From: Streptomyces sp. B1I3
GTDB taxonomy: Bacteria > Actinomycetota > Actinomycetes > Streptomycetales > Streptomycetaceae
Direction: 5' to 3'
NCBI RefSeq assembly: GCF_030816615.1
Contig: NZ_JAUSYD010000001.1
Location: 5,788,501 to 5,852,500, forward strand
Length of the DNA: 64,000 bases
The position numbers and the translations under genes were made by a program. The notes beneath the pieces are model-generated. The model ran no database searches. It saw only the letters and a list, made by a program, of their open reading frames with translations, and was not told the DNA's origin. This document shows positions 1-64,000 of this stretch, piece after piece (positions within the stretch are counted from its first letter, which is position 1; the number at the start of each line of letters is the position of its first letter).

Positions 1-50
1 GCGGTCGGCTCGGTGCCGTCGATCCAGATGTACTCAGCCTTGAACGTCAC
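1..50 (-). CDS. glnII: Glutamine synthetase II, N-terminal fragment
   Basis: Only the first codons are inside the window; the gene runs off the left edge. The reverse strand reads MTFKAEYIWIDGTEPTA, the conserved start of the eukaryote-type glutamine synthetase II of Streptomyces (ATP-dependent amidation of glutamate, cytoplasmic, short octa/decameric class). I place the start at GTG (48-50) because AAGGA lies about 8 nt upstream; an in-frame ATG at 57-59 would add three residues. A GlnR box lies 57 bp upstream, which fits nitrogen-limited induction. The identification rests on a short but very characteristic peptide. Confidence 0.85.
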   Translation of the reverse strand, partial: MTFKAEYIWIDGTEPT

Positions 51-106
51 GGAAGCCATCCTTCTGCGGGTGCTGCGGTCTATGGTGCGCAGCTTGGCAA
101 GACGCG

Positions 107-144
107 ATTTCCCGTCCGTTGCCCGGATGTGAACCCCGTGTTAC
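107..144 (-). promoter_or_regulatory. GlnR binding site upstream of glnII
   Basis: On the reverse strand four 5-mers are spaced by exactly 6 nt: GTAAC-n6-TTCAC-n6-GCAAC-n6-GAAAT. This matches the actinobacterial GlnR pattern gTnAC-n6-GaAAC repeated twice, with the second box degenerate. The glnA box at 6235-6272 has the same spacing and the same terminal GAAAT. Confidence 0.7.
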
Positions 145-302
145 CGACGTTTCGCGGAGGGGCCGGACAGCAGGTCCCCGCCGCACGGAGGCGTCTCACC
201 CCGCGGCACATCGGATACGTTCGCCCGCTGGGCGGCCCGCAGCGGGCGGCATCCCCACCGGGCGGCGCAGATGCCGCGGGCGGGACCGGGCACACTGGCC
301 GC

Positions 303-1253
303 ATGACCACACCTGCTGCCCCCGCCCCCGGACCGGCCCCCCGTACGCCGATGCGGATCGGGCTCGTCGGTGCGGGCCCCTGGGCGCGCATGACCCAGGC
401 CCCCGCGCTGGCCGCCCACCCCGGCGTCGTACTGAGCGGTGTCTGGGGACGCCGGCCGGAAGCGGCGACCGGGCTCGCCGCCGCCCACGGCACCGAGGCG
501 TACACGGACGACGCCGGCATCGACGCGCTCCTGGCCGCGAGCGACGCGGTGGCCTTCGCCGTGCCCCCGGACATCCAGGCGCCCCTGGCCGCGCGCGCCG
601 CGGCAGCCGGATGCCACCTCCTGATGGACAAGCCGGTCGCCACGACGGTGGCAGGGGCCCGCGAGGTCGCCGAGGCCGCCGAGCGGGCGGGCGTCGCCTC
701 CGTGGTCTTCTGCACGCTGCGGTTCGCCGCCGGGACGGCGGGGTGGATCGCCGAACAGGCCGCGGCGGACGGCTGGTTCACGGCCCGGGCCCTGTGGCTC
801 GGAGCGCTGTACGCCCCCGGCACGAGCAGCGAGTTCGCCGCCTCGCCGTGGCGTCGCGAGAAGGGCGGCCTGTGGGACGTGGGCCCGCACGCGCTCTCCG
901 TGCTGATCCCGGTCCTGGGCGACGTGACGGAGGTGGTGGCCGCCCGCGGCCCCGCCGACGCGGCACACCTGCTGCTCCGGCACACATCCGGCGCCTCCAG
1001 CACGGTGACGCTCGCACTGGACGCACCGGTGGGCGCGGTGGGGACGGAGGTCGAATTCCGGGGGGAGCGGGGGACGGTGGGCCTGCCCGAGGGCGGTGGC
1101 GACGCGCTCGGAGCGTTCCGGGCGGCCGTGGACGGGCTGATCGAGGCGGCGCGTACGGGGGTGGCCCACCCCTGCGACGTACGGTTCGGGCTGCGGCTCA
1201 CCGAGGTGCTCGCGCAGGCCGAGGCACAGCTGGGGCCGGTGACGGCGGCCTGA
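303..1253 (+). CDS. Gfo/Idh/MocA-family oxidoreductase
   Basis: A 316-residue NAD(P)-dependent oxidoreductase of the Gfo/Idh/MocA superfamily, which generally acts on sugars, inositols or related polyols; the substrate here cannot be told. The N-terminal Rossmann motif GLVGAGPWA lies at residues 20-28, and a DKP triad at 109-111 replaces the usual EKP, with the lysine kept. The C-terminal half is the beta-sheet substrate domain. I chose ATG 303 because CACACT at 291-296 sits 6 nt before it, the layout of a leaderless Streptomyces promoter, and no ribosome binding site is visible. It is monocistronic and reads away from glnII. Confidence 0.8.
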   Translation: MTTPAAPAPGPAPRTPMRIGLVGAGPWARMTQAPALAAHPGVVLSGVWGRRPEAATGLAAAHGTEAYTDDAGIDALLAASDAVAFAVPPDIQAPLAARAAAAGCHLLMDKPVATTVAGAREVAEAAERAGVASVVFCTLRFAAGTAGWIAEQAAADGWFTARALWLGALYAPGTSSEFAASPWRREKGGLWDVGPHALSVLIPVLGDVTEVVAARGPADAAHLLLRHTSGASSTVTLALDAPVGAVGTEVEFRGERGTVGLPEGGGDALGAFRAAVDGLIEAARTGVAHPCDVRFGLRLTEVLAQAEAQLGPVTAA

Positions 1254-1357
1254 GCCGGAGGCGTTCCGGCGCCCGCCCGGAGCCCGGCTGCCGCCCGAGG
1301 TGCGGGCGCCGCGGGCGGCGGGGCACGCCCCCGCTGCGCGTCCTTCCCGGGATCCGC

Positions 1358-2329
1358 CTACATCAGCCGGGGCCGGAGCTCCAGCCACGCCTCGGCCTCC
1401 TCCCGCAGCCGAGGGTCCCGGACGCGGGGCAGAAGGTCGCGGGTGGCGAGCGAGAGGCGCTTGGCCTGCCGCGAGAGGTTCACCGCCGTGAGGTTCTCCA
1501 GGGAGTAGGCCGTGGTGTCCCGGGTCGCCACCTCTGCCCGGGACGCGCCGATGCCGTCCAGGCACATCCGTACCGTCTCGTCCGGTGGCAGCAGCGCGTG
1601 CGAGGCCAGCTGGAGCAGCATGTCCGTACGGTCGAGGGCCCCGGCGGCCTCGCACCCCTCCAGCAACCAGCGACCGAGCTCCGCCCAGACGGCACGCTCG
1701 GCGCCCACGCGCCCGGTGATCCCGGTACAGCACGCCGACCACAGGGACCACCACCAGCGGGCCCGCTCGGCCGGCTCCTCGGGCCGGCGGCGCACCACCC
1801 ACCGCTCCCGGGCGTCCCGGTCGAGTCCGGCCAGATGTTCCGTCCGGCTTCTGGCCGCCTCCCGCGACCAGGTGGCCCGCTCACTCCGGGGCCCCGGCAG
1901 GAACCAGGACGGGGCCGTGGCCTTGAGCACCGCCCCGTCCTCCTCGTCCACCAGCAGGCCGACACGGCTGTCCACGCGCACGAAACGCCGGCAGCCCAGC
2001 CCGTCGGGGTCCACCTCGACGAGAGGGAAGCCCCGTGCGTCCAGAGCCGCCGCCAGGACGTCGATGCGCAGCGGCACGCCGAAGCGGTGGGCCTGCACCA
2101 TGACGTAGAGCCCACGCCACTGTTCCGTGGGCGAAGCGCGCTGCCAGGCGAACTCGGCGAGGGCGTAACTGCGCAGCAGCTGCCGCGCGTCGCCGCTCTC
2201 CGCGTGGTCGTCCCCGAGGAGGCGGGTGACCTCGTCCGGGTGCGAGGAGGCGTCGGCGCCGTCCACGGTGCCGCTGATCACGAAGTCCGCCACGAGGGCC
2301 GTGGGGGACGCCTCCTGGTGCGGTCTCAT
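1358..2329 (-). CDS. Conserved protein of unknown function, coupled to marR
   Basis: A 323-residue protein I do not recognise. It has no signal peptide or convincing membrane segment, is rich in Arg, Ala, Leu and Trp, and looks soluble. Its ATG (2327-2329) overlaps the TGA of the upstream MarR-type gene in an ATGA, so the two are translationally coupled and probably function together. The middle has a tryptophan-rich stretch (WWWSLWSACC near residue 190), possibly a buried helical core. Coding status is well supported by GC3 bias and the overlap; function is open. Confidence 0.75.
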   Translation of the reverse strand: MRPHQEASPTALVADFVISGTVDGADASSHPDEVTRLLGDDHAESGDARQLLRSYALAEFAWQRASPTEQWRGLYVMVQAHRFGVPLRIDVLAAALDARGFPLVEVDPDGLGCRRFVRVDSRVGLLVDEEDGAVLKATAPSWFLPGPRSERATWSREAARSRTEHLAGLDRDARERWVVRRRPEEPAERARWWWSLWSACCTGITGRVGAERAVWAELGRWLLEGCEAAGALDRTDMLLQLASHALLPPDETVRMCLDGIGASRAEVATRDTTAYSLENLTAVNLSRQAKRLSLATRDLLPRVRDPRLREEAEAWLELRPRLM

Positions 2330-2802
2330 TCCTTCGCCTCCCCGGCGAGCGCGGTGTACGCCCCTTGCAGGAACCGCCGTACCGCCGCCGCCTCCCGGTC
2401 GTCGAAGGTCCGCAGCAGCTCGGCCATCCCGGCGAGGGTGGGCCCGAAGAACTCCTGCCCCAGCTCCACGGCCCGTGCGTCCACCGTGAGCAGGACCTGG
2501 CGGCGGTCCCGGTCGTCACGGCTGCGGGTGACATGACCGAGGCGCTCCAGCCGGTCGATGAGCGCCGTCGTGCCCGCGCTGTTGAGGCCGAGCTGGGCCC
2601 CGAGCCGGCCGGCGGTCGCCGGCGTGCCCGCCCGCGCGGCGTCGAGCAGGCAGATCAAGGCGCGTACGTCCGTGGGGTGCATCCCGTGCCGGGCCGCGAA
2701 CTCCGCCTGCCGCAGCCCGAATTCGATCGTCACCCGGCGCAGCAGATGGACGGTCGCCATCTCCGGGCTCCGGTCCGCCGGTGAACCGGCCGCAGTGCTC
2801 AT
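2326..2802 (-). CDS. MarR-family transcriptional regulator
   Basis: 158 residues with the winged-helix arrangement of MarR regulators: helix-turn-helix around residues 65-90 (GRLGAQLGLNSAGTTALIDRLERLG) followed by the basic wing with the DDRDRRQ motif near 95-102. Such proteins bind palindromes as dimers and are usually relieved by small phenolic or hydrophobic ligands. A near-perfect 27-bp palindrome lies 7 bp upstream of the start codon and also upstream of the divergent hydrolase gene, so autoregulation plus control of the hydrolase is the natural reading. It forms an operon with the downstream unknown gene through an ATGA overlap. Confidence 0.88.
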   Translation of the reverse strand: MSTAAGSPADRSPEMATVHLLRRVTIEFGLRQAEFAARHGMHPTDVRALICLLDAARAGTPATAGRLGAQLGLNSAGTTALIDRLERLGHVTRSRDDRDRRQVLLTVDARAVELGQEFFGPTLAGMAELLRTFDDREAAAVRRFLQGAYTALAGEAKE

Positions 2803-2808
2803 GGGCTC

Positions 2809-2835
2809 ACGTTACCTCGCTCAGCGAGATAACGT
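2809..2835. promoter_or_regulatory. Palindromic operator in the marR/hydrolase divergent promoter
   Basis: The sequence from ACGTTACCTCGCT to AGCGAGATAACGT forms a 27-bp inverted repeat around a single central base, with one mismatched pair out of thirteen. It lies between two divergent start codons (2802 and 2853). Size and position fit a MarR-dimer operator covering both promoters. Confidence 0.75.
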
Positions 2836-2852
2836 GGGGCCGGGAGGCACAC

Positions 2853-3779
2853 ATGCGAACCCTGAACCCCGAAGCCCTGCGAGCGTTCCACGCGGCGTAC
2901 GACGAGGTCCTGACCAGCCACTGGCCCGCCACGACCACGCAGACCGACATCCCGACCCCCTACGGCACCACCCACCTCAACAGCTGCGGCCCCGAGGGCG
3001 CTCCGCCGCTGGTCCTGCTGCCCGGCGGCGGAGCCACCTCCACGGTGTGGTTCGCCCAGGCCGCCCGCCTCGCCCGTACCCACCGCGTCCACGCGGTCGA
3101 CCTCGTCGGCGACCCGGGCCGCAGCACCGCGGGGGAGCGCCCGGTCCGTACGGCGGCCGACCTCACGGCCTGGCTCGACGCTGTGCTGGACGCGCTGGGC
3201 GTGGAGCGCACCGCTCTCGGCGGCCACTCGTACGGAGCCTGGATCGCCCTCCGGTACGCCCTGCACGCCCCGCGTCGCGTCGGACGGCTGGTCCTCGTGG
3301 ACCCGACCCTGTGCTTCGCCGGCTTCCGCCCCGGTTACCTGCTGCGCGCGCTGCCGATGCTGATCCGTCCGACGGAGGGACGGACCCGCTCCTTCCTGGC
3401 CTGGGAGACGGGCGGTGCGGAACTCGACCCCGCCTGGGTACGTCTGCGGGACGCCGCCGTCCACTTCCCCGCCGCCCGCCCGGTCACCGGCCCGCGTCCC
3501 TCGCCCGAAGCCCTGCGGGCGCTCGACGTGCCGACGCTCGTCCTGACGGCGGGGCGCGGACGGGCGCAGGACGCCGACCGCGTCGCCGCGACGGCGGTCC
3601 GGCTGCTCCCGCACGCCGAGACGGCGACGATCCCGGACGCCACGCATCACTCGCTGCCGCTGCACCCCCCGGAGGCCGGGGAACTCGCGCGGGCCGTCGA
3701 GGACTTCCTCACCGCGCCAGTGCGTCCCGTACCGCCTCGTCCGTCCGGGCCACCACGGCGCTCCCGTCCTGCGCGGTGA
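2853..3779 (+). CDS. Alpha/beta-fold hydrolase
   Basis: 308 residues with the alpha/beta hydrolase order: oxyanion loop LLPGGGATS near residue 55-63, nucleophile elbow GGHSYGAW with Ser126, and a C-terminal His in DATHHSLPL near 269. It is an esterase, lipase or epoxide-hydrolase-like enzyme; the substrate is unknown. The start at ATG 2853 is set by GGGAGG at 2842-2847. It diverges from the MarR-type gene across the palindromic operator, so it is the likely regulated target. Its 3' end overlaps the convergent ArsC-like gene by 71 bp; the last ~20 residues are Pro/Arg-rich and look like run-on coding rather than conserved fold. Confidence 0.85.
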   Translation: MRTLNPEALRAFHAAYDEVLTSHWPATTTQTDIPTPYGTTHLNSCGPEGAPPLVLLPGGGATSTVWFAQAARLARTHRVHAVDLVGDPGRSTAGERPVRTAADLTAWLDAVLDALGVERTALGGHSYGAWIALRYALHAPRRVGRLVLVDPTLCFAGFRPGYLLRALPMLIRPTEGRTRSFLAWETGGAELDPAWVRLRDAAVHFPAARPVTGPRPSPEALRALDVPTLVLTAGRGRAQDADRVAATAVRLLPHAETATIPDATHHSLPLHPPEAGELARAVEDFLTAPVRPVPPRPSGPPRRSRPAR

Positions 3780-4068
3780 TGATGGGGCGCTGGATCAGCT
3801 TCGGATGCTCGGTCAGCGCGGTGATCCACCGCTCCCGCGCATCGGCGTCCTTCGGCCACTCCTTGACCCCCAGCTCCTTCGCGTCCGCCTCCTGGGTCCG
3901 CGTGATGTCCCACGGCTCGAGCCCCAGCCGGTCCAGGACGGCGCGGATCTCGTCGGCGGACGGCACGTCCTCCAGGTAGCGGCGGACGGTGTACTCGGCG
4001 CCCTCGGCGTCGAGCAGATCCACAGCGCTGCGGCACTTCGAGCAGGCGGGATTGATCCAGATCTCCAT
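3709..4068 (-). CDS. ArsC/Spx-family thioredoxin-fold protein
   Basis: 119 residues with the N-terminal motif NPACSKCRSAVDLL, placing the catalytic Cys at residue 9 and a CxxC-type pair (Cys9, Cys12). The tail has LIQRPIIT, which supplies the arginine typical of ArsC. The family includes glutaredoxin-dependent arsenate reductases and Spx-like redox proteins. No other arsenic gene is nearby, so a general thiol-oxidoreductase role is as likely as arsenate reduction. The 3' end overlaps the convergent hydrolase gene. Confidence 0.82.
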   Translation of the reverse strand: MEIWINPACSKCRSAVDLLDAEGAEYTVRRYLEDVPSADEIRAVLDRLGLEPWDITRTQEADAKELGVKEWPKDADARERWITALTEHPKLIQRPIITAQDGSAVVARTDEAVRDALAR

Positions 4069-4187
4069 GGGGCCCAGGGTACGGGAGGGGTCCGCGAAAT
4101 GGCCTCTGGCCAGGGGCGATTGTCAGTGGTGGGCAGTAAAATGGAAGCAGTTCGTGAGGGTTCCACCACCGTGCCAGGAGGTTGCCG

Positions 4188-4457
4188 ATGGCCGTTGCCA
4201 CAGTCACGACCGAGCCGCTCAACACGTCCCTGCCGAAGAAGCCGCTCCCCGCGGGGCGGCCGCGCGAGTGGTACGTCTCCCACAACCGCCGCCTCAAGGC
4301 CATGCGCCTGGCGATCGCCCTGCTCGACACGGGCGTCTACCAGCCGTCGACCGCCGACAACACCAGGATCCGCGCGACAGCCGAGCGCCTCGCCATCCAC
4401 CCGCCGTCCGACACCACCTGCCGCATGGTCAGGGCCCTGATCCGCTACGGCCGCTGA
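4188..4457 (+). CDS. Small conserved protein of unknown function
   Basis: 89 residues, basic, with the central phrase GRPREWYVSHNRRLKAMRLA and a helical C-terminal half. AGGAGG at 4176-4181, 6 nt before ATG 4188, is a strong ribosome binding site and decides the start over the TTG at 4182. Codon use is fully streptomycete. I do not recognise a family; the arginines and short size would suit a nucleic-acid or protein-binding role. A perfect 15-bp hairpin follows directly, so the gene is its own transcription unit. Confidence 0.72.
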   Translation: MAVATVTTEPLNTSLPKKPLPAGRPREWYVSHNRRLKAMRLAIALLDTGVYQPSTADNTRIRATAERLAIHPPSDTTCRMVRALIRYGR

Positions 4458-4462
4458 CCCAC

Positions 4463-4502
4463 GCCGCCTGTGCCCCCACGACCGCCCGGGGGCACAGGCG
4501 GC
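4463..4502 (+). terminator. Terminator after the 4188-4457 gene
   Basis: A perfect 15-bp stem (4463-4477 with 4488-4502, beginning GCCGCCTGTG) and a 10-nt loop, 6 nt after the stop codon. There is no U tract, as is common in Streptomyces. Confidence 0.8.
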
Positions 4503-4656
4503 CCGTCCCCCGCACGCTCCCGGCGCCGCCACCACCGCACCGCCGAGGGCACCCGGGGGACGAGGCCCACGAGGAGGAACAGCGAGGACCACGGCACCCG
4601 CCACCAGGGCGTCACGCTCGCCGGCGGCGACCAGGGCGACGGGGGAGGAGAACGCG

Positions 4657-4690
4657 GAGGGCCGCCGTCCCGTGCGGGACAGCGGCCCTC
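4657..4690 (-). terminator. Terminator downstream of glnA
   Basis: GAGGGCCGC (4657-4665) pairs with GCGGCCCTC (4682-4690), then one mismatch, then GTCCC with GGGAC around a GTGC loop. It lies 37 bp beyond the glnA stop codon on the transcribed side. Confidence 0.75.
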
Positions 4691-4726
4691 TCGGCTGCTG
4701 CTGGGGAGCTCGAGCTCCCGGACGAC

Positions 4727-6136
<1,410 letters not shown>

Positions 6137-6234
6137 CCAACTCCTCCTACTCCCGACCCGGGAAAGGGCGGGGTTGCAGCTCGTTGTGCGGCCAGTGCGG
6201 TGGCACACGCTGGCCCCGACCATAGGCAGGGCGG

Positions 6235-6272
6235 ATTTCTCCGGCGTGACCCATTTGTTTCGCCCAAGTTAA
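6235..6272 (-). promoter_or_regulatory. GlnR binding site upstream of glnA
   Basis: The reverse strand reads TTAAC-n6-GAAAC-n6-GTCAC-n6-GAAAT, a close match to the double GlnR a/b box with exact 6-nt spacers. A candidate -10 (TATGGT, reverse strand, 6219-6224) starts 10 nt after the last box, which suits an activator touching the -35 region. Confidence 0.85.
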
Positions 6273-6357
6273 CCAGGCGGGGGGCGAGCGGCGCCTCAGC
6301 GACGTGTCCGGTGCCCCGCCCGTCCGTGCGCAAACACGGGCGCAGTACCGTGTACGG

Positions 6358-6825
6358 GTGGACAACAGGCAAGCAATCGGATCGTGGCTCTCGGGCCCGC
6401 GCGCGGCGGCCGAGGACATGGGCGCCGACTTCGGGTACCGGGGCCGGCGCCTCGGTCTGCCCCAGGAGGGCCCGGGGTCCGTGGCCCCGCTCGGCCGGCG
6501 CTTCGGGGCCCTCTTCATCGACTGGGCCGCCTGCATGCTGATCGCATACGGACTGATCGCTCGCGGTGACCAGCAGTCGGCCGGGAACTGGGCGCTCGGC
6601 GTCTTCCTCGTACTGAGCCTGCTCACGGTCGGAACCATCGGTTCCACCCCGGGCAAGCGGATCATGGGCCTGCGGGTCGTCGCCGAGGACGGCGGCCGGC
6701 TCGGTGCCGTGCGGGTCGCCCTGCGGACCGTGCTGCTGCTCCTGGTGATCCCGGCCCTGGTCTGGGACCGCGACAGCCGCGGCCTCCACGACCGGCTGGC
6801 CCGCGCCGTCCAGGTGCGCATCTGA
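6358..6825 (+). CDS. RDD-family membrane protein
   Basis: 155 residues. After a ~45-residue cytoplasmic N-terminus comes the RDD core: RRFGALFIDWAACMLIAYGL (first membrane helix with the Arg and Asp that name the family), a second helix near 80-97, then STPGKRIMGLRV, a third hydrophobic segment and the terminal HDRLARAVQV. Function is not established. I use GTG 6358: TACCGT at 6346-6351 lies 6 nt before it (leaderless) and no ribosome binding site is visible. It diverges from glnA, and from memory an RDD protein also neighbours glnA1 in mycobacteria. Confidence 0.83.
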   Translation: MDNRQAIGSWLSGPRAAAEDMGADFGYRGRRLGLPQEGPGSVAPLGRRFGALFIDWAACMLIAYGLIARGDQQSAGNWALGVFLVLSLLTVGTIGSTPGKRIMGLRVVAEDGGRLGAVRVALRTVLLLLVIPALVWDRDSRGLHDRLARAVQVRI

Positions 6826-6837
6826 CGTAAGCGGACG

Positions 6838-6962
6838 CGTCCGATCCGTGGACCGTTCGATCCGTGGACGTGCCGGGGCCGTGGGGGCACGTCCGATCCG
6901 TGGACGTCTCCGGAGCCGTGGGGGCACGTCCGGTCCCTGGTTGTCTCCGGGCCATGGGCTGC
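6838..6962. repeat. Degenerate tandem repeat, unit ~36-37 bp
   Basis: Three successive units (about 6854-6889, 6890-6926 and 6927-6962) plus a 16-bp partial copy at 6838-6853 share CGTCCGATCCGTGGACGTC followed by a GGAGCCGTGGGGGCA-like tail; the third unit is most diverged. It is intergenic, between the RDD gene and its terminator. Confidence 0.75.
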
Positions 6963-6990
6963 GCGGACGGTTCCGGGGCGCCCGCGGGAA

Positions 6991-7056
6991 CAGCGGACAC
7001 GCGTGAGGGCGGCCCCGGACAACGAGTCCGGGGCCGCCCTCACGCGTGTCCTGCTG
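6991..7056. terminator. Long bidirectional terminator between RDD and DUF4191 genes
   Basis: A perfect 26-bp stem (6995-7020 with 7026-7051) around a 5-nt AACGA loop, extended by CAGC/GCTG across a one-base bulge. It separates two convergent genes; its right foot is 2 bp from the DUF4191 stop codon. Confidence 0.9.
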
Positions 7057-7058
7057 CC

Positions 7059-7766
7059 TCAGCGCATCTTTCCGCCGCGCGGCATCCGCATGCCCTTCGG
7101 CATCGGGCCCTTCGGCAGCGGCATGTTGCTCATCAGGTCGCCCATCGCCCGCAGCCGGTCGTTGGCCGCCGTGACCTGCGGGCCGGTCAGGACCCGGGGA
7201 AGCTTCAGCATCGTGGTGCGCACCTTCTTCAGCGGCACCTGGCCCTCTCCGTCACCGACGATGATGTCGTGCACCGGCACGTCCACCACGATCCGGGCCA
7301 TGCGCCTCTTCTCCGCGGCCAGCAGGCTCTTCACCCGGTTCGGGTTGCCCTCGGCCACCAGCACGATGCCCGCCTTGCCGACGGCCCGGTGGACGACGTC
7401 CTGGCTGCGGTTCATCGCGACCGCGGGTGTCGTGGTCCAGCCCCGGCCCACCCGGTCCAGCACGGCCGCGGCGGCGCCCGGCTGCCCCTCCATCTGCCCG
7501 AAGGCCGCGCGCTCGGCACGCCGTCCGAAGATGATCGCCATTGCGAGGAAAGCCAGGACGAAGCCCAGGATGCCCGCGTAGACCGGGTGCCCGATCAGGA
7601 AGCCGATCGCGAGGAGGACGCCGAAGGTGACGATTCCCACACCCGCGACGACAAGACCGATCTTGGGGTCGGTCCGCCTGGTCATCTTGTAGGTCAGGGC
7701 GATCTGCTTGAGCCGCCCCGCGTTCTCGGCGCTGTCCGCGCCTTCAGTTTGTGCCTTCCTCGCCAT
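7059..7766 (-). CDS. DUF4191 membrane protein
   Basis: 235 residues. A charged N-terminus is followed by two adjacent membrane helices (about residues 36-58 and 62-80), then a soluble domain with GRGWTTTPAVAMNRSQDVVHR and a VVGKAGIVLVAEG-like strand, and a Met/Pro/Gly-rich tail (PKGPMPKGMRMPRGGK). This is the actinobacterial DUF4191 family found next to lipA; its function is unknown. The position beside lipA/lipB suggests some link to lipoate or PDH biology, but that is inference. It ends against a strong bidirectional terminator. Confidence 0.82.
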   Translation of the reverse strand: MARKAQTEGADSAENAGRLKQIALTYKMTRRTDPKIGLVVAGVGIVTFGVLLAIGFLIGHPVYAGILGFVLAFLAMAIIFGRRAERAAFGQMEGQPGAAAAVLDRVGRGWTTTPAVAMNRSQDVVHRAVGKAGIVLVAEGNPNRVKSLLAAEKRRMARIVVDVPVHDIIVGDGEGQVPLKKVRTTMLKLPRVLTGPQVTAANDRLRAMGDLMSNMPLPKGPMPKGMRMPRGGKMR

Positions 7767-7796
7767 GTACAGAAGTTTACGTGGCCCCGGAGTGAC

Positions 7797-7997
7797 CTAG
7801 GAACGGCGGGCCGACACGGCGCCCAGTACGTGCTCGGCCTCGACGCGGTCCTTGGCCCGGCGGCGGTCCTCCAGGACCGCCGTCCAGGCGTTCCGGCGGG
7901 CGGTGCGCTGGCCGCTGCTCAGCAGCAGTGACTCGACGGCGCGCAGTGCGGTGGTGACGGACGGGATCGCGTGGGCGCGAACCGGTGCTGCCTGCAT
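7797..7997 (-). CDS. Small conserved protein between DUF4191 and lipA
   Basis: 66 residues, Ala/Arg-rich and probably helical, with the centre RAVESLLLSSGQRTARRNAW. GAGGGGGA about 9 nt before ATG 7997 is a usable ribosome binding site, and a promoter-like pair lies at 8117-8145. I recognise no family and place it as a short streptomycete protein from its codon bias, ribosome binding site and location. Confidence 0.6.
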   Translation of the reverse strand: MQAAPVRAHAIPSVTTALRAVESLLLSSGQRTARRNAWTAVLEDRRRAKDRVEAEHVLGAVSARRS

Positions 7998-8116
7998 CGT
8001 GGGTGTTCCCCCTCGGAGCGGATGCGCGCACCGAGGTGCGCACTGGGTAGCGGGAAGCGGTGACCCGCAGCGGCCGGCAAGGCCGCTGCCGTCTGTGTAC
8101 CTAGGGTCACTGCTCG

Positions 8117-8145
8117 GTGTTACCAGTGCATGACCGGTCGGTCAA
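8117..8145 (-). promoter_or_regulatory. Candidate promoter for the 66-residue gene
   Basis: The reverse strand has TTGACC (8140-8145), a 17-bp spacer and TAACAC (8117-8122). The -35 is good and the -10 is imperfect. Within the -35/spacer lies GACCGGTC, a small palindrome. Confidence 0.4.
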
Positions 8146-8272
8146 ACACCAATGAAGCCCAGATTTCGGCGCCGCGCACGCCGACGCGGCCCATACGGGG
8201 CCCCGACCTGCGGGGAGCGTACGGACCGCGCCGAATGGGCGATTACCGCCCAGTAGTGCCTTGTGCGCGGAT

Positions 8273-9274
8273 TCACACGGCCGGGGCGGCCGTGGTGGCT
8301 CCGGTGGCCGAGCCGGCGAGGGCGGAGGAGGCCTCGCCCCGTCGCTCCATCGCCTGCTGGAAGAGACGGCCGGCGCGGTAGGAGGACCGCACCAGCGGGC
8401 CGGACATCACACCGGAGTAGCCGATGGCCTCCGCCTCGTCCTTCATCTCCACGAACTCGTGCGGCTTCACCCAGCGTTCGACCGGGTGGTGCCGCGGGGA
8501 GGGGCGCAGGTACTGGGTGATCGTGATGAGCTCGCAGCCCGCGTCGTACAGGTCCTGGAGCGCCTCGCTGACCTCCTCACGGGTCTCGCCCATGCCGAGG
8601 ATCAGGTTGGACTTCGTGATCAGGCCGGCCTCGCGGGCCCGCGTGATGACGTCCAGGGAGCGCTCGTACCGGAAGCCGGGACGGATCCGCTTGAAGATCC
8701 GGGGGACCGTCTCCACGTTGTGCGCGAGCACCTGGGGGCGCGAGGAGAACACCTCGGCGAGCTGCGCGGGCTCCGCGTTGAAGTCGGGGATGAGCAGCTC
8801 GACCTTCGTGGCGCCGCCCTCCCGCTCCGCGGTCTGGGCGTGGATCTGGCGCACGGTCTCCGCGTACAGCCAGGCGCCGCCGTCCTCCAGGTCGTCGCGC
8901 GCGACGCCGGTGATCGTGGCGTAGTTCAGGTCCATCGTCACGACGGACTCACCCACGCGGCGCGGCTCGTCACGGTCCAGCGCCTGCGGCTTCCCCGTGT
9001 CGATCTGGCAGAAGTCGCAGCGCCGGGTGCACTGGTCGCCGCCGATGAGGAACGTCGCCTCGCGGTCTTCCCAGCACTCGTAGATGTTCGGGCAGCCGGC
9101 CTCCTGGCACACGGTGTGCAGACCCTCGCCCTTCACGAGCTTCTGCATCTTCGTGTACTCGGGGCCCATCTTCGCCCGGGTCTTGATCCACTCGGGCTTG
9201 CGCTCGATGGGGGTCTGGCTGTTTCGGACCTCCAGGCGCAGCATCTTGCGCCCGTCGGGTGCGACACCGGACAC
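8273..9274 (-). CDS. lipA: Lipoyl synthase
   Basis: 333 residues. A radical-SAM enzyme that inserts two sulfurs into protein-bound octanoate, completing lipoyl cofactors on E2 and GcvH. Both Fe-S clusters are visible: the auxiliary CX4CX5C (Cys56, Cys61, Cys67) and the radical-SAM CX3CX2C (Cys82, Cys86, Cys89). The start is GTG 9274 ([12 protein letters not shown]) with AGGGG about 8 nt upstream; an ATG at 9301 would add nine atypical residues. It sits 111 bp downstream of lipB on the same strand, and its product acts on the E2 encoded at 20.8-22.6 kb. Confidence 0.97.
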
Positions 9275-9385
9275 TCCGGCACCCCTTTGCTTTCGCTGCA
9301 TTGGATTCTTCGGCGAACACCAGGGTACGCCCGTGGTTAGAACGGTCTTACGTATGGCCAACCTGTGGCCGACAGGGCCTATTCC

Positions 9386-10195
9386 CTACACCGAGGCGGC
9401 CGGCTCCTGCGGAGCGACGACCCGGGGCGCGAGATCGGCGTTCTCCAGGACGTCCCGCAGGTGCCTCTCGACGACCGGGAGCACCTGGGCGATCGTGATC
9501 TCGCGGCCCAGCTCGTAGGAGAGTGAGGTGACGCCCGCGTCCCGGATGCCGCACGGCACGATCCTGTCGAACCAGGTGTTGTCGGGATTCACGTTCAGCG
9601 CGAAGCCGTGCATGGTGACGCCCTTGGCGACCCGGATGCCGATCGCGGCCAGTTTGCGGTCCTCGCGGCGCTGGCCGGCGTTGGACGGTGCGTACTGCGG
9701 GCCGTTCAGCCGGGCGTCGAACTCCTCGTCGTGCAGCCGGGGGTCGAAGTCCAGGGACAGTCCGCCCGGCGCGGGACGCTCGTCGACCGGGTCGCCGAGC
9801 ACCCAGACACCGCTGCGGCCCTCGACCCGGGACGTCTCCACGCCGAAGTCGGCGGCCGTACGGATCAGGGCGTCCTCCAGCCGCCGCACGTGCGCGACGA
9901 CGTCGACCGGACGCGGCAGTTTCTGGATGGGGTAGCCGACGAGCTGGCCCGGGCCGTGCCAGGTGATCTTCCCGCCGCGGTCGACGTCGATGACCGGCGT
10001 GCCGTCCAGGGGGCGCTCGCTCTCGGTCGTGCGGCGTCCCGCCGTGTACACGGGCGGGTGCTCGAGGAGCAGGCAGGTGTCGGGGACGGTGTCCTCGAAC
10101 CGGGCGGCATGCACCTCGCGCTGCTTCTGCCAGGCCTCCTGGTAGTCCACCGCGTCCTCGCCGAACCCGAGACGGACAAACCGCAGCTCACTCAC
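9386..10195 (-). CDS. lipB: Octanoyltransferase (lipoate protein ligase B)
   Basis: 269 residues. Transfers octanoate from acyl carrier protein to lipoyl domains, the step before LipA. The catalytic pair is visible as Lys181 ([17 protein letters not shown]) and Cys215 ([12 protein letters not shown]). Between the RSGVWVL strand and Lys181 there is an extra hydrophilic insert of about 40 residues compared with the enterobacterial enzyme, so the protein is longer than the usual ~215. The start GTG 10195 is supported by GGGAGG 8 nt upstream. Likely co-transcribed with lipA. Confidence 0.97.
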
Positions 10196-10495
10196 TTCGG
10201 GTGCCTCCCTACTCGCGGTGCCGGGAGGCCGGGGGGTGTCCCCGGAACCACGTCACCATGCACTGATGTGCGCCCCCGGCAACTGTACGACCGCTCCGCG
10301 GCGCGGTGTCCGGCAGGTCGCGCGCCCGGGGTTCGCGGGGCCGGTCCGGTGTCTTCTGTCAGCGATGCCCACAATCCTCACACGATCGGATGAATGTGGA
10401 GCGAAGGTCGTCGGCGGCTTCGTCGGGGCAGTTAAGTTCGCGCCGTTCCATAAGGGCTGCCCGCCCGGCCCCGAAGGCAGGAGACCGTACAGCTG
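10196..10495. other. Divergent intergenic region lipB / XRE regulator
   Basis: 300 bp with no believable gene. It should carry the lipB promoter and the promoter of the regulator at 10496. TAAGTT (about 10433-10438) is the best -10 candidate for the rightward gene; I see no strong palindrome. Confidence 0.4.
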
Positions 10496-12226
10496 ATGTC
10501 GGAACGACCTCCGCAGCGCACCCCGAACCGGCGGCTCGCTGCGCTCATCGCGGAAGCCGGGTTCTCCCACGCGGGTCTGGCCCGCCGGGTGGATCAGCTC
10601 GGCCTCGAACACGGCCTCGACCTGCGGTACGACAAGACCTCGGTCACCCGCTGGCTGCGTGGCCAGCAGCCCCGGGGCACCACTCCGGCACTGATCGCCG
10701 AGGTCTTCACCCGGCGCCTCGGACGCCGGCTCTCCGCCCAGGACCTGGGCCTGGACGCCTGCGCGCCCGTCTACGCCGGCCTGGAGTTCGCGGCGACGCC
10801 CGCCGAGGCCGTCGACATCGTCAGCGGCCTGTGGCGCAAGGACTCGGGCAGCCACGCGGAGCTGCGCAAGATCGCCTTCACCCCGGCCGGGCTCGTGGTC
10901 CCCAGCAGGGACTGGCTCATCGGGCGGGCCGACGACCGGGTGGGGAGCGTGGGCCCGCCGTCCCAGGCGGGCGCAGAGACCGTCCTGCCCGCCCCGCGCG
11001 CACCCGCGGACGCCAACGGGCCGCGTACGGCGAACGGCCTCCGGACGAACGGTCCGCACCAGAGCGACGGTCTCCCGCCGAGCGGCCTCCACCGGACCGA
11101 CGGTCTCCCGCCGAACGGGCCGCGGGCCAACGGCCTCCGGCCGTCCCCCGGCCCTCACCCGGCCAACGGCGCCGGAACACTGCACGCTCCCGGCGCGGGC
11201 CACGGAGCCGGTGCCCACGGCGGCCGGGCCGGCGCCCGCGGCCCGGGCCACTCCCGCCCGCCCGTGCCCGCCGCACCGCCACCGGCCGTCCCCCGCCAGC
11301 GGCACACCGACCGCGGCCCGGGCCAGCGGGTCGGGAGCGGTGACGTCGCCGCCCTGCACTCGGTCGGTGAGCTCTTCCGCACGCTGGACAACGCCTACGG
11401 CGGCGGCCACGCCCGCCAGGCCCTCGTCAGGTACCTGGAGCACGAGGCCGAACCCATGCTGCGCGGGAGCTACGGCGAGGCGGTCGGCCGCCGGCTGTTC
11501 TCCGCCGCGGCCGACCTCACCAGGCTGGCGGGCTGGACCTCGTACGACATCGCCGCCCACGGGCTCGCCCAGCGCTACTTCGTCCAGGCCCTGCGGCTCG
11601 CGCAGGCCGCAGGCGACCGGGCGTACGGCGCGTACGTCCTGGTCACCATGAGCAGGCAGGCCGTCTATCTCCAGCACGGCAGGGAGGCCGTCCAGCTGGC
11701 CCGCGTCGCCCAGCAGGGCATCGGCTCGTCGGCGCCGCCCGTCGTCATGGCCCTCATGCACGCCGTCGAGGCGCGCGGCCACGGCGTGCTGGGCGAGACC
11801 AGGGCCTGCGTCGCCGCACTCCTACGGGCGGAACGCTCGCTGGAGGCCGCCCGGCCCGGGGACGACGTGCCCCACTGGGCGCGCTACTTCGACGAGGCCC
11901 AGCTCGCCGACGAGCTCGGCCACTGCCACCGCGACCTGCAGCAGTACCGCGCCGCCGCGCAGCACGCCGAGCGGTCGCTCCAGCTGCGCGCTCCGGCGTA
12001 CGCCCGGAGCAGGCTGTTCTGCCGGGTGGTGCTCGCCTCCGCACGGCTCGGACTCGGCGAGCTGGACCAGGCCTGCCTGCTGGGTGCCGAGGCGGCCCAG
12101 CAGGCGTCGGAGATGCGTTCGGTGCGCGCGACGGAGTACGTGAAGGACTTCGAGCGCCGCCTGGAGCCGTACCGCGACGCGGTCGCCGTACGCGGCTACC
12201 GGGACCGCGTCGCCGCCCTCGGCTGA
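10496..12226 (+). CDS. XRE-type HTH regulator with helical-repeat C-terminus
   Basis: 576 residues in three parts. Residues 10-85 form a helix-turn-helix of the XRE kind (LARRVDQLG ... TSVTRWLRGQQPRG). Residues about 160-255 are a low-complexity linker rich in Asn-Gly, Pro and Arg with recurring DGLPP/NGP units. From about 275 the protein is helical with TPR-like features (AAQHAERSLQLRAPAYARSR; LGEL DQACLLGAEAAQQ). This is a common multi-copy streptomycete regulator type; target and signal are unknown. AGGAGA lies 11 nt before ATG 10496. It diverges from lipB. Confidence 0.78.
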   Translation: MSERPPQRTPNRRLAALIAEAGFSHAGLARRVDQLGLEHGLDLRYDKTSVTRWLRGQQPRGTTPALIAEVFTRRLGRRLSAQDLGLDACAPVYAGLEFAATPAEAVDIVSGLWRKDSGSHAELRKIAFTPAGLVVPSRDWLIGRADDRVGSVGPPSQAGAETVLPAPRAPADANGPRTANGLRTNGPHQSDGLPPSGLHRTDGLPPNGPRANGLRPSPGPHPANGAGTLHAPGAGHGAGAHGGRAGARGPGHSRPPVPAAPPPAVPRQRHTDRGPGQRVGSGDVAALHSVGELFRTLDNAYGGGHARQALVRYLEHEAEPMLRGSYGEAVGRRLFSAAADLTRLAGWTSYDIAAHGLAQRYFVQALRLAQAAGDRAYGAYVLVTMSRQAVYLQHGREAVQLARVAQQGIGSSAPPVVMALMHAVEARGHGVLGETRACVAALLRAERSLEAARPGDDVPHWARYFDEAQLADELGHCHRDLQQYRAAAQHAERSLQLRAPAYARSRLFCRVVLASARLGLGELDQACLLGAEAAQQASEMRSVRATEYVKDFERRLEPYRDAVAVRGYRDRVAALG

Positions 12227-12245
12227 CCGTCCGGCCGGCCCGCCG

Positions 12246-13559
12246 TCACGCGGCGGCGGGCAGTGCCGTCCCGTCACCCGGCCCCTGCCGCACCCCCAGG
12301 TCCGTCAGGATCGCGGAGGCCGCGCGCCGTCCGGAGTGCAGGGCGCCCTGGACCGTGCTCGTGTCGCGGTGGTCGCCGCAGACGTACAGACCGGCCAGCA
12401 CCCGGACCGGGCGCCGCAGATCGTGCGGGGGCGACATCGCGGGCACCGCCTCGGGGTCGTGACGGGCCGCCAGGAGCTCCCAGTCGTGCGTGGGCGTGCC
12501 GTACAGCCGGGCGAGATGGGCGCGAACCGTCCGGTCGAGGTCCGCCGGCGGGGGGCCGAGCACCGTGGAGGTGATCAGCGTCCGGCCCCGTGGCGCGCGC
12601 GAGGGGTCGACCGCGCTCATCACGGCGGTGTGCGACACCGGGCCTGAGCGGTCCGCGTCCAGCAGCAGACGGGGACCCGTCGGCGGGGGGACGGGAGCCG
12701 CGTGGTGCAGGACCGTCACCGGATGGAACGCCGGTGTCCGCAGACCGGGCAGCAACTCCGCGGCGGCGCCCGCTCCGGTGGCCAGCAGCAGGGACCGGCA
12801 GCCCAGCTCCCCGTGTTCCTTGGTGCGCACGGAGGTGATGTCGGCAGCCGTGACGTGGACCCCGGTGCGAACGGTCCCGGGCGGCAGGGCGGCTGCCAGC
12901 AGCCGAGGGAGCGTGGCCGAACCGCCCGCCGGCACGCAGAGCCGGCCGCGCGCGTAGCTGCGCAGGGTGAGGTCGGCGCAGCGGCTCGACGTGGCGAGCT
13001 CGGGGTCACCGAGCAGCGCGGAGAGCAGCGGGCGCAGGAAACCGTCGACCGTCCGCGGCGGGAGACCGCGGGCCGACAGGGCGGGGAGCGCCGGCCGGTC
13101 GGGCCGGGCCACGATCCGGGCGGTGGGAGTGACGGCGAGACGGGCCAGCCAGGCACCCAGTCTGGCCTGTTCGATGGCCCCGCCCAGCGGAGCCCTGGGG
13201 GCGCTCGGGCGGGAGCGCACCGCCTTGAGTGCGCCCCTCGCGCTCCGTACGTCCCCGGCGCGGTACTGGCGGCCTCCGCTGTGCACCAGTACTTCCGGGG
13301 CGAAGTTCCGCAGGACGAGTCCGTCGAGTCCCGGCGTGCCCCTCAGCTCCGGATACGCGGAACTGAGCAGGGGCCCCAGGTCGTCGAGCAGGAAGCCGTC
13401 CACCTCCTGGGTGGCCATGCGGCCCCCGACGTGGGGGGCGGCCTCCAGGACGCTGACGTCCACCCCTGCGCTGATCAGCCGGTGGGCCGCTGACAGGCCG
13501 GCGATCCCGGCCCCGATGATGACCACATCCGCGTGGTGTGCCGTGTGTGCCGTGAGCAC
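12246..13559 (-). CDS. FAD-dependent amine-oxidase-like oxidoreductase
   Basis: 437 residues. The N-terminal dinucleotide-binding motif VVIIGAGIAGLSAAHRL (about 12-28) is followed by EAAPHVGGRMAT, the GG-doublet motif of flavin amine oxidases and desaturases. The C-terminal FAD motif YVCGDHRDTSTVQGALHSGRRAA completes the fold. Substrate unknown; homologues act on amines, carotenoids or porphyrinogens, and no pathway genes flank it. I start at GTG 13559, preceded by GGGGAGGGG, rather than 48 bp upstream. It converges with the XRE-regulator gene 19 bp away. Confidence 0.83.
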   Translation of the reverse strand: MLTAHTAHHADVVIIGAGIAGLSAAHRLISAGVDVSVLEAAPHVGGRMATQEVDGFLLDDLGPLLSSAYPELRGTPGLDGLVLRNFAPEVLVHSGGRQYRAGDVRSARGALKAVRSRPSAPRAPLGGAIEQARLGAWLARLAVTPTARIVARPDRPALPALSARGLPPRTVDGFLRPLLSALLGDPELATSSRCADLTLRSYARGRLCVPAGGSATLPRLLAAALPPGTVRTGVHVTAADITSVRTKEHGELGCRSLLLATGAGAAAELLPGLRTPAFHPVTVLHHAAPVPPPTGPRLLLDADRSGPVSHTAVMSAVDPSRAPRGRTLITSTVLGPPPADLDRTVRAHLARLYGTPTHDWELLAARHDPEAVPAMSPPHDLRRPVRVLAGLYVCGDHRDTSTVQGALHSGRRAASAILTDLGVRQGPGDGTALPAAA

Positions 13560-13825
13560 GAGCCCCTCCCCGATTCGGCGCGACTGCTGGGGGGCTCCTG
13601 CCCTCAACAGGGCTCCGGAATGCCCCGGTTCGGATCGAGGCTAGGCGGATGGCCGATGCGGACACAGTCGCGCGCACCCCGGGCACCGGTGCACGGGGTC
13701 GCACGGCGGCCCGGCCGGTGCGCGCCGGGCCGCCGGCCGCGGGCACCCGGGCGCCGACGGCCGAGGGCTGACCTGCGCCGCTTCCCGGGCCCGCCGGCCC
13801 GGCCCCCGGCAGGCGCCGGCCGTAC

Positions 13826-14725
13826 TCAGCGCAGCGCGGCGCGGATGGCGGCGTCGATGCCGGGGAAGGCGAACGCGAAGCCCGATTCGAGAAGTTGGCC
13901 GGGCAGCACCCGCTGGCTGCCCAGGACGTCCTCGGCGAAGTCGCCGAGCGCGATCCGCAGCGCGGGCGCCGGCGCGGTGAACAGCGTCGGGCGGTGCAGC
14001 ACCCGTCCCATGGCGGCCGTCACCTGGCCGTTGGTGACGGGGGAGGGACCGGTGAGGTTCACCGGGCCCGCGAGGGACTCCGTGTCCAGGATGTGCCGCA
14101 TCGCCGCGATGTGGTCGTGCAGGGCGATGAAGCTCCAGTACTGCCGCCCGTTCCCGAGCCGCCCGCCGAGCCCGGCCCGGAACAGCGGGAAGAGACGCCC
14201 CCACGCCCCGCCCTGCCGGGCCACGACCAGGCCGGTCCGGGCGTACACCGTCCGCACGCCCGCCTCCTCGGCCGGGGCCGCGGCCTCCTCCCACTCCACG
14301 CACACGGACGGCAGGAAGCCCTCACCGGGCGGCGCGCTCTCGTCGACCGCGCGGTCCCCCGTGTCGCCGTAGTAGCCGATCGCGGACCCGGCGAGCAGCA
14401 CCCTCGGCGGTGTGTCGAGCGAGGCGACGGCCTCGGCGATCGCCGAGGTGCCCAGCACCCTGCTGTCCCGGATCTCCCGCTTGTACGCCTCGGTCCAGCG
14501 GCGGTCGCCGACCCCGGCACCGGCGAGGTGGACGACGGCGTCGCAGCCGACCAGGCCCGCCACGTCGACGTACTGCCGCTTCGGGTCCCACTCCACCTCG
14601 TCACCGGTGGCGGCGGGGCGCCGGACGAGCCGCACCACCTCGTGCCCGTCGGCCCGCAGCGAGCGCACGAGCGCCGCCCCGATGAGTCCGGTCGATCCGG
14701 TGACGGCGATACGGGAGTGCGGCAT
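13826..14725 (-). CDS. TIGR01777-family epimerase/reductase
   Basis: 299 residues of the extended short-chain dehydrogenase fold. The NAD(P)-binding motif TGSTGLIG is near residues 8-15, and GSAIGYYGDTGD carries the conserved residues around the active-site Tyr. The C-terminus (LPGQLLESGFAFAFPGIDAAIRAAL) is the family-specific tail of the SulA/YfcH group. Function is not settled; it is widely conserved beside pyruvate dehydrogenase/lipoate genes in actinobacteria. The start at ATG 14725 is preceded by CAGGAT 7 nt upstream (leaderless layout); ATG 14734 is an alternative. Confidence 0.87.
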   Translation of the reverse strand: MPHSRIAVTGSTGLIGAALVRSLRADGHEVVRLVRRPAATGDEVEWDPKRQYVDVAGLVGCDAVVHLAGAGVGDRRWTEAYKREIRDSRVLGTSAIAEAVASLDTPPRVLLAGSAIGYYGDTGDRAVDESAPPGEGFLPSVCVEWEEAAAPAEEAGVRTVYARTGLVVARQGGAWGRLFPLFRAGLGGRLGNGRQYWSFIALHDHIAAMRHILDTESLAGPVNLTGPSPVTNGQVTAAMGRVLHRPTLFTAPAPALRIALGDFAEDVLGSQRVLPGQLLESGFAFAFPGIDAAIRAALR

Positions 14726-14787
14726 GGCGTCCATCCTGCCCCATGGGCCCTGCGGTACCCGGCAACCCCGCATGGCACAGTGGCCGC

Positions 14788-15315
14788 ATGTCCGTGCCTG
14801 AGTTCCGCGCCCTCCTGCCCGTCCGTCCCGCCACGGCGGGGGACCGGTCCGCACTCGGGGAGCTCGACCGGGCCACCTGGTCGACCCTGCACGCCGTACA
14901 GCCGAGGCCTCAGCCCCCGTACGAGCCCTTCTTCGACGACCGGAACCGGCCCGAGGACCACCTCGTCGCCGAGGCCGTCACCGGGGCGCAGGAGACGCAC
15001 GTCGCGGGGTATCTCCGTCTGGCCTCGCCCACGCCGCTCGCCTGCAACGCGCACGTACGCCAGATACAGGGGCTCGCCGTGGCCGAGTGGGCCCGGGGAC
15101 ACGGCGTGGCCCGGGCACTGCTGCGCGCCTCCTACGCCGAGGCGCGGCGTCAGGGGGCCGGGCGGATCACGCTGCGCGTGCTCGGGCACAACACGCCCGC
15201 CCGGGCGCTCTACGCCTCCGAGGGATTCGCCGTCGAGGGCGTCCTGCCCGGCGAGTTCTTCCTGCACGGGCGCTACGTCGACGACGTCCTGATGGGCCGT
15301 TCACTCACGGCCTGA
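14788..15315 (+). CDS. GNAT-family N-acetyltransferase
   Basis: 175 residues with the GNAT acetyl-CoA site: IQGLAVAEWARGHGVARALLRA (motif A, R/QxxGxG/A) and the downstream VLGHNTPARALYASEGF. It could acetylate a small molecule, a drug or a protein N-terminus. The ATG at 14788 follows CACAGT (14776-14781) by 6 nt, the same leaderless layout as the gene at 303. It diverges from the TIGR01777 gene and ends before a strong hairpin. Confidence 0.85.
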   Translation: MSVPEFRALLPVRPATAGDRSALGELDRATWSTLHAVQPRPQPPYEPFFDDRNRPEDHLVAEAVTGAQETHVAGYLRLASPTPLACNAHVRQIQGLAVAEWARGHGVARALLRASYAEARRQGAGRITLRVLGHNTPARALYASEGFAVEGVLPGEFFLHGRYVDDVLMGRSLTA

Positions 15316-15344
15316 GGGGTCACGGCCTGGCCGTCCGCAGCCGG

Positions 15345-15387
15345 GGCCGGCCCGCCTCGCCCAGGACCGGGGCGAGGCGGGCCGGCC
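15345..15387. terminator. Bidirectional terminator, GNAT / DUF4240
   Basis: A perfect 18-bp stem (15345-15362 with 15370-15387, beginning GGCCGGCCCG) and a 7-nt loop, between two convergent stop codons. Confidence 0.88.
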
Positions 15388-15396
15388 GACGGCTCC

Positions 15397-15918
15397 TCAG
15401 TCCGCGCCGAAGCGGTCCCAGAGCGCGGGGAAGCGGTCCGCCAGCACCGCGTCGTCCTCGACGTCGAAGGGCGTCCCCGCGGGTTTCGCGGCCTGGGGCG
15501 GCAGGCCCAGATCCGGGGCGACGGCTCCGGTGAGTTGTTCGTAGGCCTCGTCGGCGGCATAGCCGAGCTCCTCGCCGTCCCCGTCGAGCTCCTCGTCGAA
15601 GTCGTCCAGCAGGTCGGCCAGGCCGTCGGGGTCCTGCACCGCGCCCTCGAAGACCTCCCGGCCCTGCCCGATCAGCCAGCAGCGGAAGTAGTCGAACGCG
15701 TCGTCGCCCGCCCTGCCGAGCAGCACGGCGGCCGCACCCCACAGGTCCCAGCGGTACGCGCGGTTGTAGCGGGCCTCGAAGTGCCGGGCGAAGTCCAGCA
15801 CGGAGTCCGGGTCGAGCCTCACCAGCCGTTCCACGAGCAGGTCGGCATGGTCCTCGGGGTCGCCGTCTGCGGCCTCGCGGGTGCTGTCGACGATCTCCCA
15901 GAACTCCGTTTCGTCCAT
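15397..15918 (-). CDS. DUF4240-family protein
   Basis: 173 residues, very acidic. It begins MDETEFWEIVD, the hallmark start of DUF4240 proteins, with a conserved helical core (LDFARHFEARYNRAYRWDLWGAA; DAFDYFRCWLIGQG) and an acidic linker (LDDFDEELDGDGEE). Related proteins are linked to WGR or toxin-immunity contexts, but the function is unproven. The start ATG 15918 is chosen from homology of the first residues; no good ribosome binding site is seen. Confidence 0.8.
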   Translation of the reverse strand: MDETEFWEIVDSTREAADGDPEDHADLLVERLVRLDPDSVLDFARHFEARYNRAYRWDLWGAAAVLLGRAGDDAFDYFRCWLIGQGREVFEGAVQDPDGLADLLDDFDEELDGDGEELGYAADEAYEQLTGAVAPDLGLPPQAAKPAGTPFDVEDDAVLADRFPALWDRFGAD

Positions 15919-15979
15919 CACGGGTCCAGCATCTGCCTTGGCGGCGGCCGACGCACGCGGAGACACCGAATTGAAGCCT

Positions 15980-16948
15980 TCAGCGATAGAGGTCGCGCAG
16001 GCGTTCGGCGGCATCGGCAAACAGTTCGCGCAGCGCGGCCGGTGCGAGGACCTCCAACTCCGGTCCGAGGGCGAGCAGCCGGCCGTAGGCGACCTCCAGG
16101 GACTCGACCGGCAGAGTCACCGTCAGCCACCCGTCCGCGTCGGGCTCTCCGGCACCCGTCAGCGCCTCCTCGGCGGCCGCCCTGTCGACGGCGTGCGGCA
16201 GCTGCCGCACGCCCGCTCCGGTCAGCCGCACGGTCACTTCCGTACGCAGGATCGAGCGGGCGAACTGCTCCGCCCGCTCCTCCCAGAAGCGCGGCAGATC
16301 GAAGGTCCCGTCCCGCACGAAGCGGGTCCCGGACACGGCGACCGCCGTGAACCGGTCGATGCGGTACACCCGGAAGTCGTCCTGCGCCCGGGCGCACAGA
16401 TACCAGACGCCGGCCTTCAGCACGAGCCCGTACGGGGACAGCTCCCGCTCCACCTCGCCCCTGGCGCCGCTCCGATAGCGGGCCAGCACCCTCCGGTCGT
16501 CCCACACCGCTTCGGCGACGGCGGGCAGCAACTCGGGCGTCTCGGGCTCCTGGAACCAGCCGGGGGCGTCCAGGTGGAAGCGCTGGGCGGCGGTCCGCGA
16601 GGCGTCCCGGAGGGAGGGGAGTAGGGCGGCCGACACCTTCAGCCGTGCCGCGGACGCGGCGTCGTCCAGCCCCATCTCGCGCAGGGCGGAGGGCAGCCCG
16701 GACAGGAACAGGGCCTCGGCCTCATGGCGGGCCAGCCCGGTCAGCCGGGTCCGGTACCCGCCGACGAGACGGTACCCGCCGGCCCGGCCGCGGTCCGCGT
16801 AGACGGGCACACCCGCCTCCGAGAGCGCTTGGGCGTCCCGGGCCACGGTGCGCTCCGACACCTCCAGCTCCGCCGCCAGTTCGGCGGCGGTCATGGCGGG
16901 GCGGGACTGCAGGAGCAGCACCATCTTGATGAGCCGGGCAGCACGCAT
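15980..16948 (-). CDS. DeoR/YafY-type WYL-domain transcriptional regulator
   Basis: 322 residues. An N-terminal helix-turn-helix (residues 10-40, MTAAELAAELEVSERTVARDAQALSEAG) is followed by a WYL domain around 150-210, where ELSPYGLVLKAGVWYLCARA contains the WYL signature, and a WCX-like C-terminus. WYL regulators respond to nucleic acid or nucleotide ligands and often control DNA damage or phage-defence genes. No defence genes lie next to it here. The gene stands alone behind the aceE terminator region. Confidence 0.88.
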   Translation of the reverse strand: MRAARLIKMVLLLQSRPAMTAAELAAELEVSERTVARDAQALSEAGVPVYADRGRAGGYRLVGGYRTRLTGLARHEAEALFLSGLPSALREMGLDDAASAARLKVSAALLPSLRDASRTAAQRFHLDAPGWFQEPETPELLPAVAEAVWDDRRVLARYRSGARGEVERELSPYGLVLKAGVWYLCARAQDDFRVYRIDRFTAVAVSGTRFVRDGTFDLPRFWEERAEQFARSILRTEVTVRLTGAGVRQLPHAVDRAAAEEALTGAGEPDADGWLTVTLPVESLEVAYGRLLALGPELEVLAPAALRELFADAAERLRDLYR

Positions 16949-17049
16949 GGGGCTATTGTCCGGGCACGCGCGGAGAGCCGTTGCGCGGGCGCGTGCGGAA
17001 CCGCCGTCGCGGACGCGCGCCGGGAGCCGTCACGCGGGCCCGCGACGGC

Positions 17050-17089
17050 GGCGGGGCAGGCACCGGGCGGACCCGGCACCTGCCCCGCC
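17050..17089 (-). terminator. Terminator downstream of aceE
   Basis: GGCGGGGCAGG (17050-17060) pairs with CCTGCCCCGCC (17079-17089); after a two-base mismatch CCGGG pairs with CCCGG around a 4-nt loop. It starts 8 bp beyond the aceE stop codon. Confidence 0.8.
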
Positions 17090-17096
17090 TGCGTGA

Positions 17097-19766
17097 TCAG
17101 AGGCCGTAGCGCTCGCGCGCCTCCTTGACCGTGGAGGCCGGGACCTCGCCACGGCGGGCCAGCTGGGCCAGGGCCGCGACGGCGATCGACTGCGCGTCCA
17201 CGCCGAAGTGGCGGCGGGCCGCCTCCCGGGTGTCGGAGAGGCCGAAGCCGTCCGTGCCCAGCGAGAACCAGTCCTGCTCGACCCACTGGCTGATCTGGTC
17301 CGGTACGGCACGCATCCAGTCACTGACCGCGAGGACCGGACCGGGCGCACCGGAGAGCGCCTGGGTCACGTACGGCTCCCGCTGCTCACCGCGGAGCATC
17401 GCCTCCTCGGCCTCCAGCGCGTCCCGCCGCAGCTCGCCCCAGGAGGTCGCGGACCAGACGTCGGCCGTGACGTTCCAGTCGGCGGCCAGGAGTTCCTGGG
17501 CCTGCAGCGCCCAGTGGATCGCCGTACCGGAGGCGAGCAGCTGGAGGCGCGGCGCGTCCGCCACTGCGGGCACGCCCTCCTTGAAGCGGTACAGCCCCTT
17601 GATGATGCCGTCCTGGACGCCCTCGGGCATCGCGGGCTGCGGCTTCGGCTCGTTGTAGACCGTCAGGTAGTAGAAGACGTTCTCGGCCTCGGGGCCGTAC
17701 ATCCTCCGCAGACCGTCCTTGACGATCACCGCGATCTCGTACGCGAACGCCGGGTCGTAGTTGAGCGACGCCGGGTTCGTGGACGCGATCAGGTGCGAAT
17801 GGCCGTCCGCGTGCTGGAGGCCCTCACCCGTCAGCGTCGTGCGGCCGGCCGTGGCGCCGACGATGAAGCCCTTGCCGAGCTGGTCGGCGAGCTGCCACAT
17901 CTGGTCGCCGGTCCGCTGCCAGCCGAACATCGAGTAGAAGATGTAGAACGGGATCATCGTCTCGCCGTGCGTCGCGTACGACGAAGCGGCGGCGATGAAG
18001 TCGGCCATGGCGCCGGCCTCGGTGATCCCCTCGTTGAGGATCTGGCCGTCCTTGGCCTCCTTGTAGTACATCAACTGGTCGCGGTCGACCGGCTCGTACG
18101 TCTGGCCCATCGGCGAGTAGATGCCGGCGGAGGGGAACAGCGACTCCATGCCGAAGGTCCGGGCCTCGTCCGGGACGATCGGCACCCAGCGCCTGCCGGT
18201 CTCCTTGTCCCGCATCAGGTCCTTCACCAGGCGGACGAAGGCCATGGTGGTGGCCATCTCCTGCTTGCCCGACCCCTTGTACAGGGCCTTGAAAGCACGC
18301 TCCTCCGGCTCGGGCAGCGCTACGGCGTGCACCCGGCGGGCGGGGGCCGGACCACCGAGGGCGGCACGCCGCTCCTGGAGGTAGCGGACCTCGGGGGAGT
18401 CTGCGCCCGGGTGGCCGTAGGGGACCAGCCCGTCCTCGAAGGCGCTGTCCGGGATCGGGAGGCCGAGCAGCTCGCGCATGCCCTTGAACTCGTCGATCGA
18501 CAGCTTCTTCATCTGGTGGTTGGCGTTCTTGGACTCGAAGCCCTTGCCGAGCGTGTAGCCCTTGACCGTCTGGGCCAGGATCACGGTCGGCGCGCCCTTG
18601 TGCGCGAGGGCGGCACGGTAGGCCGCGTACACCTTGCGGGCCTCGTGGCCACCGCGGGAGCTGTAGAAACACTCGGCGATCTTCGCGTCGCTCAGGAGTT
18701 TCGCCAGCTCCGCGAGGGCGGGCTCGGCGCCGAAGAAGTGCTCGCGGATGTAGGCCACGTCGCGCGTCGCGTACGTCTGGAACTGCGCGTCCGGCACCTC
18801 GCGCAGGCGGCGGATGAGCGCGCCCGTGGTGTCCAGCTGGAACAGCTCGTCCCAGGCGCTGCCCCAGAGCGTCTTGACGACGTTCCAGCCGGCCCCGCGG
18901 AACGCGCCTTCCAGCTCCTGGACCACGCGGAAGTTCGCGCGGACCGGGCCGTCGAGACGCTGCAGGTTGCAGTTGATGACGAAGGTCAGGTTGTCGAGCT
19001 GCTCACGGGCCGCGAGGGCGAGGGCCGCGGTCGACTCGGGCTCGTCCATCTCGCCGTCGCCGAGGAAGGCCCAGACGTGCGAGTTCGACGTGTCCTTGAT
19101 GTTGCGGTTGGTCAGATAACGGTTGAAGCGCGCCTGGTAGATCGCCGAGAGCGGGCCGAGGCCCATCGACACGGTGGGGAACTCCCACAGCCAGGGAAGC
19201 CGCCGCGGGTGGGGGTAGGACGGCAGGCCGTCGCCCCCCGACTCCTGGCGGAAGTTGTCGAGCTGCTGCTCGCTGAGGCGGCCGTCGAGGAAGGCGCGGG
19301 CGTAGATGCCGGGCGAGGCGTGGCCCTGGATGTAGAGCTGGTCGCCGGAGCCGTCGCCCTCCTTGCCGCGGAAGAAGTGGTTGAAGCCGGTCTCGTACAG
19401 CCAGGCGGCCGAGGCGAACGTGGCGATGTGACCGCCGACGCCGTACCGGGCGCCACGGGTGACCATCGCGGCCGCGTTCCAGCGGTTCCACGCGGTGATC
19501 TTCGATTCCATCTCCAGGTCGCCGTCGAAGGCGGGCTCCGCGGCGGTGGGGATGGTGTTGACGTAATCGGTCTCCAGCAGCTTGGGCAGCGCGATACCGG
19601 CGCCCTCCGCGTGCTGGAGCGAGCGCCGCATCAGGTACGCGGCACGGTGCGGGCCCGCGGCCTTGGTGACGGCGTCCAGGGAGGCCGCCCATTCGGCGGT
19701 CTCCTCGGGGTCGCGGTCCGGGAGCTGGTCGAGCTCGCTCGGAAGCTTTGCTACGGGGTCGGTCAT
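17097..19766 (-). CDS. aceE: Pyruvate dehydrogenase E1 component (homodimeric type)
   Basis: 889 residues, the length of the single-chain homodimeric PDH E1. It decarboxylates pyruvate with thiamine diphosphate and acetylates the lipoyl arm of E2. The ThDP/Mg motif begins GDGEMDEPES (236-245) and ends at NCN (265-267); HASPGIYARAFL and the pyrimidine-domain segment MIPFYIFYSMFGWQRTGDQ are also typical. The start MTDPVAKLPS is at ATG 19766 with GGAAGG upstream. The GntR gene lies 266 bp upstream, then E2 and E3 follow further right in the same orientation but as separate units. Confidence 0.97.
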   Translation of the reverse strand: MTDPVAKLPSELDQLPDRDPEETAEWAASLDAVTKAAGPHRAAYLMRRSLQHAEGAGIALPKLLETDYVNTIPTAAEPAFDGDLEMESKITAWNRWNAAAMVTRGARYGVGGHIATFASAAWLYETGFNHFFRGKEGDGSGDQLYIQGHASPGIYARAFLDGRLSEQQLDNFRQESGGDGLPSYPHPRRLPWLWEFPTVSMGLGPLSAIYQARFNRYLTNRNIKDTSNSHVWAFLGDGEMDEPESTAALALAAREQLDNLTFVINCNLQRLDGPVRANFRVVQELEGAFRGAGWNVVKTLWGSAWDELFQLDTTGALIRRLREVPDAQFQTYATRDVAYIREHFFGAEPALAELAKLLSDAKIAECFYSSRGGHEARKVYAAYRAALAHKGAPTVILAQTVKGYTLGKGFESKNANHQMKKLSIDEFKGMRELLGLPIPDSAFEDGLVPYGHPGADSPEVRYLQERRAALGGPAPARRVHAVALPEPEERAFKALYKGSGKQEMATTMAFVRLVKDLMRDKETGRRWVPIVPDEARTFGMESLFPSAGIYSPMGQTYEPVDRDQLMYYKEAKDGQILNEGITEAGAMADFIAAASSYATHGETMIPFYIFYSMFGWQRTGDQMWQLADQLGKGFIVGATAGRTTLTGEGLQHADGHSHLIASTNPASLNYDPAFAYEIAVIVKDGLRRMYGPEAENVFYYLTVYNEPKPQPAMPEGVQDGIIKGLYRFKEGVPAVADAPRLQLLASGTAIHWALQAQELLAADWNVTADVWSATSWGELRRDALEAEEAMLRGEQREPYVTQALSGAPGPVLAVSDWMRAVPDQISQWVEQDWFSLGTDGFGLSDTREAARRHFGVDAQSIAVAALAQLARRGEVPASTVKEARERYGL

Positions 19767-19863
19767 GATCGCCGCCTTCCGGTATGGAGGGGGGTGGAGA
19801 AGGCCCTGACTGGCAGGACAGGGCGATCGGGCCGGTGGGCCCGCGACTGAACTGTAAGTCGCC

Positions 19864-19878
19864 GATCGATGATCGATC
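19864..19878. promoter_or_regulatory. 15-bp palindrome upstream of aceE
   Basis: GATCGATGATCGATC is a perfect 7-bp inverted repeat around one base, about 100 bp before the aceE start and next to an AT-richer patch (19880-19920) that likely holds the promoter. It may be a regulator site; no protein can be assigned. Confidence 0.4.
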
Positions 19879-20032
19879 AAAGGGTGAAGGGCAAAACTTC
19901 TCGATATGAAGAAAAGTGGCATGCGGTGCCGCGAAACAGGGCACGGAGTGACGGGACCAAGGGGGTAAAAGGGGCGCTGACCTGCACGGTCGAGCGCACG
20001 GCCTCACACATGGGCACGTGCGCGGACAGCGT

Positions 20033-20656
20033 TCAGGCGCGCGGCGCGCACCCCAGGACGTGTTCCTTGACCAGCACCGCGATGTGCGGGTCCCGCCGCG
20101 CGAACGCCTCGATGAGCGCCTCGTGCTCCTCCGCGTACGACTTCTGCACCGTGCCCAGCCAGCGGATCGACAGGGCCGTGAACACCTCGATGCCGAGGCC
20201 CTCCCAGGTGTGCAGCAGGACCGCGTTCCCGGCGGCCCGCACCAGCTCCCGGTGGAAGGCCACGGTGTGCCGCACCTGCGCCTCCCCGTCGGCCAGCCGG
20301 TCCGCCTCGTACAGGGCCGTCACGTGCGGGGTGAGCGCCGAGCAGTCCTCCCCGAGGGCCGGGGCCGCGAGTTCCGCCGCGATCTGCTCCAGCCCGGCGC
20401 GTACGGGGTAGCTCTCCTCCAGGTCGGCCGCGGTGAGATTGCGGACCCGGACGCCCTTGTTGGGCGCCGACTCGATCAGCCGCAGCGTCTCCAGCTCGCG
20501 CAGCGCCTCGCGCACCGGTGTCTGGCTGACCTCCAGCTCGGTCGCGATACGGCGCTCCACGATCCGCTCGCCCGGCTTCCATCGCCCGCTGACGATCCCG
20601 TCCACGATGTGCTCGCGGATCTGTTCGCGCAGCGAGTGGACGACGGGCGGGGTCAT
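20033..20656 (-). CDS. GntR-family regulator with FCD domain, PdhR-like by context
   Basis: 207 residues. A GntR winged helix occupies residues 5-70 (IREHIVDGIVSGRWKPGERI; VSQTPVREALRELE), followed by an all-helical FCD ligand domain. Metal/ligand residues are probably in DLEESYPVRAG, the FHRELVRAAGN histidine and later histidines. FCD regulators bind carboxylates; E. coli PdhR, of the same subfamily, senses pyruvate and controls aceEF-lpd. Lying between aceE and the E2/E3 genes, this protein is a good candidate for pyruvate-responsive control. AAGGAG precedes ATG 20656 by 6 nt. A TGGTC-n4-GACCA operator-like repeat lies upstream. Confidence 0.88.
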   Translation of the reverse strand: MTPPVVHSLREQIREHIVDGIVSGRWKPGERIVERRIATELEVSQTPVREALRELETLRLIESAPNKGVRVRNLTAADLEESYPVRAGLEQIAAELAAPALGEDCSALTPHVTALYEADRLADGEAQVRHTVAFHRELVRAAGNAVLLHTWEGLGIEVFTALSIRWLGTVQKSYAEEHEALIEAFARRDPHIAVLVKEHVLGCAPRA

Positions 20657-20718
20657 GGGGGGCTCCTTCGGGGCGAACCGGTGCTGCTCTCCACCAACTC
20701 GGCTGCCGGAACGGCCGG

Positions 20719-20732
20719 TGGTCCCTAGACCA
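20719..20732. promoter_or_regulatory. Candidate GntR operator (autoregulatory)
   Basis: TGGTCCCTAGACCA, a perfect 5-bp inverted repeat of the TGGT/ACCA kind bound by FadR-subfamily GntR proteins. It overlaps a -10-like TATGGT (reverse strand, 20729-20734) 63 bp upstream of the GntR start codon. Confidence 0.55.
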
Positions 20733-20736
20733 TACG

Positions 20737-20777
20737 GCGGCGCCCCCGTCCGGAAGTGTTCCGGACGGGGGCGCCGC
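20737..20777 (-). terminator. Terminator downstream of the E2 gene
   Basis: A perfect 19-bp stem with a 3-nt GTG loop (core GGCGCCCCCGTCCGGAA, 20739-20755, with 20759-20775), 27 bp beyond the E2 stop codon. Confidence 0.9.
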
Positions 20778-20804
20778 TGGTGAGGCTGGTTACAGCCGCA
20801 GGGA

Positions 20805-22649
20805 TCAGAGGCCGAGCTCGACCTCGAACTCGCCCGCCTCCAGGATCGCCTTGACCGCGGTCAGGTAGCGGGCGGCGTCCGCGCCGTCCACCAGACGGTG
20901 GTCGTAGGAGAGCGAGAGGTACGTCATGTCGCGGACGCCGATGACGGTGCCCTCGGCGGTCTCGATGACCGCCGGACGCTTGACGGTGGCACCGATGCCC
21001 AGGATGGCCGCCTGGTTCGGCGGCACGATGACGGTGTCGAACAGGGCACCGCGCGAACCGGTGTTGCTGATGGTGAAGGTCGCACCGGACATGTCGTCCG
21101 GAGTGAGACCGCCACCACGGGCCTTGCCGGCCAGCTCGGCGGTCTTCTTCGAGATGCCGGCGATGTTCAGGTCGCCCGCACCCTTGATGACCGGGGTCAT
21201 CAGACCCTTCTCGGCGTCCACGGCGATGCCGATGTTCTCCGAGTCGAAGTACGTGATGGTGCCCTCGTCCTCGTTGATCCGGGCGTTGATGACCGGGTGG
21301 GCCTTCAGCGCCTGGGCCGCCGCCTTCACGAAGAACGGCATCGGGGACAGCTTGACGCCCTCACGGGCGGCGAAGGACTCCTTCGCCTGGTTGCGCAGCT
21401 TCATCAGCTTGGTGATGTCGACCTCGACGACCGTGGTCAGCTGGGCCTGCGAGTGCAGCGCCTTCATCATGTTGTCGCCGATGACCTTGCGCATGCGGGT
21501 CATCTTGACCGTCTGACCGCGCAGCGGGGACGCCTCGAGCTTCGGCGCCTTCGCCGCGGCCGGGGCGGCGGCGGCCGGAGCCGGAGCCGCGGCGGCCTTC
21601 GCGGCCTCCGCGGCGGCGACGACGTCCTGCTTGCGGATGCGGCCACCGACGCCGGTGCCCTTGACCGAGCCCAGGTCGACGCCGTTCTCGGTGGCGAGCT
21701 TGCGGACCAGCGGCGTGACGTACGCGCCCTCGTCACCGGCGGGCGCGGCCGGAGCGGCCGGCGCGGGGGTGGCGGGTGCCGGAGCGGCCGGCGCGGGCGC
21801 CGGGGCGGCCGGAGCCTGAGCCGCCGGAGCGGCGGGTGCTGCCGGAGCCGGTGCCGGTGCCGCCGGTGCCGGGGCCGCCGGGGCTGCCGGAGCCGGGGCT
21901 GCCGGAGCGGCGGGCGCGGGAGCAGCGGCGGCCGGAGCCGCCGGAGCGGCCGGGGCCTGAGCAGCCGGAGCGGCGGCGGGGGCCGGAGCGGCCTCTGCCG
22001 GAGCAGCGGCCGGGGCGGAACCCGGAGCGCCGATGACGGCGAGCTTGGCGCCCACCTCGGCGGTCTCGTCCTCGCCGACGACGATCTCCAGCAGCACGCC
22101 GGCGACCGGCGCGGGGATCTCGGTGTCGACCTTGTCCGTGGAGACCTCAAGCAGGGGCTCGTCCTCCGCGACCTCCTCGCCGACCTCCTTCAGCCAGCGG
22201 GTGACGGTGCCCTCGGTGACGCTCTCGCCGAGCGCGGGGAGGGTGACGTCCGTGCCGGAGGCGGAGGAAGCGCCGGCGGCGTCCTCGGCGGCCGGGGCCT
22301 CGGCCGGAGCCTCGGTCTCGGTCGACGGGGCGGTCGGGGCCTCGGCGGCTGCCGGGGCGGGGACCGCGGCCGGCTCGGCCGCCGGAGCGGCCTCGGCGGC
22401 AGGTGCGCCCGAGCCGTCGTCGATGACGGCCAGCTCGGCGCCGACCTCGACGGTCTCGTCCTCGGCGACCTTGATGGAGGAGAGGATGCCGGACGCCGGG
22501 GCGGGGATCTCGGTGTCGACCTTGTCGGTCGAGACCTCGAGCAACGGCTCATCGGCCTCGACGTGCTCGCCCTCGGCCTTCAGCCAGCGGGTGACGGTGC
22601 CCTCGGTGACGCTCTCGCCGAGCGCCGGAAGGGTTACGGAAACCGACAT
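20805..22649 (-). CDS. 2-oxo acid dehydrogenase E2, dihydrolipoamide acyltransferase
   Basis: 614 residues, the core of the pyruvate (and in actinobacteria often the mixed pyruvate/2-oxoglutarate) dehydrogenase complex. Two lipoyl domains are seen, with lipoylation sites Lys43 and Lys173 in STDKVD. A long Ala/Pro linker (about 205-305) leads to the peripheral E1/E3-binding domain ([14 protein letters not shown] ... [11 protein letters not shown], about 315-350). The catalytic domain ends with the active-site SYDHRLVDG near residue 585. It is called sucB in some Streptomyces annotations and aceF or dlaT in others, so I leave the symbol blank. lpd lies 59 bp upstream, probably in one transcript. 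Confidence 0.95.
22187..22235. repeat. 49-bp direct repeat, copy 1 (second lipoyl domain)
   Basis: The bases from CCTTCAGCCAGCGG to GAGCGC are identical to 22577-22625, exactly 390 bp (130 codons) away. Both encode the [16 protein letters not shown] start of a lipoyl domain. Confidence 0.9.
22577..22625. repeat. 49-bp direct repeat, copy 2 (first lipoyl domain)
   Basis: Partner of 22187-22235, in frame within the same gene. Recombination between the copies would remove exactly one lipoyl domain and leave the reading frame intact. Confidence 0.9.
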
Positions 22650-22708
22650 GGTTTCGGTTGCTCCTTACGAAAGTGCGGAAGTGGTCGGTCGTCGCGCCCG
22701 GGACTGAA

Positions 22709-24097
22709 TCAGTCGTGGGAGTGGAGAGGCTTGCCGGCCAGGGCCAGGTGTGCCTCGCCCATGGCCTCGTTCTGCGTCGGGTGGGCGTGGATGAGCTGCG
22801 CGACCTCGGCCGGCAGCGCCTCCCAGTTGTAGATCAGCTGAGCTTCGCCGACCTGCTCGCCCATACGGTCACCGACCATGTGGACGCCGACCACGGCACC
22901 GTCCTTGACCTGGACGAGCTTGATCTCGCCCGCGGTCTTCAGGATCTTGCTCTTGCCGTTGCCCGCGAGGTTGTACTTGAGGGCGACGACCTTGTCCGCA
23001 CCGTAGATCTCCTTGGCCTTGGCCTCGGTGATGCCGACGGAGGCGACCTCGGGGTGGCAGTACGTCACCTTCGGCACGCCGTCGTAGTCGATCGGCACGG
23101 TCTTGAGGCCGGCCAGCCGCTCCGCCACCAGGATGCCCTCGGCGAAGCCGACGTGCGCGAGCTGCAGGGTGGGGACGAGGTCGCCCACGGCCGAGATCGT
23201 CGGGACGTTGGTCTGCATGTACTCGTCGACGAGGACGTAGCCGCGGTCCATGGCGACCCCGGCCTCCTCGTAGCCCAGACCCTGCGAGACCGGGCCGCGG
23301 CCGATCGCGACCAGCAGCAGCTCCGCCTCGAAGGTCTTGCCGTCGGCGAGCGTCACACGGACGCCGTCCTGCGTGTACTCGGCCTTGTCGAAGAAGGTGC
23401 CGAGGTTGAACTTGATGCCGCGCTTGCGGAACGCGCGCTCGAGAAGCTTCGAGCTGTTCTCGTCCTCGACGGGGACCAGGTGCTTGAGGCCCTCGACGAT
23501 GGTGATGTCGGTGCCGAAGGACTTCCACGCCGAGGCGAACTCGACGCCGATGACGCCGCCGCCCAGGACGATGGCGGACTTCGGTACGCGGTCCAGCTTC
23601 AGCGCGTGGTCCGAGGAGATGATCCGGTTGCCGTCGATCTCCAGGCCGGGCAGCGACTTCGGTACGGAACCGGTCGCGAGCAGCACGTGGCGGCCCTGGA
23701 CACGCTGGCCGTTGACATCCACCGAGGTGGGCGACGAGAGCCGGCCCTCACCCTCGATGTAGTGCACCTTGCGTGAGGCGATGAGTCCCTGCAGGCCCTT
23801 GTACAGGCCGGAGATCACGTCGTCCTTGTACTTGTGGACGGCCTCCATGTCGATGCCCTCGAAGGTGGCCTTCACGCCGAACTGGGCCGACTCGCGGGCC
23901 TGGTCGGCGATCTCGCCGGCGTGCAGCAGCGCCTTCGTGGGGATGCAGCCGTTGTGCAGGCAGGTGCCGCCGACCTTGCCCTTCTCGATCAGTGCGACGT
24001 CCAGGCCCAGCTGCGCTCCGCGCAGGGCCGCGGCGTAACCGCCGCTACCACCGCCGAGGATCACTAGGTCGAAAACGGTGCTGGCGTCGTTCGCCAC
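22709..24097 (-). CDS. lpd: Dihydrolipoyl dehydrogenase (E3)
   Basis: 462 residues. A flavoprotein disulfide reductase that reoxidises the lipoyl arms of E2 with NAD+. The FAD motif LVILGGGSGGYAAA is at 11-24, the redox disulfide is Cys46/Cys51 in GGTCLHNGCIPTK, the NAD motif is VLGGGVIGVEFA, and the C-terminal HPTQNE supplies the active-site His/Glu of the partner subunit. The start is GTG 24097 (VANDASTVFD) with GGAGG upstream. It precedes E2 by 59 bp on the same strand. Confidence 0.96.
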   Translation of the reverse strand: MANDASTVFDLVILGGGSGGYAAALRGAQLGLDVALIEKGKVGGTCLHNGCIPTKALLHAGEIADQARESAQFGVKATFEGIDMEAVHKYKDDVISGLYKGLQGLIASRKVHYIEGEGRLSSPTSVDVNGQRVQGRHVLLATGSVPKSLPGLEIDGNRIISSDHALKLDRVPKSAIVLGGGVIGVEFASAWKSFGTDITIVEGLKHLVPVEDENSSKLLERAFRKRGIKFNLGTFFDKAEYTQDGVRVTLADGKTFEAELLLVAIGRGPVSQGLGYEEAGVAMDRGYVLVDEYMQTNVPTISAVGDLVPTLQLAHVGFAEGILVAERLAGLKTVPIDYDGVPKVTYCHPEVASVGITEAKAKEIYGADKVVALKYNLAGNGKSKILKTAGEIKLVQVKDGAVVGVHMVGDRMGEQVGEAQLIYNWEALPAEVAQLIHAHPTQNEAMGEAHLALAGKPLHSHD

Positions 24098-24357
24098 GTC
24101 ACGTCCTCCATGCATGTGCGCCGTACGCCGGGCCCCGTCGCTGGGGTGTGACCGGCCGGTCGGCTGGTGTTCGGCCGCTTGCGTTATTCGGCCCTGTGGT
24201 GGGGGCCCTGTCCTGCCGAGAACCCATCTTCGCACTTGTTGAGGGCGGGCGGGACGCGGGCCCCTGGTCCACGCCGGACGGGCATCCGGCTCGGACGGTC
24301 AGCTGTGCGAACAAAAATTCGGAAAAATGCCGGTCAGGGCCACTTCCGGGAACGCGC

Positions 24358-24385
24358 ACGGCCCCGGACGTATGCCCGGGGCCGT
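24358..24385 (-). terminator. Second hairpin after pepA
   Basis: ACGGCCCCGG (24358-24367) pairs perfectly with CCGGGGCCGT (24376-24385), with an 8-nt loop. It probably acts together with the hairpin next to the pepA stop codon. Confidence 0.7.
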
Positions 24386-24407
24386 ATCCGCTGCGCGCGA
24401 ACGCCGT

Positions 24408-24447
24408 GGGCACGGCGAGCGCGCGACCGCACGCGAACGCCGTGCCC
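24408..24447 (-). terminator. First hairpin after pepA
   Basis: GGGCACGGCG (24408-24417) pairs with CGCCGTGCCC (24438-24447), with a 20-nt loop, 5 bp beyond the pepA stop codon. Confidence 0.65.
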
Positions 24448-24452
24448 GGAGG

Positions 24453-26009
24453 TCAGCCGAGGTCGCCGGCGGCCGTGCGCTCGGCCAGCTTCACCAGGGT
24501 GCGGACCGCGGACCCGGTGCCGCCCTTGGGCGTGTAGCCGTACGGCGCGCCCTCGTGGAAGGCCGGTCCCGCGATGTCCAGGTGCGCCCAGGCGATGCCC
24601 TCGCCCACGAACTCCTTCAGGAAGAGACCGGCCACCAGGCCGCCGCCCATCCGCTCGCCCATGTTGGCGATGTCGGCGGTCGGGGAGTCCATCCCCTTGC
24701 GCAGGTCGGCGGGGAGCGGCATCGGCCAGGAAGCCTCGCCGACCTCCTCGGCGATCTCGTGGATCGACGTGCGGAAGGCGTCGTCGTTGGCCATGATGCC
24801 GAAGGTGCGGTTGCCCAGCGCCAGCACCATCGCACCGGTGAGGGTCGCCACGTCGACGATCGCGTCCGGCTTCTCCTCCGAGGCGCGGGTCAGCGCGTCG
24901 GCGAGGACCAGCCGGCCCTCGGCGTCGGTGTTGAGGACCTCGACGGTCTTGCCGCTGTACATGCGCAGGACGTCACCCGGGCGGGTGGCGTTGCCGGACG
25001 GCATGTTCTCGGCGAGCGCCAGCCAGCCGGTGACGTTGACCCGCAGGCCCAGACGGGAGGCCGCGACGACGGCGGCGAACACGGCGGCGGCGCCGCTCAT
25101 GTCGCACTTCATCGTCTCGTTGTGGCCGGCCGGCTTGAGCGAGATGCCGCCCGAGTCGTAGGTGATGCCCTTGCCGACCAGGGCCAGGGTCTTCTCCGCC
25201 TTGGGGTGCGTGTAGGCGAGGCGGACCAGACGCGGGCCGTGGGTGGAGCCCTGGCCGACGCCCAGCAGACCCCCGAAGCCGCCCTTGACGAGCGCCTTCT
25301 CGTCGAGGACCTGCACCTTGATGCCGTGCTCCTTGCCGGCCGCGGCGGCCACCGCCGCGAAGGACTCGGGGTACAGGTCGTTCGGCGGGGTGTTGACCAG
25401 GTCACGGGCCCGGTTGATCTCCTCGGCGACCGCGACGGCGCGCTCTGCGGCCGCCTTGAACGCCTTGTCGCGCGGCTTGGCGCCCAGCAGGGCGACCTCC
25501 CCGAGCGGCAGCTTCGCGCCGTTCCCGGACTTGGCGTCCTTGGGGGCGAGCCTGTTCTCGCCGCCCTGGTAGGCGGTGAAGGCGTAGGCGCCGAGCAGGG
25601 CGCCCTCCGCGACGGCCTCGGCGTCCTCCACGGACTCCGCCGGCAGCGCGAAACCGGCCTTCTTCGCACCGGACAGGGCGCGTGCGGCGCTCCCTGCGGC
25701 CCGGCGCAGTGCCTCGGCGTCGTAGCCGCCGTCCTTCTCCGGGACCGGACCGAGCCCGACCGCGATGACGACCGCGGCCTTGAGCCCGGAGGGCGCGGGA
25801 AGCTTGGTCAGTTCGCCCTCGGCACCGGAGGCACCCAGGGTCTCCAGGACGTCTGCGAGCTTTCCGTCGAACGCCTTGTCCACGGCCTCGGCGCCCGGTG
25901 CGAGGACCAGGCCCCCGGACTTGGACCCAGCGCCCTTGGCGACGCCGACGACGAGTGCGTCGGCGCGCAGCGTCGCCGCACCGGCAGTGCTGAGAGTGAG
26001 AGCAGTCAC
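24453..26009 (-). CDS. pepA: Leucyl aminopeptidase (peptidase family M17)
   Basis: 518 residues. A hexameric, two-zinc cytosolic aminopeptidase releasing N-terminal amino acids. The C-terminal catalytic half shows VGKGITYDSGGISLKP with the metal ligand Lys/Asp and the M17 signature NTDAEGRLVLADAL. The N-terminal half (about 1-170) is the variable macro-like domain. The start GTG 26009 (VTALTLSTAG) has only a weak ribosome binding site. Two hairpins follow the stop. From memory an M17 peptidase (pepB) occupies the same place in mycobacteria. Confidence 0.95.
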   Translation of the reverse strand: MTALTLSTAGAATLRADALVVGVAKGAGSKSGGLVLAPGAEAVDKAFDGKLADVLETLGASGAEGELTKLPAPSGLKAAVVIAVGLGPVPEKDGGYDAEALRRAAGSAARALSGAKKAGFALPAESVEDAEAVAEGALLGAYAFTAYQGGENRLAPKDAKSGNGAKLPLGEVALLGAKPRDKAFKAAAERAVAVAEEINRARDLVNTPPNDLYPESFAAVAAAAGKEHGIKVQVLDEKALVKGGFGGLLGVGQGSTHGPRLVRLAYTHPKAEKTLALVGKGITYDSGGISLKPAGHNETMKCDMSGAAAVFAAVVAASRLGLRVNVTGWLALAENMPSGNATRPGDVLRMYSGKTVEVLNTDAEGRLVLADALTRASEEKPDAIVDVATLTGAMVLALGNRTFGIMANDDAFRTSIHEIAEEVGEASWPMPLPADLRKGMDSPTADIANMGERMGGGLVAGLFLKEFVGEGIAWAHLDIAGPAFHEGAPYGYTPKGGTGSAVRTLVKLAERTAAGDLG

Positions 26010-26237
26010 GGTGGTGAATTCTCGCTTCCGTTGAGTTATGTGCCGGTCGAGGGGTGGGCCGACCGTGCCCGGCGCATCGTAGACGCCGCCGCAATGTGCC
26101 GGGAATGAGCCTACGCGCGCCGCTGCGTCCGGCTGACGGGGGCAGGGCCGTCCGGGTCGGCGCCCGTGCCCCGCGCGGGCAGTAGGGAGCCGCGGGGATA
26201 GGGTCGTCGGCCTGGGCGGGACGAGTGGGGGAGCACC

Positions 26238-27080
26238 ATGCGGGGCAGGACGGCCGGTACGCGAGGAACGTGGGGACCGGCGTCGCTCGCCGTGCTGATC
26301 CTGGCGGCGCTGTCCACCGGCTGCGCCCCGGGCACGGCGCCCGAGGACCCGCCGGCCGCCGCCGGCGCACCGCGGTCCGCGCGGCACTGGCAGCCGGAGC
26401 CCGGCGTGGACTGGCAGTGGCAGCTCTCCGGCCGGGTGGACACGACGGTGGACGCCCCGGTCTACGACATCGACGGGTTCGACCAGGACGCCGCGACCGT
26501 GTCCGCGCTGCACCGCAAGGGCCGCAAGGTCATCTGCTACCTCTCGACCGGCGCCTGGGAGGACTTCCGCCCGGACGCGGAGAAGTTCCCCGCATCCGTG
26601 CGCGGCAAGACCAACGGCTGGGAGGGGGAGTGGTGGCTCGACATCCGCCGCACCGACATCCTGGAACCGCTGATGGAGACCCGGATCGCCATGTGCGCGA
26701 AGAAGGGGTTCGACGCGGTGGAGCCGGACAACATGGACGGCTACCTCAACTCCACGGGCTTCCCGCTGACGGGGAAGGACCAGCTCCGCTACAACCGGCT
26801 GATCGCCCGCATCGCCCACCGCCACGGCATGGCCGTCGGCCTGAAGAACGACCTGCCCCAGATCCCGGAACTGGTGGACGACTTCGACTTCGCGGTCAAC
26901 GAACAGTGCGCGCAGTACGGCGAGTGCGGAACCCTCACCCCGTTCATCGAGGCGGGCAAGGCCGTCTTCCACGCGGAGTACGAAGTGCCCGTGGCCGACT
27001 TCTGTGCCGAGTCCCGGCGGCTGAGGCTGAGCTCACTGCTGAAGAAGTACGAACTCGGCGTCTGGCGCCAGGGCTGCTGA
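26238..27080 (+). CDS. GH114-like (endo alpha-1,4-polygalactosaminidase family) lipoprotein
   Basis: 280 residues. A signal peptide ends in the lipobox LSTGC (Cys29), so it is probably a membrane-anchored lipoprotein. The rest matches the TIM-barrel GH114 family: WQWQLSGRVDTT, VYDIDGFDQD, ICYLSTGAWEDFRPD, EPDNMDGYL and the final GVWRQGC. Members cleave alpha-1,4-galactosamine polymers. The acidic residues of VYDIDGFD and EPDNMDG are the likely catalytic ones. Substrates in a streptomycete could be galactosamine-containing wall or biofilm polymers. It diverges from pepA and converges with cobS. Confidence 0.83.
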   Translation: MRGRTAGTRGTWGPASLAVLILAALSTGCAPGTAPEDPPAAAGAPRSARHWQPEPGVDWQWQLSGRVDTTVDAPVYDIDGFDQDAATVSALHRKGRKVICYLSTGAWEDFRPDAEKFPASVRGKTNGWEGEWWLDIRRTDILEPLMETRIAMCAKKGFDAVEPDNMDGYLNSTGFPLTGKDQLRYNRLIARIAHRHGMAVGLKNDLPQIPELVDDFDFAVNEQCAQYGECGTLTPFIEAGKAVFHAEYEVPVADFCAESRRLRLSSLLKKYELGVWRQGC

Positions 27081-27100
27081 GGCGGCGCCCCGGCCGCGGC

Positions 27101-27880
27101 CTACCCCAGGGCCAGCACCACCAGGACCGCGGTGGCGGCGGTCTCCGCCAGCGCCCCGAACACATCGCCGGTCACCCCGGTGAAGCGCCGCACGCAGTGC
27201 CGCAGCAACAGCCCCGCGGCCCCCAGACCGGCCAGGGCGGCGAGGCCGTGGCACAGGGCTCCGTAGCCGCCCAGCAGCGCACCGGCCCCGGCGCAGCCCG
27301 CGACCACCACCACCGCGACGCCCGCCGCGGCGCCGGGCGGCACGGTGCCGGCCACCGCGGCACCCAGCCCCTCCGGCCTGGCCGGCGGCACGCCGCGGCG
27401 GGAGGCGAGGGTGAGCGCGGACCGGGCGACGGCCGCGGCGGCCACCGCCCCCAGCGCACCGTGCGCCCAGTCCCGGCCGTACAGCTCGAAGAGGGCGGCC
27501 ACCTGGGCGAGCAGGACGAACAGCAGCGTGATCACACCGAACGGACCAATGTCCGACTGCTTCATGACGCGCAGCGCTTCCTCGGCGGGCCTGGCGCTGC
27601 CGAGCCCGTCCGCGGTGTCCGCCAGACCGTCCAGGTGCAGGCCGCGGGTGAGGGCGGCGGGGAGCGCGGCCGAGGCGACCGCCGCGAGCAGGGGTCCCGA
27701 TCCGGCCAGCAGGAGCACCGTCCCGGGCACGGCCGCGAGCAGCCCCACGACGAGCCCGGCGAGCGGGGCGCAGAGCATGCCGGCGCGGGCGGCCTCACGG
27801 TCCCAGCGCGAGACCCGGACGGGGAGCACGGTCAGGGTGCCGAAGGCGAAACGCAGGCCGTGGCTGTTCAGGGAGGTCAC
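27101..27880 (-). CDS. cobS: Adenosylcobinamide-GDP ribazoletransferase (cobalamin synthase)
   Basis: 259 residues, a multi-pass membrane enzyme joining alpha-ribazole to adenosylcobinamide-GDP, the last assembly step of B12. The signature HLDGLADTADGLGS is at residues 82-95, and most of the rest is hydrophobic Ala/Val/Leu helices. The other nucleotide-loop genes (cobT and the cobU fusion) follow at 28.7-31.2 kb on the same strand, separated from it by a membrane-protein gene on the other strand. I see no cobalamin riboswitch upstream. Confidence 0.93.
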   Translation of the reverse strand: MTSLNSHGLRFAFGTLTVLPVRVSRWDREAARAGMLCAPLAGLVVGLLAAVPGTVLLLAGSGPLLAAVASAALPAALTRGLHLDGLADTADGLGSARPAEEALRVMKQSDIGPFGVITLLFVLLAQVAALFELYGRDWAHGALGAVAAAAVARSALTLASRRGVPPARPEGLGAAVAGTVPPGAAAGVAVVVVAGCAGAGALLGGYGALCHGLAALAGLGAAGLLLRHCVRRFTGVTGDVFGALAETAATAVLVVLALG

Positions 27881-27965
27881 CGCGGGCAGGCTAGCCGGTG
27901 CCGGTCGGCGTTAGGTTGTGCGCATCGCAACAAAAGCCGCACAGCGGACGTCGGGAGTAGGTGGC

Positions 27966-28733
27966 ATGGGTCACTGGCTTCACCAGAACATCGTCGAGCC
28001 GGGCAAACTGCCGCTGCTGCTCGCCCTGAGCGCCTTCTTGCTCACCTTCGCCGTCACCCGTGTCATCACCCGGATGATCAGGGCGGGCAAGGGGCCCTTC
28101 CGCAACGTCACGCCCGGCGGCGTGCACGTCCACCACGTGGTGCCGGGCGTCGTGCTCTCGGTGGTCGGCGGGTTCGGCGCGGTGGCCAGTGGCCGGCACG
28201 GTGTCGCCGCCGGCATCTGCGCCGTCGTCTTCGGCATGGGGGCCGGCCTCGTCCTCGACGAGTTCGCGCTGATCCTGCACCTCGACGACGTCTACTGGAC
28301 CGAGGAGGGCCGCCAGAGCGTGGAGGTCGTCGTCCTCACCGCCTCGCTGGTCGTCCTCGTCCTCGCCGGCTTCTCGCCGCTCGGGGTGGACGAACTGAGC
28401 GGCGACGAGGAGCAGGGCAGGCTGAGCGTCGTCGTGACGTACTGCGTCAACTTCGGCTTCGTCCTGATCTCCCTGTTCAAGGGCAAGGCCCGCATGGCGG
28501 TGATCGGCACACTCGTTCCGTTCATCGCTCTGGTCGGCGCCCTCCGGCTGGCCCGGCCGGTCTCCCCGTGGGCGAAGCGTTTCTACCGGCGCCGCCACCG
28601 GGCCCGGTCCAGAGCGGTACTGCGCGCCTACCACCACGACGTGCGGTGGGCGGGACCGCGCCGCAGGTTCCAGGACATGATCGGCGGCGCGCCGGACCGG
28701 ACACAGCTGCCCGGCCCGGGCCCCGCAGACTGA
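27966..28733 (+). CDS. Polytopic membrane protein of unknown function
   Basis: 255 residues with about six membrane helices and a long Arg-rich cytoplasmic tail (WAKRFYRRRHRARSRAVLRAY). Between helices is a conserved polar loop, NVTPGGVHVHHVVPG, with three histidines, and a second, DEFALILHLDDVYW, rich in acidic residues. Together these could bind a metal, which is inference. The start ATG 27966 has GGGAG about 8 nt upstream; TAGGTT at 27912-27917 is a likely -10. It is inserted between cobS and cobT on the opposite strand. Confidence 0.75.
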   Translation: MGHWLHQNIVEPGKLPLLLALSAFLLTFAVTRVITRMIRAGKGPFRNVTPGGVHVHHVVPGVVLSVVGGFGAVASGRHGVAAGICAVVFGMGAGLVLDEFALILHLDDVYWTEEGRQSVEVVVLTASLVVLVLAGFSPLGVDELSGDEEQGRLSVVVTYCVNFGFVLISLFKGKARMAVIGTLVPFIALVGALRLARPVSPWAKRFYRRRHRARSRAVLRAYHHDVRWAGPRRRFQDMIGGAPDRTQLPGPGPAD

Positions 28734-28735
28734 GC

Positions 28736-29836
28736 TCAGACGCTGCTCTGCGCGGGCTCCGCCTCACCGGGCGTCTCCCCGCCGGAAGGCTCCTCGCCGG
28801 CCGGACGCTCCGGGAGCTCGGCGGCCAGCGCCGCCGCGGCCTGGACGAGCGGCAGCGCCAGCAGGGCCCCGCTCCCCTCACCCACCGTCACCCCGTGGTC
28901 CAGCAGCGGCGTCAGCGCCATCCGGTCCAGCGCCTTGGCCTGGGCGGGCTCGCCGCTCACCTGACCCGCCAGCCACCAGTCCGGCGCCCGGAAGGCCGCC
29001 CGCTGGGCCACCAGCGCACAGGCCGCCGAGACCACACCGTCCAGCACGACGGGCAGCCGGCGCACCGCGCTCTGCAGCAGGAAACCGGTCGTCGCCGCCA
29101 GATCCGCCCCGCCCACCGCGGCCAGCAGCTCCAGCTGGTCACCGAGCACCGGCCGGGCCCGGCGCAGCGCGTCCCGGATCGCCGCGCACTTGCGCATCCA
29201 CGCGAGATCGTCGATGCCGGCTCCGCCACGCCCCGTCACGACCGAGGCGTCCGTGCCGCACAGGGCCGCGATCAGGGTCGAGGCCGCCGTCGTACCGCCG
29301 ACGCTCAGATCACCCAGCACCACGAGATCGGTGCCGGAGTCGGCCTCCTCGTCGGCGATCCGCATCCCCAGCCGTACGGCCTGCTCGGCCTCCTCGGCCG
29401 TCAGCGCGTCCTCGACGTCGATACGGCCGCTGCCGCGCCGCACCCGGTGCCGTACGACCGCCTCGGGCAGCAGCTCCGGGTCGCAGTCAAGACCGGCGTC
29501 GACGATGCGTACCGGGACGGCGAAGCGGCGTGCCAGCACGGCGACGGGACTGGCGCCGTCCAGAGCGGCCCGCACCAGCTCGTGCGCACTGCCGGCCGCC
29601 CGGCCGGACACCCCCAGCTCCGCCACCCCGTGGTCACCGGCGAAAAGCACCACACGCGGCCGGTCGACGGGCTTGACGGGCACCGCCTGCTGGGCGGCGG
29701 ACAGCCACTCGCCCAGCTCGTCGAGCCGGCCGAGCGCGCCGGGCGCGACGGCCAGCCGCTCCCGGCGTTCCTCGGCGTCACGTCGTACGCCCCCGTCGGG
29801 GCGCTCGATCAGGTCGGAGAAGTCGTCCAGATTCAC
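28736..29836 (-). CDS. cobT: Nicotinate-nucleotide--dimethylbenzimidazole phosphoribosyltransferase
   Basis: 366 residues. Makes alpha-ribazole phosphate from nicotinate mononucleotide and dimethylbenzimidazole for the lower ligand of B12. Family motifs are ALGRLDELGEWL near 33, LFAGDHGVAELGVS near 65, LGDLSVGGTTAAS near 173 and the C-terminal GVTVGEGSGALLA with the catalytic glutamate. It lies 114 bp downstream of the cobU fusion and ends 2 bp from the convergent membrane-protein gene. An acidic tail of about 25 residues is extra. Confidence 0.94.
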   Translation of the reverse strand: MNLDDFSDLIERPDGGVRRDAEERRERLAVAPGALGRLDELGEWLSAAQQAVPVKPVDRPRVVLFAGDHGVAELGVSGRAAGSAHELVRAALDGASPVAVLARRFAVPVRIVDAGLDCDPELLPEAVVRHRVRRGSGRIDVEDALTAEEAEQAVRLGMRIADEEADSGTDLVVLGDLSVGGTTAASTLIAALCGTDASVVTGRGGAGIDDLAWMRKCAAIRDALRRARPVLGDQLELLAAVGGADLAATTGFLLQSAVRRLPVVLDGVVSAACALVAQRAAFRAPDWWLAGQVSGEPAQAKALDRMALTPLLDHGVTVGEGSGALLALPLVQAAAALAAELPERPAGEEPSGGETPGEAEPAQSSV

Positions 29837-29950
29837 GGGGGTCTGCCTCGCGGGTCGTCACATGGTGGGCGGGGAGCCCGGCCCCGGGCTCCTTGCGGAA
29901 CAGTACCCGCCTGCCCCCGCGCGCCCCGGGCCCGCGCACCTGCCCCGGCC

Positions 29951-31153
29951 TCAGTCCCGCAGCACCAGCGCCTGCCCCGCGACGACGAGCAGGACGTGCT
30001 CGCACTCGGCTGCGAACGCCGCGTTCAGACGGCCCAGTTCGTCACGGAAGCGTCGCCCGGAGGGTGTCGCGGGGACCACACCGGAGCCGGCCTCGTTGGT
30101 CACGGCGACGACCGTGCGGCGCGTGCCGCGCACCGCGCGCACCAGTTCGGCGACCCGGGCGCGCAGCGCGTCCTCCCCGCCGTCCGCCCACAGGGCGCTG
30201 TCCCACGCGTCCGCCCGGTCCATCGCGTCCGTCAGCCACAGCGACAGGCAGTCGATCAGCAGCGGGGGGCCGTCCGCCTCCAGCAGTCCGGTCAGCTCGC
30301 ACGTCTCCTCGGTGCGCCACGCGGCCGGCCTGCGCTCCCGGTGCACGCCGATCCGGTCCGCCCATTCCCTGTCGCCGTCCCGCCGGCCGCCCGTGGCCAC
30401 GTACACCACCTCGGGGAACGTCTCCAGACGCCGCTCGGCCTCGAGGGACTTCCCGGACCGGGCCCCGCCCGTCACGAGCGTGCGCCGGGGCACGACCGGC
30501 ACGGCGTGGTACTCGCCCACCGGCAGCGTCGTGCCGTCCGGCACGGCCTGCGCCCCGCCCGCCGCCAGCCTGCGGTCCAGCTCGTCACCCCGCGGCGCGT
30601 CGTGGTCCAGATGGACGGCGATCACCTCGGTGCCCGGCCCGACGGCCTCCACCGCCCGCAGCCGGGCCACGGCGTCGGGCCGCCCGATCACATCGCCGAC
30701 GACCATGTCGTACGGCTCCGGCACCCGGTCGGCCAGGCCGGCGGGGGAGGCACCCGGCGGCAGGTAGAGCAGCCGCTCGCCCTCCGGCGACGTCACCTCG
30801 TACCCGGTGCCGGGCGCGTCCATCGCCACGGCCCGGACGCGGTGCCCGCTGATCAGCGTCAGCTCCTGGCCGTCGGGGACCCGCCCAGCGGGAGGGAGCG
30901 AGGCGGGCAGTTCCACCGCGGGCCCGTCATGAGGGTGGGTCAGCAGCACCTGCCGCACGCCCGCCAGCGAATGTCCCGCCCGGGCGGCGGCGAACACGGC
31001 GCCCGGGGTGAGGTCGAGCAGCAGCGCGTCGTCGACGAGGAGGGCGGTCGCGGCGCGCGCCCGCGCACCACGGGCCGACGCGCACGCGGCGCAGGGGCAG
31101 TCGGGCCGCGGCAGCCCGTCGGGGGCTCCGGTGCCGAGCAGAGTCAGTTCCAC
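29951..31153 (-). CDS. PhnP-like metallo-hydrolase domain fused to CobU/CobP
   Basis: 400 residues with two domains. Residues 1-220 resemble a PhnP/metallo-beta-lactamase fold: ELTLLGTGAPDGLPRPDC with Cys19, Cys21, Cys24, and LLTHPHD, a reduced version of the HxHxDH metal site. Residues 225-400 are the adenosylcobinamide kinase/guanylyltransferase: P-loop VTGGARSGKS (227-236), the DCLSLWLTDAM Walker-B-like strand and VTNEAGSGVVP. The second domain adds phosphate then GMP to cobinamide before CobS acts. The first may be inactive or act on a related phosphoester. Start GTG 31153 follows GGAGG by 8 nt. Confidence 0.88.
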   Translation of the reverse strand: MELTLLGTGAPDGLPRPDCPCAACASARGARARAATALLVDDALLLDLTPGAVFAAARAGHSLAGVRQVLLTHPHDGPAVELPASLPPAGRVPDGQELTLISGHRVRAVAMDAPGTGYEVTSPEGERLLYLPPGASPAGLADRVPEPYDMVVGDVIGRPDAVARLRAVEAVGPGTEVIAVHLDHDAPRGDELDRRLAAGGAQAVPDGTTLPVGEYHAVPVVPRRTLVTGGARSGKSLEAERRLETFPEVVYVATGGRRDGDREWADRIGVHRERRPAAWRTEETCELTGLLEADGPPLLIDCLSLWLTDAMDRADAWDSALWADGGEDALRARVAELVRAVRGTRRTVVAVTNEAGSGVVPATPSGRRFRDELGRLNAAFAAECEHVLLVVAGQALVLRD

Positions 31154-31238
31154 GGTCTGATCCTCCCGTGTCCATGCTGCCCCTGCGCGCCCGGGCACCC
31201 ACTAGGCTGCGGGGAGCAACGTGACCCAGGAGGCGGAC

Positions 31239-31442
31239 ATGGCGTGGACGTGGCGGTTCGAGAAGTCCGACGGTACGGAGACGGAGCCGGCGCTGCAGCC
31301 GGAGGAGTTCACGACTCAGGGCGACGCGGAGTCCTGGATCGGTGAGTTCTGGAAGGAGCTCCTCGAGGGCGGCGCCGACCAGGTGACGCTGTTCGAGGAC
31401 GCGAAGAAGATCTACGGCCCGATGAGCCTCCAGGCCGAATAG
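31239..31442 (+). CDS. Small acidic conserved protein
   Basis: 67 residues, acidic, with the pattern MAWTWRFEKSDG and GDAESWIGEFWKELLEGG, and no membrane segment or signal peptide. AGGAGG at 31228-31233 with a 5-nt spacer fixes ATG 31239. Its function is unknown; short acidic proteins of this type are widespread in streptomycetes. It diverges from the cobU fusion and is followed by a hairpin shared with the convergent protease gene. Confidence 0.75.
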   Translation: MAWTWRFEKSDGTETEPALQPEEFTTQGDAESWIGEFWKELLEGGADQVTLFEDAKKIYGPMSLQAE

Positions 31443-31448
31443 GCCCCC

Positions 31449-31480
31449 CGGCCCGCCATCCGCCCCCGGGTGGCGGGCCG
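31449..31480. terminator. Hairpin between the small acidic gene and the htrA-like gene
   Basis: CGGCCCGCCA (31449-31458) pairs with TGGCGGGCCG (31471-31480) around a 12-nt loop; it can serve both convergent genes. Confidence 0.75.
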
Positions 31481-31521
31481 CCGCCGTGAGGCCGCGTGCC
31501 GCCCGGGTGCGGCCGGGTCCG

Positions 31522-32607
31522 TCAGATCTCTCCGAGCGTGACCTCCGCCGTCCTCTCCGCGCCCGAGCGGACGTACGTCACCTGCACCTTCTGGCCCGGC
31601 TTGTGGGCCGCCAGGGCCTCCGAGAGCGAGGTGATCGTCGTGATGCGGCTGTCGCCCACCCGTGTGATGACGTCCCCCGCCCGCAGGCCCGCCTTCTCGG
31701 CCGCCCCGCCCTCGCCGGCGGTCACGACGGCGACCCCGGCCGGCCGGTAGTCGTCGTCGACGACCGTACGGCCCGTGATGTCCAGCGCGGCCCGGCCCGA
31801 ATCCGTGACCCTGCCGTTCTCGATGATCTGGTCGACGACCTTCCGGACCGTCGAGACCGGGATGGCGAACCCGATCCCGGGTGCGGCGCTGCCTCCCGGC
31901 TCCGGGTCCGTCGCCGCGAGGGTGGGGATGCCGATCACCTCGCTCTCGAGGTTGACCAGGGCGCCGCCGCTGTTGCCCGGATTGATCGCCGCCGACGTCT
32001 GCACCATGTCGGCGAGCGTCGCCCCCGTGCCACCGCCCCCGCGGCTCTCGCTGACGGTCCGGCCCAGGGCCGAGACGATGCCCTGGGTGACGCTGCTGGA
32101 GAGGCCGAGCGGCGAGCCCATCGCCAGGACGATCTGCCCGACCTGCACCTCGTCGGCCGTGCCGAAGTCCGCGGCCTTGAGCCCGTCCGGGACGTCGTCC
32201 AGCCTGATGACCGCCAGGTCCTGCTCCGGGTAGGACGAGACGAGTGAGGCCCTGAGCGCCTTCTCGCCGGTCGCGACAGTGACCTCGAAGGACTTCGCGC
32301 CGCCCACGACATGGGCGTTGGTGACGATATGGCCCTTGCCGTCGTAGACGATGCCGGAGCCGAGACCGTCGCCGGTGGCGACCTGCACGACGGAGGGCAG
32401 CACGTCGTTGATGACGGTCTGGTACCGCTCCTCCAGATCGACCGTGCCCTGGGACACCGCGTTCGGCTGCACGGGGGCGCCTGAGGGGGAGGGGGACGGG
32501 CCGGCGCAGCCGAACGCCAGGGCGAGCGCGCAGACGCCGGCGGCCAGGGACAGCGAGGAGCGGCGGGCCGGGCCGCGGCGCCGGCCGCGGGAGGGGGATG
32601 CGTCCAT
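31522..32607 (-). CDS. HtrA/DegP-like serine protease lipoprotein with PDZ domain
   Basis: 361 residues. A basic N-terminus and hydrophobic segment end in the lipobox LAFGC (Cys34), so the protease is probably tethered outside the membrane. The S1C triad is visible: His99 (VTNAHVV), Asp130 (EQDLAVIRL) and Ser213 (NPGNSGGAL). A C-terminal PDZ domain (about 270-361, GAAEKAGLRAGDVITRVGD) handles substrate recognition. Such proteases take part in envelope protein quality control. It shares this stretch with PspA, a two-component system and an RND transporter, suggesting an envelope-stress neighbourhood. Confidence 0.92.
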   Translation of the reverse strand: MDASPSRGRRRGPARRSSLSLAAGVCALALAFGCAGPSPSPSGAPVQPNAVSQGTVDLEERYQTVINDVLPSVVQVATGDGLGSGIVYDGKGHIVTNAHVVGGAKSFEVTVATGEKALRASLVSSYPEQDLAVIRLDDVPDGLKAADFGTADEVQVGQIVLAMGSPLGLSSSVTQGIVSALGRTVSESRGGGGTGATLADMVQTSAAINPGNSGGALVNLESEVIGIPTLAATDPEPGGSAAPGIGFAIPVSTVRKVVDQIIENGRVTDSGRAALDITGRTVVDDDYRPAGVAVVTAGEGGAAEKAGLRAGDVITRVGDSRITTITSLSEALAAHKPGQKVQVTYVRSGAERTAEVTLGEI

Positions 32608-32681
32608 GCCCGGAGTATCGCCAGGGCCCGGGCCCCGGGGCCTGTGCTGTTGGGCCGATCAGACGTACGGGCGGCGGCCTC

Positions 32682-33479
32682 TCAGCCGCGTACGCCGCAC
32701 AGGTGCAGCAGCGCCGCCACCCCGCGGTACGGATCCGTGCGCCCCGCCCGGTCCTCCACTGCCAGCACACGGGCCAGCTCGTCAGCGTCCGGCAGCGGGG
32801 ACTCGTTGCTCACGTTGTCGGTGAAGACCCGTACGCCGTACCAGGTGTGCAGCGGGGCGGCGATACCGGCGAGGGTGGCCGTCAGCGCGCCGAGCCGGTC
32901 GGCCCGCACGTCGAGGCCCAGCCTGTTCCTGTACGTGTCCGTGTCGAACGCGGCCAGGGCCGCGCCGAAGTCGCCCGCGGTCCCGGGGCGCATCGCCAGC
33001 GCGTCGGCGTTCCGTACGAGCAGCGAGAGCAGCCCGCCCGGCGCCAGCATCCGGGCCAGTCCGGCCAGCATGGGATCCGGTTCGGAGACGTACATCAGTA
33101 CGCCGTGGCAGAGCACCACGTCGAAGCTGCCGGGCAGGAAGTGCACCCCGGTGTCCCGGCCGTCGCCCTCGATGAACCGCACGCGCTCCCGGATGCCCTC
33201 GGGTTCGCCCGCGAGCGCGTCCTGCGCGGTCCCCAGCATCTCGCCGTCCGACTCCAGGCCGGTCACCGTGTGCCCGGCCCGCGCCAGGCGCAGGGCCTGT
33301 GTGCCCTGGCCCATGCCGACGTCGAGCACCCGCAGCCGCCGCCCCACAGGGAAGCGGGCGGCTATCTGCTCGTCCAGCTGCCGGGCGACGAGCTCCTGGC
33401 GGACCGTGTTGCGCAGGCCGCCGAGCCCGGCCAGCCACTGGGAGGAACCGCCCGTGAAGCCGGAGGCCTCCGTGCTCAG
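32682..33479 (-). CDS. SAM-dependent methyltransferase, probable CTG start
   Basis: 265 residues of the class I methyltransferase fold: motif I VLDVGMGQG at about 50-58, an acidic residue in GLESDGEML, FIEGDGRD and DVVLCHGVLMYV; substrate unknown. The frame is open and conserved-looking (STEASGFTGGSSQWLAGLGG...) right up to the upstream gene, yet no ATG, GTG or TTG occurs before GTG 33347, which would remove 44 residues. A CTG at 33477-33479 overlaps the TGA of the DUF3043 gene (CTGA) and has GGGGAG 7 nt upstream. I therefore call a CTG start with translational coupling. Confidence 0.82.
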   Translation of the reverse strand: MSTEASGFTGGSSQWLAGLGGLRNTVRQELVARQLDEQIAARFPVGRRLRVLDVGMGQGTQALRLARAGHTVTGLESDGEMLGTAQDALAGEPEGIRERVRFIEGDGRDTGVHFLPGSFDVVLCHGVLMYVSEPDPMLAGLARMLAPGGLLSLLVRNADALAMRPGTAGDFGAALAAFDTDTYRNRLGLDVRADRLGALTATLAGIAAPLHTWYGVRVFTDNVSNESPLPDADELARVLAVEDRAGRTDPYRGVAALLHLCGVRG

Positions 33480-34075
33480 GGCCGCTCTCCCCGCTTGACC
33501 TGCGGCTTCGGAAGCCGCAGTCGGCGCATCTGGAGCGTGCGCATCAGGCCGTAGGCCACGGCGCCGCGCTTCGGGGTGTCCGGGAAGCGCTGGGCCAGCT
33601 GCTTCTTGAGCCGGAACGCGAGGCCGATGGAGTCGACCACGATCAGCACGATCACGCCGAGCCAGAGCAGCAGCGAGATGTTCTGGATGTTCTGGACCTG
33701 GATCACGCTGAGGATCAGGATGATCACCGCGAGCGGCAGGAAGTACTCCGCGATGCAGAAGCGCGAATCCACGAAGTCACGGACGAAGCGCCGCACGGGC
33801 CCCTTGTCACGTGCCGGCAGATAACGCTCGTCGCCCGACGCGAGTGCCTCACGCTGGCGTGCCATGTCCGCGCGGCGCGCTTCGCGCTGACGCTTCGTGG
33901 CCTCCTTGCGATCGGCCGGCGTGCCGCTCGAGGCACGCCTGCGCTGCGTCTGGGCATCGCTGCGCTTGGGGGTGGGGCGACCCTTGGGAGCCTGAGGGTC
34001 GCGGGGCTGCTTGGAGAGGTCCGCCGTCACCTTGCCGGTGGGGGCCTTCTCTTCCTTGGAACGGCTACGGAACAC
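33476..34075 (-). CDS. DUF3043 membrane protein
   Basis: 199 residues. A long, very basic and polar N-terminal half (FRSRSKEEK ... KRQREARRADMARQREALAS) is followed by two membrane helices (about 112-130 and 137-157) and a basic tail. This is the actinobacterial DUF3043 family, with no known activity. I use GTG 34075: TACCCT (reverse strand, 34084-34089) lies just upstream, so the message may be leaderless; a TTG at 34084 is the alternative. Its stop overlaps the putative CTG start of the methyltransferase, giving a two-gene operon. Confidence 0.85.
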   Translation of the reverse strand: MFRSRSKEEKAPTGKVTADLSKQPRDPQAPKGRPTPKRSDAQTQRRRASSGTPADRKEATKRQREARRADMARQREALASGDERYLPARDKGPVRRFVRDFVDSRFCIAEYFLPLAVIILILSVIQVQNIQNISLLLWLGVIVLIVVDSIGLAFRLKKQLAQRFPDTPKRGAVAYGLMRTLQMRRLRLPKPQVKRGERP

Positions 34076-34360
34076 AAAGCCCAAGGGTACGGGGTCGATC
34101 GGGGCGGCAGCGGACCGGGCGGGAACGATCCGGCAACGGCCTGCGTCCTGAAAGGTGTCCCGACAGGGGCAGAACGGACGATGCCGACGTCTTTCCCTGA
34201 TGTTCGTCTACTCCCTGCGCGGGAGCGGTCACCGGCGGCAGTCGTCCTTGGGTAGGAGCACATCCGGGCCCGAACAGTGCGGTAATGGAGACAGGGCCCG
34301 TACTGTGGGTTCTGTTGGAGTGCCGGAGCTCAGTCCGTCAGAAGGGGGCGCGCGAAGCCC

Positions 34361-35155
34361 ATGAGCGGTGTCATGAAGCGTATGGGAATGATCTTCCGCG
34401 CGAAGGCCAACAAGGCCCTTGACCGGGCCGAGGACCCGCGCGAAACCCTCGACTACTCGTACCAGAAGCAGCTGGAACTGCTGCAGAAGGTACGTCGCGG
34501 CGTCGCCGATGTGGCGACCTCGCGCAAGCGGCTCGAACTGCAGCTCAACCAGCTGCAGGGCCAGTCGACCAAACTGGAGGACCAGGGGCGCAAGGCGCTC
34601 GCTCTCGGCAGGGAGGACCTCGCACGCGAGGCGCTGTCCCGGCGAGCCGCCCTGCAGCAGCAGGTCACCGACCTGGAGACGCAGCACCGGACGCTCCAGG
34701 GCGAGGAGGAGAAGCTCACCCTCGCGGCGCAGCGGCTGCAGGCCAAGGTCGACGCCTTCCGTACGAAGAAGGAGACCATCAAGGCCACCTACACCGCCGC
34801 CCAGGCGCAGACCCGGATCGGCGAGGCCTTCTCCGGGATCTCCGAGGAGATGGGCGACGTCGGCCTTGCGATCCAGCGGGCCGAGGACAAGACCCAGCAG
34901 CTCCAGGCGCGGGCCGGTGCCATCGACGAGCTGCTCGCCTCCGGCGCCCTGGACGACCCGTCCGGGACGGCGAAGGACGACATCGCCGCCGAGCTGGACC
35001 GGATCTCCGGTGGTACGGATGTAGAACTGGAACTGCAGCGCATGAAGGCGGAGCTGGCCGGCGGCCCGTCCGCGCAGCAGCAGGCCATCGAGGGCGGTGC
35101 GCAGGACGCGGCACCGCAGTCGCAGCAGGCCCCGCACAAGTTCGACAAGCAGTGA
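34361..35155 (+). CDS. pspA: PspA/IM30 (Vipp1)-family envelope-stress protein
   Basis: 264 residues, almost entirely coiled coil. The N-terminal amphipathic helix (MKRMGMIFRAKANKALDRAEDP) and long heptad region (SYQKQLELLQKVRRG ... RAEDKTQQLQ) are characteristic. ESCRT-III-like PspA proteins assemble on and stabilise damaged cytoplasmic membrane. An Ala/Gln-rich tail after about residue 230 is unstructured. The partner pspAA gene follows after 10 bp, then a histidine kinase/response regulator pair. The leader from 34300 contains a possible -10 (TACTGT near 34302). Confidence 0.93.
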   Translation: MSGVMKRMGMIFRAKANKALDRAEDPRETLDYSYQKQLELLQKVRRGVADVATSRKRLELQLNQLQGQSTKLEDQGRKALALGREDLAREALSRRAALQQQVTDLETQHRTLQGEEEKLTLAAQRLQAKVDAFRTKKETIKATYTAAQAQTRIGEAFSGISEEMGDVGLAIQRAEDKTQQLQARAGAIDELLASGALDDPSGTAKDDIAAELDRISGGTDVELELQRMKAELAGGPSAQQQAIEGGAQDAAPQSQQAPHKFDKQ

Positions 35156-35165
35156 GGGCGGCGTC

Positions 35166-35444
35166 ATGATCGTACGGATCATGGGGGAGGGCCAGGTGGA
35201 ACTGGCCGACAGCCATGTCGTCGAGCTGGACAAGCTCGACGACGTACTGCTCGCGGAGATGGAGAGCGGTGACGGACCCGGCTTCCGCACCACACTCCAC
35301 GCGCTCCTGGACAAGGTGCGCGAGCTCGGCTCGCCGCTGCCCGACGACTCCCTCGAGCCGTCCGGGCTCATCCTGCCGGCGCCGGACGCCACCCTCGAAG
35401 AGGTGCGCGCCATGCTCGGCGACGGGGGGCTGATCCCCGGCTGA
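35166..35444 (+). CDS. PspA-associated protein PspAA
   Basis: 92 residues, starting MIVRIMGEGQVELAD and containing LDDVLLAEM and RTTLHALLDKVRELG, the compact alpha/beta domain found next to pspA in actinobacteria and archaea and named PspAA. It is proposed to partner PspA in membrane-stress responses. ATG 35166 follows the pspA stop by 10 bp with a GAGGG ribosome binding site, so the two are one operon. A hairpin follows. Confidence 0.85.
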   Translation: MIVRIMGEGQVELADSHVVELDKLDDVLLAEMESGDGPGFRTTLHALLDKVRELGSPLPDDSLEPSGLILPAPDATLEEVRAMLGDGGLIPG

Positions 35445-35468
35445 CGGGGAAGCCCGCTCCACACTCCC

Positions 35469-35519
35469 CGCCGTGCCCCGCCCCGGCCCCACCGGTGCGG
35501 GGCACGGCGCTGTACCGGG
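35469..35519 (+). terminator. Terminator after pspA-pspAA
   Basis: CGCCGTGCCCCGC (35469-35481) pairs with GCGGGGCACGGCG (35507-35519). The 25-nt loop can fold further through CCGG/CCGG. Confidence 0.75.
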
Positions 35520-35587
35520 CCGGTTCCGGGGCCGCATCCGTACGGCGCCGGGCCGGCCCGGCTACGGCACGCCGTACCGTTCTGGGG

Positions 35588-36859
35588 GTGACCACCCTCG
35601 GAACAGGGCTCGTACGCGTCCGCCGCTGGCTGCGCGGCCATCCCCTCGCCTTCGACGGGGCGCTCGCCGCCGCCGTGCTCGCCTGCATGGTCTGCGCGTC
35701 GTTCGCCGAGCCGGACCCGGGTCACGGGCGGCCCATCTTCGGTGAGCGCACCCCCGGGGCCTGGAGCGTCCTCCTGATGGTGCTCGCCGCGGCGGCCCTG
35801 GTGCTGCGCAGGCGGCGGCCCATGACCGTACTGGCCGCGACCGGACTGCTGTCCGCCGCCGAGTTCGTCCTGATGGACCCGCCCGCCCCCGTCGTGATGA
35901 GCGCGGTCGTCGCGCTCTTCACCGTCGCTGCCAGTACCGACCGCCCCACGACCTGGCGGGTCGGCCTGCTGACCATGGCGGTGCTGACCCTGACCGCGAT
36001 GGTGGTCGGTTCGTCGCCCTGGTACAGCCAGGAGAACGTCGGTGTCCTCGCCTGGACCGGGCTGGCCTGCGCCGCCGGGGACGCCGTGCGCAGCAGGCGG
36101 GCGTTCGTCGACGCGATCAGGGAAAGGGCCGAGCGGGCGGAACGCACCCGCGAGGAGGAGGCCCGCCGCCGGGTCGCCGAGGAGCGGTTGCGGATCGCCC
36201 GGGACCTGCACGACGTCGTCGCCCACCACATCGCCCTGGTCAACGTGCAGGCCGGGGTGGCCGCACACGTCATGGACAAGCGCCCGGACCAGGCGAAGGA
36301 GGCGCTGGCGCACGTACGCGAGGCCAGCCGTTCCGCCCTGGGCGAGCTGCGGGCCACGGTAGGGCTGCTGCGCCAGTCCGGCGACCCGGAGGCGCCCACG
36401 GAACCGGCACCGGGACTCGCCGTCCTCGACGCGCTGATCGACACGTTCCGCAACACCGGACTCCCCGTCGAGGTGGCCTGCACGGACCCGGACAACCCGT
36501 TGCCCGCGGCCGTGGATCTCGCGGCCTACCGTGTCATCCAGGAGGCCCTGACCAACGTGCGCAAGCATGCGGGCGCCGGGGCGAAGGCCGAGGTGAGCGT
36601 CGTACGGGTGGGGGCGACGGCCGAGGTCACCGTGCTCGACGACGGCGCGGGCGCGGGCGCGTCGTGCCCCGCGGAGCACGACGGCGGCGGCCACGGACTC
36701 GTCGGCATGCGGGAGCGCGTCACCGCCCTCGGCGGCACCCTCACCGCGGGTCCCCGGTACGGCGGCGGGTTCCGCGTCCATGCGATCCTGCCCGTCATGC
36801 CCCGCGCGGACGGGCCGGAGGTACCGGGCACGACGGAGGGGGCGGGGGGACGCTCATGA
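35588..36859 (+). CDS. Two-component sensor histidine kinase (NarL/DesK type)
   Basis: 423 residues. The first ~165 contain about five membrane helices without an extracellular sensor domain, so it probably senses membrane state. A short coiled coil (ERAERAERTREEEARRR) leads to the HisKA_3 dimerisation motif RIARDLHDVVAHH with phospho-acceptor His208. The ATPase domain has QEALTNVRKHA (N box) and GHGLVGMRERV (G box). GTG 35588 lies 7 nt after TACCGT (35575-35580), a leaderless layout. Its end overlaps the response regulator by ATGA. It follows pspA-pspAA but has its own promoter. Confidence 0.93.
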   Translation: MTTLGTGLVRVRRWLRGHPLAFDGALAAAVLACMVCASFAEPDPGHGRPIFGERTPGAWSVLLMVLAAAALVLRRRRPMTVLAATGLLSAAEFVLMDPPAPVVMSAVVALFTVAASTDRPTTWRVGLLTMAVLTLTAMVVGSSPWYSQENVGVLAWTGLACAAGDAVRSRRAFVDAIRERAERAERTREEEARRRVAEERLRIARDLHDVVAHHIALVNVQAGVAAHVMDKRPDQAKEALAHVREASRSALGELRATVGLLRQSGDPEAPTEPAPGLAVLDALIDTFRNTGLPVEVACTDPDNPLPAAVDLAAYRVIQEALTNVRKHAGAGAKAEVSVVRVGATAEVTVLDDGAGAGASCPAEHDGGGHGLVGMRERVTALGGTLTAGPRYGGGFRVHAILPVMPRADGPEVPGTTEGAGGRS

Positions 36860-37545
36860 CACCGATCAAGGTGCTGCTCGCCGACGACCAGGCGCTGCTG
36901 CGCAGCGCGTTCCGGGTGCTGGTCGACTCGGAGCCCGACATGCACGTCGTCGGAGAGGCCGCGGACGGCGCGGAGGCTGTCGCGCTGGCCCGCTCGACGC
37001 GCGCCGACGTCGTCCTGATGGACATCCGGATGCCCGGCACCGACGGGCTCACCGCCACCCGGACGATCAGCGGGGACCCGGATCTGGCCGGGGTGCGCAT
37101 CGTCATGCTCACCACCTTCGAGGTGGACGAGTACGTGGTGCAGGCCCTGCGCGCGGGGGCCTCCGGCTTCCTGGGGAAGGGCGCCGAACCCGAGGAGCTG
37201 CTCAACGCCATCCGGGTCGCCGCCGCCGGGGAGGCGCTGCTCTCCCCGGTCGCGACCAAGGGCCTCATCGCGACCTTCCTCGCGCAGGACGACAGCACGG
37301 ACGGGGGGCCGGACGCCGCCCGGTACTCCGAACGGCTCGCTGCGCTCACCGGGCGCGAGCGCGAGGTGCTCGTCCTGGTCGCGGGCGGGCACTCCAACGA
37401 CCAGATCGCGGAGCGGCTCGTCGTCAGCCCTCTCACCGTCAAGACGCATGTGAACCGGGCGATGGCGAAGCTGGGTGCGCGAGACCGTGCCCAATTGGTC
37501 GTCATTGCGTACGAATCGGGCCTGGTGCGTCCCAGGGTGGAGTAA
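36856..37545 (+). CDS. LuxR/NarL-family response regulator
   Basis: 229 residues. The receiver domain carries Asp10/Asp11, phospho-acceptor Asp56 (VVLMDIRMPGTDG) and Lys108 (GFLGKGA). A linker leads to a LuxR helix-turn-helix near 160-225 (ALTGREREVLVLVAGGHSNDQIAERL; TVKTHVNRAMAKLGARDR). The start ATG 36856 overlaps the kinase stop codon, so the pair is coupled. The RND transporter 184 bp downstream is the nearest potential target. Confidence 0.95.
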   Translation: MTPIKVLLADDQALLRSAFRVLVDSEPDMHVVGEAADGAEAVALARSTRADVVLMDIRMPGTDGLTATRTISGDPDLAGVRIVMLTTFEVDEYVVQALRAGASGFLGKGAEPEELLNAIRVAAAGEALLSPVATKGLIATFLAQDDSTDGGPDAARYSERLAALTGREREVLVLVAGGHSNDQIAERLVVSPLTVKTHVNRAMAKLGARDRAQLVVIAYESGLVRPRVE

Positions 37546-37729
37546 CGGGTGGAGATCCGGACTACTCCAGCTGCGGTATGCGCGTGGTGAGAAAGCAACC
37601 CGGGGGCCGACGATTCCGTCCCGCGGACCGGCGATCGTATAGGTGGGCGGGCTGTGTCCCCTTGATCGCCGCATTGCTGTGCGAGCAGCCGCCTATCTGC
37701 CGCGTACGCCACAGAAGAGAGACCCACCC

Positions 37730-40700
37730 ATGTCCTGGCTGTCCAGATTCAGCCTCGCACAACGGGCCCTGATCGGGCTGATCTCGATCGTCGCGCTCGT
37801 TTTCGGAGCGATCGCGATCCCGCAGCTCAAGCAGCAGCTGCTGCCCACCATCGAACTGCCGATGGTGTCGGTGCTGGCGCCCTACGAGGGTGCGTCCCCC
37901 GATGTGGTCGAGAAGCAGGTCGTCGAGCCCCTCGAGAACGCCATCAAGGCCGTCGACGGCGTCGAGGGCGTCACCTCCACCGCCAGCGAGGGCAACGCCG
38001 TCGTCATGGCGAGCTTCGACTTCGGTGACGAAGGCACGAAGCAGCTCGTCGCCGACATCCAGCAGGCGGTGAACCGCGCCCGCATCCAGCTGCCCGAGGA
38101 CGTGGACCCGCAGGTCATCGCCGGTTCGACGGACGACATCCCGGCCGTCGTCCTCGCCGTCACCTCCGACCAGGACCAGCAGGCGCTCGCCGATCAGCTC
38201 GACCGCACGGTGGTCCCCGCGCTCGAGGACATCGACGGTGTCGGCCAGGTCGCGGTGGACGGTGTCCAGGACCTCCAGGTCTCCGTCGTCCCCGACGACA
38301 AGAAGCTCGCGGCGGCCGGAATGGACGCCGCCTCGCTGGCCCGGGCCCTGCAGGCCGGCGGCGCCACCGTCCCCGCCGGCTCCTTCTCCGAGTCGGGCAA
38401 GAGCCGCACCGTCCAGGTCGGCGGCTCGTTCACCTCGCTCCGGCAGATCGAGGACCTGAGGGTCTCCGCCCAGAACCCGGCGACCGGCAAAGCCGGGAAG
38501 CCGGTCCGCGTCGGGGACATCGCCACGGTGAAGCAGGAGCCCTCCACCGCCGTCTCCATCACCCGGACGAACGGCGAGCCGAGCCTCGCCGTCATGGCGA
38601 CGATGGACAAGGACGGCAGCGCCGTCGCCATCTCGGACGCCGTCCAGGACAAACTCCCCGGCCTGCGCGAGGATCTCGGCGCCGGCGCCGAGCTGACCGT
38701 GGTCTCCGACCAGGGCCCGGCCGTCTCCAAGGCGATCTCCGGCCTGACCACCGAAGGCGCGCTCGGCCTGCTCTTCGCCGTCGTCGTCATCCTGGTCTTC
38801 CTCGCGTCGATCCGCTCGACGCTGGTGACCGCGGTCTCCATCCCGCTCTCCGTCGTCCTCGCACTGATCGTGCTGTGGACCCGTGACCTGTCGCTGAACA
38901 TGCTCACGCTCGGCGCGCTGACGATCGCGATCGGCCGCGTCGTCGACGACTCGATCGTGGTCCTGGAGAACATCAAGCGGCACCTCGGCTACGGCGAGGA
39001 GCGCCAGTCGGCGATCATCACCGCGGTCAAGGAGGTGGCCGGGGCGATCACCTCGTCCACGCTCACCACGGTCGCGGTCTTCCTGCCCATCGGCCTGGTC
39101 GGCGGGATGGTCGGCCAGCTCTTCGGCTCGTTCTCCCTCACCGTCACGGCGGCCCTGCTGGCCTCCCTGCTGGTCTCGCTGACCGTCGTCCCGGTCCTCT
39201 CGTACTGGTTCCTGCGGGCTCCCGAGGGCACCGCCGAGAATCCGGACGAGGTGCGCCGCCAGGCCGAGGAGAAGGAAGCCGCCAGCCGGCTCCAGCGGAT
39301 CTACGTGCCGGTGCTCCACTTCGCCACCCGGCGCCGCGTCACCAGCGTCGTCATCGCCTTCGTGGTCCTGTTCGGCACCCTCGGCATGACGCCCCTGCTG
39401 AAGACGACCCTGTTCGAACCGGGTGAGCAGGAGGTCATCTCCCTCAAGCAGGAGCTGGCCCCCGGCACCAGCCTGGAAGCGGCCGACGAGGCCGCGCGCA
39501 AGGTCGAGAAGGTCCTCGCCGCCGACAAGGGCGTCGGGGACTACCAGGTCACCGTCGGCTCCTCCGGCTTCATGGCGGCCTTCGGCGGCGGTACGGGAGC
39601 CAACCAGGCCTCCTACCAGATCACCCTGAAGGACTCGGCGGACTTCGACGCCGCCGGTCAGCGGATCGACGAGGCCCTCGGCGCGCTCGACGGCATCGGC
39701 GACACGACGATTGCCTCCAGCGGCGGCTTCGGCTCCCAGGATCTGAGCGTCACCGTCAAGGCCGCCGACCCGGACGTCCTGAAGAAGGCCTCCGAACTGG
39801 TGCGCACCGAGGTCACGGAGCTCGACGACGTCACGGACGTCCAGAGCGACCTGGCCCAGAGCGTCCCGCGGATCTCCGTCAAGGCCAACGACAGGGCGGC
39901 GGCCGCCGGCTTCGACCAGACCACTCTCGGTGGAGTGGTGGCGGGGGCGGTGCGCGGCACCCCGTCCGGCAAGGCGGTCATGGACGACACCGAGCGTGAC
40001 GTCGTCGTCAAGTCCTCGCACCCGGCCACCACGACGGCCGAGCTGAAGGCCCTGCCGCTCGGCCCCGTGGAGCTCGGCGACGTCGCCGACGTGGAACTGG
40101 TGCCCGGCCCGGTCACGATGACCCGCATCGACGGCCAGCGTGCCGCGACGGTCACCGCCAAGCCGACCATCGACGACACCGGCGCGGTCAGCAAGGAGCT
40201 CCAGAAGAAGCTCGACGCCCTGGACCTTCCGGAGGGCGCCACCGCGACCATCGGCGGTGTCACCCAGGAGCAGGACGAGGCCAACACGAAGTTGATCCTG
40301 GCCATGCTGGCGGCCGTCGCGATCATCTTCATCCTGTTGGTGGCCACCTTCCGGTCGCTCATCCAGCCGCTGATCCTGCTGGTCTCCATCCCCTTCGCCG
40401 CGACGGGCGCCCTCGGGCTCCTCATCATCACCGGCACCCCGATGGGCGTCCCGGCGATGATCGGCATGCTGATGCTGATCGGCATCGTGGTGACCAACGC
40501 GATCGTGCTGATCGACCTGATCAACCAGTACAGGTCGCAGGGCATGGGCGTCGTCGAAGCCGTCGTCGAGGGCGGCCGTCACCGTCTGCGCCCGATCCTG
40601 ATGACGGCACTCGCGACGATCTTCGCCCTGCTCCCGATGGCGCTCGGCGTCACGGGCGAGGGCGGCTTCATCTCGCAGCCGCTGGCGGTCGTGGTGATCG

Positions 40701-40885
40701 GCGGTCTGATCACCTCCACGCTGCTGACCCTGCTCCTGGTGCCGACGCTCTACGCGATGGTCGAGCTCCGCAAGGAGCGCCGCGCGAAGAAGAAGGCGGC
40801 GAAGCGGTCGGCCAGGTCCGGCGTGACGGCCTCCGCAGCGTCGGAGGAAGCCTCCTCCGACGAGCCGGAGCCGGCGAAGGCCTGA
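37730..40885 (+). CDS. RND-superfamily efflux permease (AcrB/HAE1-like)
   Basis: 1,051 residues with the two-fold RND plan: helix 1 (SLAQRALIGLISIVALVFGA), a large extracytoplasmic loop, helices 2-6, a second loop, then helices 7-12. The proton-relay segment GRVVDDSIVVLENIKRH in helix 4 has the paired Asp residues of HAE1 pumps. Unlike Gram-negative AcrB systems there is no adaptor or outer-membrane gene beside it, as expected for an actinobacterium. Substrate unknown; drugs or lipids are possible. It lies downstream of the two-component system and ends in a strong terminator. Confidence 0.92.
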   Translation: MSWLSRFSLAQRALIGLISIVALVFGAIAIPQLKQQLLPTIELPMVSVLAPYEGASPDVVEKQVVEPLENAIKAVDGVEGVTSTASEGNAVVMASFDFGDEGTKQLVADIQQAVNRARIQLPEDVDPQVIAGSTDDIPAVVLAVTSDQDQQALADQLDRTVVPALEDIDGVGQVAVDGVQDLQVSVVPDDKKLAAAGMDAASLARALQAGGATVPAGSFSESGKSRTVQVGGSFTSLRQIEDLRVSAQNPATGKAGKPVRVGDIATVKQEPSTAVSITRTNGEPSLAVMATMDKDGSAVAISDAVQDKLPGLREDLGAGAELTVVSDQGPAVSKAISGLTTEGALGLLFAVVVILVFLASIRSTLVTAVSIPLSVVLALIVLWTRDLSLNMLTLGALTIAIGRVVDDSIVVLENIKRHLGYGEERQSAIITAVKEVAGAITSSTLTTVAVFLPIGLVGGMVGQLFGSFSLTVTAALLASLLVSLTVVPVLSYWFLRAPEGTAENPDEVRRQAEEKEAASRLQRIYVPVLHFATRRRVTSVVIAFVVLFGTLGMTPLLKTTLFEPGEQEVISLKQELAPGTSLEAADEAARKVEKVLAADKGVGDYQVTVGSSGFMAAFGGGTGANQASYQITLKDSADFDAAGQRIDEALGALDGIGDTTIASSGGFGSQDLSVTVKAADPDVLKKASELVRTEVTELDDVTDVQSDLAQSVPRISVKANDRAAAAGFDQTTLGGVVAGAVRGTPSGKAVMDDTERDVVVKSSHPATTTAELKALPLGPVELGDVADVELVPGPVTMTRIDGQRAATVTAKPTIDDTGAVSKELQKKLDALDLPEGATATIGGVTQEQDEANTKLILAMLAAVAIIFILLVATFRSLIQPLILLVSIPFAATGALGLLIITGTPMGVPAMIGMLMLIGIVVTNAIVLIDLINQYRSQGMGVVEAVVEGGRHRLRPILMTALATIFALLPMALGVTGEGGFISQPLAVVVIGGLITSTLLTLLLVPTLYAMVELRKERRAKKKAAKRSARSGVTASAASEEASSDEPEPAKA

Positions 40886-40903
40886 CGGCACCCGGCCGCC
40901 ACG

Positions 40904-40947
40904 GCAGAGGCCCCCGATGCCGCACCACGGCATCGGGGGCCTTCTGC
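40904..40947 (+). terminator. Terminator after the RND permease gene
   Basis: A 14-bp perfect stem GGCCCCCGATGCCG / CGGCATCGGGGGCC (40909-40922 with 40928-40941), 5-nt loop, extended by GCAGA/TCTGC across a one-base bulge. Confidence 0.88.
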
Positions 40948-41099
40948 TGTCAGGAACCGTGACCCGGACCCGGGCCCCTGGCGTCCCGGGGACACGTCGA
41001 ACCCCTCAGGGGAGCTGGTCCGGGGCGGGTCCGGCCTGGCATCGTGGCCCGGTCCCCGTCCGCGGGCCCCGCCCGCGAGCGAGGTCCGCTCCCGCAGCC

Positions 41100-42278
41100 C
41101 TACGGCAGCGCGAGCATCCGCTCCAGCGCCAGCTTCGCGTACTTCTCCGTCTCGGCGTCGACCTGGATCCGGTTGACCAGCTTGCCCTCGGCCAGCGACT
41201 CCAGGGTCCACACCAGGTGCGGCAGGTCGATCCGGTTCATCGTCGAGCAGAAGCACACCGTCTTGTCGAGGAAGACGATCTCCTTGTCCTCGGCGGCGAA
41301 ACGGTTCGCCAGCCGGCGCACCAGGTTCAGCTCCGTGCCGATCGCCCACTTCGAGCCGGCCGGAGCCGCCTCCAGCGCCTTGATGATGTACTCCGTCGAG
41401 CCCACCTGGTCCGCGGCCGCCACGACCTCGTGCTTGCACTCGGGGTGCACCAGCACGTTGACGCCCGGGATGCGCTCCCGCACGTCATTGACGGACTCCA
41501 CCGAGAAGCGCCCGTGGACCGAGCAGTGCCCGCGCCACAGGATCATCTTCGCGTTCCGCAGCTCCTCGTCGCTCAGTCCGCCGTTCGGCTTGTGCGGGTT
41601 GTAGAGGACGCAGTCCTCCAGGCTCATGCCCATGTCCCGGACGGCCGTGTTGCGGCCCAGGTGCTGGTCCGGCAGGAAGAGCACCTTGTCGCCCTGCTCG
41701 AAGGCCCACTCCAGGGCCCGCTTCGCGTTGGACGAGGTGCAGATCGTGCCGCCGTGCCGGCCGGTGAAGGCCTTGATGTCGGCGGAGGAGTTCATGTACG
41801 AGACCGGCACGACCTGGCCGGCGACGCCCGCCTCCGTCAGCACGTCCCAGCACTCGGCGACCTGCTCGGCCGTGGCCATGTCGGCCATCGAGCACCCTGC
41901 CGCCAGGTCCGGCAGCACGACCTTCTGGTCGTCACCCGTGAGGATGTCCGCCGACTCGGCCATGAAGTGCACACCGCAGAAGACGATGTACTCGGCCCCG
42001 GGCCGCGCCGCCGCGTCCCGGGCGAGCTTGAAGGAGTCGCCGGTGACGTCCGCGAACTGGATGACCTCGTCGCGCTGGTAGTGGTGGCCGAGGACGAAGA
42101 CCTTGTCCCCGAGCTTCTCCTTGGCGGCGCGGGCGCGCTCCACCAGGTCCGGGTCGGAGGGGGAGGGCAGGTCGCCGGGGCACTCGACGCCGCGCTCGCT
42201 CCGCGGGTCGGCCTCGCGGCCCAGCAGAAGCAGGGCGAGGGGCGTCGGCTGGACATCCAGGGGCTGGGCGGTGGTCAC
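41100..42278 (-). CDS. nadA: Quinolinate synthase
   Basis: 392 residues. A [4Fe-4S] enzyme condensing iminoaspartate with dihydroxyacetone phosphate in de novo NAD synthesis. Visible motifs are VLGHHYQRDEVIQFADVTGDS, VFCGVHFMAESADIL with the first cluster Cys, LPDLAAGCSMADMA, and the C-terminal VCFCSTMNRIDL with the last cluster Cys. Start GTG 42278 (VTTAQPLDVQ) has GAAAGGG about 8 nt upstream; GTG 42287 is an alternative. nadB and nadC are not adjacent. Two 13-bp palindrome-like sites sit in its promoter, and the divergent gene encodes an Fe-S carrier. Confidence 0.96.
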   Translation of the reverse strand: MTTAQPLDVQPTPLALLLLGREADPRSERGVECPGDLPSPSDPDLVERARAAKEKLGDKVFVLGHHYQRDEVIQFADVTGDSFKLARDAAARPGAEYIVFCGVHFMAESADILTGDDQKVVLPDLAAGCSMADMATAEQVAECWDVLTEAGVAGQVVPVSYMNSSADIKAFTGRHGGTICTSSNAKRALEWAFEQGDKVLFLPDQHLGRNTAVRDMGMSLEDCVLYNPHKPNGGLSDEELRNAKMILWRGHCSVHGRFSVESVNDVRERIPGVNVLVHPECKHEVVAAADQVGSTEYIIKALEAAPAGSKWAIGTELNLVRRLANRFAAEDKEIVFLDKTVCFCSTMNRIDLPHLVWTLESLAEGKLVNRIQVDAETEKYAKLALERMLALP

Positions 42279-42314
42279 GACACGCACCCTTTCTTTTCTG
42301 CGAACGAGCCTTTT

Positions 42315-42361
42315 CGTCTAATTGACGTTATCTATCATAGCCGCTTCACGTCAGATTGACG
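42315..42361. promoter_or_regulatory. Twin 13-bp operator-like repeats in the nadA/erpA divergent region
   Basis: CGTCTAATTGACG (42315-42327) and CGTCAGATTGACG (42349-42361) differ by two bases, are each dyad-symmetric, and lie 34 bp apart start to start, about three helical turns. Between them is TATGAT (reverse strand, 42334-42339), the probable nadA -10. Confidence 0.65.
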
Positions 42362-42508
42362 ATGCCGATCGTGTCGATGTGACGCATCCCCGGGTGGAGG
42401 CGGTGTGCGAGCATGAAGGGAACAGATACGCGCCTGGCCCGGAATGAATCCGCGGCCCCGATGGTTGGACCGTCGGCAAGCAGTCCGACAAACCCGGGAG
42501 AGAAGCAG

Positions 42509-42865
42509 ATGTCCGTATCGGACGAGACCACCACCGTGAGCGACGGCATCCTCCTGTCCGACGCCGCCGCAGCCAAGGTCAAGGCCCTGCTGGAGCAGGA
42601 AGGCCGTGACGACCTCGCGCTGCGCGTCGCCGTACAGCCCGGAGGCTGCTCGGGCCTGCGGTACCAGCTCTTCTTCGACGAGCGCTCGCTCGACGGCGAC
42701 GTCGTGAAGGACTTCGACGGCGTCAAGGTCGTCACCGACCGGATGAGCGCTCCGTACCTGGGCGGCGCCTCCGTCGACTTCGTGGACACCATCGAGAAGC
42801 AGGGCTTCACGATCGACAACCCGAACGCCACGGGCTCGTGCGCCTGCGGTGACTCCTTCAGCTGA
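42509..42865 (+). CDS. A-type iron-sulfur carrier (ErpA/HesB family)
   Basis: 118 residues. Family cysteines are Cys47 (QPGGCSGLRY), Cys111 and Cys113 (SCACGDSFS), which bind the transferred Fe-S cluster. These carriers deliver clusters to enzymes such as quinolinate synthase and lipoyl synthase, both encoded here. GGGAG at 42497-42501 sets ATG 42509. It diverges from nadA, and a 20-bp hairpin follows. From memory the mycobacterial counterpart also lies two genes from adenosine kinase. Confidence 0.92.
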   Translation: MSVSDETTTVSDGILLSDAAAAKVKALLEQEGRDDLALRVAVQPGGCSGLRYQLFFDERSLDGDVVKDFDGVKVVTDRMSAPYLGGASVDFVDTIEKQGFTIDNPNATGSCACGDSFS

Positions 42866-42879
42866 GCCCACCCGCACGC

Positions 42880-42924
42880 CGACGGCGGCGCTCCCGGCAT
42901 TCAGTGCCGGGAGCGCCGCCGTCG
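42880..42924 (+). terminator. Terminator after the A-type carrier gene
   Basis: A perfect 20-bp stem (42880-42899 with 42905-42924, starting CGACGGCGGC) and a TTCAG loop; it may also stop the convergent gene that ends at 42957. Confidence 0.9.
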
Positions 42925-42956
42925 CCGTGTGTGCGGCAGGCCGGGCGCGGGGTCCG

Positions 42957-44402
42957 TCAGCCGCGCGGCACCGCGGCGCCCGACGTCCCGTCGACCACCG
43001 CGCGCCCGTCCAGCGGTGCGTCCAGCGTCACCGTCCGGGTCTGCGTCTCGGCGATCATGATGCAGACCTCCTCGGGGTCGGGCTTCGAGGCGGTGACCGT
43101 GACCCGGACCGTGCTGCCGCTCTCCGTGGCGTGCGCCGTGTACTCGCCGCACACACCGCCCCAGAAGGTCACCTCCAGCGTCCGCCCGTCGGCGCTGTAT
43201 CCGATGAGACTCGCGCCCTCGCCCTGTGGATCCTGTGTGGGCTCCGGGGTCGGCCGGGTCTCTTCCTTCGCCAGGTGGTCCGGGTCGACCGCCACCCGGA
43301 CGACGGTCTCCTGGGGCCCGCCGCCCTCCGGCCGCACGGAGAAGAGCCAGGACGGAACGAGCACCTGCTCGCCGTCCGAGCGCCGGGGGGCGAGGCCCAG
43401 TACCGCCTTCTCGACCGTCAGGGTGGTGGCAGGCCGCTTCCCGTCCGCCGATGCGCACCCGGTCCCCGGCGCGGTGAGGTCGCCCTCCAGCGGCACGGGG
43501 GCCGCGCAGCCGCCGATACCGCTCTTCGCGCCGTGCCGGTTCTCCGCGTTCAGCTGCCTCAGGGCGTCGTCGGCGCCGACCACCGGATAGCTGTGACTCT
43601 TGTGCAGGCCCTTCAGCTGCCCGCTGCCCCCGACGATCTCGCCCCCGGGGCCCACCTGGATGCCGGTCGACCAGCCGTACGTCGGCAGCCCGCCGACCAC
43701 GGGGTCGGCGTCGACCACCCGTACGGAACCCATCAGCCCGCGCGCGTCGAGCGCCGCGTCCTCCTGTCCCACGGCCTCGAGGACCGGCGCCGCGGCGGCC
43801 TCGGCGGCCTTCTCCCCGACCGGGGACCCGGACTCCGTGGAGCGGCCCGGCTTGTCGCAGGCCGCGACGGAGGCGCAGTCGTCCGTGCCGCCGGAGGCGT
43901 ACCGCGCGAAGGTCCATGAGCCGGGCGCCTGCTCGGTCACCCTCAGAAGGGGCCCGGAGCCGTCCCCGTCGCTGCCCACCTTCCAGGCCGTACCGTCCGT
44001 GTGCGGGGTGCCCCGCACCCCGAGTGCCTTCGCGAGCCGGGCGACCTCGGCCGCTGTCACCGTGCCCGAGGCCCGGTGGACGGCCGCCGTCCCGGGGCCG
44101 TCGGGCAGGTCGCCGGCGGCGCGGTAGACGACCCCGCTGCCATGCGGATCCGGCTCGCCCGGGGCGATGCCCTGCGGCGGCGCCGACGGGCTGTCCGCCG
44201 GGAGGTCCAGGGAGAGCAGGGGCGCCCTGGAGTCCGCCGGGGCGGAGCGGCCGGTGCCCGGGCCCGGATCGCCCGAAGCGGTCGTGGCCCAGTACGCGCC
44301 ACCGCCCCCGGCCAGCAGTACGGCCGCCGCCACCGACGCCACGGCGTACGGCGACCGCCGCCGGGTGGCGGTCACGTCATTCTCGGGTCGCTCGGTGCTC
44401 AC
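42957..44402 (-). CDS. Membrane-anchored extracytoplasmic protein of unknown function
   Basis: 481 residues. A short cytoplasmic N-terminus, one membrane helix (about 18-42, YAVASVAAAVLLAGGGGAYW) and a large Pro/Gly/Ala-rich extracytoplasmic part. The latter contains Cys pairs in DDCASVAACDK, GGCAAPV/GTGCAS and GVCGEY/EVCIM that could form disulfides, and a beta-rich centre (YGWSTGIQVGPGGEIVGGSG). I recognise no family. It lies between the Fe-S carrier and a small conserved gene, and is not obviously in an operon. Confidence 0.72.
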   Translation of the reverse strand: MSTERPENDVTATRRRSPYAVASVAAAVLLAGGGGAYWATTASGDPGPGTGRSAPADSRAPLLSLDLPADSPSAPPQGIAPGEPDPHGSGVVYRAAGDLPDGPGTAAVHRASGTVTAAEVARLAKALGVRGTPHTDGTAWKVGSDGDGSGPLLRVTEQAPGSWTFARYASGGTDDCASVAACDKPGRSTESGSPVGEKAAEAAAAPVLEAVGQEDAALDARGLMGSVRVVDADPVVGGLPTYGWSTGIQVGPGGEIVGGSGQLKGLHKSHSYPVVGADDALRQLNAENRHGAKSGIGGCAAPVPLEGDLTAPGTGCASADGKRPATTLTVEKAVLGLAPRRSDGEQVLVPSWLFSVRPEGGGPQETVVRVAVDPDHLAKEETRPTPEPTQDPQGEGASLIGYSADGRTLEVTFWGGVCGEYTAHATESGSTVRVTVTASKPDPEEVCIMIAETQTRTVTLDAPLDGRAVVDGTSGAAVPRG

Positions 44403-44544
44403 CGGATCGCTCCTTCACCTGCACAGCCGCCACCGGCTCATCGCCTGGCCCCCGGACGGGGACAACGGTGGGACGGAACGGGTGAGCGCCCGGTTCCACC
44501 GGGTGCGCGCGCGAGGGCCGCCGGGAAGCCTCCTGGGCCGGGGC

Positions 44545-44742
44545 TCAGTCCCCGTACTCGGCCGTGGCGTCGATCAGCCGCGCGGAGGAAGGCGGCACCG
44601 TGACGCCGTGGATCAGGGACGGTGCGACCGGCTTCGTGACACTCTTCGCGGGGACGACCCAGTGCGGAGCCATCCGCGCGCAGTCGCCGCGCAGCTCGGC
44701 CAGGCTCATCTCGGACTCACGCGGAGCGATGTTGTTCGACAT
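44545..44742 (-). CDS. Small conserved protein with leaderless promoter
   Basis: 65 residues, with MSLAELRGDCARMAPHWVVPAKSV; no recognised domain. The ATG at 44742 follows TACGGT (reverse strand, 44749-44754) by 6 nt and has no ribosome binding site, so the message should be leaderless. Codon bias and the promoter support a real gene. It diverges from the adenosine kinase gene. Confidence 0.68.
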   Translation of the reverse strand: MSNNIAPRESEMSLAELRGDCARMAPHWVVPAKSVTKPVAPSLIHGVTVPPSSARLIDATAEYGD

Positions 44743-44900
44743 ATCCGCACCGTACGCACGGTAGGGCTCGGTGAGAAAGACCTACTATCGGGTAGTTTTC
44801 CCCTTTCGAGCCTCGCGGCTCGACCGGGTAGCGTGAACTGTCACGCCGTCCCGGAGGCCACGCCCAGGTGTTCCTCCGCCTTCCGCAGGAGCAGCTTCCC

Positions 44901-45875
44901 GTGCGCATTGCAGTCACCGGCTCCATCGCAACCGACCACCTGATGACCTTCCCCGGACGATTCGCCGACCAGCTGGTCGCGGATCAGCTGCACACGGTCT
45001 CGCTCTCCTTCCTGGTCGACAATCTGGACGTGCGGCGCGGCGGCGTCGGCGCCAACATCGCCTTCGGCATGGGCGTGCTCGGCACCCGGCCGATCCTGGT
45101 CGGTGCCGCCGGGGCCGACTTCGACGAGTACCGCGCCTGGCTCGACCGGCACGGCGTCGACACCGGCTCGGTACGGATCTCCGAGGTCCTGCACACGGCG
45201 CGCTTCGTCTGCACGACGGACTCGGACCACAACCAGATCGGGTCCTTCTACACGGGCGCGATGAGCGAGGCCCGGCTGATCGAGCTCAAGAGCGTCGCCG
45301 ACCGCGTGGGCGGACTCGACCTCGTCTCGATCGGCGCCGACGACCCCGAGGCGATGCTCCGCCACACCGAGGAGTGCCGTTCGCGCGGCATCCCGTTCGC
45401 CGCGGACTTCTCGCAGCAGATCGCCCGGATGAACGGCGAGGAGATCCGGATCCTCCTCGACGGCGCCACCTACCTCTTCTCCAACGAGTACGAGAAGGGC
45501 CTCATCGAGTCCAAGACCGGCTGGAGCGACGAGGAGATCCTCTCCAAGGTCGGCCACCGCGTCACCACCCTCGGCGCCCGCGGGGTGCGCATCGAGCATG
45601 CCGGCCACGACCCGATCGAGGTCGGCTGCCCGGAGGAGGAGCAGAAGGCCGACCCGACCGGCGTCGGCGACGCCTTCCGGGCCGGTTTCCTCTCCGGCCT
45701 CGCCTGGGGCGTGGGCCTGGAGCGGGCCGCGCAGGTCGGCTGCATGCTCGCGACCCTGGTCATCGAGACGGTCGGCACCCAGGAGTACACGCTGCGCCGC
45801 ACCCACTTCATGGACCGCTTCACCAAGGCCTACGGCGACGAGGCGGCGACCGAGGTGCGGGCGCACCTCTCCTGA
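44901..45875 (+). CDS. PfkB-family kinase, probable adenosine kinase
   Basis: 324 residues of the ribokinase/PfkB fold: RRGGVGANIAFGMGVLG (38-61, sugar-binding signature 1) and DPTGVGDAFRAGF (signature 2) with catalytic Asp257. From memory M. tuberculosis adenosine kinase AdoK is also 324 residues with Asp257 and lies beside ctaC, so adenosine is the likely substrate; a ribose- or fructose-type sugar remains possible. It would salvage adenosine, including that released from S-adenosylhomocysteine. GTG 44901 follows AGGAG by 9 nt. It converges with the cysteine desulfurase gene. Confidence 0.85.
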   Translation: MRIAVTGSIATDHLMTFPGRFADQLVADQLHTVSLSFLVDNLDVRRGGVGANIAFGMGVLGTRPILVGAAGADFDEYRAWLDRHGVDTGSVRISEVLHTARFVCTTDSDHNQIGSFYTGAMSEARLIELKSVADRVGGLDLVSIGADDPEAMLRHTEECRSRGIPFAADFSQQIARMNGEEIRILLDGATYLFSNEYEKGLIESKTGWSDEEILSKVGHRVTTLGARGVRIEHAGHDPIEVGCPEEEQKADPTGVGDAFRAGFLSGLAWGVGLERAAQVGCMLATLVIETVGTQEYTLRRTHFMDRFTKAYGDEAATEVRAHLS

Positions 45876-45882
45876 CGGGCGT

Positions 45883-47265
45883 TCACAGGAGCCGGCGGAC
45901 CACGTAGGCCGAGCCTCGTTCCGCCGGCTCCTCTCCCACGTACTCCTGGGCGCGCATGTCGCACCAGGCGGGAATGTCGAGACGGGCGGCCTCGTCGTCG
46001 GCGAGCACCGTCACCGTCCCGCCCACGGGTACCCCTCCGATCACTTTTGCGAGTTCGATCACGGGGATCGGGCAGCGCTTGCCCAGTGCGTCGACGACCA
46101 GCGAGGCCTGCGGGGCGGGGGAGGGCGCGGCCGGCGCGGGTACGCCGAGCCTGTCCCGTACCTCCGCCACCACGGCCGGCAGCACCTCCAGGAAGCGGTC
46201 GACCTCGGCCCCGGTGGTCCCGGCCGGGAGCGACACGCGGATGTTCCCCTCGGTGAGCACACCCATCGCCCTGAGGACGTGGCTGGGCGTCAGGGTGCTG
46301 CTCGTGCAGGAAGAACCGGACGAAACGGAAAATCCTGCCCGATCCAGCTCATGGAGCAGGGTCTCCCCGTCGACATAGAGACAGGAGAAGGTGACCAGAT
46401 GCGGCAGCCGCCGCACGGGATCGCCGACCACCTCCGCATCGGGCACCAGGGCGCCCACCGCCGCCCGGACGCGGTCCACCAGGGCGCGCAGTCGCACGGA
46501 CTCCGCCGCCGCCTCGGCCCGCACGGCACGCAGCGAGGCCGCCGCCGCCACGATCGCCGGAATGTTCTGGAACCCGGCGGCGCGCCCGGACTCCCGCTCG
46601 TCGGCCGGGCCCTGCGGGGCGAAGCGGACCCCCTTGCGTACGGCGAGCAGACCGACACCCGCCGGCCCGCCCCACTTGTGGGCGCTCGCGGCCAGGAGCG
46701 ACCAGCGGCCGGGGACCGGCCCCCAGCCCAGCGACTGAGCGGCGTCCACCAGGAGCGGCACGCCGGCCGCGGCGCAGGCCTCGGCGGTCTGCGCCACCGG
46801 CTGCTCGGTCCCCACCTCGTGGTTGGCGGACTGCAGGCAGGCCAGCGCGGTGTCCGCGCGCAGCGCCCTCCCGTACGCCGAGGGGTCCACCGCCCCGGAC
46901 CGGTCCACCGGCACCTCGGTGTACGAGCCGCCGGCCGCCTCCAGCGCCTCGGCCGAGTGGAGCACCGACGAGTGTTCGACCGCGGAAACCACCAGATGGC
47001 GCCCGACACGCCGACGGCCGGAAAGAGCCCCGTCAATTGCCGAGTGCACCGCCCGGGTCCCCGAGGAAGTGAAGACCAGCTCGTCGGGGCGGCAGCCGAC
47101 GGCCTCCGCCGTGGTCTCACGGGCGGCGTCCAGCAGCATTCCCGCCCGCCGTCCCTCGCGGTACAGCCTGGCCGGATCGGCCCAGCCCTCGTCCAGGGAG
47201 GCAAGCAGCGCCTGACGGGCGACGGGATGAAGGGGGGCGGATGAGGCGGCATCGAAGTAGGGCAC
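45883..47265 (-). CDS. Cysteine desulfurase fused to a TusA sulfurtransferase domain
   Basis: 460 residues. Residues 1-375 form a NifS/IscS-type PLP enzyme: SSGTRAVHSAI, the PLP Lys197 (SAHKWGGP) and the active-site Cys320 (SSGSSCTSS). A Pro/Ala linker (about 384-394) leads to a TusA domain with GKRCPIP (Cys408), the persulfide acceptor. The fusion would pass sulfur from cysteine directly onto its own TusA domain, for tRNA thiolation, molybdopterin or similar. No isc/suf scaffold genes adjoin, but an A-type carrier lies 3 kb away. It is read away from ctaC. Confidence 0.9.
   Translation of the reverse strand: MPYFDAASSAPLHPVARQALLASLDEGWADPARLYREGRRAGMLLDAARETTAEAVGCRPDELVFTSSGTRAVHSAIDGALSGRRRVGRHLVVSAVEHSSVLHSAEALEAAGGSYTEVPVDRSGAVDPSAYGRALRADTALACLQSANHEVGTEQPVAQTAEACAAAGVPLLVDAAQSLGWGPVPGRWSLLAASAHKWGGPAGVGLLAVRKGVRFAPQGPADERESGRAAGFQNIPAIVAAAASLRAVRAEAAAESVRLRALVDRVRAAVGALVPDAEVVGDPVRRLPHLVTFSCLYVDGETLLHELDRAGFSVSSGSSCTSSTLTPSHVLRAMGVLTEGNIRVSLPAGTTGAEVDRFLEVLPAVVAEVRDRLGVPAPAAPSPAPQASLVVDALGKRCPIPVIELAKVIGGVPVGGTVTVLADDEAARLDIPAWCDMRAQEYVGEEPAERGSAYVVRRLL
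45887..45932 (+). terminator. Hairpin terminating the kinase gene, inside the desulfurase 3' end
   Basis: AGGAGCCGGCGGA (45887-45899) pairs perfectly with TCCGCCGGCTCCT (45920-45932) over a 20-nt loop. It lies 12 bp beyond the kinase stop, over the last codons of the convergent gene. Confidence 0.6.
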
Positions 47266-47428
47266 ACCGCCACGCTAGCTCTCCCCGGGGCGCCGGCCAG
47301 GGACGGACTGCCCCGAGGCCGGGGAGAGGGGGCGTCAGATGGCGGCCGGAGGGCCGGATTCCACCCCTTCGGGGTGCCGGGCGGCGCGTTGGGCACCCTC
47401 CCCGCGCGACCCCAAATAGCGTCCAGTA

Positions 47429-47457
47429 GGGTTTGGTCCGCATAAACATCCAAACCC
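47429..47457. promoter_or_regulatory. Inverted repeat in the ctaC promoter
   Basis: GGGTTTGG (47429-47436) and CCAAACCC (47450-47457) are perfect arms with centres 21 bp apart, two helical turns. The left arm overlaps TAGGGT (47427-47432), a likely -10 about 110 bp upstream of ctaC. Confidence 0.6.
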
Positions 47458-47537
47458 CTGCCCGCGTCAGGGCCGGCGACCGACCAAGCGAGACGGCCGC
47501 GCCGACCGTGCGGGCGAGACTCTCGGGAAGGCGCTAC

Positions 47538-48506
47538 GTGAGTCCCAACGGCTCCGACCGCTCGTCGCGGCGCCCGATGCGGCGGAAGCTGCCGCAGGTG
47601 CTGACTGCGGGCCTGGTCCTGGCGACGGCCTCCGGTTGTTCATACAACTGGGAGGATTTCCCCCGCCTCGGAATGCCCACCCCGGTAACGGAAGAGGCCC
47701 CTCGGATCCTCTCCCTCTGGCAGGGCTCGTGGGCGGCAGCGCTCGCCACGGGTGTCCTTGTCTGGGGGCTGATCCTCTGGAGCGTCATCTTCCACCGGCG
47801 TAGCAGGACCAAGGTGGAGGTACCTCAGCAGACCAGGTACAACATGCCCATTGAGGCGCTGTACACAGTGGTCCCCCTCATCATCGTCTCGGTGCTCTTC
47901 TACTTCACCGCGCGCGACGAATCGAAGCTCCTCCAGCTCACTCCGAAGCCCGCCCACACGATCAACGTGGTCGGCTACCAGTGGAGCTGGGGCTTCAACT
48001 ACATCGAGAAGGTGGAGGGCCAGCCCTCCACCGGCAGCGAGGTCCCGAAGGAACTCGACGCCATCCCCGACAAGTACCGCAAGGACTTCCCCGAGGGCGC
48101 CGGCGGCGTCTACGACGTGGGCATCCCCGGTACGCGTAACCCGCAGAACGGCAACCCGGGCCCGACCCTGTGGCTGCCGAAGGGCGAGAAGGTCCGCTTC
48201 GTCCTGACTTCGCGTGACGTCATCCACTCCTTCTGGGTGGTGCCGTTCCTCATGAAGCAGGACGTCATTCCGGGCCACACCAACTCCTTCGAGGTCACGC
48301 CGAAGAAGGAGGGCACGTACAGGGGTAAGTGCGCCGAGCTCTGCGGCGTCGACCACTCCCGGATGCTCTTCAACGTCAAGATCGTTTCTCCCGAGCGTTA
48401 CCAGCAGCACCTCAAGGAGCTGGCGGAGAAGGGTCAGACGGGCTACGTGCCGGCAGGCATCGAGCAGACGGACCCGGCCAGGAATGCGGAGACGAACAAA
48501 CTGTGA
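47538..48506 (+). CDS. ctaC: Cytochrome c oxidase subunit II (aa3 type)
   Basis: 322 residues. A signal segment ends in the lipobox ATASGC (Cys34), so the subunit is probably lipidated. Two membrane helices (about 63-85 and 108-128) precede the CuA cupredoxin domain, with ligands His230 ([10 protein letters not shown]), Cys265, Glu267, Cys269, His273 and Met276 ([12 protein letters not shown]). It receives electrons from the QcrC haem protein. Start GTG 47538 has GGGAAGG 6 nt upstream. GTGA overlap couples it to ctaD. Confidence 0.97.
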
Positions 48507-50239
48507 GCATCCTCAATGAATCCCAGGGTGCCGCGGCAGCAGACGACTCGTTCGAGGACGAGCTGCCGGTGCGGCGCAAGCAGCCGGGGAGTGTCGTAGT
48601 CAAGTGGATGACCACCACTGACCACAAGACGATCGGCACGATGTACCTGGTCACGTCGTTCGCGTTCTTCTGCATCGGTGGGCTTCTGGCGCTCTTCATG
48701 CGCGCAGAGCTGGCCCGTCCGGGTACGCAGATCATGTCGAACGAGCAGTTCAACCAGGCGTTCACGATGCACGGCACGATCATGCTGCTGATGTTCGCGA
48801 CGCCCCTGTTCGCCGGCTTCGCGAACTGGATCATGCCGCTGCAGATCGGCGCGCCCGACGTGGCGTTCCCGCGGCTGAACATGTTCGCCTACTGGCTGTA
48901 CCTCTTCGGCTCGATCATCGCCGTGGCCGGTTTCCTCACCCCGCAGGGTGCGGCCGACTTCGGATGGTTCGCCTACTCCCCGCTGTCGGACGCGGTCCGC
49001 TCGCCGGGTGTCGGTGCCGACATGTGGATCATGGGTCTGGCCTTCTCGGGCTTCGGCACGATCCTCGGCTCGGTCAACTTCATCACCACGATCATCTGCA
49101 TGCGTGCCCCCGGCATGACGATGTTCCGTATGCCGATCTTCACCTGGAACGTCCTGCTGACCGGTGTGCTGGTCCTGCTGGCCTTCCCCGTGCTGGCCGC
49201 CGCGCTCTTCGCGCTGGAGGTCGACCGTAAATTCGGCGCACATATCTTCGATGCGGCCAATGGCGGCGCATTGCTCTGGCAACACCTCTTCTGGTTCTTC
49301 GGCCATCCAGAGGTGTACATCATCGCTCTACCGTTCTTCGGAATCATTTCCGAGATCATCCCGGTGTTCAGCCGCAAGCCGATGTTCGGTTATGTCGGTC
49401 TGATCAGCGCGACGATCGCCATCGCCGGCCTTTCCGTGACGGTGTGGGCGCACCACATGTACGTCACGGGCGGTGTGCTGTTGCCGTTCTTCTCGTTCAT
49501 GACCTTCCTGATCGCGGTACCGACCGGTGTGAAGTTCTTCAACTGGATCGGCACGATGTGGAAGGGGTCGTTGTCCTTCGAGACACCGATGCTCTGGTCG
49601 GTCGGCTTCCTGATCACCTTCGCCTTCGGTGGTCTGACCGGCGTGATCCTGGCCTCGCCGCCGCTGGACTTCCACATCTCCGACTCGTACTTCGTCGTCG
49701 CGCACTTCCACTACGTCGTCTTCGGCACCGTGGTCTTCGCGATGTTCGCCGGATTCCACTTCTGGTGGCCGAAGTTCACCGGCAAGATGCTGGACGAGCG
49801 CCTCGGAAAGATGACGTTCTGGACGCTGTTCGTCGGCTTCCACGGCACGTTCCTGGTGCAGCACTGGCTCGGAGCCGAGGGCATGCCGCGTCGTTACGCG
49901 GACTACCTCGCCGCCGACGGCTTCACCGCGCTGAACACCATCTCGACGATCTCCTCGTTCGTGCTCGGCCTGTCGATGCTGCCGTTCTTCTACAACATCT
50001 GGAAGACGGCCAAGTACGGCAAGAAGGTCGAGGTCGACGACCCGTGGGGCTACGGCCGTTCGCTCGAATGGGCCACGTCCTGCCCGCCGCCGCGGCACAA
50101 CTTCCTCAGCCTGCCGCGGATCCGTTCCGAATCCCCGGCGTTCGACCTGCACCACCCGGAGATCGCGGCGCTGGAGCAGCTGGATCACCTCTCCGACGGT
50201 GACAAGGTCCTCGTCGGCGGCAAGGAGGCCGGCAAGTGA
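48503..50239 (+). CDS. ctaD: Cytochrome c oxidase subunit I
   Basis: 578 residues with twelve membrane helices. Haem and CuB ligands are visible: FTMHGTIM (low-spin haem His), FFGHPEVYI (CuB His with the cross-linked Tyr), WAHHMY (CuB His pair) and VVAHFHYVV (haem ligands). It reduces O2 to water and pumps protons. GTG 48503 overlaps the ctaC stop as GTGA, and its own stop overlaps ctaF as GTGA, giving a tightly coupled ctaC-ctaD-ctaF operon. Confidence 0.98.
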
Positions 50240-50634
50240 AGATCCAAGGCAAGCTCTTCGTCTGGCTGAGTGTCTTCCTGCTGGCCATGGCCATCACGTA
50301 CGGCCTGTGGTCCAAGGAGCCGGTGGGCACCACCGCGCTCGTGCTGTCCTTCGGCCTGGCCATCATGATCGGCTTCTACCTGTCCTTCACGGCCAACAGG
50401 GTCGACGCGATGGCGCAGGACAACAAGGAGGCCGACGTCGCGGACGAGGCCGGCGATGTGGGCTTCTTCTCCCCGCACAGCTGGCAGCCGCTCTCCCTGG
50501 CGATCGGTGGCGCCTTCCTCTTCCTGGGGGTCGTCTTCGGCTGGTGGCTGGCCTACTTCGCGGCCCCGCTGCTCCTGATCGGCCTCTTCGGCTGGGTCTT
50601 CGAGTACTACCGCGGTGAGAACCGCACCCAGTGA
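50236..50634 (+). CDS. ctaF: Cytochrome c oxidase subunit IV
   Basis: 132 residues with four membrane helices: two at the N-terminus (about 5-25 and 32-50) and two near the C-terminus (about 88-105 and 107-123), separated by an acidic loop. This is the actinobacterial subunit IV, a stabilising subunit of aa3 oxidase. Its GTG overlaps the ctaD stop, and a strong terminator follows. Confidence 0.93.
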
Positions 50635-50668
50635 GACCCGCCGTCCACGGACGGCCGCATCACCCTCA

Positions 50669-50710
50669 CGGGGGCCCTGCCCACTCGGCGACGAGCGGGC
50701 AGGGCCCCCG
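50669..50710 (+). terminator. Terminator after ctaC-ctaD-ctaF
   Basis: CGGGGGCCCTGCCC (50669-50682) pairs with GGGCAGGGCCCCCG (50697-50710), 14-nt loop, followed by TTTG. Confidence 0.88.
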
Positions 50711-50761
50711 TTTGCAGTCATTGAACGCGCTGGATCGGATGAATCTTCTTAGCGTGGGTTC

Positions 50762-52015
50762 ATGAACCACACGCCGCGCATCCGCCCCGTAGTGAGCTGC
50801 ACCCTGCTGGTCGTGAGCCTCGTCGCAGGTGCGACCGCCTGTGGCGAGCCCGATGGCCATCCGCTGTCGCTGAAGCCGTACGACGCGGCCGGCACGCTGG
50901 CCTTCAACGGTCCCCGCAAGGGTGCGAAAGCAGACCCCGACAAGCCGATAGAAGTCACCGCCAGGGATGACGACGTCACGATCACGGACGTGACGGCCGT
51001 CGACACGGAGGGCCGCCACCTGGCGGGTGAACTCGATGCCGACGGGAAGCGGTGGCACTCCACCACCTCCCTGGCGGCCGGTACCCGGTACACCGTCAAG
51101 GTCACGACGGAGAACGACGACGGGGCTCCCGGCAGCCGTACGTACGCCTTCGGCACGACCTCGGCGAAGAAGTTCCTGAAGGTCGCCTTCGGCCCGCAGG
51201 CGGGCACGTACGGCGTCGGGCAGCCCATCACGGCGGAACTCAGCGCTCCGGTCACGGACCGGGCCGCCAGGGCCACCGTGGAGCGCGGGCTGCAGGTCCG
51301 CTCCACGCCCGCGGTCACCGGCTCGTGGTACTGGGTCGACGACAAGACCCTGCACTACCGCCCCCAGGAGTACTGGCCCGCCGACGCGACCATCGACGTA
51401 CGCAGCAACCTCAAGGGCATCAAGGTCACCAACGCCCTCTACGGTGGCGTCGCGAAATCCCTGAAGCTCACGACCGGAGACCGCATAGAAGCCGTCACCG
51501 ACGCCTCCGAGCACTCGATGACCGTGCTCCGCAACGGAGAAGTGATCAACACCATCCCGGTCACCACCGGCAAACCCGGCTTCGACACGCGCAACGGCGT
51601 CAAGGTCGTGCTGGCGAAGGAGCAGTTCGTACGTATGCGCGGGGAGACCGTGGGCATCGCCTCCGGCTCCTCGGAGTCCTACGACCTGCCGGTCTACTGG
51701 GCGACACGGGTCACCTGGAGCGGCGAGTACGTCCACGCGGCGCCCTGGTCCACGGGCTCGCAGGGCAGCGCCAACGTCAGCCACGGCTGCACCGGCATGA
51801 GCAACGCCGACGCCCAATGGTTCTTCGAGACCGTCCGCGAGGGTGACATCGTCAAGGTCGTCGGCAGCGCGGGCGAGACGATGACCCCGTTCGACAACGG
51901 CTTCGGCGACTGGAACCTGGGCTGGGACGCCTGGCAGAAGGGCAGCGCGCTGCGGAGCGGCACGCCGGACGCGGGCACGAACGTCCGGACGGCGCGGCTG
52001 AGCCCCCAGGTCTGA
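50762..52015 (+). CDS. L,D-transpeptidase lipoprotein (YkuD domain)
   Basis: 417 residues. Signal peptide with lipobox AGATAC (Cys27). Two Ig-like domains (about 60-250) typical of actinobacterial L,D-transpeptidases precede the YkuD domain, whose motif HAAPWS followed by SHGCTGMS places the catalytic Cys at residue 343. These enzymes make 3-3 peptidoglycan cross-links. ATG 50762 follows TAGCGT (50750-50755) by 6 nt, so the mRNA is probably leaderless. It is inserted between two halves of the cytochrome oxidase gene set. Confidence 0.93.
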   Translation: MNHTPRIRPVVSCTLLVVSLVAGATACGEPDGHPLSLKPYDAAGTLAFNGPRKGAKADPDKPIEVTARDDDVTITDVTAVDTEGRHLAGELDADGKRWHSTTSLAAGTRYTVKVTTENDDGAPGSRTYAFGTTSAKKFLKVAFGPQAGTYGVGQPITAELSAPVTDRAARATVERGLQVRSTPAVTGSWYWVDDKTLHYRPQEYWPADATIDVRSNLKGIKVTNALYGGVAKSLKLTTGDRIEAVTDASEHSMTVLRNGEVINTIPVTTGKPGFDTRNGVKVVLAKEQFVRMRGETVGIASGSSESYDLPVYWATRVTWSGEYVHAAPWSTGSQGSANVSHGCTGMSNADAQWFFETVREGDIVKVVGSAGETMTPFDNGFGDWNLGWDAWQKGSALRSGTPDAGTNVRTARLSPQV

Positions 52016-52072
52016 TCCGGCCGGGGAGTGCTGCGCCGCGCGACCGGAGGCCGCCCGCGCCCGCGGGGACCG

Positions 52073-52474
52073 TCAGGCCTGTACGGCCGGGCTGCGGCGC
52101 AGCAGACCCGCCAGGGCGTCCGCGAAGCCGACCGGGTCCACCGGATGGGTCACGGCGGCGTCCGCGCGGCTCCACGTGGCCAGCCAGGCGTCCTGCGGGC
52201 GTCCGATCAGCAGCAGCACGGGCGGGCAGTCGAAGATCTCGTCCTTGATCTGCCGGCAGACGCCCATGCCGCCCGCGGGAGCCGTCTCCCCGTCCAGGAC
52301 GCAGACGTCCACACCACCGCGGTCCAGCGCGCTCAGGACGGCCGGCAGCGTGGCGCACTCGAGGAACTCCACCTGCGGCACGTCCGCCGCAGGCCTGCGA
52401 CCGGCTGCCAGCCGCACCTGCTCACGGGTGTTGGCGTCGTCGCTGTAGACCAGGACCGTGGCGGTCGGCTGCAT
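52073..52474 (-). CDS. Degenerate receiver (CheY-like) domain protein
   Basis: 133 residues with a response-regulator fold: VLVYSDDANTREQV (first strand with an acidic pair), VDVCVLDGETAPAGGMGVCRQI around the position of the phospho-acceptor Asp, and PPVLLLIGRPQD. The conserved Lys near the end is replaced by His in THPVDP, so normal phosphorylation signalling is doubtful. No output domain follows. GGAGGAACA precedes ATG 52474. It diverges from ctaE, a position worth attention. Confidence 0.78.
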   Translation of the reverse strand: MQPTATVLVYSDDANTREQVRLAAGRRPAADVPQVEFLECATLPAVLSALDRGGVDVCVLDGETAPAGGMGVCRQIKDEIFDCPPVLLLIGRPQDAWLATWSRADAAVTHPVDPVGFADALAGLLRRSPAVQA

Positions 52475-52650
52475 TGTTCCTCCGTGACATCTGTGTCTTC
52501 GGGGCTCTCGGGGCATGAACCGATGGGCGGATCGTACTCCGGCGGACAGCGTGTCAGCACCGGTAATGACAGCGATTCACTGGGCCGTTCGATGAGGACA
52601 CACGCCACTGACACACCGAACGGCACCCCCCGGAGTGAGGGCGGGATAAG

Positions 52651-52671
52651 CGACCGACATAATGTCGGTCG
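52651..52671. promoter_or_regulatory. Perfect 21-bp palindrome over the ctaE start codon
   Basis: CGACCGACAT (52651-52660) and ATGTCGGTCG (52662-52671) are exact inverted copies around 52661. The ATG of ctaE is the first three bases of the right arm. Confidence 0.65.
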
Positions 52672-53282
52672 TGGCGACAGCAACGACAGTAGAAACCGGG
52701 CACGCGCACCCGTCGGTCAATCGACCGAACCTCACCAGCGTCGGAACCATCATCTGGTTGAGTTCCGAGCTGATGTTCTTCGCGGCCCTCTTCGCGATGT
52801 ACTTCACCCTGCGATCGGTGATGGGACCCGATCACTGGAAGGAGATGGCCCACCATCTGAACTTCCCGTTCTCGGCGACGAACACCACGATCCTGGTGCT
52901 TTCCTCTCTCACCTGCCAGCTCGGCGTCTTCGCCGCGGAGCGGGGCGATGTGAAGAAGCTCCGCACCTGGTTCATGATCACGTTCGTGATGGGTGCGATC
53001 TTCATCGGAGGCCAGGTCCTCGAGTACACCGAGCTGGTCAAGGAGGCGGGTCTCTCCCTGTCCTCCGACCCGTACGGCTCGGTGTTCTACCTGACGACCG
53101 GCTTCCACGGTCTGCATGTGACAGGCGGCCTCATCGCCTTCCTGCTCGTCCTGGGCAGGACATACGCGGCCTCGAGATTCACCCACGAACAGGCCACAGC
53201 GGCCATCGTCGTGTCCTACTACTGGCACTTCGTCGATGTCGTCTGGATCGGTCTGTTCGCCACGATCTACATGATCAAGTAA
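52662..53282 (+). CDS. ctaE: Cytochrome c oxidase subunit III
   Basis: 206 residues with five membrane helices. Typical segments are [56 protein letters not shown] and [20 protein letters not shown]. It completes the aa3 oxidase begun by ctaC-ctaD-ctaF. The start at ATG 52662 lies inside a palindrome and has only a weak upstream purine run; GTG 52671 is possible. qcrC follows by 55 bp, so ctaE heads the qcr operon. Confidence 0.96.
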
Positions 53283-53337
53283 CCGGGTTCGCACCCGCCC
53301 ACCATCGACGCAGAAGATCCTGACACCGGGGTAATCC

Positions 53338-54147
53338 GTGAAAAAGCTCTCCGCACGACGACGCCATCCGCTGGCGGCGGTCGTCGTACTACTCCTCGCG
53401 CTGGCGGCTACCGGGGGGCTGTACGCCGCGTTCGCACCTGCGGGTAAGGCGCAGGCCGACGAAACCGCCCAGTCCCTCGCCATCGACGAGGGCAAGAAGC
53501 TCTACTCCGTGGGCTGCGCCAGCTGCCACGGATCCGGCGGTCAGGGCACCACCGACGGGCCGTCCCTCGTAGGCGTCGGCTCCGCCGCCGTCGACTTCCA
53601 GGTCGGAACCGGACGTATGCCGGCTCAGCAGCCGGGCGCCCAGGTGCCGAAGAAGAAGGTCATCTACTCCCAGGCCGAGATCGACCAGCTCGCGGCGTAC
53701 GTCTCGTCGCTCGGCGCCGGTCCGATCACGCCGACCGAGAGCCAGGTCGACCCCGCGGGAGCGGACGTCGCCAAGGGCGGTGACCTGTTCCGCACCAACT
53801 GCGCGCAGTGCCACAACTTCACCGGCGAGGGCGGCGCGCTGACCCACGGCAAGTACGCCCCCGACCTCGACGGCGTGAGCACGAAGCACATCTACGAGGC
53901 CATGCAGACCGGCCCGCAGAGCATGCCCTCCTTCCCGGACAGCACCATGCCGGAGCAGGAGAAGAAAGACATCATCGCGTACATCAAGACCGTGAACGGT
54001 GACGACTCCGTGAGCCCCGGCGGGCTCTCGCTCGGTGGCCTCGGTCCCGTCAGCGAGGGTCTCTTCGGCTGGATCTTCGGGCTGGGCGGACTGATCGCCG
54101 TCGCCGTCTGGGTCGCGGCCCACACCGCTAAGGCCAAGAAGTCATGA
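53338..54147 (+). CDS. qcrC: Di-haem cytochrome c subunit of the bcc complex
   Basis: 269 residues. An N-terminal signal anchor (about 10-30), two c-type haem motifs CASCH (60-64) and CAQCH (155-159), and a C-terminal membrane helix (about 245-262). It replaces soluble cytochrome c by carrying electrons from the Rieske protein to CuA of CtaC within a bcc-aa3 supercomplex. GTG 53338 is the start. The stop overlaps qcrA as ATGA. Confidence 0.97.
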   Translation: MKKLSARRRHPLAAVVVLLLALAATGGLYAAFAPAGKAQADETAQSLAIDEGKKLYSVGCASCHGSGGQGTTDGPSLVGVGSAAVDFQVGTGRMPAQQPGAQVPKKKVIYSQAEIDQLAAYVSSLGAGPITPTESQVDPAGADVAKGGDLFRTNCAQCHNFTGEGGALTHGKYAPDLDGVSTKHIYEAMQTGPQSMPSFPDSTMPEQEKKDIIAYIKTVNGDDSVSPGGLSLGGLGPVSEGLFGWIFGLGGLIAVAVWVAAHTAKAKKS

Positions 54148-55196
54148 GTAGCCAAGAGATTTCAGAAGAGGGCCTGCCCGCAGAGCAGGACACCGCGCAC
54201 GGCGCGGTAGCGGTCGCGGACGATCCGTTCGCCGACCCGGGGCTGCCGGCCCACAGGCCGCGCATCCAGGACATCGACGAACGGGCTGCCAAGCGCTCCG
54301 AGCGCGCCGTCGCCCTCATGTTCACGCTGTCCATGCTGGCGACGGTCGGCTTCATCGCCTCCTACGTCATCTTCCCGGTCGACAGGATCGTCTACATCTG
54401 GCCGTTCGGCCACATCAGCGCGCTCAACTTCTCGCTGGGTCTGACCCTGGGGCTGGCGCTGTTCCTCATCGGCGCGGGCGCCGTCCACTGGGCGCGCACC
54501 CTGATGTCCGACGTGGAGGTCGCCGACGACCGGCACGCCATCGAGGCGACGCCGGAGGTCAAGGCGAAGGTCCTCGCGGACTTCGCGGACGGTGCCCGGG
54601 AGTCCGCGATCGGACGGCGCAAGCTGATCCGCAACACCATGTTCGGCGCGCTGGCCCTGGTGCCGCTCTCCGGTGTGGTGCTGCTGCGCGACCTCGGTCC
54701 GCTGCCGGAGAAGAAGCTCCGCAAGACCATGTGGGCCAAGGGCAAGCAGCTCGTCAACATGAACACCATGGAGCCGCTGCGTCCCGAGGACGTCGTCGTC
54801 GGTTCGCTGACCTTCGCCATGCCCGAGGGCCTGGAGGAGGACGCGCACGACTTCCAGACGCAGATCGCCAAGGCCGCTCTGATGATCGTCCGCATCGAGC
54901 CGGACGACATCAAGAACAAGCGGCAGCGTGAGTGGGCCCACGAGGGAATCGTGGCCTTCTCCAAGATCTGCACCCACGTCGGCTGTCCCATCAGCCTCTA
55001 CGAGCAGCAGACACACCACGTCCTCTGCCCGTGCCACCAGTCCACCTTCGACCTCTCCGACGGCGCCCGCGTCATCTTCGGCCCGGCCGGTCACCCCCTT
55101 CCGCAGCTGCGGATCGGTGTGAACAGCGAGGGCAACCTCGAGGCGCTCGGCGACTTCGCAGAGCCCGTCGGTCCTGCCTTCTGGGAGCGCGGATGA
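54144..55196 (+). CDS. qcrA: Rieske iron-sulfur subunit of the bcc complex
   Basis: 350 residues. Three membrane helices (about 55-77, 88-112 and 166-182), the actinobacterial arrangement, rather than one. The [2Fe-2S] ligands are Cys276, His278, Cys295 and His298, with the disulfide pair Cys281/Cys297 (CTHVGC ... CPCH). It oxidises menaquinol together with QcrB. It overlaps both neighbours by ATGA. Confidence 0.97.
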   Translation: MSSQEISEEGLPAEQDTAHGAVAVADDPFADPGLPAHRPRIQDIDERAAKRSERAVALMFTLSMLATVGFIASYVIFPVDRIVYIWPFGHISALNFSLGLTLGLALFLIGAGAVHWARTLMSDVEVADDRHAIEATPEVKAKVLADFADGARESAIGRRKLIRNTMFGALALVPLSGVVLLRDLGPLPEKKLRKTMWAKGKQLVNMNTMEPLRPEDVVVGSLTFAMPEGLEEDAHDFQTQIAKAALMIVRIEPDDIKNKRQREWAHEGIVAFSKICTHVGCPISLYEQQTHHVLCPCHQSTFDLSDGARVIFGPAGHPLPQLRIGVNSEGNLEALGDFAEPVGPAFWERG

Positions 55197-56818
55197 GTAC
55201 TGTGACAGACACGAAGCGCAAGGCACCCGCCGGTGAGCGGGTGGCCGACTGGGCGGACGGCCGACTGGGCATCTACGGCCTGGCCAAGTCCAACATGCGC
55301 AAGATCTTCCCGGACCACTGGTCCTTCATGCTGGGTGAGATCTGCCTCTACAGCTTCATCATCATCATCCTCACGGGTGTGTATCTGACGCTGTTCTTCC
55401 ACCCCAGCATGAACGAGGTCGTGTACCACGGCTCGTACGAGCCGATGCAGGGCATCCGGATGTCCGAGGCCTACGCCTCGACGCTGGACATCAGCTTCGA
55501 CGTCCGCGGTGGTCTGCTGGTCCGGCAGATCCACCACTGGGCAGCGGTGATCTTCCTCGCCGGCATGTTCGTGCACATGTTCCGGGTGTTCTTCACCGGC
55601 GCGTACCGCAAGCCGCGTGAGATCAACTGGCTGTTCGGCTTCCTGCTGTTCGTCCTCGGCATGTTCACCGGGTTCACCGGCTACTCCCTCCCGGACGACC
55701 TGCTCTCCGGTACGGGTGTGCGCTTCACCCAGGGCGCCATCCTGTCGATGCCGATCGTCGGTACGTACATCTCGATGTTCCTGTTCGGCGGGGAGTTCCC
55801 CGGGACCGACATCATCGCGAGGTTCTACTCGATCCACATCCTGCTGCTGCCGGGCATCATGCTCGGGCTCGTGGTCGGCCACCTCATCCTGGTCTTCTTC
55901 CACAAGCACACGCAGTTCGCCGGACCGGGCAAGACGAACAAGAACGTCGTCGGCATGCCCCTGCTGCCGGTGTACATGGCCAAGGCCGGCGGGTTCTTCT
56001 TCCTGGTCTTCGGTTTCATCTCGATCATCGCGGCCATCGCCTCGATCAACCCGATCTGGGCGCTCGGCCCCTACCGTCCCGACCAGGTGTCCACGGGCGC
56101 CCAGCCGGACTGGTACATGGGATTCGCCGAAGGCTTCGTCCGGGTCATGCCCGGCTGGGAGATCAACCTCTGGGGCCACACGCTGGTCCTGGGCGTACTC
56201 ATCCCGCTGGTCCTGTTCGGCGTGATCCTCGCCGCGCTGGCGCTCTACCCGTTCATCGAGTCCTGGATCACCGGGGACAAGCGCGAGCACCACATCCTGG
56301 ACAAGCCGCGCAACGCCCCGACGCGTACGGCGCTCGGTGTCGCCTGGGTGACGATCTACTTCGTCATGCTGATCGGCGGCGGCAACGACATCTGGGCGAC
56401 CCACTTCAGCCTGTCGCTCAACGCGATCAGCTGGTTCGTCCGGATCGCCTTCTTCGTCGGCCCGGTCCTGGCGTTCATCGCCACCCGGCGGATCTGCCTC
56501 GGCCTCCAGCGCCGGGACAAGGAGAAGGTGCTGCACGGGCGCGAGTCCGGCACCATCAAGCGCCTGCCGCACGGTGAGTTCGTGGAGATCCACGAGCCGC
56601 TCAGCCCGGGGCAGCTGCACACGCTCACGGCGCACGAGCAGTACAAGCCGCTCGAACTCGGCCCGACGGTCGACGCGAACGGCGTCGAGCGCAAGCCGTC
56701 GGCCCTGCAGAAGCTGCGGGCCAGGCTCAGCAGGAGCTACTACGGCGAGGGCAACCAGATCGCCAAGCCCACCGCCGAGGAGTACAAGGAGATCACCAGC
56801 GGCCACGGCCACCACTGA
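55193..56818 (+). CDS. qcrB: Cytochrome b subunit of the bcc complex
   Basis: 541 residues. Haem b ligands lie in [21 protein letters not shown] and [19 protein letters not shown], and PDWY takes the place of the PEWY quinol-oxidation motif. The helices continue to about residue 430, followed by a charged cytoplasmic C-terminal extension of about 110 residues typical of actinobacteria. It overlaps qcrA by ATGA and is followed by a 13-bp terminator. Confidence 0.97.
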
Positions 56819-56843
56819 TCGACCCAGCTGAACGCCACAGCGG

Positions 56844-56872
56844 GAGCCCCGTCCATCCGATGGACGGGGCTC
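56844..56872 (+). terminator. Terminator after ctaE-qcrCAB
   Basis: GAGCCCCGTCCAT (56844-56856) pairs with ATGGACGGGGCTC (56860-56872), 3-nt loop, followed by TTCG. Confidence 0.88.
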
Positions 56873-56940
56873 TTCGCCGTCCCGGGGGCTGGATAGGGTG
56901 GAGGCATCATCCCTATCGGCTGTGGACCCAGGAGCGGACC

Positions 56941-58005
56941 ATGAACGTTGTGACCCCGGACGGCGGCGACAGCGTGGCGGCCCGTACCTGGCCCGGCGTG
57001 CTGACCCCCCTCCTGCGCGGCGAGGACCTGACCACCGAGGACACCGCGTGGGCCATGGACCGCATCATGAGCGGCGAGGCCACCGACGTACAGATCGCCG
57101 GCTTCGCGGTCGCGCTGCGCGCCAAGGGGGAGACCGTCCAGGAGGTCACCGGCCTCGTGCGCGCGATGTACGAGCACGCCCACACCGTCCACGTGCCCGG
57201 CCGCACCGTCGACATCGTGGGTACGGGCGGCGACATGGCCAAGACGGTGAACATCTCCACCATGTCGGCGATCGTCGTCGCCGGGACCGGCGCCAAGGTC
57301 GTCAAGCACGGCAACCGCGCCTCGTCCTCGGCCAGCGGTGCCTCCGACGTCCTGGAGAAGCTCGGCGTCAACCTCGAACTCACCCCGCAGCGCGTCGTCG
57401 AGGTCGCCGAGGAAGCGGGCATCACCTTCTGCTTCGCCGTGAAGTTCCACCCCGCCCTGCGCCACGCGGCGCGGGCCCGCAAGGAGCTGGGCACGCAGAC
57501 CACCTTCAACATCCTGGGCCCGCTCACCAATCCCGCCCAGGTGCGCTCCCAGGCCATCGGGGTCGCCGACGCGAGGATGGCGCCCATCGTCGCCGGTGTA
57601 CTCGCCGAGCGGGGGAACTCCGCGCTCGTCTTCCGCGGCGACGACGGCCTGGACGAGCTGACGACGACGGCGACCTCGCGGGTCTGGATCGTGCGGGACG
57701 GCACCGTCCGCGAGGAGCCGTTCGACCCGCGCGACGTCGGCCTCGAACTGGTGCCCGTGGAGGCGCTGCGCGGCGCGGACGCCTCGTACAACGCAGACGT
57801 CGCCCGGCGGCTGCTGGACGGGGAGAGAGGGCCGGTGCGCGACGCCGTGCTGCTCAACTCGGCCGCCGCGCTCGTCGCGCTGGACCAGGGTGAGGGGACG
57901 CTCGTCGAACAGCTCGCCGCGGGGATCGCGCGGGCCGCCGAGTCGATCGACTCCGGCGCGGCCAAGCGTGCGCTGGAGCGATGGGTGACGGCGAGCCACG
58001 CCTGA
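56941..58005 (+). CDS. trpD: Anthranilate phosphoribosyltransferase
   Basis: 354 residues. Adds phosphoribose to anthranilate in tryptophan synthesis. Motifs are [17 protein letters not shown] (PRPP binding), [15 protein letters not shown] and the LGPLTNPA loop. AGGAG 7 nt before ATG 56941 sets the start; TAGGGT near 56893 is a possible -10. No other trp gene adjoins. From memory trpD also follows the qcr genes in mycobacteria. A hairpin lies 20 bp after the stop. Confidence 0.96.
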
Positions 58006-58024
58006 AGCGGCACCGTGTGAGGCG

Positions 58025-58053
58025 GGGCGCAGTCCGGATCGCGGACTGCGCCC
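58025..58053 (+). terminator. Terminator after trpD
   Basis: GGGCGCAGTCCG (58025-58036) pairs with CGGACTGCGCCC (58042-58053), 5-nt loop; it abuts the next promoter. Confidence 0.85.
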
Positions 58054-58081
58054 TTGCGCATGCGGGCAGGTATGGCAAGAT
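58054..58081 (+). promoter_or_regulatory. Candidate promoter of the SAM-IV leader
   Basis: TTGCGC (58054-58059), a 16-bp spacer and CAAGAT (58076-58081). Initiation would fall at about 58088, right at the 5' edge of the riboswitch. Confidence 0.55.
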
Positions 58082-58089
58082 GCTGCGCA

Positions 58090-58208
58090 GGTCATGAGTG
58101 ACAGCGACTACGGCCCCGGCCCGCTGTCCGGCAACCCTCCGTCCGTGGCGGGGTGCCCCGGGTGAAGACCGGGCCGTAGGCAGCGAGGTCTGCGGCAAGC
58201 GCGGGCCC
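58090..58208 (+). ncRNA. SAM-IV riboswitch
   Basis: About 119 nt matching the actinobacterial SAM-IV aptamer. Recognisable conserved blocks are GGTCATGAGTG (58090-58100), the ACAGCG...CGCTGT stem, CCGGCAACCCTCC (58128-58140), GGCGGGGTGCCCCGGGTGA (58147-58165) closing with AGACC, and the 3' GCGGCAAGCGCGGG (58192-58205). The GGCCC loop and GGGCC downstream can form the pseudoknot. It senses S-adenosylmethionine and should repress the downstream PLP-enzyme gene when SAM is plentiful. Confidence 0.93.
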
Positions 58209-58380
58209 CTCGGCGTCCTTTGACGCCACCCCTTGGGGTCCTGGTCCCAGGGAGCCTCTTGTGAGCAAGCGAATGCGATAGGGCGCGACGCCCTCCTCCG
58301 CACACCCCTTTTCCTTCCTTCCCCGTGCTGCCGCGTACCCGCCGGCGCGAGGATGTCGCCTGCCTTTACGGGAGTTCGCC
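58209..58380 (+). promoter_or_regulatory. Expression platform and leader of the SufS-like gene
   Basis: Three short hairpins follow the aptamer: GGCGTC/GACGCC (58212-58227), ACCCC/GGGGT (58228-58239) and CCTGG/CCAGG (58240-58251). Then come GGGAG (58250-58254), a tiny ORF GTG...TAG (58261-58281, MSKRMR) and a GGGCG/CGCCC hairpin (58281-58293). The main gene has its own GGGAG at 58370-58374, 6 nt before ATG 58381. The mini-ORF is in frame with the main gene. Confidence 0.55.
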
Positions 58381-59757
58381 ATGTCTGTCTCCACCGCTGC
58401 CGTCGACCAGTCCATTTGTGCCCCGCTGCCGGTTCTGGGTGCGGATGTCACCGTTCCGCTCGTGACGGGCGGGGACGTCACCTATGCCGCCCTGGACTAC
58501 GCGGCGAGCGCACCGGCGCTCCAGCGGGTGTGGGACGACGTGGCGGCCTACGCCCCGTACTACGGCAGCGTGCACCGTGGTGCCGGCTACCTCTCCCAGC
58601 TCTCCACCGACCTCTTCGAGAGCAGCCGGGCCTCCGTCGCGGAGTTCCTCGGCTGCCGGGCGGACGACCAGGTGGTCTTCACCCGGTCCACCACCGACTC
58701 CCTCAACCTGCTGGCCGCCGTACTGCCCGCCGACTGCCAGGTGTTCGTGTTCGAGACCGAGCACCACGCCTCCCTGCTGCCCTGGCGGGACGCCCGGGTG
58801 ACCTACCTCGACGCCCCGCGCACCCCGGCCCAGGCCGTCGCGACGCTGGAGCGTGCGCTGGCGGGCCGCGCCCCCTACGGGCCCGCACTGGTCTGTGTGA
58901 CGGGCGCATCCAACGTCACCGGCGAGCTGTGGCCGGTGGAGGAGCTGGCTGCCGCCGCCCACGCCCACGGCGCACGGATCGTGCTCGACGCGGCGCAGCT
59001 GGCGCCCCACCACCCGGTGGACATCACCGAACTGGACGTCGACTGGGTCGCCTTCTCCGGACACAAGCTGTACGCGCCGTTCGGCTCGGGCGTGCTCGCG
59101 GGGCGGGCCGACTGGCTGCGGGACGCGGAGCCGTACCTCGCGGGCGGCGGAGCCTCCCGCAAGGTCGCCCGGCGCACCGACGGCGGGGTGGACGTGGAGT
59201 GGCACACCACCGCGGCGCGGCACGAGGCGGGATCGCCCAACGTCATCGGCGTCTACTCGATCGCCGCGGCCTGCAAGGCCCTGACGGAGGCCGGGTTCGA
59301 CCGGCTGGTCGAGCGTGAGCAGCACCTGGTGGCCCGTGTCCTCGAGGGCCTGGCCGAGGTTCCCGAGGTGCGGGTGCTCTCGCTGTTCGGCGACGAGGCC
59401 CCCAGGGTCGGTGTGATCTCCTTCGTCGTCGAGGGCTGGAACAGCTCGCACTTCGCCGCCGCGCTCTCCGCGGAGTACGGCATCGGGGTGCGGGACGGCC
59501 TGTTCTGCGCGCACCCGCTCGTCCGTACCCTGCTGGGCGGCGAGGCGCAGGACCCGGGCGAGTGCGGCGCGCCGGACGCCGAGCCGGGGGAGAGGTCCCT
59601 CAACGCCATCCGGGTGAGCTTCGGGGCCGGTACCCCGGACGAGCACATCGAGCGTTTCCTGGGGGCCGTCCGTGAGCTCGTGCGCACGGGCGCCCGCTGG
59701 ACCTACCGCACCGAGGACGGCCGCTGTGTCCCGGACCGGGGCGCGGCCCAGGTCTGA
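58381..59757 (+). CDS. SufS-like class V aminotransferase / cysteine desulfurase family enzyme under SAM-IV control
   Basis: 458 residues of the class V PLP fold: VFTRSTTDSLNLL, ETEHHASLLPW (His129 stacks on PLP), VLDAAQ (Asp203) and the Schiff-base Lys229 in AFSGHKLYAPFGSG. Cys376 in VRDGLFCAHPL lies where SufS/CsdA enzymes have their catalytic Cys (RxGHHCAQPL), though flanking residues differ. It may therefore be a desulfurase or lyase acting on a sulfur amino acid; control by a SAM riboswitch supports a role in methionine/cysteine supply. The exact reaction is unknown. A 20-bp terminator follows. Confidence 0.87.
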   Translation: MSVSTAAVDQSICAPLPVLGADVTVPLVTGGDVTYAALDYAASAPALQRVWDDVAAYAPYYGSVHRGAGYLSQLSTDLFESSRASVAEFLGCRADDQVVFTRSTTDSLNLLAAVLPADCQVFVFETEHHASLLPWRDARVTYLDAPRTPAQAVATLERALAGRAPYGPALVCVTGASNVTGELWPVEELAAAAHAHGARIVLDAAQLAPHHPVDITELDVDWVAFSGHKLYAPFGSGVLAGRADWLRDAEPYLAGGGASRKVARRTDGGVDVEWHTTAARHEAGSPNVIGVYSIAAACKALTEAGFDRLVEREQHLVARVLEGLAEVPEVRVLSLFGDEAPRVGVISFVVEGWNSSHFAAALSAEYGIGVRDGLFCAHPLVRTLLGGEAQDPGECGAPDAEPGERSLNAIRVSFGAGTPDEHIERFLGAVRELVRTGARWTYRTEDGRCVPDRGAAQV

Positions 59758-59767
59758 CCGGAGCGGA

Positions 59768-59820
59768 TGCGGCTCCGGCCGGGCACGTGAGGCGGTGCCC
59801 CGTGCCCGGCCGGAGCCGCA
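59768..59820. terminator. Bidirectional terminator, SufS-like gene / RAM-domain gene
   Basis: A perfect 20-bp stem (59768-59787 with 59801-59820, TGCGGCTCCGG...) and a 13-nt loop between convergent genes. Confidence 0.9.
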
Positions 59821-59836
59821 CGCCGTCCGCCCCGGG

Positions 59837-59897
59837 GCCTCAGGAGCCGAGTCGACGCCTCAGGAGCCGAGCCGATGCCTCAGGCGTCGAGACCGAT
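59837..59897. repeat. 20-bp tandem repeat covering the end of the RAM-domain gene
   Basis: Units at 59837-59856 and 59857-59876 (GCCTCAGGAGCCGAG + TCGAC/CCGAT) and a third, diverged, at 59877-59897. The third contains the stop codon of the adjacent gene; each unit has a TGA on the reverse strand. Confidence 0.8.
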
Positions 59898-60161
59898 GGC
59901 GAAGGCCGCCTCGAGGTCGTGCTGCGAGTACGTACGGAAGGCGACATGGGTGTCGGTGCCCTCGACGCCGGGGATCTTGCTGATGCGGCCGGGGATGACG
60001 TCGGCCAGGTCGTCGTGCCTGGCCACCCGGACCATGGCGATCAGGTCGTACGTGCCGGTGACCGAGAAGACCTCGCTGACGCTGTCCAGCGCGGCGATGG
60101 CCTCGGCGATCTCGGGAATCCGGTCCACGCTGGTTTTGATGAGCACGATCGCGGTGATCAC
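59880..60161 (-). CDS. Stand-alone Lrp/AsnC ligand-binding (RAM) domain protein
   Basis: 93 residues matching only the C-terminal RAM domain of Lrp/AsnC regulators (ITAIVLIKTSVDRIPEIAEAI; VTGTYDLIAMVRV; VEGTDTHVAF), with no DNA-binding domain. Such proteins bind amino acids and oligomerise, possibly modulating full-length Lrp proteins. GTG 60161 overlaps the rhomboid stop as GTGA, so the two are co-translated. The 3' end lies in a tandem repeat. Confidence 0.88.
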   Translation of the reverse strand: MITAIVLIKTSVDRIPEIAEAIAALDSVSEVFSVTGTYDLIAMVRVARHDDLADVIPGRISKIPGVEGTDTHVAFRTYSQHDLEAAFAIGLDA

Positions 60162-60928
60162 GGCTGGCTTTCTCCCTCGGTGGCCGTGGCTGGAGACTTC
60201 ACTCTAGAGCCTCCCACCGGGGCCCCACCCCGGTAGCGTCCCCAGGCGTAGAGGAACCCGGCGGCGAACCCCGCCACGTGGGCGAGGTAGGCCACGCCCG
60301 GGCCGCTCCCCGCGCTCCGGGCGGCCAGCCACTGCAGTACGAACCAGAAGACGAGCACGACCCAGGCGGGGAAGCGCAGCGGCAGGAAGAACAGGAACGG
60401 GAAGAGGCTGGTGACCCGGGCGCGGGGGAAGAGGTACAGGAACGCGCCCAGTACCGCCGAGATCGCGCCCGACGCGCCCACCAGGGTCTGGTCCGAGCCG
60501 GAGTGCGCGACGGCGTAGACCACCAGGGCGAAGTAGCCGCAGCAGACGTAGAAGAAGGCGAATTCGACACGGCCCATGCGTTCCTCGGCCATCGCGCCGA
60601 ACACGTACAGGAAGAGCATGTTGCCCAGCAGGTGCAGCCAGCTGCCGTGGACGAAGAGCGCGGTCAGCGGGGTGAGCAGCGCGTGTGCGGAGCCGGTCCG
60701 CAACTCACTGGGGATCACGCCCCACCGTTCGAAGTACCCGGCCTGGGCGGCCAGCAAGGCGTCCGTGCCGCCGCCGCGGGAAAGACCGAACCCGGAGAGC
60801 GGGCTGACCAGGAAGACGGCGCTGCACAGGGCGATGAGCCCGTACGTGACCGGTCCGCTGCCCGCCGCGGCAGCCGCCGCGACATCTCCGGCCCGCTTCC
60901 GCCAGTCGACATGCCGCCATTCGGTCAC
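60158..60928 (-). CDS. Rhomboid-family intramembrane serine protease
   Basis: 256 residues with six membrane helices. Catalytic Ser153 in GASGAIS and His217 in AYLAHVAGF, with the oxyanion residues His99 and Asn103 in WLHLLGNMLF. It cleaves membrane helices of unknown substrates. I use GTG 60928 (VTEWRHVDWRKR); CATGCT 6 nt upstream suggests a leaderless start. It is the first gene of an operon with the RAM-domain protein. Confidence 0.9.
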   Translation of the reverse strand: MTEWRHVDWRKRAGDVAAAAAAGSGPVTYGLIALCSAVFLVSPLSGFGLSRGGGTDALLAAQAGYFERWGVIPSELRTGSAHALLTPLTALFVHGSWLHLLGNMLFLYVFGAMAEERMGRVEFAFFYVCCGYFALVVYAVAHSGSDQTLVGASGAISAVLGAFLYLFPRARVTSLFPFLFFLPLRFPAWVVLVFWFVLQWLAARSAGSGPGVAYLAHVAGFAAGFLYAWGRYRGGAPVGGSRVKSPATATEGESQP

Positions 60929-61095
60929 GTACAGAGCATGACGTACCGGGGGAGAACAGGACGGACCGCCTCGCCGTATTGAGGGGAATCCACAAGGCCG
61001 TAGGGTTGCCGCAGAACATCGCAGTTCGACGACGCACCGCGAGATCGAAGCCTGGTACGCACGAGACTCGACGAACGACGAAAGAGGACGCAACG

Positions 61096-61338
61096 ATGAC
61101 GACGGTTCCCCAGCCGACGGACGGGACCCGCTGGCGCTGCACGCTCTGCGGCAATCTCACCCGTTTCGATGTGACGCGCTCCTCCAAGGTCGTGGAGTAC
61201 GTGCATCTCGACCTGGCCGGGGAGTCGAGTGTCGAGGAGCGCGAGGTGGTCAGTGAGACCATCGAGTCGGTGCGCTGCCGCTGGTGCAACGCGGTCGACC
61301 AGATCGAGCTGGTCGACAGGCCGGGTGCCGACTCCTGA
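61096..61338 (+). CDS. Small zinc-ribbon protein
   Basis: 80 residues with two CxxC knuckles (WRCTLCGNLTRF near 14 and VRCRWCNAV near 65), which probably bind one zinc ion as a ribbon. The middle is acidic. Possible roles are RNA or protein binding; no assignment is possible. GAGG lies about 10 nt before ATG 61096. The NYN-domain gene begins 34 bp downstream on the same strand, so the two probably share a transcript. Confidence 0.8.
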   Translation: MTTVPQPTDGTRWRCTLCGNLTRFDVTRSSKVVEYVHLDLAGESSVEEREVVSETIESVRCRWCNAVDQIELVDRPGADS

Positions 61339-61372
61339 CGGGGCCGTGCGCACAGACATGTTGGGGTGATGG

Positions 61373-62737
61373 ATGGTGGAGCAGCCGACAGGCGGCGCCG
61401 AACCGGCCGATGCGGCCGACGGCGTCGTGGAGTCGCTCGACCGTCCGCTGCCCGAGGGCGTACGCCGCAGGGTCGTGGCCCTGGTCTCCGAAGCCTTCGG
61501 CGGCCTGACAATCGCCGAACTCCCACCGCAGCTGCGGCAGTACGCCCGGTTCACCCCGAGCAGGCGGGTCAAGTTCGCGGGTAACGCGATGGCGGCCGCG
61601 CTGGAGAGCGATCCGGTGTTCCGCCGGCGCATCGGCGAGCGGATCGGCCGGAGCCAGCCTGAGCTGGCCGGACCCCTGGAGACCGGCGCGCCGCCCGCCG
61701 CGGCCGACCCCGTCGACGTGGCCGCGGCCGCCTACGTGCTCCGGCCGCCCGGCTGGGTCAAGCTGGTGACCGCCGCCGGCGAGGAGGCCCAGCGGGCCGA
61801 CGCCGAGCGGGTGGACGAGGAGACGCGGCGCGAGCTGGAGAGGCTGCGCGAGGAGCTCGACCGGGCCCGTGCCCAGACCAGGAGCGAGACCGAACGGCTG
61901 CGCGCGGAGCTCGACGCCTCCCGCAAGGAGGCCGAATCCCTGCAGCGCAAACTGCGCAGTGCGCTCAGCGAGGTCAAGCGCGGCGAGGCCGCGCTGCGCA
62001 AGGGCGCGGCGGAGGCCGACGCCGTGCGCGCCGAGGCCGCCGCCCAGGTCTCCGCCGCGGAGAGCGAGTCCCGGCGCCTCAAGGCGCGCCTGGCCGAGGC
62101 GGAGGCCTCGGTGGAGGCGAGCCGCAGGGCGGCCAGGGAGGGGCGCTCCGTCGAGGACATGCGGCTCCGGCTGCTCCTGGACACCGTGCTCGACGCGGCC
62201 CAGGGGCTCCGTCGTGAGCTGGCCCTGCCGCCCTCCTCGATCCGCCCGGCCGACGGCGTCGAGGCCGTCGAGCCCGGCCGGATGTCACCGAAGGACATCG
62301 CGGCCAGGGCCCTTTCGGAGACCGATCCGGCCCTGCTCGACCAGTTGCTCGCCCTGCCGCAGGCCCACCTGATCGTCGACGGCTACAACGTCACCAAGAC
62401 CGGCTATCCGCAGATGCCCCTGGAGAAGCAGCGGTTGCGTCTCCTGGGCGGGCTCTCCGTCCTCGCGGCGCAGACGGGGGCCGAGATGACCTGCGTGTTC
62501 GACGGTGCCGAGCTCGCGGCCCCGGTCCTGCTCGCCCCGCCACGCGGGGTGCGGGTCCTGTTCAGCAAGGCGGGGGTCACCGCGGACGAGCTGATCAGGC
62601 AACTGGCGCGTGCGGAACCGGTGGGCAGGCCCGTCGTGGTGGTGTCGACCGACCGCGAAGTGGCCGACGGTGTGGCGAAGGCCGGTGCCAGACCGGTCGC
62701 GTCCGCCTTGCTCCTCAAGCGCCTTTCGCGCGTCTAG
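61373..62737 (+). CDS. NYN-domain (YacP-like) ribonuclease with long coiled coil
   Basis: 454 residues. An N-terminal helical region (about 25-85, LPEGVRRRVVALVSEAFGGL) is followed by a continuous, highly charged coiled coil (about 140-270). The C-terminal PIN-like NYN domain (about 331-454) begins HLIVDGYNVTKTGYP with its first catalytic Asp, then FDGAEL and VVVSTDREVADGV with further acidic residues. NYN domains cut structured RNA, as in YacP/Rae1. The coiled coil suggests oligomerisation or ribosome or membrane tethering. The zinc-ribbon gene upstream is a likely partner. Confidence 0.88.
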   Translation: MVEQPTGGAEPADAADGVVESLDRPLPEGVRRRVVALVSEAFGGLTIAELPPQLRQYARFTPSRRVKFAGNAMAAALESDPVFRRRIGERIGRSQPELAGPLETGAPPAAADPVDVAAAAYVLRPPGWVKLVTAAGEEAQRADAERVDEETRRELERLREELDRARAQTRSETERLRAELDASRKEAESLQRKLRSALSEVKRGEAALRKGAAEADAVRAEAAAQVSAAESESRRLKARLAEAEASVEASRRAAREGRSVEDMRLRLLLDTVLDAAQGLRRELALPPSSIRPADGVEAVEPGRMSPKDIAARALSETDPALLDQLLALPQAHLIVDGYNVTKTGYPQMPLEKQRLRLLGGLSVLAAQTGAEMTCVFDGAELAAPVLLAPPRGVRVLFSKAGVTADELIRQLARAEPVGRPVVVVSTDREVADGVAKAGARPVASALLLKRLSRV

Positions 62738-62860
62738 TGCGAGATGTATGGCAATGGGCGGCTTGCCGGACTCCAGGGAACGTACCGTCAAATCCCGGCT
62801 ACACGCCGTGTGATGAAAGTAAAGATGTGCCTGGTGTGACGAGATTTTTCCTGTGAGGAT

Positions 62861-62890
62861 TTGAACTGATCACAAGATGGTCACTAGGGT
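62861..62890 (+). promoter_or_regulatory. Promoter of the NlpC/P60 gene
   Basis: TTGAAC (62861-62866), an 18-bp spacer and TAGGGT (62885-62890), in an AT-rich stretch. Transcription would start near 62897, giving a leader of about 135 nt. Confidence 0.75.
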
Positions 62891-62944
62891 CAGGCCTCGA
62901 ACCTTCGCACGGTTGATTGCCCACCCGGGGTGACAGCGAAGGAA

Positions 62945-63006
62945 CCGCCGAGTCCGTGACGTGCACGGAGCCGGGGATCCCCCTCCCCCCACAGCCCGGT
63001 AGGCGG
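62945..63006 (+). ncRNA. Shortened c-di-AMP (ydaO/yuaA)-like leader element
   Basis: The outer helix CCGCC (62945-62949) / GGCGG (63002-63006) encloses GAGTCCG-TGACGTG-CACGGAGCCGGGGA, resembling the 5' half of the ydaO aptamer, and ACAGCCCGGTAGGC, resembling its 3' end. The central part, with the usual GGGGTGAATC block, is missing. In Streptomyces c-di-AMP riboswitches are known before cell-wall hydrolase genes, which supports the idea, but binding cannot be assumed. Confidence 0.42.
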
Positions 63007-63031
63007 CTCGAGGAAGAAGGAGCTCGCCTTC

Positions 63032-64000
63032 GTGGCGTCCCACCGTCGTCCCAAGCAGCCGAGCCGCACCCGCGTGACCGTGCTCACCGCGACCGCCGCT
63101 GCTGCCGTGGCCCTGACTTCCCAGGCCGCTCACGCCGACCCCAAGCCGACCAAGAGCGAGGTCAAGGCGAAGGTCGACAAGCTCTACCACGAGGCCGAGG
63201 TCGTCAACGAGAAGGCCAACGGCGCCAAGGAGCAGCAGGACAAGCTCAAGAAGCAGGTCGACGCGCTGCAGGACAAGGTCGCCCGCGGGCAGGAGGAGCT
63301 CAACACCCTGCGTGGCGAACTGGGTTCGCTCGCCACCGCGCAGTACCGCTCCGGTGGCCTCGACCCGTCCGTCCAGCTGCTGCTCTCCTCGGACCCGGAC
63401 GACTTCCTCGAGCAGGCTTCCGCGCTCGACCAGCTGACGGCCAAGCAGGCCCAGTCGCTGCAGAAGATCCAGGCGAAGCAGCGCACGCTCGCGCAGCAGC
63501 GCAAGGAGGCGCAGGGCAAGCTCGACGACCTCGCCGAGGTCCGCAAGACGCTCAACGACAACAAGAAGAAGTACCAGGTCAAGCTGGCCGACGCCCGCCA
63601 GTTGCTGAACACCCTCACCGCCGCCGAGCGCGCCAAGATGGCCGCGGACGACCAGCGCGCCAGCCGTGCCGCCGGCGACCGGGTCGAGCTGGGCAACGAG
63701 GCCCCCGCGTCAGGCGTCGGCGCCGCGGCTCTCCAGGCCGCCGCCACGCAGATCGGCAAGCCGTACTTCCGAGGGGGCACCGGTCCCAACTCGTACGACT
63801 GCTCGGGTCTGACCCAGTGGGCCTTCGGCCAGGCGGGCGTCCAGATCAGCCGCACGACCTACACGCAGGTCAACGACGGTGTGCGGGTCGGCCGCAGCGC
63901 CCTGAAGCCGGGGGACCTGGTCTTCTTCAGCAACACCTCGCACGTCGGCATCTACGCCGGCAACAACCAGGTGCTGCACGCCCCGTACCCGGGCAAGAAC
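63032..64000 (+). CDS. Secreted NlpC/P60 peptidoglycan endopeptidase, C-terminus beyond window
   Basis: 323 codons are visible; the gene runs off the right edge. A signal peptide (VASHRRPKQPSRTRVTVL ... QAAHA, about 33 residues) precedes a long coiled coil (about 40-225, rich in Lys/Glu/Gln), then the NlpC/P60 domain with catalytic Cys257 (YDCSGLTQW), the His of SHVGIYAG and a further His in VLHAPY. It cleaves D-Glu-mDAP/LL-DAP bonds in wall peptides; the coiled coil resembles RipC/CwlO-type regulation by FtsEX. AAGGAG 9 nt before GTG 63032 sets the start. A ~135-nt structured leader precedes it. Confidence 0.92.
   Translation, partial: MASHRRPKQPSRTRVTVLTATAAAAVALTSQAAHADPKPTKSEVKAKVDKLYHEAEVVNEKANGAKEQQDKLKKQVDALQDKVARGQEELNTLRGELGSLATAQYRSGGLDPSVQLLLSSDPDDFLEQASALDQLTAKQAQSLQKIQAKQRTLAQQRKEAQGKLDDLAEVRKTLNDNKKKYQVKLADARQLLNTLTAAERAKMAADDQRASRAAGDRVELGNEAPASGVGAAALQAAATQIGKPYFRGGTGPNSYDCSGLTQWAFGQAGVQISRTTYTQVNDGVRVGRSALKPGDLVFFSNTSHVGIYAGNNQVLHAPYPGKN

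Follow-up and report, generated by a model that had tools for sequence, protein, structure and literature searches.

The 64-kb window (the whole stretch of DNA that was analysed) contains the following features relevant to this study:

58090-58207, forward strand: SAM-IV riboswitch aptamer (RF00634), Rfam covariance match
58250-58254, forward strand: Shine-Dalgarno-like GGGAG preceding the six-codon ORF
58261-58281, forward strand: six-codon upstream ORF, GTG AGC AAG CGA ATG CGA TAG (MSKRMR, predicted translation)
58280-58294, forward strand: G+C-rich inverted repeat AGGGCG-CGA-CGCCCT, read from the sequence, overlapping the stop codon of the ORF and followed by a C/T-rich stretch
58381-59757, forward strand: gene of P0001, a SufS-like class V PLP enzyme of 458 amino acids, F-C-A-H clade, with Lys229 and Cys376

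SAM-IV was the sole Rfam family above its gathering cut-off within the window. The covariance match extended over the complete model (positions 1-116 of 116) and scored 105.4 bits, well above the cut-off of 38 (E 2.4e-18); the alignment contained a single non-standard pair, the innermost one of the last stem. The first-pass annotation had described the aptamer core as nearly complete, which this search bears out, and its spacing of 172 nt between aptamer and enzyme ORF was right to within one base (58208-58380, 173 nt). We infer that the aptamer binds SAM. The enzyme gene is not located among suf genes: as judged by eye, its neighbours are a trpD-like gene upstream and Lrp/AsnC-like and rhomboid-like genes on the opposite strand.

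P0001 scored 252.5 bits against the Pfam family Aminotran_5 and 255.1 bits against the SufS model TIGR01979, whose cut-off is 475.1. The distance from this cut-off suggests that the reaction may have diverged from that of SufS. Lys229 lies within SGHKLY and Cys376 within LFCAHPL. The residues K229, H128, D203, Q206, C376, A377 and H378 were invariant in all 131 aligned sequences, of which more than 90 were close Streptomyces relatives and some others came from genomes present twice; they were likewise invariant in a 16-member alignment drawn from many families. We take Lys229 to be the catalytic residue, His128 the stacking residue and Cys376, at the SufS position, the persulfide cysteine.

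The closest relatives of P0001 by sequence were Streptomyces proteins (up to 95% identity), and its identity to 18 SufS-type paralogues from the sampled genomes was 31-38%. In a tree of 49 sequences the enzyme clade was separated from these paralogues with a support of 100/100. Three of the 18 paralogues were checked against TIGR01979, and all three exceeded the cut-off (503-541 bits). At the position of the Cys376 motif the paralogues carry HHCAWPL (14), HHCAQPL (1) or HCARPV (3), which identifies LFCAHPL as a signature of the clade: the clade members listed have F-C-A-H where SufS has H-C-A-W/Q/R. The substitution of HHCAQPL by LFCAHPL, pointed out earlier for this protein together with Lys229 and Cys376, is thus real and characteristic of the clade. 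F-C-A-H was also found in the deep relatives L201, L202, L205 and L206, with no SAM-IV in the scanned stretch.

The predicted structure of P0001 (mean pLDDT 83) had SufS-type cysteine desulfurases and the E. coli selenocysteine lyase/CsdB as its nearest solved structures. The top 50 matches of Foldseek and the top 50 of VIA-align were SufS-type cysteine desulfurases throughout, CsdB included; in the VIA-align set the Z-scores were 39-44 and the rmsd 2.1-2.8 over 369-397 residues. The invariant residues and these structural matches make the active site look as if built for persulfide chemistry. When compared with the SufS cysteine desulfurases (TIGR01979; structures from E. coli, B. subtilis and M. 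tuberculosis), the enzyme shares the PLP fold type and overall structure and keeps the Lys, the His and the Cys position to which we ascribe the catalytic, stacking and persulfide roles, but it differs in score (255 bits vs 475), in forming a separate clade (100/100), in the FCAHP motif, in its location away from suf genes and in having a SAM-IV leader.

To see how widely aptamer and enzyme are paired, 148 genomes of the class were searched for the enzyme, SAM-IV, MetX, MetY, MetM, MetO, rhodanese and MetZ. The enzyme was present in 58 genomes, a count that includes G132, where the match is in two pieces, and the partial matches of G142, G062 and G085, and excludes G008 and G024 (41% identity), both of which the tree places at the base of the clade. 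SAM-IV was found on the same strand, 44-294 nt upstream, in 55 of the 58. The exceptions were G081, G101 and G137, whose enzyme loci again gave no SAM-IV match when rescanned with the covariance model. The phylum sample (296 genomes) yielded four further enzyme-positive genomes outside the class, two of them with SAM-IV and two lacking it. All of 80 homologous loci carried SAM-IV as well, recognized in 66 by the core string only and in 14 by the covariance model. Neighbouring genes were poorly conserved: among 21 loci the widest clusters not overlapping the enzyme reached six and five loci, and three other clusters consisted of ORFs lying antisense to the enzyme gene. Aptamer and enzyme therefore appear to travel as a unit.

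The 148 genomes contained 133 SAM-IV sites, of which 55 preceded the enzyme, 27 MetY, 13 MetX and 38 other genes, making the SufS-like enzyme the largest target group among those sorted. Downstream sequences were translated for 34 of the 38 other sites (those left out were the site in G037, at a contig end, and G092:C36, G004:C107 and G120:C6), and for most of these 34 the target was named by visual inspection only. SAM-IV has been described as regulating metXY in Actinomycetales (available text of PMC4239095). The leader studied here belongs to the same RNA family, and MetY and MetX form the other large target groups in our sample, but its target is SufS-like, and in Streptomyces a six-codon ORF lies between aptamer and gene.

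SAM-IV in front of the enzyme gene is already on record for two Streptomyces species. SLIV_26975 of S. lividans is listed as a SAM-IV-controlled 'cysteine desulfurase (thiamine metabolism)' (table in the accessible part of PMC8079986), and in S. clavuligerus RNA-seq revealed a premature transcript from the SAM-IV leader of CRV15_21540, which encodes a class V PLP enzyme (accessible part of PMC8269248). Judging from the element, the annotation and the genus, both genes are probably orthologues of the gene in the window. The open-access literature searched assigns no function or reaction to the enzyme, and does not describe the breadth of the pairing, the separate clade or the leader ORF.

Methionine genes were then compared with the distribution of the enzyme. 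The genome containing the window has no match to MetX and nothing above the cut-off for MetY (best 206 bits vs 495). It does have a MetM-like gene, a member of the threonine-synthase family by model, that carries a SAM-I riboswitch 18 nt upstream and is followed by a gene for a 91-amino-acid ThiS-family protein ending in GG. This metM-metO pair (G000:C1 3587344-3588943) and the enzyme gene (5846881-5848254) are about 2.26 Mb apart, and no MetM or MetO match was found in the 104 enzyme neighbourhoods searched. MetO acts as a thiocarboxylate. MetM of Streptomyces is described as a homocysteine synthase using O-phosphohomoserine, with a SAM riboswitch upstream of metM and with metO coding for a protein of sulfur-carrier type (available text of PMC12172450, citing Hasebe et al.). 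The enzyme and the MetM/MetO route have control by a SAM riboswitch in common, but MetM is threonine-synthase-like whereas the enzyme is SufS-like. The accessible portions of the open-access literature searched name no sulfur donor for the loading of MetO. As a carrier of the MetO type needs such a donor, the enzyme is a candidate for this function.

Among the 148 genomes, 47 had both enzyme and MetM, 11 the enzyme only, 59 MetM only and 31 neither; Fisher tests on these counts ignore relatedness. MetM was called at E 1e-60, a match in G007 (38% identity) was left out, and some MetM matches with no visible MetO neighbour may be threonine synthases. An adjacent metM-metO pair was present in at least 40 of the 58 enzyme-positive genomes. 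The distribution of the enzyme appears not to follow that of the MetM route, with 11 positives lacking MetM and 59 MetM-positive genomes lacking the enzyme. MetO cannot be the sole acceptor, an idea that was rejected because of these 11 genomes. Thirty of the 58 positives had both MetX and MetY. MetX was called at 300 bits or more, since no genome reached the curated threshold of 500; scores were 364-448 everywhere except in G116 (314). All 58 enzyme-positive genomes had MetM and/or MetX/MetY. The enzyme thus need not be a missing step, and a missing homocysteine synthase was discarded as the main reading.

Nine of the 11 enzyme-positive genomes that lack MetM had MetZ (the exceptions being G081 and G101), and seven of these nine also had rhodanese (not G111 and G139). 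MetZ occurred in 16 enzyme-negative genomes as well and therefore does not discriminate, which led to rejection of rhodanese-MetZ as a general partner. In G112 and G122, which represent one genus only, the enzyme and the rhodanese-MetZ pair are separated by 3.2 and 1.6 kb, respectively (L153 and L152), with an isochorismate-synthase-like gene (by eye) in between. SAM-IV precedes a rhodanese-MetZ pair in L178 (G002), L172 (G027) and L168 (G092); this arrangement suggests persulfide-based sulfur delivery to O-succinylhomoserine sulfhydrylase.

From annotation and from gene numbering and order, we take SCO2146 of S. coelicolor to be the enzyme and SCO4293 to be MetM. A study of ArgR placed SCO2146 (cysteine desulfurase) and SCO4293 (threonine synthase) in one transcriptome class of five genes and reported ArgR binding upstream of SCO4293 (available text of PMC3293853). 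Because of this binding, it may be ArgR and not SAM that puts the two genes in one class.

The leader was analysed in the window and in the 80 homologous loci (81 leaders), 77 of the latter being titled Streptomyces. The six-codon ORF was found by pattern in 79 leaders, and the other two had variant six-codon ORFs. In Streptomyces the ORF starts 53 nt after the aptamer, and the start of the enzyme follows 120 nt further on. The consensus is GTG AGC AAG CGA ATG CGN TAG. The conserved 24-nt block at the ORF had a mean major-letter fraction of 0.976, compared with 0.581 and 0.559 in the flanking 24 nt. Of 81 genomes of the genus, 55 contained a single exact match to the block and 26 contained none, and a reversed control block had no match in any of them. 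Codons 2 to 5 were fixed across the leaders even at their wobble positions, which constraint at the peptide level alone would not explain.

This near-complete fixation, wobble positions included, would fit an RNA or protein-binding element that is not translated at all. For the leader we regard such an element as possible but less likely than a translated ORF, since the pattern of the remaining variation is that of a reading frame: the base that varies most is the wobble position of codon 6 (A in 49, T in 18 and C in 14 leaders), where Arg is kept in 80 of 81, and the sole change in the stop codon is from TAG to TAA, in one leader. Moreover, GGGAG or AGGAG precedes the start by 5-9 nt in 81 of 81 leaders, and the fold of the alignment over the block was weak. 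The position of the block argues in the same direction. In other genera, an in-frame start of the enzyme, accompanied by a purine-rich ribosome site, lay 16-69 nt past the aptamer in 15 of 17 leaders (in the remaining two the enzyme match begins after 43 and 64 nt). The Streptomyces ORF thus occupies approximately the position at which the enzyme gene begins in other genera, which suggests a translation relay.

In the window the 3' end of the aptamer can pair with GGGGUCC, which can alternatively form a hairpin over part of the ribosome site, and GGGTCC was present between aptamer and enzyme in 12 of the 17 leaders from other genera. Hiding of the Shine-Dalgarno sequence was dropped as a signal: it was predicted for 76 of the 81 real leaders compared with a mean of 88.7% in shuffled controls, hardly a distinguishable difference. 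The inverted repeat at the end of the ORF was paired in the predicted fold, with a z-score of only -1.54, and a consensus terminator scan detected no intrinsic terminator in the leader. Together with the C/T-rich stretch the repeat is a possible termination region.

Taken together, the reading we favour, to which we would give not quite an even chance, is that the enzyme is a cysteine desulfurase that is repressed by SAM and provides sulfur for the synthesis of homocysteine; in Streptomyces the route probably runs through MetM/MetO, and the switch probably works through the six-codon ORF. The enzyme would mobilize cysteine sulfur as a persulfide on Cys376 for homocysteine and hence methionine. 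The likeliest acceptor in Streptomyces would be the carrier MetO, reached through an E1-like activating enzyme, and MetM would use the MetO thiocarboxylate on O-phosphohomoserine. When SAM is plentiful, the aptamer would fold and the enzyme gene would be shut off. In Streptomyces this switch probably acts first on the short ORF: at low SAM the ORF would be translated and transcription would continue into the enzyme gene, whereas at high SAM its start would be hidden and transcription would stop early. The leader ORF and the published premature transcript make this block of short-ORF translation, followed by an early transcription stop, the simplest model. Since 11 of the 58 positives lack MetM, nine of these 11 have MetZ, and SAM-IV also precedes rhodanese-MetZ pairs, the enzyme is best regarded as a sulfur donor, repressed by SAM, for homocysteine synthesis generally. 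A more far-reaching version seems possible but tentative: that the F-C-A-H desulfurase is the principal SAM-IV target of actinomycetes, providing the sulfur of the MetO thiocarboxylate in Streptomyces and that used by sulfhydrylases outside this genus, with the Streptomyces switch acting via the MSKRMR ORF and coupled termination.

Class V members with other substrates exist, e.g. cystine C-S lyase. The enzyme could likewise be a C-S lyase of SufS fold that acts on cystine, cystathionine or S-substituted cysteine and provides a thiol or persulfide for methionine supply instead of passing sulfur from protein to protein. The distinct clade, FCAHP in place of HHCA[WQ]P, the score far under the SufS cut-off and the invariant His378 two residues past the Cys would all be compatible with this, but the Lys, His and Cys that we take to be the functional residues of SufS are all retained and the closest structures are those of cysteine desulfurases, so that we consider a lyase unlikely. 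We think it less probable still that the enzyme is a second SufS-like desulfurase, working for iron-sulfur clusters, thiamine or the thiolation of tRNA; its control by SAM would then be explained by the many radical-SAM enzymes that depend on both. The thiamine entry in the S. lividans table (accessible part of PMC8079986) speaks for such a role. Against it, a separate SufS paralogue above the cut-off was present in three genomes, two of which are enzyme-positive (L214 = G104 and L219 = G076), and repression by SAM fits methionine supply better, the other SAM-IV targets including MetY, MetX and rhodanese-MetZ.

The first-pass annotation had read the locus as a possible undescribed sulfur-amino-acid step. 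Its link between SAM-IV, a SufS-like enzyme and methionine sulfur supply has held as the best reading, but a step of the enzyme's own, such as direct formation of homocysteine, is less likely than a sulfur-donor role and in our estimate very improbable. It could be argued from the missing MetX match and the lack of MetY above cut-off in the genome of the window, and from a review according to which MetA is absent from most Streptomyces. However, MetM is described as a homocysteine synthase of Streptomyces (available text of PMC12172450) and the same genome has a metM-metO-like pair. MetX and MetY also coexist in the 30 positives mentioned above, every positive has one or other synthase route, and at its active site the enzyme has the residues of a cysteine desulfurase.

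The wide recurrence of the pairing in actinobacteria is indicative of a sulfur supply reserved for methionine, and under the sulfur-donor reading the clade is a concrete candidate for the enzyme that loads MetO. If this is true, a major target of SAM-IV in actinomycetes is an enzyme that donates sulfur and not metX/metY, and a SAM example would join the riboswitches acting through tiny upstream ORFs. For the Mbox and B12 riboswitches of M. tuberculosis, action via translated upstream ORFs and translation-linked Rho-dependent termination has been proposed (PMC12810186, PMC11260477, available text). These share with our leader the order of aptamer, short ORF and main gene, but respond to ligands other than SAM; the available text of the two papers contains no mention of SAM-IV or Streptomyces.

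Some of the other SAM-IV sites deserve mention. The genome of the window has a second one outside the window (G000:C1:1368272-1368382, minus strand; L145 6273-6383, minus strand; 85.7 bits). It follows two P450-like genes (by eye) and lies 50 nt upstream of a 138-amino-acid ORF that had no NCBIfam or Pfam match at the thresholds used. In L166, L167 and L169, from genomes of family f9, SAM-IV lies 34-37 nt before similar-looking ORFs of 169-179 amino acids; the ORF of L169, the only one scanned, had no family match. G040 has two back-to-back SAM-IV elements on opposite strands (contig 16, 1956-2291; L165/L171), one before the SufS-like enzyme and the other before a luciferase-like flavin oxidoreductase gene (by eye). 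In L173, L176, L180, L183, L186 and others the targets resemble transporter substrate-binding proteins, with a TauD-like dioxygenase in L180; by eye, targets of this type point to uptake of sulfur or methionine.
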